Source: Marinilabiliales bacterium
Lineage (GTDB): Bacteria > Bacteroidota > Bacteroidia > Bacteroidales > F082
NCBI GenBank assembly: GCA_002869365.1
Contig: PKTA01000105.1
Coordinates: 1-37,347 of the forward strand
DNA length: 37,347 nucleotides
Reading direction: 5' to 3'
This document shows, in pieces, positions 1-37,347 of the stretch. Within the stretch, counting starts at the first letter, position 1. Every line of letters starts with the position of its first letter. Under the pieces are notes generated by a model, which ran no database searches, was not told the DNA's origin, and saw nothing but the letters and a program-made list of their open reading frames with translations. The position numbers were made by a program, and so were the translations under genes.

Positions 1-58
1 AAACTGTTAATTCATTTTAATTATAACATTTTTCACAATTGCATTTATTAATAATATA

Positions 59-66
59 TATCTTCG
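59..66 (+). promoter_or_regulatory. Candidate -7 promoter element for tatA
   Basis: The octamer TATCTTCG matches seven of eight positions of the Bacteroidota -7 consensus TA-N2-TTTG and lies 18 bases upstream of the tatA ATG, which would give a leader of about a dozen bases. A convincing -33 TTTG at the usual 19-21 base spacing is not seen (ATTG ends at 41, too close). Confidence 0.35.
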
Positions 67-84
67 CAGCAAAATATTAATGTT

Positions 85-345
85 ATGATACAATATGCAG
101 GATGGTTAGGTGGTCCGGAGATAATACTAATTGTTATTGTAGTATTACTTCTATTTGGTGGGAAAAAGATTCCTGAACTTGCGAAAGGATTAGGAAAAGG
201 AATAAAGGAATTCCGAAGTGCTACAGAAGATAGCGACCTTGCGAAAGACATAAAGGACGTAGCATCTGAAGTTAATAACCTTAAAAAGGATGCTGAAAAG
301 TTAGATCCTCGTAATATTACAAAATCTTCAGCCTCAAAAAAATAA
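85..345 (+). CDS. tatA: Sec-independent protein translocase protein TatA/E
   Basis: Pore-forming subunit of the twin-arginine translocase, which moves folded proteins across the inner membrane. The 86-residue product has the family layout: a short periplasmic N-terminus, one membrane helix at about residues 8-25 (PEIILIVIVVLLLFGG), the hinge FGGKKIPELAKGLG, then a charged amphipathic helix and a Lys/Ser-rich tail. The signature FGGKKIPEL is the diagnostic motif. Only the A-type subunit is here; tatC is not in the window, which is common in Bacteroidota, where tatA can stand apart. It precedes the MATE gene by 42 bases with no terminator between, so the two may be cotranscribed. TatA and TatE cannot be told apart by sequence alone. 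Confidence 0.93.
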   Translation: MIQYAGWLGGPEIILIVIVVLLLFGGKKIPELAKGLGKGIKEFRSATEDSDLAKDIKDVASEVNNLKKDAEKLDPRNITKSSASKK

Positions 346-387
346 GAATTAAATATTGAGAAGTTTTTAGTATTATAATTAATAGAT

Positions 388-1737
388 TTGAAAGACCTTA
401 CAGAAGGAAAAGAGGGTAAACTTATTCTTAAATTTGCAATTCCCATGTTAATGGGAAATGTTTTCCAACAATTATATAATGTAGTCGATAGCATCATTAT
501 CGGAAAAGTATTGGGTAAGGAAGCCCTTGCTGCCGTTGGAGCAAATTTTCCTTTAATATTTGCCCTGATATCTTTTGTTGTTGGAATTGCCATTGGGGCA
601 ACGGTAATTATTTCGCAATACTTTGGGGCAAAGCAAATGGATAAGGTGAAAAGAACCATAGATACACTTTATATATTTATGTTTTTTGCTGCTATTGCAC
701 TTACCTTCATTGGTATATTCGGAAGCAAATATATATTTCAACTTATCAGCCTGCCTGAAGATGTTTTAGGACCAGCAGTAGAATACTTTAATGTTTACGC
801 CATAGGTTTTGTGTTTTTCTTTGGGTTTCAGGGAACAAGTGCAATATTAAGAGGTCTTGGCGATTCAAAAACACCACTTTATTTCCTGATGATTTCTACT
901 GTTATAAACATAATATTAGACATATTTTTCGTTGTTGTTTTAAAACTTGGTATTCAAGGGGTTGCCGCAGCAACAGTTATTGCACAGGCTGGAGCATTTT
1001 TCTCTGTAGTTTGGTATCTTAATAAATATCATAGTTTTATCGATATATCACCCTTGAAAATGAAATTCGATAGGGAAATATTTTCTAAAAGTTTAAAGAT
1101 CGGTCTGCCATCAGGCTTTCAACAGACTTTTGTTTCAGTAGGCTTTTTAGCATTGTATAGAATTGTAAATCAGTTTGGTACACCAACAATTGCAGCATAT
1201 AGTGTGGCCATGCGAATTGATATGTTTGCTGCCATGCCTGCTATGAACTTTTCTGCTGCAATATCAACTTTTGTAGGACAAAACATAGGAGCAAATAAGT
1301 TCGATAGAATAGGAAGAGGCTTAAATGCTACATTAATAATGACAAATATTATCTCGGTGATTGTTAGTGTTTTTGCTTTACTATTTGCAAGACAATTAAT
1401 AGGCGTTTTTATCGACGATCCGGAAGTCATAAATATTGGGGTGCAATATATTTATATTGTAAGTGGTTTTTATGTAGTTTTCACAACAATGTTTATCTTT
1501 ACAGGAGTTTTAAGAGGCGCGGGAGATACTTTGGTGCCAATGTTTATAACAATTTTAGCATTATGGATAATTAGAATTCCGGCATCATATTATTTATCTC
1601 TTAAAATAGGATCAATGGGAATATGGTGGGGGATACCTATAGCATGGGTTGTTGGTGCATTATTCTCATTTTTATATTATAAAACCGGAAGATGGAAATC
1701 GAAAGCCGTGGTAAAACATGGTAAAAATATAAAGTGA
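388..1737 (+). CDS. MATE family efflux transporter
   Basis: Multidrug and toxic compound extrusion protein of the inner membrane, using a sodium or proton gradient to expel small organic molecules. The 449 residues form about twelve hydrophobic helices in two homologous halves, the usual family size. The N-terminus KDLTEGKEGKLILKFAIPML and the following GNVFQQLYNVVDSIIIGKVLG are highly characteristic of the MATE family. Translation must start at TTG 388: the conserved DLTEG segment lies upstream of the first in-frame ATG, so an ATG start would cut off conserved sequence. The substrate cannot be predicted. It follows tatA at 42 bases and its stop lies 32 bases before the ATG of the next gene, suggesting one transcript. 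Confidence 0.93.
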   Translation: MKDLTEGKEGKLILKFAIPMLMGNVFQQLYNVVDSIIIGKVLGKEALAAVGANFPLIFALISFVVGIAIGATVIISQYFGAKQMDKVKRTIDTLYIFMFFAAIALTFIGIFGSKYIFQLISLPEDVLGPAVEYFNVYAIGFVFFFGFQGTSAILRGLGDSKTPLYFLMISTVINIILDIFFVVVLKLGIQGVAAATVIAQAGAFFSVVWYLNKYHSFIDISPLKMKFDREIFSKSLKIGLPSGFQQTFVSVGFLALYRIVNQFGTPTIAAYSVAMRIDMFAAMPAMNFSAAISTFVGQNIGANKFDRIGRGLNATLIMTNIISVIVSVFALLFARQLIGVFIDDPEVINIGVQYIYIVSGFYVVFTTMFIFTGVLRGAGDTLVPMFITILALWIIRIPASYYLSLKIGSMGIWWGIPIAWVVGALFSFLYYKTGRWKSKAVVKHGKNIK

Positions 1738-1769
1738 TATATCAAATAAATCAAATTAATTTTAAAGAT

Positions 1770-3902
1770 ATGAAAGCGAGATTTTTACTATTCATTTTTA
1801 CAATTTCATTATTTATGACAAGTTGTGTTCAGAATGTTAACCATTTCAACTACCCAATAGCAAAAAAAGTTGATACTGTGGATGTTTATTTCGGTAATGA
1901 AGTTGCCGATCCTTATCGCTGGCTGGAGGACGATAACTCAGAAGAAACAGCACAATGGGTTGAAGCAGAAAATAAGATTACCCGAGATTATTTAAGTAAA
2001 ATCCCTTTTCGTCAGGCTTTGGAAGATCGCCTTACAGAAATTTGGAACTATCCAAAATATGGAGTGCCATTTAAAAAAGGAGATAACTATTTCTTTTTCA
2101 AAAATGATGGTGTTCAAAATCAAAGTGTTCTCTATGTTACTCCTGATTTAAATCAGGATGCCCGCGTAATGCTGGATCCAAATAAACTTTCCGACGACGG
2201 AACAGTTGCTTTGGCAGGACTAGGCTTCTCTAAAGATGGAAAATATCTTGCCTATTCAACAGCGAGTGGTGGCTCCGACTGGAATGAAATTTTTGTTATG
2301 CAAATTGCTGATGGTAAAATGCTTGACGACCATATTGAATGGGTTAAATTTTCCGGAATCTCATGGTGGAAAGATGGCTTTTTCTATTCCTCTTATGACG
2401 AACCAAAAAAAGATGATGTGCTTTCCGGTCAAAATCAATTTCATAAAATTTATTATCATAAACTTGGTGATAATCAGAAAAATGACATGCTTGTTTTTCA
2501 GAATGAAGACCAACCTTTACGCAATTATTATGCTTATTTAAATGAAGATAAAACTTTTTTATTCATCAATGAAACCGAGAGCACAAGTGGCAACTCACTC
2601 TATGCTGCCAGAATTGAAGATTTAAATAATCTAAACTTTAAATTAATTGCAAAAGGATTCGATAACGAATTTAATATTGTTGACAATATTGGAGATATTT
2701 TAATTATAAGAACAAACTATCTGGCTCCAAAAGGAAAACTTGTAATTGTTGATTATAATAATCCGGATATTGATAACTGGAAGGACCTTATTGGAGAAAA
2801 AGATGATGTGCTTGAATCAGCAGATATAGTGGGAGGAAAATTATTCACTAAATATTTGAAAGATGCCAGTAGCAAAGCCTATTTTTATAGTCTTGATGGC
2901 GAGTATTTAACTGAGTTGAAGTTGCCTGCCATTGGAACTCTTAGTGGTTTTAATGGCAATAAAGATGAAAATGAGGCATTTTATGGATTTACTTCATTTA
3001 CTTATCCTTCAAGTGTTTATAAGTTCAATATTGATAAAAATAAATCGGAACTGTATAAAAAATCAGACGTTGATTTCAATCCTGATGAATATGTAACCAA
3101 GCAAGTTTTCTATCCTAGTAAAGATGGTACACTAATACCAATGTTTATTGTTCATAAAGCAAGTATTGAAATGGATGGCAAAAATCCAACAATGCTCTAC
3201 GCTTATGGTGGTTTTAATATTAGTTTAACACCAAGTTTTAGCATAAGTAGGTTATCATTCCTTGAGCAGGGAGGAGTTTTTGCAATGGCTAATCTGAGAG
3301 GTGGCGGTGAGTACGGAGAAGAATGGCATGAAGCCGGAACTAAGATGAAAAAGCAAAATGTTTTCGACGATTTTATTTATGCTGCAAAATATCTGTTCGA
3401 GAATAAATATACTTATGAAGATAAACTTGCAATTGCTGGTGGATCAAATGGTGGTTTATTAGTAGGAGCATGCATGACACAACAACCCGATATGTTTAAG
3501 GTTGCTATACCAATGGTAGGCGTTTTAGATATGTTACGGTATCACAAATTTACAATTGGTTGGGCCTGGGCTTCCGATTATGGCAGAAGTGATGATAGTG
3601 AGGAGATGTTCAATTATTTATATGGATATTCCCCTCTTCATAATATTAAAAAGGGTGTTGAATATCCAGCAACATTGGCTATTACCGCCGACCACGACGA
3701 CAGGGTTGTGCCTGCACATACATTTAAATTTATGGCTACTCTGCAGGAAAATGATGGTGGAAAAAATCCGATACTTGTGAGAGTTGAAACTAAAGCTGGG
3801 CATGGAGCCGGTAAACCAACCGCAAAACAAATAGAGGAAACTGCAGATATGTATTCTTTTATTATGTTTAACCTTGGAATGGAACCTGTTTTTGAAAACT
3901 AA
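1770..3902 (+). CDS. Prolyl oligopeptidase (S9A) lipoprotein
   Basis: Serine peptidase that cuts short peptides after proline. I start it at ATG 1770, because this opens with a textbook lipoprotein signal (MKARFLLFIFTISLFMTSC, lipobox ending at Cys19); the open frame also runs back to a GTG overlapping the MATE stop, but that would bury the signal. The 710-residue product has an N-terminal beta-propeller domain (about 30-420) starting with the conserved DPYRWLEDD, then an alpha/beta hydrolase domain (about 430-700). The catalytic triad is intact: Ser559 in GGSNGG, Asp643 in ADHDDRVVP and His678 in KAGHGAGKP, with substrate-binding Arg645. Lipidation implies a periplasmic or outer-membrane location, so it probably serves peptide scavenging, unlike the cytosolic enzymes of animals. 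Confidence 0.95.
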   Translation: MKARFLLFIFTISLFMTSCVQNVNHFNYPIAKKVDTVDVYFGNEVADPYRWLEDDNSEETAQWVEAENKITRDYLSKIPFRQALEDRLTEIWNYPKYGVPFKKGDNYFFFKNDGVQNQSVLYVTPDLNQDARVMLDPNKLSDDGTVALAGLGFSKDGKYLAYSTASGGSDWNEIFVMQIADGKMLDDHIEWVKFSGISWWKDGFFYSSYDEPKKDDVLSGQNQFHKIYYHKLGDNQKNDMLVFQNEDQPLRNYYAYLNEDKTFLFINETESTSGNSLYAARIEDLNNLNFKLIAKGFDNEFNIVDNIGDILIIRTNYLAPKGKLVIVDYNNPDIDNWKDLIGEKDDVLESADIVGGKLFTKYLKDASSKAYFYSLDGEYLTELKLPAIGTLSGFNGNKDENEAFYGFTSFTYPSSVYKFNIDKNKSELYKKSDVDFNPDEYVTKQVFYPSKDGTLIPMFIVHKASIEMDGKNPTMLYAYGGFNISLTPSFSISRLSFLEQGGVFAMANLRGGGEYGEEWHEAGTKMKKQNVFDDFIYAAKYLFENKYTYEDKLAIAGGSNGGLLVGACMTQQPDMFKVAIPMVGVLDMLRYHKFTIGWAWASDYGRSDDSEEMFNYLYGYSPLHNIKKGVEYPATLAITADHDDRVVPAHTFKFMATLQENDGGKNPILVRVETKAGHGAGKPTAKQIEETADMYSFIMFNLGMEPVFEN

Positions 3903-3920
3903 TAAAATACTTAACAATTT

Positions 3921-3954
3921 CTTAATATAGGCTCTGGATATTAAGTGTTTTTTT
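3921..3954 (+). terminator. Rho-independent terminator after the S9A peptidase
   Basis: A perfect 8-bp stem (CTTAATAT at 3921-3928 with ATATTAAG at 3938-3945) and a 9-base loop are followed by seven T residues. It closes the tatA-MATE-peptidase transcript and separates it from the phosphate transporter gene. Confidence 0.75.
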
Positions 3955-3985
3955 GTAAAAAAAAGAAAATCAAAATTAATTAATA

Positions 3986-6277
3986 ATGGAAACTCTATAT
4001 CTGTTTATAGTTGTAGTATTATTCTTGCTTGCTATTTCTGACTTGATCGTAGGTGTTAGTAATGATGCAGTAAACTTTTTAAATTCTGCTATTGGTGTCA
4101 GGGTGGCTTCATTTCGGACAATAATGATTATTGCCGCAATCGGCGTGCTGGTGGGAGCCGTCCTATCCAGTGGGATGATGGAAGTGGCCAGGAAGGGAAT
4201 ATTTAATCCTTCTATGTTTTATTTCGATGAGATAATGCTAATCTTCCTGGCAGTAATGATTACTGATGTAATTCTTCTGGATGGATTTAACACCATGGGA
4301 ATGCCCACATCAACAACAGTTTCTATCGTTTTCGAACTTCTTGGAGCCGCAGTTGGTATGGCGACTATAAAACTTATGTGGGGATCTCCTGAATCATTAC
4401 TTCCTATAAAACAGTATTTGGTAGATAATAATTTGTTGAAGGACATCAGTAGTGATCTCAATGTAGCTAACTTTATAAATACCTCCAAAGCATTGGCCAT
4501 CATAGTTGGTATATTCTTATCTGTCTTTGTGGCTTTTTCTGTGGGAGCTATTATACAGTATATCGCACGTATTGTGTTCTCTTTTAACTATAAAATCAGA
4601 GTTAAATATTTTGGAGCAATTTGGGGTGGTATAGCATTTTCAATAATAACTTACTTTATCTTTATAAAGGGAGCCAAATCAGCTAGCTTCATGACCGATG
4701 ATATTAAAGTTTGGTTTACTGCTAATACCTGGACAGTAATGCTGGTAAGTTTTATTGGATGGACAATACTTCTCCAGTTAATATATTCATTATTTAAGGT
4801 AAATATTCTGCGACTGGTCGTCTTGGTAGGTACATTTTCTCTTGCGATGGCTTTTGCCGGAAACGACCTTGTTAACTTTATCGGAGTTCCTTTGGCCGGT
4901 TGGGCATCATGGAAAGAATGGGCCATGGATCCAAGTATTGCTCCTGATGGTTTGTTAATGACAGCCTTGAGTGGTAAAGTTCAAACACCTATTTACTTGC
5001 TTCTGCTTGCAGGATTAATAATGGTAATAACTTTATTTGTATCCAAAAAGGCAAAATCTGTTGTTAAAACATCAATTGATTTAAGCAGACAAACTGCTGG
5101 CGAAGAGAGATTTCCTCCAACAGCATTCTCAAGAGCCATTGTCAGAGTAGCTTTAAATATTTCTAGAGTAGTTAATTTTATCTTACCAAATTCAGTAGTA
5201 AAATATATTGATAAACAATTTGAACCTGTTGAACAAGAAGACGATGGGGAAGGTGTACTGGCATTTGACTTAATCAGAGCCTCTGTAAACCTTGTGGTAG
5301 CAAGTGTTTTGATAGCCTTCGGTACTTCTATGAAATTACCTCTTTCAACTACTTATGTTACTTTTATGGTAGCAATGGGTACTAGTCTCGCTGATAATGC
5401 ATGGGGAAGAGAAAGTGCAGTTTATAGAGTTTCAGGAGTTGTGGCTGTAATTGGTGGTTGGTTCTTAACCGCAATAACTGCATTTATTTCTGCTTTCATT
5501 GTTGTTTCTTTACTTCAGGTAGGTGGCATATTCTCCATTATTGCATTTACACTAATTACTGCTTATGTTATTTACAGAACATATGCTCTTCATAAGAAAA
5601 ATGAAGATCAAAAAGCTGCCGTTAATGTTATTGATCAGATTTCAGACGATAATATTATCGAACGTTCAGCAACTACAATTGCTGACAATTTAGGGATAGT
5701 TGACAGCCAACTTAAAAAGATTATAAAGGCTCTTGACAAAGAGGATTTAAAATCATTAAAGAAGTCGAAGAAAGAAATTGATTCTGTTGCTTCAAGAACA
5801 AAATACCTAAAAGATAATGTAGGCTCGATAATAGAGAAACTGAAAGATGATAACGAAAATGATTTTAACTTCGTTCAGGTACTCGACTATTTAAGAGAAA
5901 TTCTTCATAATGCTACTTATATTGTAAGACCTTCAATAGAGCATATTGCAAATAATCATAAACCTCTGTTGGAAGTGCAAACAAAAGAATTTATGTCGGT
6001 TTGGACAGAGTTTAATAAGTTAACTAATTTGGTTGTTGCAAGTATAGAAGATCCATCAAAAGCAAAAGAGGATAAAATTTTAGGAAAGCAATCCGATTTA
6101 CTTGATTTAATAAAGACAATAAATAAAAGTCAGTTAAAGCGATTAAAGAATGCTGAAGTAGGAACTAAAAATTCAATGCTTTACCTCAAGATTCTTGACG
6201 AGTGGAGAAATATGATACTTCACATAGTAAATCTTTATAAATCATATCGCGACTTCGTAGATTATCAGGCGAAATAG
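3986..6277 (+). CDS. PiT family inorganic phosphate transporter with PhoU-like tail
   Basis: Low-affinity phosphate symporter of the PHO4/PiT family in the inner membrane. The 763 residues hold two PHO4 half-signatures, SNDAVNFLNSAIGVR near residue 26 and GNDLVNFIGVPLAGW near residue 292, each in the middle of a set of hydrophobic helices, plus a third hydrophobic block to about residue 540. From about residue 545 the protein becomes soluble, highly charged and helical, with a pattern resembling PhoU four-helix domains. In many bacteria a PhoU-like (DUF47) protein is encoded separately next to pit; here it appears fused to the transporter and could gate it. The stop codon TAG shares its last base with the GTG start of the next gene. 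A terminator directly upstream (3921-3954) implies its own promoter. Confidence 0.92.
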   Translation: METLYLFIVVVLFLLAISDLIVGVSNDAVNFLNSAIGVRVASFRTIMIIAAIGVLVGAVLSSGMMEVARKGIFNPSMFYFDEIMLIFLAVMITDVILLDGFNTMGMPTSTTVSIVFELLGAAVGMATIKLMWGSPESLLPIKQYLVDNNLLKDISSDLNVANFINTSKALAIIVGIFLSVFVAFSVGAIIQYIARIVFSFNYKIRVKYFGAIWGGIAFSIITYFIFIKGAKSASFMTDDIKVWFTANTWTVMLVSFIGWTILLQLIYSLFKVNILRLVVLVGTFSLAMAFAGNDLVNFIGVPLAGWASWKEWAMDPSIAPDGLLMTALSGKVQTPIYLLLLAGLIMVITLFVSKKAKSVVKTSIDLSRQTAGEERFPPTAFSRAIVRVALNISRVVNFILPNSVVKYIDKQFEPVEQEDDGEGVLAFDLIRASVNLVVASVLIAFGTSMKLPLSTTYVTFMVAMGTSLADNAWGRESAVYRVSGVVAVIGGWFLTAITAFISAFIVVSLLQVGGIFSIIAFTLITAYVIYRTYALHKKNEDQKAAVNVIDQISDDNIIERSATTIADNLGIVDSQLKKIIKALDKEDLKSLKKSKKEIDSVASRTKYLKDNVGSIIEKLKDDNENDFNFVQVLDYLREILHNATYIVRPSIEHIANNHKPLLEVQTKEFMSVWTEFNKLTNLVVASIEDPSKAKEDKILGKQSDLLDLIKTINKSQLKRLKNAEVGTKNSMLYLKILDEWRNMILHIVNLYKSYRDFVDYQAK

Positions 6278-6747
6278 TGTTTGACTTGCATAACATAAAA
6301 ATTATTTCAGGAGGGCAGTCCGGCGTTGATCGGGCTGCCCTTGACTTTGCCATAAAGTACAAGTTGGACTGTGGAGGCTTTTGCCCAAAGGGAAGACTTG
6401 CAGAGGATGGAATTATTTCCGGAATCTATCCTCTTATAGAAACTAATAGTTCACTTTACAAAGAACGAACCCGGCTAAATGTGGAAATAAGTGATGCTCT
6501 GCTAATAATTTATGAAAATAATATTGGGAGTGGAACTCAACTGGCAATTGAAGTTGCAAAGACACTGAATAAAGATTACCATGTCATTCAGGTGCCATCT
6601 GACGAAATTCATATTGATAGAATTTTGAAATGGCTATTATTCTTAAAACCAGCAAATATAAATATTGCAGGTCCCAGAGAAAGTAATGATAAAGGTATTT
6701 ATTTACATACAATTGAATTTCTAGAGCAGTTATATGGAAAGAAATAG
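6277..6747 (+). CDS. SLOG-fold putative molybdenum carrier protein
   Basis: The 156-residue protein has the N-terminal motif IISGGQSGVDRAALDFA and the GGFCPKGRLAEDG loop of the family annotated as putative molybdenum cofactor carrier (Pfam MoCo_carrier, a branch of the SLOG/YpsA-like Rossmann superfamily). These bind nucleotides or related cofactors through the GGxxGxD loop (residues about 11-17); true function is not settled. The best start is GTG 6277, which overlaps the last base of the phosphate transporter stop codon; this places the glycine motif about ten residues in, as in relatives, and suggests translational coupling. Nothing in the window concerns molybdopterin, so the cofactor-carrier name is only a family label. 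A role in sensing a nucleotide linked to phosphate status would be speculation. Confidence 0.8.
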   Translation: MFDLHNIKIISGGQSGVDRAALDFAIKYKLDCGGFCPKGRLAEDGIISGIYPLIETNSSLYKERTRLNVEISDALLIIYENNIGSGTQLAIEVAKTLNKDYHVIQVPSDEIHIDRILKWLLFLKPANINIAGPRESNDKGIYLHTIEFLEQLYGKK

Positions 6748-6790
6748 TGTATCTCCTTTTCCTGAAAAGTGATGCTAAACCATAAATGAT

Positions 6791-6798
6791 TACTTTTG
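6791..6798 (+). promoter_or_regulatory. Promoter -7 element of rnpB
   Basis: TACTTTTG is a perfect match to the Bacteroidota TA-N2-TTTG element. It ends six bases before the 5' strand of the RNase P RNA P1 helix (6804), exactly where the transcription start should fall. The -33 region is a poor match. Confidence 0.65.
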
Positions 6799-6803
6799 TT
6801 GCC

Positions 6804-7178
6804 GTATTACGGAACTGTCTATCGCCTGGCCTTAGGCTAGGAGGAAAGTCGGGACAACACAGGGCGCCATACTTCTTAGATGGAAGGGCTCCGATTACTC
6901 GGGGTACAGAAAGTGTCGCAGAAAATAACAGCCTACTCCGTCAGTAGACGGACGGCAATGGTGAAAACGTGAGGTAAGAGCTCACGATTATTCCTGGTAA
7001 CAGGAGTGATGGATAAACCTTATGGGTTGCAAGATCAAATAAACCGGTGCTTGAGGGTTGCCCGCCCAATACCGGAGGGTAGATTGCTCGATCCCGTGGG
7101 TGACTGCGGGGCTAGATAAATGATAGAATAGTACTTTTTTAGTATGAATACAGAATCCCGCTTATGGTTTCGTAATAC
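6804..7178 (+). ncRNA. rnpB: RNase P RNA (bacterial type A)
   Basis: Catalytic RNA of RNase P, which removes the 5' leader of tRNA precursors. The ends are set by the P1 helix: GTATTACG at 6804-6811 pairs perfectly with CGTAATAC at 7171-7178, followed by a run of T that completes a terminator. Conserved core blocks are visible in order: GAGGAAAGTCGGGACA (from 6840), the ACAGAAAGTGTCGCAGAAA region, GGTGAAAACGTGAGGTAAGAGCTCAC with its P12-type stem, GGTAACAGG, GATAAACC, the tRNA 3'-CCA binding segment GGAGGGTAGATTGC near 7074, and the terminal AGATAAATGATAGAATA ... ACAGAATCCCGCTTATGG. The length (about 375 nt) and the GGTAGNNTGCT loop are of type A. It stands alone between two protein genes. 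Confidence 0.97.
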
Positions 7179-7187
7179 TTTTTTTTA
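7171..7187 (+). terminator. Terminator of rnpB
   Basis: The 3' strand of P1 (CGTAATAC) is followed at once by eight to nine T residues (7179-7186), so the closing helix of the RNA itself acts as the terminator stem. Confidence 0.6.
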
Positions 7188-7212
7188 ACTAAATAAAAAC
7201 TAAATAATTAGC

Positions 7213-7243
7213 TTTGTCAATTCAAAAATTATTCGCACTTTTG
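7213..7243 (+). promoter_or_regulatory. Promoter of rpsP
   Basis: TTTG at 7213-7216 and CACTTTTG at 7236-7243 are separated by 19 bases, the typical Bacteroidota -33/-7 arrangement (the -7 has CA instead of TA). Transcription should start near 7249, giving a leader of about 47 bases. Confidence 0.65.
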
Positions 7244-7247
7244 CAGC

Positions 7248-7271
7248 CCGATTTGAAAATCGGTTTTTTTT
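7248..7271 (+). promoter_or_regulatory. 5'-leader hairpin with T-run, possible attenuator of rpsP
   Basis: CCGATT (7248-7253) pairs with AATCGG (7258-7263) around a TGAA loop and is followed by eight T residues. It sits at the predicted 5' end of the rpsP mRNA, 25 bases before the start codon. It has the form of an intrinsic terminator, so it could attenuate transcription, or it could simply protect the 5' end. The structure is seen directly; the function is inferred. Confidence 0.5.
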
Positions 7272-7295
7272 ATTATTTAACAACGTAATTGTAAT

Positions 7296-8096
7296 ATGGC
7301 AACAAAGATGAGATTGCAACGTTTTGGTAAGAAAGTTAAGCCTTTCTACCACATCGTTATTGCGGATGGTCGTGCACCACGAGATGGAAGATTTATAGAG
7401 AAGATAGGTACATACAATCCCGTCCAGAACCCTGCCGAGATAAACTTAAAGTTTGAAAAGGCACTCGATTGGTTACAAAAAGGAGCTCAACCAACAGATA
7501 CTGTAAAAAGTATTTTATCCTTAAAAGGAGTCCTTTATAAGCATCACCTGCTTAAAGGAGTGAAAAAAGGAGCAATTACTGAGGCACAAGCCGAAGCAAA
7601 ATTCCAAAAATGGTTGACAGAAAAAGAAGCAAAAATTGAAGCCAATCGTAAAAGTCTTGAAGAAACTGACAGAAATGCTCGTAAAGAGGTTCTTGAAGCC
7701 GAAACTAAGATTAAAGAAGCTCGTGAAGCTGAATTAAACAAAAGACGTCAGGCTGAAGAAGATGCTAAAGCAAAAGTTGCAAAAGATGCCGCTGATGCTA
7801 TTGCAGCTGAAAAAGCAGAAAAGGAATCAAAAGAGGTAGCAGAAAAAATTGAAACTGAAGAGGCTCCTGCTGAAGAAGTTAAAGAAACTCCTGAAGAAAA
7901 AACAGAAGAAGTTGCTGAACCAGTAGCAAAAGAAACTGAAGTTAAGGAAGAAACTCCTGAAACTAAAGAAGAAACTCCTGAGAAAAAGGAAGAAGTTGCT
8001 GAACCAGTAGCAGAGAAAACTGAAGTTAAGGAAGAAACTCCTGAAGCTAAAGAAGAAACTCCTGAAGAAAAAAAGGAAGAAGATACTTCTAAATAA
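7296..8096 (+). CDS. rpsP: 30S ribosomal protein S16 with long acidic C-terminal tail
   Basis: S16 binds 16S rRNA early in 30S assembly. Residues 1-80 carry the conserved core: [42 protein letters not shown] and the [16 protein letters not shown] segment. Most bacterial S16 proteins have 80-90 residues, whereas this one has 266; Bacteroidota S16 are known to be longer, but this tail is large. Residues about 100-175 look like a charged helix or coiled coil ([20 protein letters not shown]...), and residues about 176-266 are a low-complexity Glu/Lys/Pro/Thr/Val run. Within it an 84-bp unit (28 residues, [19 protein letters not shown]...) occurs twice in tandem at 7908-7991 and 7992-8075 with few differences. 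It has its own promoter and a terminator on either side, so it is a single-gene unit. Confidence 0.95.
7908..8075 (+). repeat. Tandem 84-bp repeat inside the rpsP tail
   Basis: Two in-frame copies, 7908-7991 and 7992-8075, both begin GAAGTTGCTGAACCAGTAGC and continue through GAAGTTAAGGAAGAAACTCC. They differ at only a few bases, so the duplication is recent or kept uniform, and it encodes 28 acidic residues per unit. Confidence 0.85.
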
Positions 8097-8115
8097 GATT
8101 TCTTATAAAAAATTG

Positions 8116-8153
8116 AAGCCCTTCTTGCCTGAGGTAAGACGGGCTTTTTTTTT
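8116..8153 (+). terminator. Rho-independent terminator after rpsP
   Basis: AAGCCCTTCTTGCC pairs with GGTAAGACGGGCTT (8116-8145, one mismatch), with a TGA loop and nine T residues after it. It separates rpsP from rimM. Confidence 0.88.
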
Positions 8154-8201
8154 GAAAATTTATCATCACTATTATTAAAACAATTAATGTAATTTAGCAT
8201 T

Positions 8202-8735
8202 ATGCTTAATCTAGACGATTATTTTTTCCTGGGTAAATTTACCAAAACACATGGTTATGGAGGTAAAATAAATGCCTGGTTCGATGTTGACAACCCGCAG
8301 GAATACAGTAATTTGGAAATGGTGTTTGTGGAAATAAACCAAAATTTGGTGCCGTATTTTATTAAAAATATGAGCCTTTTAAATAATAAGGCAGTTGTTG
8401 AATTACAAGATGTTGATGCTGCATCAGAAGCTGAAATACTAGTGCAAAAGAATCTGTACTTACCAATATCACTACTCCCCGAAAAAAAGGGAAATTCCTT
8501 TTATTTTCACGAAGTGGAAGGGTTTAAAATGATCGATATTAATCAAGGTGAAATAGGTATAATAAAAACAGTTTTGGACTCTCCGGGTCAGGATTTATTT
8601 CAGGTTATTAATAAGGATGAAAAAGAAATTCTAATTCCCATGAATGGAGGAATTATTAAAAAAGTTGATAGAAAGGAAAAGTCAATTACTGTTGATGCTC
8701 CGGAAGGTTTAATCGAAATTTATACTAAAGATTAA
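8202..8735 (+). CDS. rimM: Ribosome maturation factor RimM
   Basis: RimM binds free 30S subunits and S19 and helps assemble the 30S head. The 177-residue protein has the N-terminal RimM domain opening with FFLGKFTKTHGYGGKINAWFDVDNP (the GKxxKxHGxxG motif) and the C-terminal PRC-barrel with DSPGQDLFQVINKDEKEILIPMNGGIIKKVD. Length is normal. It follows rpsP as in most bacteria, but a strong terminator lies between them, so it needs its own promoter or read-through. The gene that usually comes next (trmD) is missing; a different tRNA methyltransferase gene stands there, 15 bases downstream. Confidence 0.95.
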   Translation: MLNLDDYFFLGKFTKTHGYGGKINAWFDVDNPQEYSNLEMVFVEINQNLVPYFIKNMSLLNNKAVVELQDVDAASEAEILVQKNLYLPISLLPEKKGNSFYFHEVEGFKMIDINQGEIGIIKTVLDSPGQDLFQVINKDEKEILIPMNGGIIKKVDRKEKSITVDAPEGLIEIYTKD

Positions 8736-8750
8736 CACTCTATAATATTT

Positions 8751-9473
8751 ATGGATACCAGGCCTTTTAGTTTTAAAGCATTCAGCCTGTTTCATCATCG
8801 TTCTACCATGAAAGTAGGAAGTGATGCAATACTTCTTGGTATTTGGACAAAATTAGTGAATGTTAAAAATGTATTGGATGTTGGTTGTGGTTCCGGAATT
8901 ATTAGCCTGCTTATAGCCTCACGTTCTTCTGCCAAAATTGATGCTATTGATATTGATGATCACTCCGTAGCAGAATCCATAGAAAATTTTAGTAAGTCGC
9001 CATTCTCCGCCAGGTTAAAAGCAGAAAATATTGATTTTAAAAATTTTATATCTGTAAGTGAGCAAAATTATGATCTTATTGTCTCCAATCCCCCTTTTTT
9101 TACAAATGATTTATTATCCCCTGAGATTAGGAAAACAAAAGCACGTCACTCAGTAAGTTTAAACTATAATGAGTTGTGTGCCGGAAGTAAAAAACTACTT
9201 AAGGAAAACGGAAGGCTAAGTGTAGTAATTCCATATTTTAAACATGAAGAGTTTATAAATGTTGATAGGGAAAACTCACTATACCTAAACAGGAAGTTAC
9301 TTATATTTCCAAAACGCGGAAGTTCTCCCAACAGGGTAAATATGGAGTTTTCCAAAACGAATATGTCAGGCATAGTAACTGAATATTTTATTATTAGAGA
9401 GGAAAATAATAACTTTACTGCTCAATATCATGAATGGCTTAATGACTATTACTTAAGTATTCCAAAACATTAG
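8751..9473 (+). CDS. trmN6: tRNA1(Val) (adenine(37)-N6)-methyltransferase-like protein (TrmN6/YfiC)
   Basis: SAM-dependent N6-adenine methyltransferase; in E. coli the family member modifies A37 of tRNA-Val. The 240 residues include the family's N-terminal FSFKAFSLFHHRSTMKVGSDAILLG, the SAM-binding motif VLDVGCGSGIISLLIA (about residues 42-57) and the catalytic NPPFF at residues 113-117. The later KRGSSPNRVNMEF segment is also typical of this family and sets it apart from PrmC or rRNA methylases. It lies 15 bases after rimM and 6 bases before the next gene, so the three are likely one operon. The exact tRNA target in this organism is inferred from homology only. Confidence 0.88.
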   Translation: MDTRPFSFKAFSLFHHRSTMKVGSDAILLGIWTKLVNVKNVLDVGCGSGIISLLIASRSSAKIDAIDIDDHSVAESIENFSKSPFSARLKAENIDFKNFISVSEQNYDLIVSNPPFFTNDLLSPEIRKTKARHSVSLNYNELCAGSKKLLKENGRLSVVIPYFKHEEFINVDRENSLYLNRKLLIFPKRGSSPNRVNMEFSKTNMSGIVTEYFIIREENNNFTAQYHEWLNDYYLSIPKH

Positions 9474-9479
9474 TGTATT

Positions 9480-10265
9480 ATGAAACTATTAAAAATTAGA
9501 AATCTTTCTTTTGCCTTATTAATATTCCTGGTATTACAATCCTGCTGTTTTCCACCGGAAATAGAACCTCTTACCATTGCAATTTCAAAGGAATCGGAAA
9601 ATTATCCTGCTTGGTTAAGCCGATACGAGGACAATATAGTCTATAAAAATATGTATACTTTGGGAATAGACTCTGCCCTTAAAGTATTGGAAAACAGCGA
9701 TGGATTGCTGCTAACCGGAGGACGGGATATTTATCCTGCATATTATAATCAAATTGAAGATACCGCTTTATGCGGAGAATTTGACAGATATCGCGATAGT
9801 CTGGAATTTGCACTCATTAAAAAGGCAATGGAAAACAAAATTCCAATACTTGGCGTTTGTCGTGGGCAGCAAATTTTAAATGTTTATTTGGGTGGTAGTT
9901 TATATGTTGACATCCCGACTGAATTTGATACTACGGTAATCCACCGTCAGGAAGATTGGAGAAACTGCTATCACAAAGTTTATATTGTTAACAGCACTTT
10001 GTTATTGGATATTGGTGGTGTAAATTACGGACAAGTAACCAGTAATCATCATCAAGGGATTAAAGATAGGGCAACGGATTTGAAAATTTCTGCCTATTCA
10101 GCCGATAGTATTCCCGAAGCTGTTGAATGGAGTAATAGAGGCGAAAAAGGATTTTTAATGGCTGTTCAGTGGCATCCTGAGCGAATGGATACTGCACATC
10201 TTTTATCTGCGCCAATTGCACGAAAATTCATTAATGAAGCATGGACTTATAATGAAAACAAGTAG
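9480..10265 (+). CDS. Lipoprotein class I glutamine amidotransferase-like hydrolase (peptidase C26)
   Basis: Gamma-glutamyl hydrolase family (PuuD-like, peptidase C26). Residues 1-22 form a lipoprotein signal (MKLLKIRNLSFALLIFLVLQSC, with a second Cys following), which is odd for a family that is usually cytoplasmic. The catalytic set is present: Cys127 in GVCRGQQ, and His232 with Glu234 in QWHPE; the oxyanion-type GGRDIYP loop precedes it. At 261 residues it is full length. It lies six bases after the methyltransferase gene, at the end of the rimM run. Export suggests a substrate in the periplasm or on the cell surface, such as a gamma-glutamyl bond in peptidoglycan peptides, but PuuD-type polyamine catabolism or folate-polyglutamate hydrolysis are alternatives; the substrate cannot be read from sequence. 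Confidence 0.87.
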   Translation: MKLLKIRNLSFALLIFLVLQSCCFPPEIEPLTIAISKESENYPAWLSRYEDNIVYKNMYTLGIDSALKVLENSDGLLLTGGRDIYPAYYNQIEDTALCGEFDRYRDSLEFALIKKAMENKIPILGVCRGQQILNVYLGGSLYVDIPTEFDTTVIHRQEDWRNCYHKVYIVNSTLLLDIGGVNYGQVTSNHHQGIKDRATDLKISAYSADSIPEAVEWSNRGEKGFLMAVQWHPERMDTAHLLSAPIARKFINEAWTYNENK

Positions 10266-10280
10266 ATGCTTGATAAACAA

Positions 10281-10775
10281 TTAGTTAGTTAGTAATTTTA
10301 TTAATTCCGCATGGGCGGGAAACAGATTAGTTAAATTATCTCGTGACGGCATATCAAAATCTTCAAACTCAAAACCCGGAGCAACAGTACATCCCGAAAG
10401 GGTAAACTCACCATTGGATTTAGCAGCAAAATAATATCCATAAGGAACAACTATCTGTGGGCTTTCATCGTTTTCAATGTCCAGGCCTAATTTTTTAATT
10501 GTAAGTTGTCCTCCCGGCGAAATCATAAAAAGATTCAAAGAAGAACCTGCATGAAAATGCCATAACTCATCAGATTTAATTTTATGAAAAGCAGAGAACT
10601 CATTTTTCTCCAAAAGGAAATAAATCGATGTAGAAATATTTCTTTCTGAAGCAAACCTTTCATGTATTTCGTTAGCACTTATAATTTCATCGGAGCGATA
10701 AACTTCCTTAAACCATCCACCTTCGGGATGTTTAAGAAGTTCTAATTCTTCTATATAGTATTTGGCTTTATTCAT
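10281..10775 (-). CDS. DUF985 cupin family protein
   Basis: Single-domain cupin of 164 residues. Family hallmarks are LLKHPEGGWFKEVYRSDE near the N-terminus, STSIYFLLEKNEFSAFHKIKSDELWHFH in the middle (cupin metal-site-like His residues) and the C-terminal SGCTVAPGFEFEDFDM. Members form beta-barrels; proposed roles include sugar epimerase-like activity, but no reaction is established. Its start overlaps the last 8 bases of the upstream barrel protein gene, so the two are translated from one message. Its 3' end faces the amidotransferase gene with only 15 bases between and no visible terminator. Confidence 0.9.
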   Translation of the reverse strand: MNKAKYYIEELELLKHPEGGWFKEVYRSDEIISANEIHERFASERNISTSIYFLLEKNEFSAFHKIKSDELWHFHAGSSLNLFMISPGGQLTIKKLGLDIENDESPQIVVPYGYYFAAKSNGEFTLSGCTVAPGFEFEDFDMPSRDNLTNLFPAHAELIKLLTN

Positions 10776-11466
10776 TTACTGCTTCATTAAGATTTCGTTT
10801 ACTTTGCCTCTCATTAAATACCCATATTAATCTAAGGCTTACCATCGAATTCCTTTGATCCATACTTTGTTTTTCTCCGGCCAGGGTTTCTAATAATGCA
10901 TCTTCCGATCCCGACCAAACAGAAGTAAGACTGTATGAATATCTAAAGTTTAATTTCAATTGTTCGTATATTCTGAATCTCACATCCAGCAACCAATCCA
11001 GATTATCGGTTGCGAAATAACCATCTAAAATACTTTCGCTTAAAGTGCGGCCATTAACTACCCACTTTACACCTACCAATCTCGAGTATGATAATCCTGT
11101 TCCAATTGTAAGCCTGTCTCTGTCAGTATATTGTATTAAAAGGGGTACTTCGGCATAATTCAGTGAACTTTTATAACTTGGCTTTGCACTATCAGGATAT
11201 GGACCATTTCTTCTGTAAGCACCTTTTTGTGTAAATAGTACTTCCAGACTAATGTCGAAATTACCCCAGGTTGGAACTTGTACTCCCAAACCTCCAACTA
11301 ATCCAGGTTTGTTAAATCTGATAATCCCATTGTTTACTCTGTCACCTTCTACTTTACTTAAGTTAAACCCACCAATTACCTCTCCTTTAATAATTTGGGA
11401 TTTTACTTCATTTCCCATTAAAAACAAAACCGAAATAATAACTAAAACGAGTAATTTTTTTATCAT
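10768..11466 (-). CDS. PorT-like outer membrane beta-barrel protein
   Basis: The 232-residue protein starts with a signal peptide (MIKKLLVLVIISVLFLMGNEVKSQ) and then alternating amphipathic strands typical of the Bacteroidota PorT/OMP_b-brl_2 family, for example GEVIGGFNLSKVEGD, PGLVGGLGVQVPTWGNFDISLEVLFTQKG and the final MVSLRLIWVF. Such proteins sit in the outer membrane with mostly unknown function. The -7 element at 11497-11504 gives it a leader of about 24 bases. It shares a transcript with the DUF985 cupin, which overlaps its 3' end by 8 bases. Whether it takes part in T9SS, as PorT itself does, cannot be said; genuine PorT assignment would need a phylogeny. Confidence 0.82.
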   Translation of the reverse strand: MIKKLLVLVIISVLFLMGNEVKSQIIKGEVIGGFNLSKVEGDRVNNGIIRFNKPGLVGGLGVQVPTWGNFDISLEVLFTQKGAYRRNGPYPDSAKPSYKSSLNYAEVPLLIQYTDRDRLTIGTGLSYSRLVGVKWVVNGRTLSESILDGYFATDNLDWLLDVRFRIYEQLKLNFRYSYSLTSVWSGSEDALLETLAGEKQSMDQRNSMVSLRLIWVFNERQSKRNLNEAVNE

Positions 11467-11496
11467 TGCAAACTATGTAGATTTGATTTAATAACG

Positions 11497-11504
11497 CAAA
11501 GTTA
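11497..11504 (-). promoter_or_regulatory. Promoter -7 element for the PorT-like gene
   Basis: On the minus strand this reads TAACTTTG, a perfect TA-N2-TTTG. The predicted transcription start is about 24 bases upstream of the ATG at 11466. Confidence 0.55.
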
Positions 11505-11616
11505 AATAATTAATTGTCATCTTTTTTTTGGGAATAATATTTACTTTTTTTATTGATAAAATCAAATAATTTCTTTCGATTTATTTACAATTAACAAGAA
11601 GATCTTTAGATTTAAT

Positions 11617-13743
11617 TTAGAATCTCAGGCTTAAGCCGATTCGTTTCTTATCTTTTTCAACAGAAACTATTTTAACTTTAAGTTGCTGATTTATAAATAA
11701 ATGTTCTGAGGGGTTGCTAATAAATTCATCTGCTATCTGGCTTTTGTGCAGAAGTCCGTTCTCCTTGATTCCTATATCTATAAATGCTCCAAAATCGGTA
11801 ATGTTTGTTATTATACCGGGAACTATCATCCCTGTTTTGAGATCATCAATAGTTTTTAATGTTTGGTCGAATTCAAAGATTTTATGTGCCTTTCTTGGAT
11901 CGCGGCCCGGCTTTTCAAGTTCTGAGATAATATCTTTTAGGGTGGGTAGTCCTATTTCATCATTAACAAACTCTGATATTTTTATTTTTGAGATATTCTC
12001 TTTATTGGCAATAAGTTCGGAACTCTTACATTTAATGCTTGCAGCCATCTTTTCAACGATATGATAACTTTCAGGATGTACTGCACTGGAGTCAAGGGGA
12101 TTGCCTCCGTTTTTTATCCTAAGAAAACCTGCCGCCTGTTCAAATGCTTTTTGACCTAAACCTTTTATTTCTTTTAATTGTTCCCGATTGGTAAAATTGC
12201 CATGTTCCGATCTGTAGTTTACAATGTTTTCGGCAAGAGTATTTCCAATACCTGAAACATAACTTAGTAATTCGGCACTTGCTAAATTTAGGTCAACACC
12301 CACAGTATTTACACAAAGTTCAACTGTAGTTTTTAAGCTTTCACTCAATAATTTCTGATCTACATCATGTTGATATTGTCCCACACCAATCGACTTGGGA
12401 TCAATTTTTACAAGTTCTGCCAATGGATCCTGAAGGCGCCTACCAATGGATACAGCGCCTCTAACTGTTACATCGTAATCAGGAAATTCCTTTCTCGCTA
12501 ATGCAGAGGCGGAGTAAATAGATGCACCGTTTTCATTCACCATTACGGCAATAACATCATTATTGAATTTTATTCTCTTGATGAGATTTTCCGTTTCACG
12601 GCCAGCTGTACCATTTCCAATCGCTATTGCATCTGTTTTATAGGCACCAACAAGGCTGTTGATTTTTTTCATTGCCTCAAGCGATTTGTTTTGAGGCGGG
12701 TGAGGGTAGATTGTTTCATTTGCAAGTAAGTTGCCATTGCTGTCGAGGCATACAACTTTACAACCGGTTCTGAAACCCGGGTCTATTGCTAGTATATTCT
12801 TTTGTCCCAGGGGAGGAGTCAAGAGTAATTGTTTTAAGTTCTCAGCAAAAACTTTGATACTGCTTTCATCAGCCTTATTTTTCAACTCTTTTCTAAATTC
12901 CGTTTCCAGTGAAGGGAAAAGTAGTCGTTTTAATGAATCTTTTAATGCCAGTTGTTTTTGATTAGCAGCCTCATTATTTTGTCTGATTAATTTAGATTCC
13001 AGATCTGAATAAGCTAAGTCGATTTCGGGTACAATTTTCAGTTTTAGAACTCCTTCATTTTCGCCTCTGAACATTGCCAGAATTCTGTGTGCCGGTGCTT
13101 TATGGGCAGTTTCCTGCCAATCGTAATATGATTCGTATTTATTATTCTCGTCATCGGCTTTTTTATCCTTTTTGGAGATGACATTTGCAGACCTATGGAA
13201 CATTCTCCTTAACATACTTCTAACAAACTCTTTCTCGCTGATCCATTCTGCAATAATATCACGGGCACCCTGAAGGGCTTCTTCTACACTATTTACCTCA
13301 TTTTTTGAAGAAATATATTTTCTGGCTGCCCCTTCGGTATCAGATACATTTTCCGACATTATCATCTTAGCCAAGGGTTCGAGGCCTTTGTCGATGGCAA
13401 TGGTTGCTTTGGTTTTTCTTTTTGGCCTGTACGGAAGATAGATATCCTCCAATACTGCAATTGAATCGGCCTGACTTAATTTATCTTGCAGTTCTGTAGT
13501 TAATAACTCTCTCTCTTCAAGACTATTAATAATTGCTTTTCGCCTGTCGTCCAGTGCAATAAAGCCCTTATTTAACTTATCTATTTCGATGAGTTGTTCG
13601 TCGGTAAGTTCCCCTGTTCTTTCCTTACGATATCTGGCTACAAAAGGGATACTGGCACCATCGTTCAATAATTCCAATGCATTATCAACCTGCCATGATT
13701 TTACACTTATGGCAGAAGCAATTTTTTCAAGAAACAAATTCAT
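11617..13743 (-). CDS. tex: Tex family RNA-binding protein
   Basis: Tex is a conserved nucleic-acid-binding protein linked to transcription and toxin expression. All domains are seen in order in 708 residues: the N-terminal Tex domain with PFVARYRKERTGELTDEQL, the YqgF/RNase H-like fold around 320-430 with ILAIDPGFRTGCKVVCLD, the helix-hairpin-helix region with NIVNYRSEHGNFTNREQLKEIKGLG, and a C-terminal S1 domain with GMIVPGIITNITDFGAFIDIGI. It lies 14 bases after the T9SS type B protein gene, so it is probably expressed from the promoter of that cluster, an unusual partner for a housekeeping gene. No terminator is evident in the 150 bases downstream. Confidence 0.96.
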   Translation of the reverse strand: MNLFLEKIASAISVKSWQVDNALELLNDGASIPFVARYRKERTGELTDEQLIEIDKLNKGFIALDDRRKAIINSLEERELLTTELQDKLSQADSIAVLEDIYLPYRPKRKTKATIAIDKGLEPLAKMIMSENVSDTEGAARKYISSKNEVNSVEEALQGARDIIAEWISEKEFVRSMLRRMFHRSANVISKKDKKADDENNKYESYYDWQETAHKAPAHRILAMFRGENEGVLKLKIVPEIDLAYSDLESKLIRQNNEAANQKQLALKDSLKRLLFPSLETEFRKELKNKADESSIKVFAENLKQLLLTPPLGQKNILAIDPGFRTGCKVVCLDSNGNLLANETIYPHPPQNKSLEAMKKINSLVGAYKTDAIAIGNGTAGRETENLIKRIKFNNDVIAVMVNENGASIYSASALARKEFPDYDVTVRGAVSIGRRLQDPLAELVKIDPKSIGVGQYQHDVDQKLLSESLKTTVELCVNTVGVDLNLASAELLSYVSGIGNTLAENIVNYRSEHGNFTNREQLKEIKGLGQKAFEQAAGFLRIKNGGNPLDSSAVHPESYHIVEKMAASIKCKSSELIANKENISKIKISEFVNDEIGLPTLKDIISELEKPGRDPRKAHKIFEFDQTLKTIDDLKTGMIVPGIITNITDFGAFIDIGIKENGLLHKSQIADEFISNPSEHLFINQQLKVKIVSVEKDKKRIGLSLRF

Positions 13744-13757
13744 AAACTATTAAGTAA

Positions 13758-15740
13758 TCAACGAAGCAGAGTAACTGTTCCGGTTTTTTTTACTACCAAA
13801 CTTGGTTTTATATCACTGGCGAAACTTTCGAAATATGCTGAATATACATATGTTCCAGGAGGAGACTCTTTACCATTATAGTTCCCATCCCAACCCTCAG
13901 TAGGGTCTTCCGAATCAAATAATAGTTGTCCCCATCTATTAAATATACTTAGCCTGTATGATTTAAAGCCACCAAACTCACCAACAATTTTAAATACACT
14001 GTTTGTTGTAATATTACTTTTTGGGTTAAAAGCGTTGGGAAAACTAATAGTTGCATATTTTATATATACTTCGTCGGTATTTTTACAACAATTCGAATCG
14101 GTAACCATTACCTGATACAACCCCTCTTGTGTAACATCATAATATCTTTCTGTACTGCCTCCGGGAGTCCATTCGTAAAAGTCCCATTGTCCTGCATCAA
14201 GCTGTACTGATGAATTTTCCAGAATATAAACAGTGTCAACACCTTGTGCCAGTACGACATCCGGTAGTTCATGTATTCTAATGTCTTTTGTATAAGTATA
14301 TTGTTCACCGTTATAGTTTTCTATTAAACTTATGGTATAATCACCCGGATCGCTATAAACAAACCCAGGATTTAAATTATCGTTAACAGCTAAAGTGCCT
14401 GCAGAATTTCCAAAATCCCATTCTGCCGGATCAATATTTGCCGTATTTCTTATGGTTATTGATGTGGTATCCTTATAACATTGGTTTGCGTAGTAGAAAT
14501 GTGGAATATCGAGGAAGTTAGATGCAATGTTTGGTAATCCAATTAAACTACCACCTCCATTTAAATATAGTCCATTATTTTGGCTATAGTTTAACTCATT
14601 ATAATTGCAACCCGAGAGGTCCCTGTTAGGGTTATAAACAACTCCCAAATATGGTAGTTCATTAACACCTTTTTTAAACTTAGCAACATAAATTTTACCA
14701 TCAACACCAAGCTGAACTGCTCCAAATAAACTATCTGCTGCTCCAAACTGCTGTACGTCGAATTGCTGTACAATATATGGAGAGGAGAAAGGATCTGCAT
14801 CATTAAGGTTTACCTGATATAAAAAGTTTGTGCCATCGCCCAAAGGAGTAATTGTAAAATATAATTTGCTGTTATCAGGAGAAAACTCAATGCCATTTAC
14901 ATAAGTAAACTGACCTGGTGTACTGTTAATTAAATTACTCACTTTTCCTGTAGAATTGTCAAAATTATAAACTTCAACAATTCCATCATCAGGAATTACT
15001 AAAGCTAATTTTGAGCCATCAGGTGAAATTTTCATCGAACCGGCTCCATTATTTGAACTAGTGTTTCCATTGTGGGGATGTCCTATAGTAGTTATAACAG
15101 CATTGGTGTTCAAAGTGCTGTCGTTGAGGAGGTAAGAGTAAAAATTACCACCATTATTATCGCCAAAACCGTGGGCTACAATCCAATAGTCTCTTCCGTT
15201 AGTATGCTTGGTAGCACAAATCTTCTGGGCGTTTTCGTTTAGTATCAAATTGTTTTTTGAAGTAACACTTGAACTACCTGAACTTGGGAAATCTACTATC
15301 GAATAGTTTACACCATCGGTAAAAACTGGTGGAATATACATGTCTACAGTGAATACATAATATCTATTGTTTCCCGGTTGCGGTATTATTATTGAAGATT
15401 GGGATGAGAAGTTATTTCCATTTAAGTTATCACCATTATTTATTGTATAAAACCCTCCTTGTTTAACAATCAAACCATCGGTAAAGGCTTTTAAATTTCC
15501 TGATATATCACTAATACTGGAAGAACCATTGGGGTACAATAATTCGATAGGAGTAGTAGAAGCATTTGCCTGACCATCAGAAAAATTAATCATCGAGTTC
15601 TTTCCAAAAACCCAATTCTCGGCCTCCCTTGGAGGTTCGTAATTACAATTTACCTGACTGTATAAATTTGTTGAAATAAAGAAAGAAATTAATGTTAACA
15701 TAATAACTTCTTTCATTGTTGGCATATTAATTTTTTTCAT
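13758..15740 (-). CDS. T9SS type B cargo protein (gliding motility-associated C-terminal domain)
   Basis: Secreted protein of 660 residues. A signal peptide (about residues 1-29, ending NLYSQ) is followed by a propeller-like region of about 370 residues with repeats such as KISPDGSKLALVIPDDG and GIEFSPDNSKLYFTITP, then a PKD-type domain around residues 430-485 (WDFGNSAG ... PGDYTISLIENYNGE). The C-terminus carries the type B sorting domain: FPNAFNPKSN, FGGFKSYRLSIFNRWGQLLFDS, GWDGNYNGKESPPGTYVYSAYF. This domain directs export by T9SS and often surface attachment or release. ATG 15716 is an alternative start with a tighter signal peptide. It lies 46 bases after another T9SS protein gene and 14 bases before tex. 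The ligand is unknown. Confidence 0.93.
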   Translation of the reverse strand: MKKINMPTMKEVIMLTLISFFISTNLYSQVNCNYEPPREAENWVFGKNSMINFSDGQANASTTPIELLYPNGSSSISDISGNLKAFTDGLIVKQGGFYTINNGDNLNGNNFSSQSSIIIPQPGNNRYYVFTVDMYIPPVFTDGVNYSIVDFPSSGSSSVTSKNNLILNENAQKICATKHTNGRDYWIVAHGFGDNNGGNFYSYLLNDSTLNTNAVITTIGHPHNGNTSSNNGAGSMKISPDGSKLALVIPDDGIVEVYNFDNSTGKVSNLINSTPGQFTYVNGIEFSPDNSKLYFTITPLGDGTNFLYQVNLNDADPFSSPYIVQQFDVQQFGAADSLFGAVQLGVDGKIYVAKFKKGVNELPYLGVVYNPNRDLSGCNYNELNYSQNNGLYLNGGGSLIGLPNIASNFLDIPHFYYANQCYKDTTSITIRNTANIDPAEWDFGNSAGTLAVNDNLNPGFVYSDPGDYTISLIENYNGEQYTYTKDIRIHELPDVVLAQGVDTVYILENSSVQLDAGQWDFYEWTPGGSTERYYDVTQEGLYQVMVTDSNCCKNTDEVYIKYATISFPNAFNPKSNITTNSVFKIVGEFGGFKSYRLSIFNRWGQLLFDSEDPTEGWDGNYNGKESPPGTYVYSAYFESFASDIKPSLVVKKTGTVTLLR

Positions 15741-15786
15741 CCGATGAATATAAAATATTAATTGATTTCTTTTTTTAATAAGGATG

Positions 15787-18324
15787 TTATTGTTTTATTA
15801 TTCTTGCGAAATAATCTCCTGTTAAGTGCTTAATTTTTATAATATAAACCCCTGCAGGATTTTTACTTAAATCAATGTGTTGAGTAAGATCAGAATTGTC
15901 GAGTTGTAAATTTTCTTTGTTAAAAATTGTTTTCCCGGTGACGTCAGAAATTGTAATATCAATTTCGCCGTTTAGGTTCTTGATATTTAAATTTATCACA
16001 CCAGATGTTGGATTTGGTATTATCGAAATGTTTTCTGACAAAGAACTAATTTCTTCAACACCTATTTCACATTCATTAAAGTCGAAAAATATTGTAATTT
16101 CGGAGGTTTCAGCACAAAGAGTAATTGGGTTTTCAACCTCTACACTATATGTCTGAAAGTCAATCCAACTACCATTTGTTGTTACGTTTAGTTTTCTGGA
16201 TGTTGCAGAGTTTGACCAAAGGTAGTTCATGTTGGCAGGATTTCCAATATGTCCAGCGTCAAGATTTACAGAATCTCTAACACAGGCTTTTATAGTATCC
16301 TGCGAATAATATTGATAACCATCAGGGAGTAAATCTATTATTGGCAATGGATTAACAGTAACTGTAACCTCATTGGAAACGGTTTTAAAACCATCATCAA
16401 CAATACATGTATAAACCGTAGTTTCGCTTGGAGAAACGATAGGGTTTTCATTCTCAGAATAAAAACCATTTTCATCTGACCACTCAAAAGAATAATTTCC
16501 ACCCCCTCCGTAGGCATTAGGATTCAATGTGGTTTGTTCATTCAAACAAATCACATCTGGTGATGCTGTTGGATTAATGCTAAGGCCATCACCTCCTGTG
16601 AATACCCATATTTTATCAACCTCACTGCTACAGCCATTCTCATCATTAACTATCAAAGAATACTCCATATTATCATTGAGTACTTGCGTATAAGGTTTTA
16701 AGACTGTTGCATCTTCCAGCATCGCTGCCGGTGTCCACGAGAAATTATAATTTCCTGATCCTCCTGATACTGAAGAACCATTTAATTGTGTGCTTGTTCC
16801 AACTGTAATGGTTTTATCTTCCCCAGCGTTTCCAACAGGCTTTGGCTTAACTTGAACGGTAATTTCTCCTTCAACTGTTGTTTGTCCGTCGAATACCTGC
16901 ACATAATAAGTTGTTGTTTCAGTTGGAAAATCTGATGGTTCTTTTATATCGGCAGTAAAACCAGATGGATTAGATGACCAACTATATTCATTATTTCCTG
17001 AACCTCCGTTTGGGTTAGCTGAAAGGTGTACAATTTCGCCTTCGCAAATAACCATGGGGCTTGCTGTGGCAGTTACTGATAATGGCCCTCCAGTTACAAT
17101 AACTGTTGTACTGTCAGTATTTATGCATTGTGAAACCTCATCGGTAACTGTTAATTTGAATACCTGAGTAGCTCCAAGAGGGTTAGTTTCAGCATCCACA
17201 ACTGTTGGATCCTGTAATAGACTTTCGGGAGTCCACAAAATATCATAATTGCCAGAACCTCCATCAACAGTACCATCTAATTGTGTAGTCCAGCCGTTTG
17301 GTATAGTTTGGTCTTCTCCTGCTTCTACGTTTGCTGCATCATAAACATTCACAGTATGTGTAACTGATTGGGGACAACCCATTAGCGCAGTATATGTAGT
17401 GAGTGTTACATTATATGCATCAGCAGCACTATATAAATACCACATATCTTCACCAAATGCTGTTTCTCCGTTTCCAAATTCCCATTTCCAGGTCGTTACC
17501 GTTGAAGAAGGCGGGTCAACAGTTGTTTGATCAATAAAGAAAGTAGTATCCCCCAGACATGCATTATTGAAATCGAAATCAGGAGTAGGTTTTGGCGAAA
17601 TTGATACAAAAGTTGTAACAGGATCACTATCACTTCCATTGACAGTTATAACAAGCGTATAATCTCCTTTGTTTTCTAAGCCTACATTAAGTATGGTAGG
17701 GTTTTGCAAGGTTGAGGTCCAACCATTTGGACCCGTCCAATAGTAAGTTGCTCCTGTGAAATCATCAGCCCAGAGTTGGAGGTTGTCGCCAACACAAAGT
17801 GGTCCATTATTTCCAATTGGTGGTGGAACAATTGTACAGTCGGTTTCTCCGGTTCCGGCAGTCTTTTCAAAAGTTATATCACAAGGTTGGTTAGAGTAGT
17901 TAGTAATAAGAAGAATATAGTACTCACCAACCTGCCCGTTTGGAATAAAACAGTTTTCAGTTGGATTTGGAGAATAACTACATGCTACAACCTTATTGGC
18001 TGTTAATTGCGCGGTACATGGAGTTACAGGGTCAGCAAAAGGTCCCCAACAAATAAAATCAATGTCGCGTAGCGGCGTACTATACATATAAATATTTATG
18101 GATCCAGCAATGGCAATTTTCATATGATACCATGCAGGATTAGGCCTTGTTGATAAACAGCCGTAATATGGCCCTGTCTCGGCGGTTCCAGAGTTAACAC
18201 CAGCCGGAAATTGATAAAGATTATTTGTGCAAAATGGTTCTGAATCAACACAATAATCACCCTGACTAAATAAATTTGTGGAATATATTAGGGCAACTAA
18301 ACTTAATATTATTAACTTTTTCAT
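15787..18324 (-). CDS. Large PKD/Ig-like repeat T9SS type A cargo protein
   Basis: Secreted surface protein of 845 residues. It has a signal peptide (residues 1-20, ending NLFSQ), an N-terminal Cys-rich domain (about 25-160, CVDSEPFCTNNLYQF), an Ig-like domain with YYWTGPNGWTSTLQNPT, and a PKD domain around 250-330 (WKWEFGNGETAFG). Two types of repeat then alternate: one starting AGEDQT at about 335 and again AGEDKT at about 500, each with GGSGNYxxxWTP, and one with TASPxVIC at about 418 and 587. The C-terminal type A sorting domain (SIIPNPTSGVINLNI ... GVYIIKIKHLTGDYFARIIKQ) sends it through T9SS. The repeats suggest a stalk or adhesin. The gene is 9 bases from its small upstream neighbour and 46 bases from the type B cargo gene. 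Confidence 0.92.
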   Translation of the reverse strand: MKKLIILSLVALIYSTNLFSQGDYCVDSEPFCTNNLYQFPAGVNSGTAETGPYYGCLSTRPNPAWYHMKIAIAGSINIYMYSTPLRDIDFICWGPFADPVTPCTAQLTANKVVACSYSPNPTENCFIPNGQVGEYYILLITNYSNQPCDITFEKTAGTGETDCTIVPPPIGNNGPLCVGDNLQLWADDFTGATYYWTGPNGWTSTLQNPTILNVGLENKGDYTLVITVNGSDSDPVTTFVSISPKPTPDFDFNNACLGDTTFFIDQTTVDPPSSTVTTWKWEFGNGETAFGEDMWYLYSAADAYNVTLTTYTALMGCPQSVTHTVNVYDAANVEAGEDQTIPNGWTTQLDGTVDGGSGNYDILWTPESLLQDPTVVDAETNPLGATQVFKLTVTDEVSQCINTDSTTVIVTGGPLSVTATASPMVICEGEIVHLSANPNGGSGNNEYSWSSNPSGFTADIKEPSDFPTETTTYYVQVFDGQTTVEGEITVQVKPKPVGNAGEDKTITVGTSTQLNGSSVSGGSGNYNFSWTPAAMLEDATVLKPYTQVLNDNMEYSLIVNDENGCSSEVDKIWVFTGGDGLSINPTASPDVICLNEQTTLNPNAYGGGGNYSFEWSDENGFYSENENPIVSPSETTVYTCIVDDGFKTVSNEVTVTVNPLPIIDLLPDGYQYYSQDTIKACVRDSVNLDAGHIGNPANMNYLWSNSATSRKLNVTTNGSWIDFQTYSVEVENPITLCAETSEITIFFDFNECEIGVEEISSLSENISIIPNPTSGVINLNIKNLNGEIDITISDVTGKTIFNKENLQLDNSDLTQHIDLSKNPAGVYIIKIKHLTGDYFARIIKQ

Positions 18325-18333
18325 CTTTACTGC

Positions 18334-18795
18334 TTATTTTTTTGAAAACTTTTTGTGTTTAGATAGCCATAACTTCATAGCCTCCTCATTCATAGAAGCC
18401 TCCTCTTTTACCGCTGCTACTCTGAAAGTATCAATAAGGTTTACTATATCCTCCTGGCTTTTTTTCAAAGAATTATTAACTAAAAACAGCATGTATCCTG
18501 AATCAATATCTGGTCCTATGTTTACTAAAAATTTATCACTATAGGACTGTTCAAGGATTCTTATTTTAACATATCTTGACTCAATAGAAGTGTTATCTAA
18601 TGCAAAATAAGTATTTTTCTCATCAGAAAATATGGCTTTTGCAATCTGACCTTGAAAATTTATGCTTTGTGCTTTCGCAAACAGTTCACTTCCTGAAATA
18701 TCTTTTTCATTTCCAAGATATTTATTATTTTGAGTAAACGTTACACTGCTCAACATTACAATCGATAACAGTGTTAAAATTAATCTTAACTTCAT
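18334..18795 (-). CDS. Small secreted protein of unknown family
   Basis: I do not recognise this 153-residue protein. It begins with a signal peptide (MKLRLILTLLSIVMLSSVTFTQ, cleavage near 22), so it is exported, and has no lipobox, no T9SS sorting domain and no further membrane helix. The mature part is mixed alpha/beta with a long charged helical C-terminus (AAVKEEASMNEEAMKLWLSKHKKFSKK). It is the first gene of the run that continues with two T9SS cargo proteins and tex, with a 9-base gap to the next gene and its own -7 element at 18824-18831. Its place suggests a periplasmic helper or partner of the large repeat protein, but this is inference. Confidence 0.75.
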   Translation of the reverse strand: MKLRLILTLLSIVMLSSVTFTQNNKYLGNEKDISGSELFAKAQSINFQGQIAKAIFSDEKNTYFALDNTSIESRYVKIRILEQSYSDKFLVNIGPDIDSGYMLFLVNNSLKKSQEDIVNLIDTFRVAAVKEEASMNEEAMKLWLSKHKKFSKK

Positions 18796-18823
18796 GTGAT
18801 TTTCTATTTTAACCTCAACCAGG

Positions 18824-18831
18824 CAAATTTA
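18824..18831 (-). promoter_or_regulatory. Promoter -7 element of the T9SS cargo/tex run
   Basis: On the minus strand this reads TAAATTTG, a perfect TA-N2-TTTG, about 29 bases upstream of the ATG at 18795. It is the only good element found for the four-gene run down to 11617. Confidence 0.55.
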
Positions 18832-18958
18832 ATAATATTTTAGTTTTTTTATAATATAATTTACATATCTGACAGTTTTGTTTACATAAAAGTTGTTCAT
18901 AACAGTTTTACACGCTTGATATTTTATTTTTTCACCCTTTTATTAAGCAATAAGTACT

Positions 18959-18966
18959 TAAATTTG
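18959..18966 (+). promoter_or_regulatory. Promoter -7 element of prmC
   Basis: TAAATTTG, a perfect TA-N2-TTTG, lies 22 bases before the prmC ATG. The -33 side has only a T-rich match. With 18824-18831 it makes a divergent promoter region. Confidence 0.55.
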
Positions 18967-18988
18967 CCGCTGTTAATTATCTGTAATA

Positions 18989-19852
18989 ATGTGGAAGTCT
19001 AATAAATTAAATGAATTAAAATCTTTATACCTGGAATCACTATATCCAATTTATACAAGTGAGGAAGCCTTACAGATTATAAATATTCTAATAAATAAGT
19101 ATTTTGGTTTAAGCAGAGTTGATCAGGCATTAGATCCTGATTTAAAATTATCCGAATCGGAAATGCTTAGCCTGCATTTTGCCGTTAAGCAATTAAAAAA
19201 AAATGTACCACTTCAATATATTACTGGAGAAGCATATTTCCTAGACTTGAAATTAAAAGTAAATAATAATGTATTGATACCCAGGCCTGAGACTGAAGAA
19301 TTGGTGAATTTAATAGTTGAAAAGGAAAGTGGTAAAAAACTAAGTCTTATTGATATAGGAACCGGCTCAGGATGTATTGCCATTGCATTGTCAAAAAAAT
19401 TAAATGATTCTACTGTCTATGCCCTGGATATATCTAAAGAAGCCCTGGAAGTTGCTAAATTTAATGCTAGAACAAATAATGTAAATATTCAATTTGTTGA
19501 AGATGACGTGCTTAGTTCGAAATATACATTTGATAGCAAATTTGATTTTATAGTTTCCAACCCCCCCTATGTTAGAAATATTGAAAAGCAACAGATGAAA
19601 CCCAATGTTTTGGATAATGAACCTCATATTGCTTTATTTGTAAATGACAATGATCCATTGAAATATTATGCAGCTATTTTGGAATTCAGCAAATTGAATT
19701 TAAAAACAGGTGGAAGGTTGTATTTTGAAATAAATGAGGCTTTAGGTAAAAAATTAATGGAGCTAGTTTTAGGTTATTCATATGCAAAAGTGAAACTTCA
19801 TAAGGATATTAATAATAAGGATAGAATTCTAACTGCAGAAAAAAACTCATAA
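18989..19852 (+). CDS. prmC: Peptide chain release factor N(5)-glutamine methyltransferase
   Basis: PrmC (HemK) methylates the glutamine of the GGQ motif in release factors RF1 and RF2 with SAM and so raises termination efficiency. The 287 residues have the N-terminal helical substrate-binding domain (to about 100) with VPLQYITGEAYFLDLKLKVN and VLIPRPETEELV, the SAM motif DIGTGSGCIAIALS starting at Asp122, and the active-site NPPYV at residues 191-195, where Asn and the two prolines grip the glutamine. Length is normal. It stands alone with its own -7 element and a terminator right after the stop. Confidence 0.96.
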   Translation: MWKSNKLNELKSLYLESLYPIYTSEEALQIINILINKYFGLSRVDQALDPDLKLSESEMLSLHFAVKQLKKNVPLQYITGEAYFLDLKLKVNNNVLIPRPETEELVNLIVEKESGKKLSLIDIGTGSGCIAIALSKKLNDSTVYALDISKEALEVAKFNARTNNVNIQFVEDDVLSSKYTFDSKFDFIVSNPPYVRNIEKQQMKPNVLDNEPHIALFVNDNDPLKYYAAILEFSKLNLKTGGRLYFEINEALGKKLMELVLGYSYAKVKLHKDINNKDRILTAEKNS

Positions 19853-19886
19853 AAAAACGCCCGCAAAAAGCAGGCGTTTTTTATTA
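19852..19886. terminator. Bidirectional terminator between prmC and yebC
   Basis: ACGCC-C-GC pairs with GC-A-GGCGT around an AAAAA loop (19857-19877), with an A-run on the left and a T-run on the right. It can end transcription of prmC (+) and of yebC (-), whose stop is 14 bases away. Confidence 0.85.
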
Positions 19887-19899
19887 ATATTTTTATTTT

Positions 19900-20610
19900 C
19901 TATGCCATATTGGTATAAACTTCCAATACATCTTCGTCATCTTCCAGTTTATCAAGGAATTTTTCTATTTCAACCATTTGTTCATCGTCGAAGTCCACGG
20001 GTGATGTTGGGAAACGTTGGAGGCTTGAGTTTTTAACCTCTATTCCCATTTTTTCCAATGCTTCCGAAAGAGAACCATAATCATGGTAATCGGCATAAAC
20101 AGTAATCGTACCGTCGTCGAGTTCTATTTTATCCAATCCGGCATCTATCAACTCAAGTTCTAATTCTTCTATATCCAGTTCCTCTGTTTTGTCAAATTCA
20201 AATACGGCTTTTCTGTTAAACATAAACTCCAGTGATCCATTTGGAACAAATGCACCTCCTGCTTTACTAAAATACGATTTAACATTGGCAACGGTTCTTG
20301 TTGTATTATCAGTAGCACATTCCACAAAAACTAATATTCCATGAGGGCCTTTGCCTTCGTAATTTACCTCTACAACCTGATCAGCATCTTTACCGCTGGC
20401 TCTTTTTATGGCCGAGTCAATATTATCCTTAGGCATATTTTGTGCCTTGGCATTTTGAATGGCATGCCTCAATTTGGCATTCATTTCCGGATCGGGTCCG
20501 CCTTCTTTTGCCGCCAATGTTATTGCTTTGCCCAGTCGGGGAAATATCTTCGACATTTGACCCCATCTTTTCATTTTAGCTGCTTTCCTATATTCAAATG
20601 CTCTTCCCAT
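19900..20610 (-). CDS. yebC: YebC/PmpR family protein (TACO1-like)
   Basis: The 236-residue protein is a standard YebC family member: MGRAFEYRKAAKMKRWGQMSKIFPRLGKAI at the N-terminus, the GGPDPEMNAKLRHAIQNAKAQNMPKDNIDSAIKRASG segment, then YEGKGPHGILVFVECATDNTTRTVANVKSYFSKAGG. YebC proteins were named as transcription regulators, while newer work links this group to translation on polyproline-type stalls; either role is possible here. The N-terminus differs slightly from the usual MAGHSKWANIKHRK, as in the Bacteroidota subgroup. A perfect -7 element lies at 20636-20643 and the gene ends at the bidirectional terminator. Confidence 0.93.
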   Translation of the reverse strand: MGRAFEYRKAAKMKRWGQMSKIFPRLGKAITLAAKEGGPDPEMNAKLRHAIQNAKAQNMPKDNIDSAIKRASGKDADQVVEVNYEGKGPHGILVFVECATDNTTRTVANVKSYFSKAGGAFVPNGSLEFMFNRKAVFEFDKTEELDIEELELELIDAGLDKIELDDGTITVYADYHDYGSLSEALEKMGIEVKNSSLQRFPTSPVDFDDEQMVEIEKFLDKLEDDEDVLEVYTNMA

Positions 20611-20635
20611 TTTAAAATTTAATTTGTTTGGTGCA

Positions 20636-20643
20636 CAAAAGTA
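20636..20643 (-). promoter_or_regulatory. Promoter -7 element of yebC
   Basis: Minus strand TACTTTTG, a perfect TA-N2-TTTG, 25 bases before the yebC ATG. Confidence 0.55.
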
Positions 20644-20688
20644 TTAAATGTTTTTATTAAAGAATAAAGAAATAGTAACAATAAATTA

Positions 20689-21588
20689 TCAATCAAGTGA
20701 ATTGTAAACTGATTCGGCCAGCAAATCTGCTGCGTTTTCATTAAACCTAAACCAAAGTTCGGGTTCAATAAGTTCTAATTCGCTCACAGCCATTTCGTTA
20801 TTGTTGTTGTAAATTGTGTCAACACGCGCATAAAAAGTTTCCTTTCCGCAGTTTTTAACAACTCGTTTTGCAAACTCCAATTCGCTGTCAGTTGGAAAAT
20901 ATTCCTCATAAGTACAGCCAAAATCGTCCTGTACTCTAAAATCACCTTTTTTGGCAATTTTCAGTATGGCGTGTGTATACTCTCCACCCATGAACATATA
21001 GGCTACTTCTCCTTTGGCCACAACATTTGTTTGAAACTCCTGAAACATCATGCTCTCATCTTCAAGAAGACTTGCAAATAACTTGTCATAATCTCCAATA
21101 TTATCCCTTGTAAGTCTATAGGTATGCCTTCCGGCTCCTGAAATGGATGGTTTTATAACAACTTCCCCCCACGATGTTTCATCAAATAGTTGTGCGAGTG
21201 TTTTTTGCTCTCCCTTTTCAATAAAAACTGTTGATGGTATATTTATTCCATTATTTTTTAAGTCTAGTAAATAATGTTTATCAATATTCCACTTAATGGT
21301 TTCGTAGGGATTTATAAGGACGGACTTGTTTTTCACAAATTCCATCCAATTATGAAATTCTGAAAATCTATCAAAATAGTCCCAGGTAGTACTTATAAAA
21401 AGTCTTTTTGCTGAACTCCAGTCGAAATTTGGATTCGACCATGATGTTCTGAAAACTTTCAAACCTCTCTTTTCAAAAGCCTTTTGAATTATGGAGTCTT
21501 CAAGTAAAATATTGGTTTCATTCTCATCGGAGGCAACAATATTGTCGTACCTGTCTTCGGTAAGAATTACGATATCGTATTTATACAT
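20689..21588 (-). CDS. ATP-grasp domain protein (RimK/DcsG-like)
   Basis: Carboxylate-amine or related ligase with an ATP-grasp fold. In 299 residues the N-terminal Rossmann-like part (VILTEDRYDN, FISTTWDYFDRFSEFHNW) is followed by the KHYLLDLKNNGINIPSTVFIEKGE linker, the ATP-binding EVVIKPSISGAGRHTYRL and MMFQEFQTNVVAKGEVAYMFMGGEYTHAILK, and the Mg-binding ELELIEPELWF near the C-terminus. The closest type I can name is the family that includes DcsG of cycloserine synthesis and related glutathione-synthetase-like ligases. No pathway partner is present, so substrates are unknown. It follows the OsmC gene by 48 bases with a weak hairpin between. Confidence 0.85.
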   Translation of the reverse strand: MYKYDIVILTEDRYDNIVASDENETNILLEDSIIQKAFEKRGLKVFRTSWSNPNFDWSSAKRLFISTTWDYFDRFSEFHNWMEFVKNKSVLINPYETIKWNIDKHYLLDLKNNGINIPSTVFIEKGEQKTLAQLFDETSWGEVVIKPSISGAGRHTYRLTRDNIGDYDKLFASLLEDESMMFQEFQTNVVAKGEVAYMFMGGEYTHAILKIAKKGDFRVQDDFGCTYEEYFPTDSELEFAKRVVKNCGKETFYARVDTIYNNNNEMAVSELELIEPELWFRFNENAADLLAESVYNSLD

Positions 21589-21601
21589 ATTTAAATAATA
21601 A

Positions 21602-21630
21602 AAGATATCATGCTTTAGGCAAGATATCTT
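21602..21630 (-). terminator. Weak hairpin between the OsmC and ATP-grasp genes
   Basis: On the minus strand AAGATATC and GATATCTT form an 8-bp stem around a 13-base loop, followed by TTATT. It could reduce read-through from the OsmC gene. The T-run is short. Confidence 0.35.
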
Positions 21631-21636
21631 ATTGTA

Positions 21637-22056
21637 TTAATCTTCTAAAACAATAATTTCGTGAGTTATTTCAGCCTTCCCACGTAGTAGTTCACTTACT
21701 CCACAATATCTGTCCTGAGATAAAGTAACGGCTTTTTCTAATTTTTCTTTTGGCAAATCTTGACCTTTAAAACTATAGGTAATATGGATTTTATTATAAT
21801 ATTTTGGGTGCTCATCAGTCATTTCGCCATCAACTTCAATATTAAAGTAATCAGGTTCTACTCTCATCTTTTTTAATATTGAAATTACATCCATCCCGGT
21901 ACAACCACCTAAAGATACAAGTGTAAGTGGTTTTGGTTTTGGACCGGTATTCTGACCACCAACTTTAGGGTCAGCATCTAACTTTATTTTATGATTATCT
22001 ACATCTGCTTCGAAGGCCATATTACCTGACCAATTTACGTTTACTTTACTTCCCAT
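21637..22056 (-). CDS. OsmC family protein
   Basis: OsmC-like proteins are small thiol peroxidases that reduce organic hydroperoxides. The 139-residue protein has the family core: KPKPLTLVSLGGCTGMDVISILKKMR with the first reactive Cys, and the second Cys in LSQDRYCGVSELLRGKAEITHEI. Both cysteines are present, so peroxidase activity is plausible. The YhfA-like subgroup looks closest by layout (MAFEADVDNHKIKLDADPKVGGQNTGPKP), and this subgroup is less well characterised than OsmC/Ohr. A -7 element lies at 22080-22087. It may be cotranscribed with the ATP-grasp gene. Confidence 0.92.
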   Translation of the reverse strand: MGSKVNVNWSGNMAFEADVDNHKIKLDADPKVGGQNTGPKPKPLTLVSLGGCTGMDVISILKKMRVEPDYFNIEVDGEMTDEHPKYYNKIHITYSFKGQDLPKEKLEKAVTLSQDRYCGVSELLRGKAEITHEIIVLED

Positions 22057-22079
22057 TATCTTAATTTTTTAATTTTCAA

Positions 22080-22087
22080 CAAAAATA
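22080..22087 (-). promoter_or_regulatory. Promoter -7 element of the OsmC gene
   Basis: Minus strand TATTTTTG, a perfect TA-N2-TTTG, 23 bases before the ATG. Confidence 0.5.
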
Positions 22088-22164
22088 TAATTTATTGTCG
22101 TTTGTAAATTTTAATAAATAATAAAATTGATCTTTAGTGCTGATTAGCAGCGAAAAAGAAAGGG

Positions 22165-22617
22165 TTAAAATATATCAGAAATAATGAATTTATTTGCATT
22201 AAAAACAACTTCATCTCCTGCCTTTTTGCCGGCAAGTGCTTTAAATATTGGTACTTGCGGAGAAATGGCAAAATAGTCGGTTCCATTTAACTCTATCTTT
22301 CCTAAACCAGCAGCAACGAATAGATTTTGTTTGTTCATTATTACTACAGCACCAAATTCAACTTTCTTTAATTCTTCTTTAAGGGATATTTTTTTTAAAG
22401 TATTTAATACTAGAATTGCTTTAGCCTGCTGTTGTGCATACATATCTTTTTGCCGCAGAAGTTTTGTCCGGAAGGCGTCGTATCTGTCTTTTGGCTGACC
22501 ATAATCATTTGACATTCTTTGGGCCTCATCCATTTCTTTTTGCAAATCATCTATGGACTGCATTTGCTGCTCGACACATTTCGCCAATAACTGCTCTTTT
22601 ATTTCAAGTTTATTCAT
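22165..22617 (-). CDS. GreA/GreB C-terminal domain-like protein
   Basis: The 150-residue protein has a helical N-terminal half (LEIKEQLLAKCVEQQMQSIDDLQKEMDEAQRM ... FRTKLLRQKDMYAQQQAKAI) able to form a coiled coil, and a C-terminal half (about 80-150) with the FKBP-like GreA/B fold (VEFGAVVIMNKQNLFVAAGLGKIELNGTDYFAISPQVPIFKALAGKKAGDEVVFN). In GreA the coiled coil inserts in the RNA polymerase secondary channel with acidic tip residues. Here the tip region NDYGQPKDRYD has acidic residues but differs from the GreA pattern, so this is a Gre-fold factor whose effect on polymerase is unproven. Relatives in Bacteroidota are sometimes mislabelled 3-oxoacyl-ACP synthase. It has a -7 element at 22632-22639 and a very short leader. 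Confidence 0.78.
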   Translation of the reverse strand: MNKLEIKEQLLAKCVEQQMQSIDDLQKEMDEAQRMSNDYGQPKDRYDAFRTKLLRQKDMYAQQQAKAILVLNTLKKISLKEELKKVEFGAVVIMNKQNLFVAAGLGKIELNGTDYFAISPQVPIFKALAGKKAGDEVVFNANKFIISDIF

Positions 22618-22631
22618 AGATGTGTTTTTTG

Positions 22632-22639
22632 CAAATGTA
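22632..22639 (-). promoter_or_regulatory. Promoter -7 element of the GreA-like gene
   Basis: Minus strand TACATTTG, a perfect TA-N2-TTTG. It is only 15 bases before the ATG, so the leader would be under about ten bases. It makes the gene independent of the B12 operon that ends just upstream at 22661. Confidence 0.5.
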
Positions 22640-22660
22640 GCATTTTTAATGCTAATATAT

Positions 22661-23731
22661 TTAATCCATAAATGTCATATTGCCTGGGATGATTCCTGCA
22701 TCAAATTTGCTAATTAGTTTTCCTGCAGGTGAATATCTATGAACTTCTCCATTACGATTATAATCATTTGCATCGCTAACATAAATTTCGTTCTCGGGAC
22801 TAATTGCTAAGCAGTAAAAGTTAATATTCTCCAATTGCATAATAATAGGAGTTTCAGGAATGCTTAGGGCGTCGACCGACATTTTATAAACATCAGTATT
22901 TAAGAAGTATAAGCTGTCAGCTTTTGGATTTATCTTCAAGTTGGTAGGAGTATTGGTGATGTCGGGAAATTCTATTTTAGATAGTAGTTGGTGAGTGTTA
23001 GGATTAATTTTACACAAGGAAGGATGCTCATCGTTCATAAAACCACCGCTGCATAATACCCATAAATTATTATTCTTATCAATAACAATGCTATTTGGTT
23101 CTTTGCCTACTTCGATGGAGTCGATAACTTGCATGCTTTGCGAATTAACTACCATTATCATATTGTTTTCCTTATCCTGATTGAAAGCCGACCAGTTTGT
23201 AATAAAAACTTCATTGCCAAACTTTAGCATATTTTCGGAGGTCCTGCCAAGAGGTATTTTCTGTACTATCTCCATATTTGTAGTATTCAAAACAGTGATA
23301 TTATTTTCGTAAAGGTCGGAAACAAATGCAAGGCTGTCGTTTACTTTTAATAGAAAACGGGGCGAAGTTAACTGATTAGCTTTCCCCTGAAATGATGCAT
23401 CTTGTTTGTCGACTTTAAATATTGTGTGTGAGTTATTTACAGTTAGGTAGATGCTGTTTTCGTCAATAAAAATACTGTTTGCCACATCCCCCAAAGGAGC
23501 ATTATTATTCCTATAAAATACGTTTTGAATTACTTCTTCAGTTTCACGATTATAATATGTTAATGATGAGTTTCCTGTAGTAAAATTACCTTCATTAACC
23601 ACAAATAAGGCATTTTGAAAATCTCCTTCAATAGGAGATGGGTTGTCTTTATTACAGGATGAAGATATTAGTAATAGTATTACAGATGAAATTAGTGATA
23701 TGTAATTAATGATTTTATAATTTGAGAACAT
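22661..23731 (-). CDS. BtuG-like beta-propeller surface lipoprotein (DUF5074/YncE-like)
   Basis: The 356-residue protein starts with a lipoprotein signal ending ISSSC (Cys26) and then folds as a beta-propeller: repeats such as NALFVVNEGNFTTGNSSLTYYNRET, DVANSIFIDENSIYLTVNNSHTIFKVD, PNSIVIDKNNNLWVLCSGG and FYCLAISPENEIYVSD mark blades. In Bacteroides thetaiotaomicron the propeller lipoprotein BtuG caps the BtuB receptor and binds cobalamin very tightly; this gene has the same family type and lies 10 bases after the TonB receptor gene in a cobalamin-riboswitch operon. I therefore infer a BtuG-like capture role. It is the last gene of the operon. Ligand-binding residues cannot be checked by eye. 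Confidence 0.8.
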   Translation of the reverse strand: MFSNYKIINYISLISSVILLLISSSCNKDNPSPIEGDFQNALFVVNEGNFTTGNSSLTYYNRETEEVIQNVFYRNNNAPLGDVANSIFIDENSIYLTVNNSHTIFKVDKQDASFQGKANQLTSPRFLLKVNDSLAFVSDLYENNITVLNTTNMEIVQKIPLGRTSENMLKFGNEVFITNWSAFNQDKENNMIMVVNSQSMQVIDSIEVGKEPNSIVIDKNNNLWVLCSGGFMNDEHPSLCKINPNTHQLLSKIEFPDITNTPTNLKINPKADSLYFLNTDVYKMSVDALSIPETPIIMQLENINFYCLAISPENEIYVSDANDYNRNGEVHRYSPAGKLISKFDAGIIPGNMTFMD

Positions 23732-23741
23732 ATTTTAATTT

Positions 23742-25700
23742 TTAAATCCTGAATGATAAACAAGCTTCAAAATTTATTCCGGGCATTGGTCGCCATAAAA
23801 TTGTTTGATAACTTGTGTTGAAAATATTGTTGAGTTTAAAGTTTAGTTCTAATTCATAGGATTTTATATTAAACTTTTTGCCGAGTGAAATATTACTTAT
23901 GGAAAATGCTGGTAAAGTGTTGGAATACAGAGTAGATTCGTCGAGTGAAGTGTTCCTTTTTCCCGTGAACTGTGTATTCCAGTGTAAAGTATATCTCTTA
24001 TAATTTATATGTAAGTATACATTTCCCGAATTTATTGGAACATATATAAGTTGCCTGCCTGCATATCCACCTTCCAAGGCTTTTTCGCTTTCGTTGGTTG
24101 ATTTGGTAAATGCATGTTGAATAGCCAGTTTGTAAAACAAACCATAAAGATTTCCGTATAAACTTAAACTGCTCTCTATTCCCCTTGCATGAACAAATTC
24201 AATATTTCTTGCCGACCAATATCGGTAGTCGCTGGGAACCCATTGTATCCAGTTGGATATGTTAGAACTAAAGAAATTTATGTCGAAATCAATATTTAAA
24301 CTTTCTGAATAAGTTTTGGAATAGTTAAATCCGAAATCCATTTGTACTCCTTTTTCCGGTAGTAATTCAGAGTTGCCTCCGGGGAACCAATAAAGGTCGT
24401 TTAAACTGGGTAAATTATAATTCATATTTGCGGAGATTCTGAAAAATAAATCACTATCTGCAAATGGTTTAAATAACAATCCAAGATAAGGTGTAGTAGG
24501 AGTAAACTTATCTTCTGAATATTGCTGACGAAGTATAAAGTCGGCCATCACGATATTAGAGAAATCTTTACTGATTTTGATCAAAAAATCATATTTATCT
24601 CTTGATTTTGTGGATTGGTAATTATTGGAATTTATAACATATTTTGAAAAACTTAATTCCGAATTTATTTTCCAACCTCTGTTAAAACTATGGCTAACGC
24701 CTGCTTTTGCAAATCCTGAATTACTTACATTAGTTGAATTTATATATGTAACAGTATCCTCATGGTCAATTGCCGTTGTGGTTTTTAGCAGATAATTTAT
24801 GTTGCTGTAAAACCAAGCGCCATCGATATGAAAGATTGTTTTCGACTTATGATATTTGTAAGACAATATACTTCTGGAATTAAAATTATTTTGTTTTTCT
24901 TCATTATTACCACTCTGTTGGTTGCTCATAATTTGTGGAATTTCTCTAAAATCCCATTCGCTCCAATTTTTTAAACTCAACGATTGGTGGTCTGATATTT
25001 TATAATCAAATTCCTGTACAAATCCTCTGTTGAAATATGATGCATTCTGTTTAGTTTGCCATTCCGCAGGGATAATAGCATTATTATAATATCGAAATGA
25101 GTTTTCGGAAGAATTTAAGTAAACAGAAGTTGATGATTTAAGTTTTTTCAATCTTAAATTTATGGCTAGAGTACTAGTATAAGTTTTATAACTTCCAATA
25201 CTCTGGCTTAGTTCTATCTTGTTTTTATGCTCTTTTTTTCCTGATGTTAAGTTTATGGCCCCTCCCAATGCACCCGAAATATTTTCCATTGAACTACCTC
25301 CAAAATCGAGGCTGACTTCATCGAAAAAACTATTTGGGATAAGTGATAAATCCACTTGACCCAACATTGGTGAGTTTAACTCAAATCCATTCCAAAGTAC
25401 TTTTGTATGAGAGGCAGCAGTGCCTCTGAACGATGCAGTTGCCAAACTTCCCTTACCATATGATTTAATAAAAACCGGACTTTCTGCACTTAGCAGTTCT
25501 CCCAAATTTAAATTATTCAGGTTTTTCTTCGTCAGAGTATCTATAAGTTGGCTTCTGATACTTGAATTACGGTCAATATAATTTGATTTTATTACCATTT
25601 CATCCAGATATAAGGTGTCATAAATCATTTGTGCCTGTACAGAATTTATCTGCACAAGCAAGCAAAAAGCAACTATTATATAGAATGAAACCTTCTTCAT
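23742..25700 (-). CDS. btuB: TonB-dependent receptor, BtuB-like
   Basis: Outer membrane transporter of 652 residues. A signal peptide (MKKVSFYIIVAFCLLVQINSVQAQ) precedes a TonB-box-like start (DTLYLDEMVIKSNYIDR), a plug domain with IKSYGKGSLATASFRGTAASHTKVLWNGFELNSPMLGQVDLSLIP and SGALGGAINLTSG, and a 22-strand-type barrel rich in aromatic residues, ending in the outer membrane signature FEACLSFRI. It lacks the carboxypeptidase-D-like N-terminal domain of SusC proteins, has no SusD partner and is of BtuB/FecA-like size. Placement downstream of the cobalamin riboswitch, with 6- and 10-base gaps to its neighbours, makes cobalamin or a cobinamide-type corrinoid the likely substrate. The B12 assignment rests on the riboswitch. 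Confidence 0.88.
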   Translation of the reverse strand: MKKVSFYIIVAFCLLVQINSVQAQMIYDTLYLDEMVIKSNYIDRNSSIRSQLIDTLTKKNLNNLNLGELLSAESPVFIKSYGKGSLATASFRGTAASHTKVLWNGFELNSPMLGQVDLSLIPNSFFDEVSLDFGGSSMENISGALGGAINLTSGKKEHKNKIELSQSIGSYKTYTSTLAINLRLKKLKSSTSVYLNSSENSFRYYNNAIIPAEWQTKQNASYFNRGFVQEFDYKISDHQSLSLKNWSEWDFREIPQIMSNQQSGNNEEKQNNFNSRSILSYKYHKSKTIFHIDGAWFYSNINYLLKTTTAIDHEDTVTYINSTNVSNSGFAKAGVSHSFNRGWKINSELSFSKYVINSNNYQSTKSRDKYDFLIKISKDFSNIVMADFILRQQYSEDKFTPTTPYLGLLFKPFADSDLFFRISANMNYNLPSLNDLYWFPGGNSELLPEKGVQMDFGFNYSKTYSESLNIDFDINFFSSNISNWIQWVPSDYRYWSARNIEFVHARGIESSLSLYGNLYGLFYKLAIQHAFTKSTNESEKALEGGYAGRQLIYVPINSGNVYLHINYKRYTLHWNTQFTGKRNTSLDESTLYSNTLPAFSISNISLGKKFNIKSYELELNFKLNNIFNTSYQTILWRPMPGINFEACLSFRI

Positions 25701-25706
25701 AAGTAA

Positions 25707-26711
25707 TTAATTATGAATTAGTTTAAATATTTTGGTCGTATTATTTTCTATTATTTTTAAAATTATTATCCCTGGGGGGAGATGGTTAGCGTTGATGGTA
25801 AATGTTCTTTCCTTTGAAATTGTGGAAAGTATCAGATGAGAGTTTATATCCATAAAAACTATTTTGGATCCAACAGTAATATTTTCAATATGAATAATAT
25901 CTGAAAATGGATTTGGATAAACTTTAACAACACTTATTGGTAAATCTTCAACTCCCAGATGTGCTAAGTCGTGAATAACCCCTACTGCATCAAGATCGAA
26001 ACCCGAAGGCTCGAAGGGAGTAGGCCAGGGGTCGTTAACTTTGTTTCCATGTGAGTCGTAAGTTGCGTATTCATCATCTATGCTTCCAACAACATCAATA
26101 ATTTTTATGTATCGTATGTTTTGTAAATCCAGATTATCAGTATTTTCAACCTCACTTATATCGAAAGGTGTACCAAAGAAGATTCTGTATTTCCCGGCAA
26201 GGTTATTTATTAAACTGGCATCGAGAGTTCCAAAAGTGTTTATCTGATTTGAAAACTGAGTATTTGAAGTATTACTAATCCTTTGGTAATTAATCCCGTC
26301 TGTGCTTATTTCCACAAAAGCCAATTCCAAAAAATCATCCTGAAATCCATTTTCAAAAACTGCAAAATCAAAACCATCACCGTCAACAATAGGGGAGTCG
26401 AAATAAATTACTGCACTTCCTCCGTCGCCAAGACTTACCACATCATTATCGGCTTTGCCAAAGGCAGATTCTTCACTTCCAAATGAAGCATTTCCCAACA
26501 AAGGATTGCTAATGTCCATAAACCCTCTGCTAATTTCACAATTGTTGGCCCACGCCACAAAAATATTACTGTCGGCATGAATTGCAGTGCTTCCCGCCTG
26601 ACCTGCAGGTGGAGCAAACTGAGCCCTGAGTGAAATATTGGAAAACAGCAATAATATGGCAAATCCCCCTATGAGGAATTGCCATATTATTTTATATGAA
26701 GTATATTTCAT
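25707..26711 (-). CDS. T9SS type A surface protein of the B12 operon
   Basis: Secreted protein of 334 residues. A signal peptide (about residues 1-30, ending SLRAQ) leads to a mature start FAPPAGQAGSTAIHADSNIFVAWANNCEISRG, followed by a jelly-roll-like beta domain with DNDVVSLGDGGSAVIYFDSPIVDGDG, FAVFENGF and LAFVEISTDGINYQRI. The C-terminus (VVKVYPNPFSDIIHIENI ... IIILKIIENNTTKIFKLIHN, about 262-334) is a type A sorting domain, so it should reach the surface through T9SS. Proteins with this domain are often named only cell surface protein; I recall them beside TonB receptors in Bacteroidota. It lies 2 bases after the propeller gene and 6 bases before the receptor. A corrinoid-binding or receptor-capping role is inferred only from the operon. 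Confidence 0.82.
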   Translation of the reverse strand: MKYTSYKIIWQFLIGGFAILLLFSNISLRAQFAPPAGQAGSTAIHADSNIFVAWANNCEISRGFMDISNPLLGNASFGSEESAFGKADNDVVSLGDGGSAVIYFDSPIVDGDGFDFAVFENGFQDDFLELAFVEISTDGINYQRISNTSNTQFSNQINTFGTLDASLINNLAGKYRIFFGTPFDISEVENTDNLDLQNIRYIKIIDVVGSIDDEYATYDSHGNKVNDPWPTPFEPSGFDLDAVGVIHDLAHLGVEDLPISVVKVYPNPFSDIIHIENITVGSKIVFMDINSHLILSTISKERTFTINANHLPPGIIILKIIENNTTKIFKLIHN

Positions 26712-26713
26712 AA

Positions 26714-27976
26714 TTAATTTTTAATAAATCTTGATGAAAACTTTTGGTATTTGCTATGTGCAATAACGAAATAAATGCCTGCATTTAAGTTGCTTATATC
26801 TATTTTATTAATGTTATTTGTAGATATTACTACCTTACCAAGATTATCAATTATATCAATGTTCTCAATTTCTATTGACTTATTTGAACGCAGTTTTATA
26901 TAATTTTGGGCTGGATTAGGATAAACCGAAATATCAAAATCATTTATATTATTAGTAATTGCTGTTATTGTTCTGTAATCAACAGCAATTGCCTGGGCAG
27001 AAATTCCAACATCAATAGTTGATGTTTGATTTCCCTCCAAGTTGTATATGTATCCGTTACCATAGGAAAAGAAATCGCTGGTAGTAATGTAAAAATTATT
27101 ATTGATGGTATCGATGACTGATGCGGCAATGCCTTCCGTTAGCGGAGAAACTATCATGGTTTCTGTATTGTCAGTAAGGTCATATTCAGCAATACCGTTA
27201 TTAAGTTCAATATACATTAGATTATTACGCTGACCGGCAGAATTTGCAAGGCTTGCATCATTTATGGTATATTGTTCCATAATATCTCCACCATAATCGA
27301 ATGTTCCAATATTAGTAGTTGTTTCACCCCAGGCTGTTGTCATGAAACTACTTATAACATCATTATAAAAACCGAAGAAATTTATCCCTGAATAAAAATC
27401 ACCATAATCGTCTTCGGAGAGTAAAAATGCCTGATCAATTTCAATTGCTGCTATTTTACCTGTAGTACTTCCATACGGCCCCGGAATTGCCACAAGTGCC
27501 ACTCCGTCATTGATTAGAAAACCAGCAGCATCGCCAGAAATACCTTCTATATTGGTAACTAAACTAAGGTCATCGAGGGAGAAAATCTTTACAAAATTCT
27601 CAGTTATAGGATACCAGAAAGATGCCAATAGAACATTACCATCTGTAGCTAGTTGGTTTATCCCCGGACTTGCAACTGAAGCAAGTTTTTCATAGGTGTC
27701 GATATTAAATTTAACTATCGAATCCTGTGCCGCTACATAGGCAAAACTGCCGTTGATAATTACATCTTGCACCGACTGGGTATAAATGGTGCCGAAATCT
27801 GTAATAGTTTCTGTTTCAGGGTTGTATGAGGAAACAGTAACGAAGTCGTTGGGATCACTGTAAATCCCGCCGCTCACAATTATAACTTGTTTTGTGTAAG
27901 TTGATTGCGCTTTCACGCCAACTGCAAGTATTGTCACAAAAACCAATACCAGACTTAAAAAGTAATTCTTTTTCAT
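26714..27976 (-). CDS. T9SS type A beta-propeller protein (DUF5074-like), first gene of the B12 operon
   Basis: Secreted protein, 420 residues from ATG 27976. I choose this start because it opens with MKKNYFLSLVLVFVTILAVGVKAQ, a clean signal peptide; the frame also runs back to 28021, but that would overlap the terminator-like hairpin of the riboswitch. The mature part shows propeller blades (YVAAQDSIVKFNIDTYEKLASV, NNGIAEYDLTDNTETM, NNFYITTSDFFSYGNGYIYNLEGN) like its lipoprotein cousin at 22661-23731, and a type A sorting domain at the end (ISVYPNPAQNYIKLRS ... AGIYFVIAHSKYQKFSSRFIKN). Two propellers in one B12 operon, one lipidated and one T9SS-exported, suggest paralogues with divided work. 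The start codon follows directly on eight T residues of the hairpin. Confidence 0.85.
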   Translation of the reverse strand: MKKNYFLSLVLVFVTILAVGVKAQSTYTKQVIIVSGGIYSDPNDFVTVSSYNPETETITDFGTIYTQSVQDVIINGSFAYVAAQDSIVKFNIDTYEKLASVASPGINQLATDGNVLLASFWYPITENFVKIFSLDDLSLVTNIEGISGDAAGFLINDGVALVAIPGPYGSTTGKIAAIEIDQAFLLSEDDYGDFYSGINFFGFYNDVISSFMTTAWGETTTNIGTFDYGGDIMEQYTINDASLANSAGQRNNLMYIELNNGIAEYDLTDNTETMIVSPLTEGIAASVIDTINNNFYITTSDFFSYGNGYIYNLEGNQTSTIDVGISAQAIAVDYRTITAITNNINDFDISVYPNPAQNYIKLRSNKSIEIENIDIIDNLGKVVISTNNINKIDISNLNAGIYFVIAHSKYQKFSSRFIKN

Positions 27977-28028
27977 AAAAAAAAGTTTTAAGGTATTATT
28001 AAATAATTTAATTAGCCTCAAAACTTTT
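27977..28028 (-). terminator. Terminator-like expression platform of the cobalamin riboswitch
   Basis: On the minus strand AAAAGTTTTGAGG (28028-28016) pairs with CCTTAAAACTTTT (27993-27981), 12 of 13 positions plus a G-T wobble, around a loop that itself can form ATTAAAT/ATTTAAT. Eight T residues follow (27984-27977) and the next base is the A of the start codon at 27976. This is the shape of an intrinsic terminator placed between aptamer and gene. Confidence 0.7.
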
Positions 28029-28098
28029 CAGGAAGAAAATTGTGGAATGCTTTTAAACATCACCAAGCCATTATCCCGAAAGCTTTGATAAAAATATG

Positions 28099-28272
28099 TA
28101 TTGGCAGGTCTTCTGACTTGCTCAACTTTCGAGGCCTTCCCAATTCCATAAAGGAAAAAGTGACCGAGGTTTCGAAAGCATTGCTGAGCTTACAGCAGCG
28201 GGAACTGTACAGGATTTGCACCTGTTTCCCTGTTAGGCCGCCCACATGGTCATGTGAGTTATGGCACCATTA
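28099..28272 (-). promoter_or_regulatory. Cobalamin (B12) riboswitch aptamer
   Basis: Reading on the minus strand, the conserved pieces come in the right order: GGTGCC at the 5' end, the GGGAAACAGGTGCAAATCCTGTAC region, the core CAGTTCCCGCTGCTGTAA, and the B12 box GTCAGAAGACCTGCC at 28117-28103. The outer P1 helix can be formed by TAATGG (28272-28267) and CCAATA (28104-28099). It precedes four genes with surface uptake roles, so high cobalamin should shut the operon. A -7 element lies a few bases upstream (28281-28288). Confidence 0.96.
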
Positions 28273-28280
28273 CAAGTGTG

Positions 28281-28288
28281 CAAATGTA
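28281..28288 (-). promoter_or_regulatory. Promoter -7 element of the B12 uptake operon
   Basis: Minus strand TACATTTG, a perfect TA-N2-TTTG. It places the transcription start near 28275, just before the P1 helix of the riboswitch. Confidence 0.6.
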
Positions 28289-28375
28289 TGATTATTTTGA
28301 ATATTAAAGAAATAAATTTGTGCTAATGAAAGACATTTGAATAATGAACACCGATCCGTCAGGAGCCGGACAAGT

Positions 28376-28477
28376 TTCAGAAGTGCGTTTAGGAACCTGA
28401 ATAATAATATCTCAAATGAATACTATTCTGAAACCTACTTCATCATTCGGCGTTCGTTAATCGATATTCGGTGTTCA
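28376..28477 (+). repeat. Intergenic direct repeat, copy 1
   Basis: From TTCAGAAGTGCGTTTAGGAA to CGATATTCGGTGTTCA. It matches 28548-28650 almost throughout, including an exact run of over 40 bases across ACCTGAATAATAATATCTCA. The end GGTGTTCA is inverted relative to TGAACACCGA at 28345, so a unit bounded by inverted ends is possible. Confidence 0.85.
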
Positions 28478-28547
28478 ATAGAATTACTTTACGATTTACA
28501 AAGCGTTTTCAGAATATCAGTCAACTGACTGATTAACGATTTTAGAA

Positions 28548-28650
28548 TTCAGAAGTGTGTTTGGGAACCTGAATAATAATATCTCAAATGAATACTATTC
28601 TGAAACCCCACTTCATCATTCGGCCTTCCTTGTTCGATATTCGGTGTTCA
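28548..28650 (+). repeat. Intergenic direct repeat, copy 2
   Basis: Second copy of the unit at 28376-28477, 103 bases, with a handful of substitutions and one extra base in the AAACCCCACTTC segment. It is followed by AGACATTTGAATA, a word that also precedes copy 1, which points to a larger duplicated unit. Confidence 0.85.
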
Positions 28651-28882
28651 AGAAAAAGACATTTGAATATCAAATATCGATGTGTCAGTCTCCTGGTTGG
28701 CAGTCCGTGTTCAAAAAAATAAATTATTTTTATGATAAGGTCATTAACTTTTCACTTTTAGTTTTTAATTTTTAGTTTTTCGTTTATTCCCTGCAACGAT
28801 TAAAAAATTTCAGTTGTCAGTATGATGTGTTTAAAATTTTAATAAATTAGCGCCCCAATCAAAATCAATAAAAGTGATTAAA

Positions 28883-29098
28883 ATGAAGTTGTCCAGAAAA
28901 TTTTTCATCTCGATTATAGTTTTAGTTTTTGCTATAAGTATTTCCGCTTGTTCAAATGGGCTTTCAAAACATAAATACAGAGCAAAACGAAATCAGTCAA
29001 CTATTAATCCTGTTAGCACAAAGGATACTCCCGTAAGGAAAAAGTATATCATAAAGCAGAAGAATAAAAAAATATTGGGACAACAAGACCCGCTTTAA
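28883..29098 (+). CDS. Small basic lipoprotein, unknown function
   Basis: From ATG 28883 the product has 71 residues. The N-terminus MKLSRKFFISIIVLVFAISISAC is a strong lipoprotein signal with the lipobox ending at Cys23. The remaining 48 residues are strikingly basic and polar (KHKYRAKRNQS, RKKYIIKQKNKKILGQQDPL) and probably unstructured. I do not recognise a family. A GTG nine bases earlier is in frame but would add only three residues. It stands alone between the repeat spacer and the MFS transporter, with 106 bases to the next ATG. The clear signal and lipobox make it likely a real gene despite its size. Confidence 0.65.
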   Translation: MKLSRKFFISIIVLVFAISISACSNGLSKHKYRAKRNQSTINPVSTKDTPVRKKYIIKQKNKKILGQQDPL

Positions 29099-29204
29099 TT
29101 AAAACTTTCCAGATCATTTATTATAGCGTGCTGATATTTAGTAGTTAATTAGAATTTCTAAATATATATTTCTTATCTTTAAACATTAATTAATGTAAAT
29201 AAAG

Positions 29205-30491
29205 ATGAGTACAGCCAACAAAAGCACAAAAATCGACAAGAGATCACTAATTGCAGGTTTTTCGGGTAACATACTTGAATGGTATGATTTTACTGTTTAT
29301 GGGTTTTTTGCAACTGTAATTGGAGCCCAGTTTTTCCCTGACGAAGATAAAGTAGTGCAATTAATAGCGGCTTTCGGAGTTTTTGCTGCAGGTTACCTCA
29401 TGCGTCCACTGGGAGGAGTAATATTTGGCCATATTGGCGATAAACAGGGGCGAAAAAAGGCTCTTCTCATATCGGTGTTAATGATGGCAATTCCAACAAC
29501 TCTTATTGCTTTTTTGCCAACTTATGAGCAGATTGGTTGGTATTCAGCACTTTTGTTGGTTATTCTAAGGCTCCTGCAAGGATTAAGTGTTGGTGGAGAA
29601 TTTACCGGTTCCATATCGTTTTTGGTGGAAAGAGCACCCAAAAATAAACGTGGATTTTTTGGTAGCTGGTCTACCTTTGGTGTGTTTGGCGGAATGTTGC
29701 TTGGTTCGGCATTAGCATCCATTGTTACTGCCTTGCTGTCCAAAACCCAGTTGCACGATTTTGGATGGAGAATTCCCTTTTTATTCGGTGCGGTTATTGG
29801 AGTTGTAGGACTGTATCTCCGAAAAGGTATGGGCGATGATGAGCATTTTGAGAAAATGAAGAAGTTAGCACCTGCCGAAAAAACACCCCTGGCTGAATTC
29901 TGGGCAAACCATAAAATGAAAGCACTTAAAATAATGCTGTTGAGTTGGGGTTTTGGAGTTTCTGTATATCTGATTTTTATTTTCCTTCCTTCATATTTGC
30001 ATACTTTTCATAATGTAAAACTTAGTGATGCCCTTTCGGCTCATACAATTTCAATAGTGGTTCTTATGCTTTTAATACCTTTATTTGGTATTTTAACTGA
30101 TAAGTTTGGAAGAAAAAAAGTCCTTTTTATTTCTTTAGTAGGCTTTGTGGTTTTTACATATCCTTTATTTGGATTGATGTTCGAAAATACCTATTTGGCA
30201 ATATTGGCTTCCATGCTTGCCTTTAGCGTTTTTGAGGCTATGTTCCAGGCGGTAATGCCTGCATTAATGACAGAAACATTTCCGGCAAGTGTAAGATATA
30301 CAGGGCTTTCCGTAAGTTATAATTTTTCGTTGGCACTTTTTGGTGGTACAACACCATTAGTATGTACCTGGCTGGTAAAAGTTAGTGGAGGTAATGTTTG
30401 GATGCCTGCTTATTATTTAATAGCAACATGTGTAATTGCCATAATTACGGCTTTGTTTATTCCTGAAACTTATAAGAAAGAATTGGATTAG
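29205..30491 (+). CDS. MFS transporter, metabolite:H+ symporter (MHS) family
   Basis: Inner membrane proton symporter of 428 residues with about twelve helices. MHS hallmarks are seen: GNILEWYDFTVYGFFATVIG in helix 1, AFGVFAAGYLMRPLGGVIFGHIGDKQGRKKALLIS with the GxxxDRxGRR-type loop between helices 2 and 3, LRLLQGLSVGGEFTGSISFLVERAPKNKRG, and the second loop GILTDKFGRKKVL. The family includes ProP (proline/betaine), KgtP (alpha-ketoglutarate), ShiA and citrate carriers. The convergent neighbour is pruA of proline breakdown, so proline or a related osmolyte is a reasonable guess, not proven. TATCTTTA at 29174-29181 is a near-consensus -7 element. It ends at a shared terminator. Confidence 0.9.
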   Translation: MSTANKSTKIDKRSLIAGFSGNILEWYDFTVYGFFATVIGAQFFPDEDKVVQLIAAFGVFAAGYLMRPLGGVIFGHIGDKQGRKKALLISVLMMAIPTTLIAFLPTYEQIGWYSALLLVILRLLQGLSVGGEFTGSISFLVERAPKNKRGFFGSWSTFGVFGGMLLGSALASIVTALLSKTQLHDFGWRIPFLFGAVIGVVGLYLRKGMGDDEHFEKMKKLAPAEKTPLAEFWANHKMKALKIMLLSWGFGVSVYLIFIFLPSYLHTFHNVKLSDALSAHTISIVVLMLLIPLFGILTDKFGRKKVLFISLVGFVVFTYPLFGLMFENTYLAILASMLAFSVFEAMFQAVMPALMTETFPASVRYTGLSVSYNFSLALFGGTTPLVCTWLVKVSGGNVWMPAYYLIATCVIAIITALFIPETYKKELD

Positions 30492-30515
30492 CAGGCTAAT
30501 AATTTAAATAAAATA

Positions 30516-30552
30516 AAAAGCCTCGTAAAAAACTTTACGAGGCTTTTCTTAT
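30516..30552. terminator. Bidirectional terminator between the MFS gene and pruA
   Basis: A perfect 14-bp stem (AAAAGCCTCGTAAA at 30517-30530 with TTTACGAGGCTTTT at 30535-30548) around an AAAC loop. T-runs occur on both strands, so it serves both convergent genes. Confidence 0.92.
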
Positions 30553-30564
30553 ATTAAAATTCTC

Positions 30565-32196
30565 TTATTCTTCACACATAAAAGGATAACGATAATCTTT
30601 AGGAGGATTAAAGTTTTCCTTAATAGTTCTTGGAGAAGTCCAGCGAATCATATTTAAATATGAACCGGCTTTGTCATTTGTTCCAGATGCTCTTGCACCG
30701 CCAAATGGCTGCTGTCCAACAACTGCTCCGGTTGGCTTATCATTGATATAGAAGTTTCCTGCAGCTTGTGATAAATAACTTACAGCATGATCGGTTACAT
30801 ATCTGTCGTCGGAGAAAATGGCACCTGTTAAGGCATAAGGAGATGTAGTGTTTACTAACTCCAGAGTTTCTTCCCATTTATCAGCTTCGTATACATAAAT
30901 TGTAAGAACCGGCCCGAATAACTCTTCTTCCATGGTAATGTAACGAGGATTAGAAGTCAGAATGACTGTAGGCTCTATAAAATAACCAACGCTATCATCA
31001 TGTCCTCCACCGAAAATAATTTCAGTTTCGGAATCTTTCTTAGCATTGTCGATGAACATTGAAAGTTTATCGAAACTTGCTTTGTCGATAACGGCACCCA
31101 TAAAGTTTGAGAAATCCTCAATATCACCCATCTTAACTGTTTTTAGATCGGCAACAAGTTTTTCTTTTACATCATCCCAAAGGTTATCTGGAATATATGC
31201 TCTTGAAGCAGCAGAACATTTCTGGCCCTGGAATTCGAAAGCACCTCTCAATAAAGCTGTTGCAACCTGTTCGGCATTTGATGATTTGTGTGCTAAAACA
31301 AAATCTTTTCCTCCTGTTTCACCAACAATACGAGGATATGTTTTGTATTTTGAAATGTTAGTTCCTATTGTTTTCCATATCTGTTGGAAAACTCCTGTTG
31401 ATCCTGTGAAGTGGAATCCAGCAAAATCAGGATGCTCCATAACTACTTTTCCACCTACCGGACCGGAAACAAATACAAGGTTAATAACTCCGTCAGGAAC
31501 TCCTGCTTCTTCAAACAAGTCCATTAATACTTTAGCTGAATAAACCTGAGTATTAGAACATTTCCAAACCACAACATTACCCATCATTGCAGGGGCTGTT
31601 TGTAAGTTACCTGCAATAGAAGTAAAGTTAAATGGAGTAAGTGCATAAACGAAACCTTCCAAAGGACGATATTCAAGACGATTCCAGGTAGTTTTGTCGG
31701 ATGCAGGTTGTTGAGCATAAATTTCGGTCATATACTGTACATTAAACCTGAAAAAATCGGCAAGTTCACAAGCAGCATCAATTTCTGCCTGATGAGCAGT
31801 TTTCGACTGGCCCAACATTGTTGCGGCATTAATTTTTGCTCTATATGGTCCTGAAAGTAAATCGGCAGCTCTTAAAAAGATTGCAGCACGATGTTCCCAA
31901 GGCATTTTGGCCCACTTTTTTGAAGCCTCTAATGCGGCATTAATGGCCATAGTTACATGTTCTTCGCCACCTCTGTAAAAATAACCCAAGGTATGTTTTA
32001 TATCGTGTGGGGGATGTAGGGCTACTTTTTGATCAGTAGTAATACGTTTTCCGCCAATAACCATAGGAATTTCAATTTCCTGCGATTTTAACTCCGCTAA
32101 CATAGCCTTTAGTTCTTTCTTTTCAGGAGAACCCGGGGCATATGACTTAACCGGCTCATTATATGCTCTTGGCACACTCTCAAGATTCTTATACAT
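30565..32196 (-). CDS. pruA: 1-pyrroline-5-carboxylate dehydrogenase
   Basis: Aldehyde dehydrogenase that oxidises glutamate semialdehyde (from P5C) to glutamate with NAD+, the second step of proline breakdown. The 543 residues match the free-standing P5CDH type (not fused to proline dehydrogenase): N-terminal NEPVKSYAPGSPEKKELKAML, IPMVIGGK, the NAD-site FHFTGSTGVF, the general base Glu293 in VGETGGKD, and catalytic Cys327 in FEFQGQKCSAASRAYIP. The C-terminus holds the GAVVGQQPFGGARASGTNDKAG and LNMIRWTSPRTIKENF motifs. A perfect -7 element lies at 32235-32242. The proline dehydrogenase gene is not in the window; the convergent MHS transporter could supply substrate. Confidence 0.96.
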   Translation of the reverse strand: MYKNLESVPRAYNEPVKSYAPGSPEKKELKAMLAELKSQEIEIPMVIGGKRITTDQKVALHPPHDIKHTLGYFYRGGEEHVTMAINAALEASKKWAKMPWEHRAAIFLRAADLLSGPYRAKINAATMLGQSKTAHQAEIDAACELADFFRFNVQYMTEIYAQQPASDKTTWNRLEYRPLEGFVYALTPFNFTSIAGNLQTAPAMMGNVVVWKCSNTQVYSAKVLMDLFEEAGVPDGVINLVFVSGPVGGKVVMEHPDFAGFHFTGSTGVFQQIWKTIGTNISKYKTYPRIVGETGGKDFVLAHKSSNAEQVATALLRGAFEFQGQKCSAASRAYIPDNLWDDVKEKLVADLKTVKMGDIEDFSNFMGAVIDKASFDKLSMFIDNAKKDSETEIIFGGGHDDSVGYFIEPTVILTSNPRYITMEEELFGPVLTIYVYEADKWEETLELVNTTSPYALTGAIFSDDRYVTDHAVSYLSQAAGNFYINDKPTGAVVGQQPFGGARASGTNDKAGSYLNMIRWTSPRTIKENFNPPKDYRYPFMCEE

Positions 32197-32234
32197 AATC
32201 GAATAATTTATAATTGTACTAAATTTTAAGTCGG

Positions 32235-32242
32235 CAAAATTA
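32235..32242 (-). promoter_or_regulatory. Promoter -7 element of pruA
   Basis: Minus strand TAATTTTG, a perfect TA-N2-TTTG, 38 bases before the pruA ATG. Confidence 0.5.
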
Positions 32243-32394
32243 GTAAATATTTTATATATTGTTTAATATTTAACAGGTATTAATATTGTTTATTAATTAG
32301 GAAATGCATTATTAAAATATTGACTGGAAATCAGGTAGTTAACAAAAATTGTTTTGATTTAATTTTTATGTTAAATTCGCTTTAAAATTGCTAT

Positions 32395-32760
32395 ATGAAA
32401 TTAATATCCACTAATATTTGTAAAACCAGCGACATAGGTGTAAATGATAATCTGTTTGGAGGCAGAATGCTATCGTGGCTGGATGAGGCCGGAGGGATTA
32501 TGGCATCACAGGTTTGTAAATCTACTAATGTGATTACTTTGAAAATTGATGAGGTTTTGTTTTTACGACCTGTAAAGGTAAAAGAGCAAATACGCATTTA
32601 CGGTAAACTTGATAGAATTGGAAATACTTCCATTTCACTTCATCTTGAAGCCAGACGAAATTGTGTTGAGGAAAATACGGAAGCGGTAGTTTGTTCCACA
32701 AAGATGATTTTTGTACATATTGGTGAAGATGGAAGGCCTAAGAAAATCAAGATTTCTTAA
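32395..32760 (+). CDS. Hotdog-fold acyl-CoA thioesterase (YciA/BACH type)
   Basis: Hydrolyses acyl-CoA to free acid and CoA. The 121 residues have the family pattern: NDNLFGGRMLSWLDEAGGIMASQVC (the NxxGxxFGGxLLxxxDxxA-type helix with active-site Asn and Asp), VTLKIDEVLFLRPVKVKEQIRIYGKLDRIGNTSISLHLEA, and a C-terminal CSTKMIFVHIGEDGRPKKI. This places it near YciA/acyl-CoA hydrolases rather than PaaI or FabZ. TAAATTCG at 32372-32379 is a near match to the -7 consensus. It stands alone, facing a second thioesterase gene across the repeat spacer at 32763-33004. Confidence 0.9.
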   Translation: MKLISTNICKTSDIGVNDNLFGGRMLSWLDEAGGIMASQVCKSTNVITLKIDEVLFLRPVKVKEQIRIYGKLDRIGNTSISLHLEARRNCVEENTEAVVCSTKMIFVHIGEDGRPKKIKIS

Positions 32761-32762
32761 CA

Positions 32763-33004
32763 GCAAAGCGCAAAGCGCAAAGCGAATCGCGCAGAGAAAG
32801 TTGACTAAACTTAGCGCACTCTGCATAAATCTCTGCATCCTCTGCGGTTAAATTATACCGCGTACATTAACCTTAGTGTTCCATAGAGGTTTATTTTTTT
32901 AACCGCAAAGAGCGCCAAGTAAAACGAGTTTACATAATTTTTTTACCACGAAGAACACAAATAAAACTAAGCGTCCTCTGCGCAATTCTCTGCGTACACT
33001 GTGG
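32763..33004. repeat. Degenerate inverted-repeat intergenic element
   Basis: The spacer between the two convergent thioesterase genes consists of related words in both orientations. GCAAAGC occurs three times in tandem at 32763-32783, and AACCGCAAAGAGCGCCAAG stands in the middle. CTCTGCATCCTCTGCGGTTAA (in part) lies near 32830-32855, with a second version CTCTGCGCAATTCTCTGCG and GTGGTTAA near 32975-33008. The GCAAAGCGC-type and CTCTGCG-type words are reverse-complement relatives. It looks like an old dispersed palindromic repeat of the type common in environmental Bacteroidota, without coding capacity. Its end overlaps the stop of the right-hand gene. Confidence 0.7.
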
Positions 33005-33481
33005 TTAATCTTTTATAAAAAATTCGCTGTATTCAGGATAATATAATTTCCTTTTAGCCAAGTCCTGTGGGAAAGTATAATAGGTAATATCACTTGTCGA
33101 GCAAAGGCTACCACCTTCGGTAAACAATTCCACATGCACCTCAACAATATTTCGTCTTTTGGATTTAAGATTTGCTTTTAGAAGTATTTCACCTTCACTG
33201 GGTACCGGCTGTATATATCTGGTATTCATCGAACTGGTTACTCCCGAAGTTTTTATTTTTATCTGCACAAACCAGGCACCCACCTCATCCATAAGTGTTG
33301 CTTGTATTCCCCCATGCAGTATGTTGTGAAAACCCTGATAATGCTTTTCTGCTTTCCATTTTGATATCAGGTATTCACCATCTTCGTAAAACTCCATTTT
33401 TAATCCCAAAGGATTTTTGTCGGAGCAGGCAAAACATAAATGCCCATCAAGTTTATTATAAGGGTTGTTTATTTTTCTCAT
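33005..33481 (-). CDS. PaaI family hotdog thioesterase
   Basis: The 158-residue protein is a hotdog-fold thioesterase of the PaaI/4HBT type: LDGHLCFACSDKNPLGLKMEFYEDGEYLISKWKAEKHYQGFHNILHGGIQATLMDEVGAW contains the core HGG motif and the following acidic residue that acts in catalysis. The N-terminal CFACSDKNPLGL (Cys pair with NP) is a feature of a subgroup of stand-alone thioesterases. The substrate is unknown. Its last bases lie in the end of the repeat spacer, so the final few codons may derive from the repeat. Its ATG lies 22 bases after the stop of the MORN-type gene, so the two may be cotranscribed. Confidence 0.88.
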   Translation of the reverse strand: MRKINNPYNKLDGHLCFACSDKNPLGLKMEFYEDGEYLISKWKAEKHYQGFHNILHGGIQATLMDEVGAWFVQIKIKTSGVTSSMNTRYIQPVPSEGEILLKANLKSKRRNIVEVHVELFTEGGSLCSTSDITYYTFPQDLAKRKLYYPEYSEFFIKD

Positions 33482-33503
33482 GAATGTTTTAATCTTATAC
33501 CAC

Positions 33504-34229
33504 TTAATATTCTGTTTTACTTATTACATCTCCCGGCTTATCATAGATAATCCACTCGCCACTTTTCTCGCCATTAAGATAAAATCCGGAAGTTTTTACA
33601 TTACCGTTGGAGAAGAATTCCTTGAAAGGACCGTGAGCCTTATTCATTTTAAAGGTTTTGAAACTTTTATAATTACCATTTGAATAAAATGTTTCTTGTC
33701 GGCCATCGAACTCACCATCTTTATATGAGTACACTGCTATCGCATTTGCACTTTGGTCGTACCATATTGCCTGACCGTTCTTCTCGCCATTCTTATAAAT
33801 TGACTCTTCCTGAATTTTACCATTCTCATAATAAACCTTTCTCTCTCCATCAAGAACCCCCATTTTGTAATTTTCGGCAAGTTGCATTCTGCCACCGGCA
33901 TTAAATAATAATTTCTTACCATTAATTACCCCTTTCGTATAATCTATTTGTTCGGTTATGTATCCACGCTTGCTTATTTTTAGATATAAGCCGTCTTTTT
34001 GGCCATTTTTATAAACTTCCAATATATGTAATTGTCCGTTTTCGAAGAATGTTTTCCACTCCCCATCCATTTTATAATCTTTAAAAGTTCCGTTTATCTT
34101 TAACGAACCATAATCAGTTTCATAATATCCACTTTCAATAGTATCGGGAAGTATGTTTTTAATGTTTTGACTTAAAAGGAATAAAGGTGATAAAGCAAAA
34201 ATCAAAATAATGATATAGTATTTATACAT
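33504..34229 (-). CDS. MORN-like repeat protein (toxin-antitoxin YwqK-type family)
   Basis: From ATG 34229 the product has 241 residues and starts with a signal peptide (MYKYYIIILIFALSPLFLLSQ), so it is exported. A longer frame to 34280 would bury this signal. The rest is at least eight tandem repeats of about 22 residues with the pattern GxxxxxxYxNGxxxxxxxYKxGxxxG, for example GEWKTFFENGQLHILEVYKNGQKDG, GERKVYYENGKIQEESIYKNGEKNG and GPFKEFFSNGNVKTSGFYLNGEKSG. Such MORN variants form elongated beta-sheets; many Bacteroidota members are annotated after the B. subtilis YwqK antitoxin, but nothing here looks like a toxin partner. Function is unknown; a binding or scaffold role outside the cytoplasm is plausible. 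Confidence 0.88.
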   Translation of the reverse strand: MYKYYIIILIFALSPLFLLSQNIKNILPDTIESGYYETDYGSLKINGTFKDYKMDGEWKTFFENGQLHILEVYKNGQKDGLYLKISKRGYITEQIDYTKGVINGKKLLFNAGGRMQLAENYKMGVLDGERKVYYENGKIQEESIYKNGEKNGQAIWYDQSANAIAVYSYKDGEFDGRQETFYSNGNYKSFKTFKMNKAHGPFKEFFSNGNVKTSGFYLNGEKSGEWIIYDKPGDVISKTEY

Positions 34230-34292
34230 ATGAGTATGTTTTAAATCATTTGGTAACTTTAATATAATAAGAATGGACAAAATTAAAATACT

Positions 34293-34455
34293 ATGAGTTA
34301 CCCTTGTGCATTTATAAAGAAAAATTTCAATAACATCTCAATTTTCATCAATTTTATCTCAAACCTTGAGATTGAATACTTATTGTGTCTCTTTTTTCCC
34401 GCTTTTGGCGCCTATATAAAGAAAGGCCAAATGCACAAAACGCGGTATTAATCAT
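34293..34455. ncRNA. Candidate structured RNA with a rod-like fold (6S RNA-like shape)
   Basis: By eye the region folds into a long rod. ATGA (34293-34296) pairs with TCAT (34452-34455), TACC (34299-34302) with GGTA (34444-34447), and a perfect 10-bp helix joins TTGTGCATTT (34304-34313) to AAATGCACAA (34429-34438). Next comes a large asymmetric bubble whose 3' side can form a small GCCT/AGGC hairpin. The upper arm is CAATAA (34328-34333) with TTATTG (34380-34385), then TCAAT with ATTGA, and a terminal CTCAA-ACC-TTGAG hairpin. Closing stem, bubble with a 3'-side hairpin and apical arm at about 160 nt recall 6S RNA, but no good promoter or terminator fixes strand or ends. Confidence 0.3.
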
Positions 34456-34493
34456 TATAAGTTAGTAAGAAAAGGCAATTTGTAAAAAGAAAA

Positions 34494-34525
34494 CAGGTCG
34501 GGGAGAAAATCTCACAACCGACCTG
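34494..34525 (-). terminator. GC-rich hairpin, possible terminator of the rimO transcript
   Basis: CAGGTCGG (34494-34501) pairs with CCGACCTG (34518-34525); inside, GAG and CTC add three pairs. On the minus strand it is followed by TTTTCTTTTTA, a U-rich tail, so it could end the dnaB-side transcript about 210 bases after the rimO stop. On the plus strand no U-tract follows. Confidence 0.5.
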
Positions 34526-34738
34526 AATCAACCAAAACCAAATTTTTCAATTACAATTGTTCCTTTTGAGGAATATATTATATTATGGCTTTGCAATAGG
34601 CATGCCAATAAATATAATAAACTGATTAATAGTGGAGTGTAATAGAGGAGGGTATTTGTGAAGTTGTTAGATGACCTAATAGTTTCACTAATGGTTATTT
34701 ATAAGTAGTAAAATCTCCGAAAATGTATAAATGGATAC

Positions 34739-36034
34739 TTAGTCTTGAATTATCTTTCCGTAAAGGTCAAAAAAATCTGCTTTTATAATATTTGTATTAT
34801 AAAATTTACCAACTTTTAATTCTTCGCCTGATTTTTCAATAAGCACCTCATTATCAACCTCAGGGGAATCAAATTCTGTTCTTCCAACAAAATAGTTTTC
34901 TTCTTTTCTGTCGATTATTACTTTTAAGTTTAAACCAACTTTCTCTTTATTTTTCTCAAGCGATAATTGCTGCTGGAGCATCATTAATTTATCTGCACGA
35001 TCTTGTTTTTCCTGATCACTAACATCATCCTTTAATTCAAAGGCTGAGGTGTCTTCCTCTTCTGAATATTGAAAAACGCCTAGTCTGTCGAACTTATATT
35101 TCGCAACGAAATCATAAAGTTCTTCAAACTCTTCCTCCGTTTCACCCGGATAACCAACTATTAAAGTGGTACGCAAACTTGCATCAGGAAGTTTTTCTCT
35201 GAATCGTTCAATTAGTTTAATGGTAGTATCCTTATCATGCGACCTTTTCATCGACTTTAGAATACGGTTATTAATATGTTGGAGTGGAATATCAAGGTAA
35301 TTACAAACTTTCGGGTTGTTTTTTATTTCATCAATTACTTCCAAGGGGAATCCTGCAGGATATGCATAATGCAAACGTATCCATTCGATTCCTTCTGTTT
35401 TTGAAAGTTTATTGACCAATTCCGATATTTTTCTTTTCCTGTAAAGATCTATACCGTAATAGGTTAAGTCCTGTGCTATTAAAATCAATTCTTTCACTCC
35501 TTTAGAAGCAAGAAATTTCGCCTCATCCAGTAATAATTCTATGGGTTTGGATTTATGTTTACCTCTTATTAGAGGAATCGCGCAATAGGAACAGTTTCTA
35601 TCGCAGCCTTCAGAAATTTTTAAATACGCAAAATGTGATGGTGTCGTAATCTTCCTTTCACCAACTAACTCTTCCTTATAATCAACATGTAGAGTTTTTA
35701 GGATATCCGGCAATTCATTAACACCAAAAAAACCATCAACATCAGGAATTTCCTTTTTAAGAGATTCTCTATATCGTTGTGATAAGCATCCTGTTACAAA
35801 TACTTTCTCCGTTAGTCCATCGCTTTTGGCTTTGGTTAACTGTAGTATAGTGTCTATGGATTCTTCTTTCGCATCACCAATAAAGCCACAAGTGTTAACT
35901 ACCTGAATATTAGCGGTTTTATTTAAATTATGACTGACAATATAGTTATCACCCAATTGGCGCATTAATACCTCTGAGTCGACGAGGTTTTTACTGCAGC
36001 CTAAACTTATGATATTGATGGTTTTTTTCTTCAA
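34739..36034 (-). CDS. rimO: Ribosomal protein S12 methylthiotransferase RimO
   Basis: Radical SAM enzyme that adds a methylthio group to an aspartate of ribosomal protein S12. In 431 residues the N-terminal UPF0004 domain holds the auxiliary cluster cysteines Cys13 (SLGCSKN), Cys49 (NTCGFI) and Cys83 (VTGC). The radical SAM CxxxCxxC is Cys144, Cys148 and Cys151 (EGCDRNCSYCAIP), and a C-terminal TRAM domain follows (about 365-431). The SLGCSKNLVDSEV start and VGYPGETEEEFEELYDFV segment are RimO-type rather than MiaB-type. The gene lies 5 bases after the DUF6263 gene, so both are on one transcript. Confidence 0.96.
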   Translation of the reverse strand: MKKKTINIISLGCSKNLVDSEVLMRQLGDNYIVSHNLNKTANIQVVNTCGFIGDAKEESIDTILQLTKAKSDGLTEKVFVTGCLSQRYRESLKKEIPDVDGFFGVNELPDILKTLHVDYKEELVGERKITTPSHFAYLKISEGCDRNCSYCAIPLIRGKHKSKPIELLLDEAKFLASKGVKELILIAQDLTYYGIDLYRKRKISELVNKLSKTEGIEWIRLHYAYPAGFPLEVIDEIKNNPKVCNYLDIPLQHINNRILKSMKRSHDKDTTIKLIERFREKLPDASLRTTLIVGYPGETEEEFEELYDFVAKYKFDRLGVFQYSEEEDTSAFELKDDVSDQEKQDRADKLMMLQQQLSLEKNKEKVGLNLKVIIDRKEENYFVGRTEFDSPEVDNEVLIEKSGEELKVGKFYNTNIIKADFFDLYGKIIQD

Positions 36035-36039
36035 ATAAT

Positions 36040-36879
36040 TTATTTTTCTTGTGATTCAACGCCCACTGTTCCGCTAATAGTAGCAGGAAATGTATTTCCT
36101 CCCTGATTCATTTCCATAGTCATTTCCATGTCCATTTCCGACGACATTGTCCAGCCTGTTTTAGGATCTATTATCATTTCTCCGGTGATTGTACCGTCAA
36201 TTTTTGAATCCATATCTTTTAATTTATTGGCGGTTATTTTCGACTTGACACCTAATGTAACGGCTTTCTTTTTAATTTTAAGTACAGTATAAGTAGTATG
36301 ATAACTCATATCACTATCCTTCAAAGGAGTAATATCAGCATCCCAACTGTCGCCAACAGCAACTTTATGGTCGGGGAAATTAGCATAACTGTTTCCCGAT
36401 GTTAAATTGTTGGTTACATCACTATTGTCGACAAAACTACCCAGGTCGTATTCAACTATTTCCCCTTTTTCATCAATAGTAACCGAATAAGTTGACCCAA
36501 CTAATTTATCTAATGATTCGGCAATTTTTTTTACCATAGGGTCATTTTTTGTGCTGTCGATTTCTGAATCGTAAATAATTTCCATTCCGAATATGCTTTG
36601 AACCATTCTCATGGTACTTAAGGTAGTGTTAAGTTTAAAATTATCATTATTTTCTTCAACAACGATATCGGTTTTCATATTCATTTCCTGGTTTAGGCTC
36701 ATGGTTTGACCATTAGCTTCGAAACTAATTTCCTGATCGAGACTGGTAATGCTTATAAAAGAAGAACCTTCTTTAAGTTTATACTTTAACATAACTTTTT
36801 TTTGAGCAAAAGATGTTACTATAAACATAGGTAACATTATTAAGGCTGCTACCATGGCCAATTTTTTGAAACTTTTCAT
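36040..36879 (-). CDS. DUF6263 family secreted protein
   Basis: The 279-residue protein has a signal peptide (MKSFKKLAMVAALIMLPMFIVTSFAQ) and a mature part made mostly of beta-strands: MLKYKLKEGSSFISITSLDQEISFEANGQ, LKINTTLSTMRMVQ-like strands, YSVTIDEKGEIVEYD, and MDSKIDGTITGEMIIDPKTGWTMSSEMDMEMTMEM near the end. This is the layout of DUF6263, a Bacteroidota family of unknown function with a possible lipid- or ligand-binding beta-clam fold. It has no lipobox and no T9SS domain, so it is probably periplasmic. It lies between dnaB (58 bases) and rimO (5 bases), with no evident terminator. Confidence 0.8.
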   Translation of the reverse strand: MKSFKKLAMVAALIMLPMFIVTSFAQKKVMLKYKLKEGSSFISITSLDQEISFEANGQTMSLNQEMNMKTDIVVEENNDNFKLNTTLSTMRMVQSIFGMEIIYDSEIDSTKNDPMVKKIAESLDKLVGSTYSVTIDEKGEIVEYDLGSFVDNSDVTNNLTSGNSYANFPDHKVAVGDSWDADITPLKDSDMSYHTTYTVLKIKKKAVTLGVKSKITANKLKDMDSKIDGTITGEMIIDPKTGWTMSSEMDMEMTMEMNQGGNTFPATISGTVGVESQEK

Positions 36880-36937
36880 ATGTTTTATTATTAGTTTTTT
36901 AAGAAATGCTTTCTGTAATTATTAAAAATACAAGGAA

Positions 36938-37347
36938 TTAAAATGGAGTATCGTCACCAAGATCATTAAAATCGTCCATTTTCGATTTCTTGGTGATAAA
37001 TCCTGCCTGAACATCTCCACTGGAGAAACTACTTGCTCCACCCTGAATATAATCCTCAAAGCGAGCAAATTTATCAATAAATCTTAATTTGATATCACCA
37101 ACTGCACCATTACGATGTTTTGCAATAATTATTTCCGTAACTCCTTCTGTTGGTGTGCCATCCTCAAATTCATCAATTTTATAATACTCTGCACGGTAAA
37201 TAAATAAAACAAGGTCGGCATCCTGCTCAATTGCTCCTGATTCTCTAAGGTCGGATAAAATAGGTCTTTTACTTTGTCCTGGCCTGGTTTCCACCGCACG
37301 ACTCAACTGTGAAAGTGCGAGTACAGGTACATTAAGTTCCTTTGCCA
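36938..37347 (-). CDS. dnaB: Replicative DNA helicase DnaB, C-terminal part (cut by window edge)
   Basis: Only the last part of the gene is in the window; the frame continues to the right edge. The visible residues run from [21 protein letters not shown], the H3/H4-type helicase motif with the conserved Gln-Leu-Ser-Arg, through [29 protein letters not shown] and [21 protein letters not shown], where the Arg-finger region KxRxG lies, to an acidic tail ending DDLGDDTPF. DnaB unwinds DNA ahead of the replication fork as a hexamer. The first visible TTG codon at 37306 is not a start, since the conserved sequence continues upstream of it. Confidence 0.95.

Follow-up and report, generated by a model that had tools for sequence, protein, structure and literature searches.

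We predict with good confidence that a four-gene operon in the window (the whole analysed stretch, 37,347 nucleotides of contig PKTA01000105.1 in the Marinilabiliales bacterium assembly GCA_002869365.1) serves to scavenge B12. In this operon a cobalamin riboswitch controls BtuB and BtuG (BtuBG) and two proteins delivered by the type IX secretion system (T9SS), which would capture corrinoids and hand them over to BtuBG. Judged from its sequence, the operon appears to be a real variant of the BtuBG/BtuH capture system. BtuB and BtuG are adjacent under a B12 riboswitch in gut Bacteroides, as here, but the accessory capture proteins described there are all lipoproteins, whereas two of those here are T9SS cargo. 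This tagged-catcher arrangement recurs in many non-gut Bacteroidota and apparently has no earlier description; none of the papers in the collection searched names both BtuH and type IX secretion, and the papers checked on BtuG complexes, BtuJ, and DUF4465 do not mention T9SS. B12 is scarce and shapes dependencies in marine, sediment, rumen, and freshwater communities, and surface B12 capture by Bacteroidota has so far been worked out for gut lipoproteins only.

Leader RNA and operon layout

Four genes on the minus strand lie behind the riboswitch, separated by 2, 6, and 10 bases. In the direction of transcription, the features are:

28281..28288, minus strand: Bacteroidota -7 promoter element TACATTTG (TAnnTTTG), from sequence
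28086..28286, minus strand: cobalamin riboswitch aptamer (RF00174)
28074..28087, minus strand: CAAAGCTTTCGGGA, predicted L13 (CGGGA) and 5' strand of the predicted antiterminator, from an alignment of relatives
28019..28033, minus strand: predicted antiterminator, 3' strand, overlapping the 5' arm of the terminator (predicted pairing)
27977..28028, minus strand: intrinsic terminator, 13-bp stem and T run, immediately 5' of the ATG (fold and conservation)
26714..27976, minus strand: gene 1, BtuG-like beta-propeller of 420 aa; signal peptide, T9SS type A tail (AF2 and profile)
26723..26926, minus strand: gene 1, sorting domain of T9SS type A (PF18962, E 2.5e-12 and, in a second scan, 2.7e-12, above cut-off)
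25707..26711, minus strand: gene 2, BtuH-like jelly-roll protein of 334 aa; signal peptide (probably cut before Gln31), T9SS tail
25962..26621, minus strand: BtuH-like core of gene 2, residues 31-250 (AF2, pLDDT 87.6)
25716..25922, minus strand: gene 2, sorting domain of T9SS type A (PF18962, E 6.8e-08, above cut-off)
23742..25700, minus strand: gene 3, BtuB-type TonB-dependent receptor, 652 aa (PDB matches)
22661..23731, minus strand: gene 4, surface lipoprotein BtuG of 356 aa with lipobox Cys26 (8bmx_D/3dsm, PF16819)

The aptamer scores 92.5 bits against RF00174 (gathering score 31.5, E 6.8e-22) and is the only cobalamin riboswitch in the host assembly. An earlier note on this DNA had described a promoter and a riboswitch-led operon of four genes with the same gaps; the RF00174 match and the gene coordinates bear out the operon, and the TAnnTTTG box stands at 28288-28281. 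Of 76 related riboswitches, 67 carry the -7 motif in this position; with shuffled sequence the count is 6 of 76.

On the sequence evidence, the leader is a riboswitch with a predicted L5-L13 kissing loop and an expression platform. L5 (TTCCCG, retained in 17/18) is complementary to L13 (CGGGA), making kissing possible, and the CAAAGCTTTCGGGA element is invariant or nearly so among 23 relatives. The predicted antiterminator pairing is retained in 90.5% of cells, with covariation absent. The terminator folds at -14.2 kcal/mol and is paired in 93.3% of cells, with 5 pairs changed on both sides, a result matched by 1 of 500 shuffles. We infer the direction of switching: at low B12 the leader RNA would form the antiterminator and the four genes would be transcribed, while B12 bound to the aptamer would let the kissing loop sequester the antiterminator strand, so that the terminator forms and expression is off. 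The mechanical open reading frame of gene 1 begins at TTG 28021, a codon within the terminator hairpin; translation probably begins at ATG 27976, the start that the earlier note had implied.

Products of the four genes

Gene 3 has its best PDB matches in BtuB proteins of B. thetaiotaomicron (8bmx_C, E 4.9e-72); E. coli BtuB ranks lower. Gene 3 also has a partial TIGR01779 score. Gene 4 matches BtuG proteins (8bmx_D/3dsm) at E about 1e-60; its Cys26 is invariant in 28 relatives, and it lies 10 bases from the BtuB gene. By homology, lipobox, and BtuB adjacency, gene 4 is a BtuG. The earlier note had already read the pair as BtuB and a BtuG-like propeller.

Gene 2, previously seen as a jelly-roll-like T9SS protein and left unnamed, can now be placed as BtuH-like by the fold of its model. 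The best structural match of the core is the B12-binding C-terminal domain of BtuH (7biz_B 318-593, Z 12.8, rmsd 2.9, 156 residues), and the H-domain of BtuG1 (8BLW) reaches Z 11.4; BtuH (BtuH2, 7BIZ) and this H-domain have the same fold as the core. The next unrelated folds are CBM32/discoidin, at Z 9.7 and lower. The Foldseek E of the model to BtuH is only 1.4e-3. In hhalign, the family profile matches BtuH at E 3.4e-6 over 50 columns, against 0.34 for a DUF4465 control, and the sequence likeness is secure across about 50 residues. Direct phmmer/profile searches of the PDB with the family gave no true match, and Pfam and NCBIfam contain no domain model for it; the BtuH link was reached via structure prediction and a broader profile.

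The protein and BtuH have in common a segment, SLG.GG...F...DF.V..N.F...E, that includes the ligand Asn and Phe. Asn121 (invariant) and Phe123 (nearly invariant) align with BtuH2 Asn399 and Phe401, which contact the phosphate and lower ligand (PMC8941943). The part of the domain that holds the BtuH2 corrin-amide contacts His476, Tyr510, Trp511, and Trp577 has no sequence alignment with the 334-aa protein. We make no claim that the PPAGQ motif is equivalent to BtuH2 Gln333, because the structural alignment begins past Gln333. Riboswitch control and adjoining BtuB and BtuG are also common to both. BtuH2 is a lipoprotein that carries PKD domains at its N terminus, whereas the 334-aa protein is a free-standing domain of weak sequence likeness, with no lipobox and a T9SS tail instead. 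Two other assignments were considered: DUF4465/BtuJ was rejected (no Pfam match, hhalign E 0.34), and a CBM32 module ranked below BtuH in the structure list.

The AF2 model of gene 1 has a pLDDT of 92.7. Compared with PDB structures, its core finds BtuG entries in the top eleven places (Z 31.5-29.4; the next is 28.4), and unrelated propellers reach Z 25-28. It has the propeller fold of BtuG1-3 (8BMZ, 8BAI, 3DSM) at about 12% identity to BtuG structures. Direct phmmer/profile searches of the PDB with this family gave no true match, and its profile matches the neighbouring BtuG at E 3.4e-14. BtuG has a lipobox, whereas no lipobox Cys was found in the signal peptide of the 420-aa protein and a T9SS tail is present in 26 of 26 family members; we therefore call it BtuG-like, not BtuG. 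This model, with profile support, suggests an identity for a propeller whose function the earlier note had left unnamed.

Delivery by T9SS, as proposed from the first reading, is supported by these tails and by those on 78 of 80 homologues of the 334-aa protein. The sorting domains of both genes score above the PF18962/TIGR04183 cut-offs, the host genome encodes SprA and PorV, and SprA occurs in 25 of 25 sampled genomes with the 334-aa family. Tag, signal peptide (judged by eye), and genomic machinery support the prediction that genes 1 and 2 encode type A T9SS cargo.

Recurrence across Bacteroidota

Riboswitch counts are those of a covariance model, which detected more than a search for a simple B12-box pattern. 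In the host's family, a cobalamin riboswitch precedes 72 of 77 genes for the 334-aa protein, at a distance of 0.4-1.8 kb. Of 80 named loci across Bacteroidota, 63 have the riboswitch, in every case upstream and on the same strand; only 7 lack it although their upstream DNA extends for 5 kb or more, and it is present in 90% of the loci with enough flank. A phylum-wide sample has it upstream of 16 of 25 homologues, very distant ones included; the other 9, mostly distant, have no riboswitch nearby. A BtuB-type receptor and/or BtuG is nearby in 62 of the 80 loci, and neither was found close by for 10 of the 45 loci that have ample flanks. Homologues are thus not mostly without a riboswitch or TonB receptor, the outcome against which the earlier note had set its proposal. 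These recurring associations argue that the operon arrangement is not due to chance.

The 420-aa protein has 46 substantial copies in 100 genomes of the host's family, against 77 for the 334-aa protein, and in some 30 of the 100 no recognisable 420-aa propeller accompanies the 334-aa gene. Elsewhere the gene 1 slot is filled by a T9SS-tailed DUF4465 protein (20 of 80 loci) or by T9SS-tailed DUF4430 repeats, and two proteins fuse a BtuH-like domain to DUF4465. The host genome has no DUF4465. Proteins of the BtuJ/DUF4465 type (9FCT, 9I2L, 9HMU) are jelly-roll B12 binders from operons of like kind, and binding has been shown for eight DUF4465 members (PMC13398666). F2I9N3, a DUF4465 protein of Fluviicola, is a demonstrated B12 binder (PMC13398666). 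The slot sharing and the fusions suggest an independent link to B12. The transcobalamin link of the DUF4430 repeats comes from a Pfam DUF4430 match and one paper; a PDB search with a DUF4430-repeat protein gave no transcobalamin match.

Proposed capture route and alternatives

We infer that both T9SS proteins bind corrinoids. BtuB and BtuG would form an outer-membrane transporter with a lipoprotein lid. The BtuG-like propeller and the BtuH-like protein would be exported by Sec across the inner membrane and by the SprA translocon across the outer one, and then be anchored on surface polysaccharide or released. There they would capture corrinoids and pass them to BtuBG.

We lean towards a wider reading, in which corrinoid-capture proteins form a modular outer layer, repressed by B12, on T9SS-bearing Bacteroidota. 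The T9SS tail and riboswitch would be constant and the fold swapped (BtuG-like, BtuH-like, DUF4465, transcobalamin-like DUF4430, or fusions), with some members perhaps released and siderophore-like. If true, this layer is a non-gut counterpart of the lipoprotein and vesicle systems of gut Bacteroides, and T9SS, better known for enzymes and adhesins, gains nutrient-capture cargo. A deeply conserved family with no Pfam or NCBIfam model would be given a function, and B12 capture would be testable in T9SS-bearing Winogradskyella, Aequorivita, and Fluviicola.

It is possible, if less probable, that only the BtuH-like protein binds B12 and that the T9SS propeller, itself not a binder of B12, is a structural partner that docks on one of the other three proteins (BtuB, BtuG, BtuH-like) or binds surface glycans. 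Propellers are common scaffolds, as the scores of unrelated ones indicate, and the propeller is the rarer of the two proteins; in B. thetaiotaomicron, B12 binding was observed for BtuK1 but not for its close relative BtuK2 (PMC12751083). However, the best structural matches of the propeller are all BtuG, its profile matches BtuG, and its slot is taken elsewhere by DUF4465, whose tested members bind B12.

Type A T9SS cargo may be either anchored or released. We consider it rather unlikely that both proteins are released as diffusible B12-binding decoys against competitors, or for remote siderophore-like capture, with no surface layer feeding BtuBG. Vesicle-borne BtuJ of B. thetaiotaomicron is such a remote B12 trap (PMC12751083), but the close linkage to BtuB and BtuG suggests hand-over.

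It is very unlikely that the 334-aa protein is a CBM32-like carbohydrate-binding or adhesion module merely travelling with the operon: CBM32 and discoidin folds are indeed the runners-up in the structural comparison, and adhesive proteins are frequent among T9SS cargo, but the 334-aa gene is often first or alone behind the riboswitch so regularly found upstream, the BtuH-like domain is fused to DUF4465, and the B12 domain of BtuH is closer in structure and sequence, with ligand residues kept.

The operon and its leader RNA

This operon adds to a BtuBG system two proteins that are predicted to capture corrinoids and to be delivered by T9SS. The earlier note had claimed a B12 riboswitch leading into four tightly spaced genes, and this is borne out by an RF00174 match followed by four same-strand genes with intergenic gaps of 2, 6, and 10 bases. 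The riboswitch is the only cobalamin riboswitch in the window and in the whole 3.6-Mb assembly.

28286-28086, - strand: cobalamin riboswitch (RF00174, 92.5 bits)
27976-26714, - strand: gene 1, 420-aa protein
26711-25707, - strand: gene 2, 334-aa protein
25700-23742, - strand: gene 3, BtuB-type receptor (652 aa)
23731-22661, - strand: gene 4, BtuG lipoprotein (356 aa)

Gene 3 best matches the B. thetaiotaomicron BtuB proteins (8bmx_C, E 4.9e-72). For gene 4 the match is to BtuG (E about 1e-60), and its Cys26 is invariant across 28 relatives. ATG 27976 is the likely start of gene 1 (420 aa), because the upstream TTG sits inside a terminator hairpin.

The leader layout is uniform among relatives. 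Of 76 cases, 67 have a TAnnTTTG -7 box at the aptamer's 5′ edge (6 after shuffling). On the 3′ side of the aptamer is a CAAAGCTTTCGGGA block containing the loop CGGGA, complementary to L5, which is TTCCCG in 17 of 18. It is followed by a stem (AAAAGTTTTGAGG / CCTTAAAACTTTT) and a T run, ending at the ATG. Across 23 relatives, 93.3% of the cells in this terminator stem are paired, and five pairs have changed on both sides; one of 500 shuffles matched this level. The 5′ arm can alternatively pair with CAAAGCTTTCGGGA to form a predicted antiterminator (pairing kept in 90.5% of cells); the antiterminator is nearly invariant, so covariation is uninformative for it. We infer that bound B12 would favour the L5-L13 kiss and remove the antiterminator, and that transcription would then stop. 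This agrees with the termination model proposed for B. thetaiotaomicron operons (PMC12751083).

Just upstream of the operon promoter, the intergenic stretch 28329-28688 contains 60-nt direct repeats (97% identical, spacing 172), accompanied by weak inverted repeats. Elsewhere in the window, at 6806-7180, lies a gene for bacterial class A RNase P RNA (231 bits).

The two T9SS-tailed proteins

Comparison of predicted structures with BtuG and BtuH, as the earlier note had proposed, placed each protein beside one of them. The 420-aa model (pLDDT 92.7) has BtuG structures as its top matches (Z 31.5-29.4; best other propeller 28.4), and its profile aligns with the profile of the neighboring BtuG lipoproteins across almost the entire core (probability 98.2, E 3.4e-14). 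The protein is BtuG-like by membership but lacks the lipoprotein feature of BtuG.

No Pfam or NCBIfam domain was found in the 334-aa protein besides its T9SS tail. The AlphaFold2 model of its core, built from 29 sequences (pLDDT 87.6), has as its best structural match the BtuH2 C-terminal B12-binding domain (7BIZ, residues 318-593, Z 12.8), with the BtuG1 H-domain second (Z 11.4) and CBM32 folds after it (up to Z 9.7). In BtuH2, B12 sits in the C-terminal domain, with contacts that include Asn399 and Phe401 (PMC8941943). A single comparison of a BtuH profile with a profile of the 334-aa family and its distant relatives gave E 3.4e-6, and the matched segment contains both residues; the counterpart of Asn399 is invariant in the family and that of Phe401 nearly so. 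Against DUF4465 the family profile reaches E 0.34, and assignment to DUF4465 was rejected. The protein is BtuH-like by membership but lacks the lipoprotein feature of BtuH.

Among homologues, a type A tail is found on 78 of 80 for the 334-aa protein and on 26/26 for the 420-aa protein. The host genome encodes PorV and SprA (the latter split across two contigs). Each of the 25 sampled genomes that carry the 334-aa family or distant relatives of it also encodes SprA. In two Bacteroidales genomes that lack SprA (G329 and G337), DUF4465 and either BtuH or BtuG-H are instead encoded by genes of the lipoprotein type. The split between tail and lipoprotein is not absolute, because a Flavobacteriaceae-like genome (G344) combines SprA with lipoprotein-type BtuH and DUF4465. 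In our judgement the two predicted capture proteins would act as the BtuH/BtuJ layer does in gut Bacteroides. A literature search, with most subscription journals beyond its reach, found no account of BtuBG with T9SS-delivered capture proteins.

Riboswitch association and the accessory slot

The 334-aa core is found as a single copy in 77 of 100 same-family genomes. It also occurs in 26/247 phylum-sample genomes (host included), and the GTDB contig set yields at least 505 stretches with it. Counting homologues behind cobalamin riboswitches, a check put forward in the earlier note, favours the association: 72 of the 77 family copies have a same-strand riboswitch 448-1837 bases upstream, and four of the other five are at contig ends, on broken contigs, or in genomes with a split operon. 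The phylum sample has a riboswitch upstream of 16/25 homologues, some of very low similarity. Among 80 named loci (Bacteroidales, Flavobacteriales, Chitinophagales, Saprospiraceae, and Sphingobacteriaceae), 63 have a riboswitch, always upstream, and seven have none although 5 kb or more of upstream sequence is available. Gene order differs among loci, so the association is not a single inherited block. At three loci (L127, L139, L151) a BtuH-like T9SS gene comes first behind a cobalamin riboswitch, and neither BtuB nor BtuG was found in its vicinity.

Where family genomes possess the 420-aa gene, it sits between the riboswitch and the 334-aa gene. Across the 80 loci, the slot beside the 334-aa gene holds a T9SS propeller (26), a T9SS-tailed DUF4465 protein (20), or T9SS-tailed DUF4430 repeats (11), and two proteins fuse a BtuH-like domain to DUF4465 (L104:4312-6093, L166:415-2130). 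DUF4465 members of distant origin bind B12 (PMC13398666), and DUF4430 occurs at the transcobalamin C terminus (PMC4350170). Such neighbors and fusion proteins argue independently for corrinoid binding as the role of the slot.

Each fusion joins two B12-linked folds in one chain; that of L166 is T9SS-tailed and that of L104 lies at a contig end. T9SS-tailed DUF4465 proteins include L176:9119-10066, L178:9611-10600, and L180:8701-9942, the first two adjoining a BtuB-type receptor. In this slot, T9SS-tailed proteins with two to three transcobalamin-like DUF4430 repeats (L089:6752-7936, L118:6751-7947, L128:6310-7944) come from Bacteroidales, rumen and horse-faeces genomes among them. In Winogradskyella and Aequorivita (L136:6658-7944, L157:6634-7944), an untailed BtuG has as its neighbor a second BtuG homologue that matches the profile of the T9SS tail.
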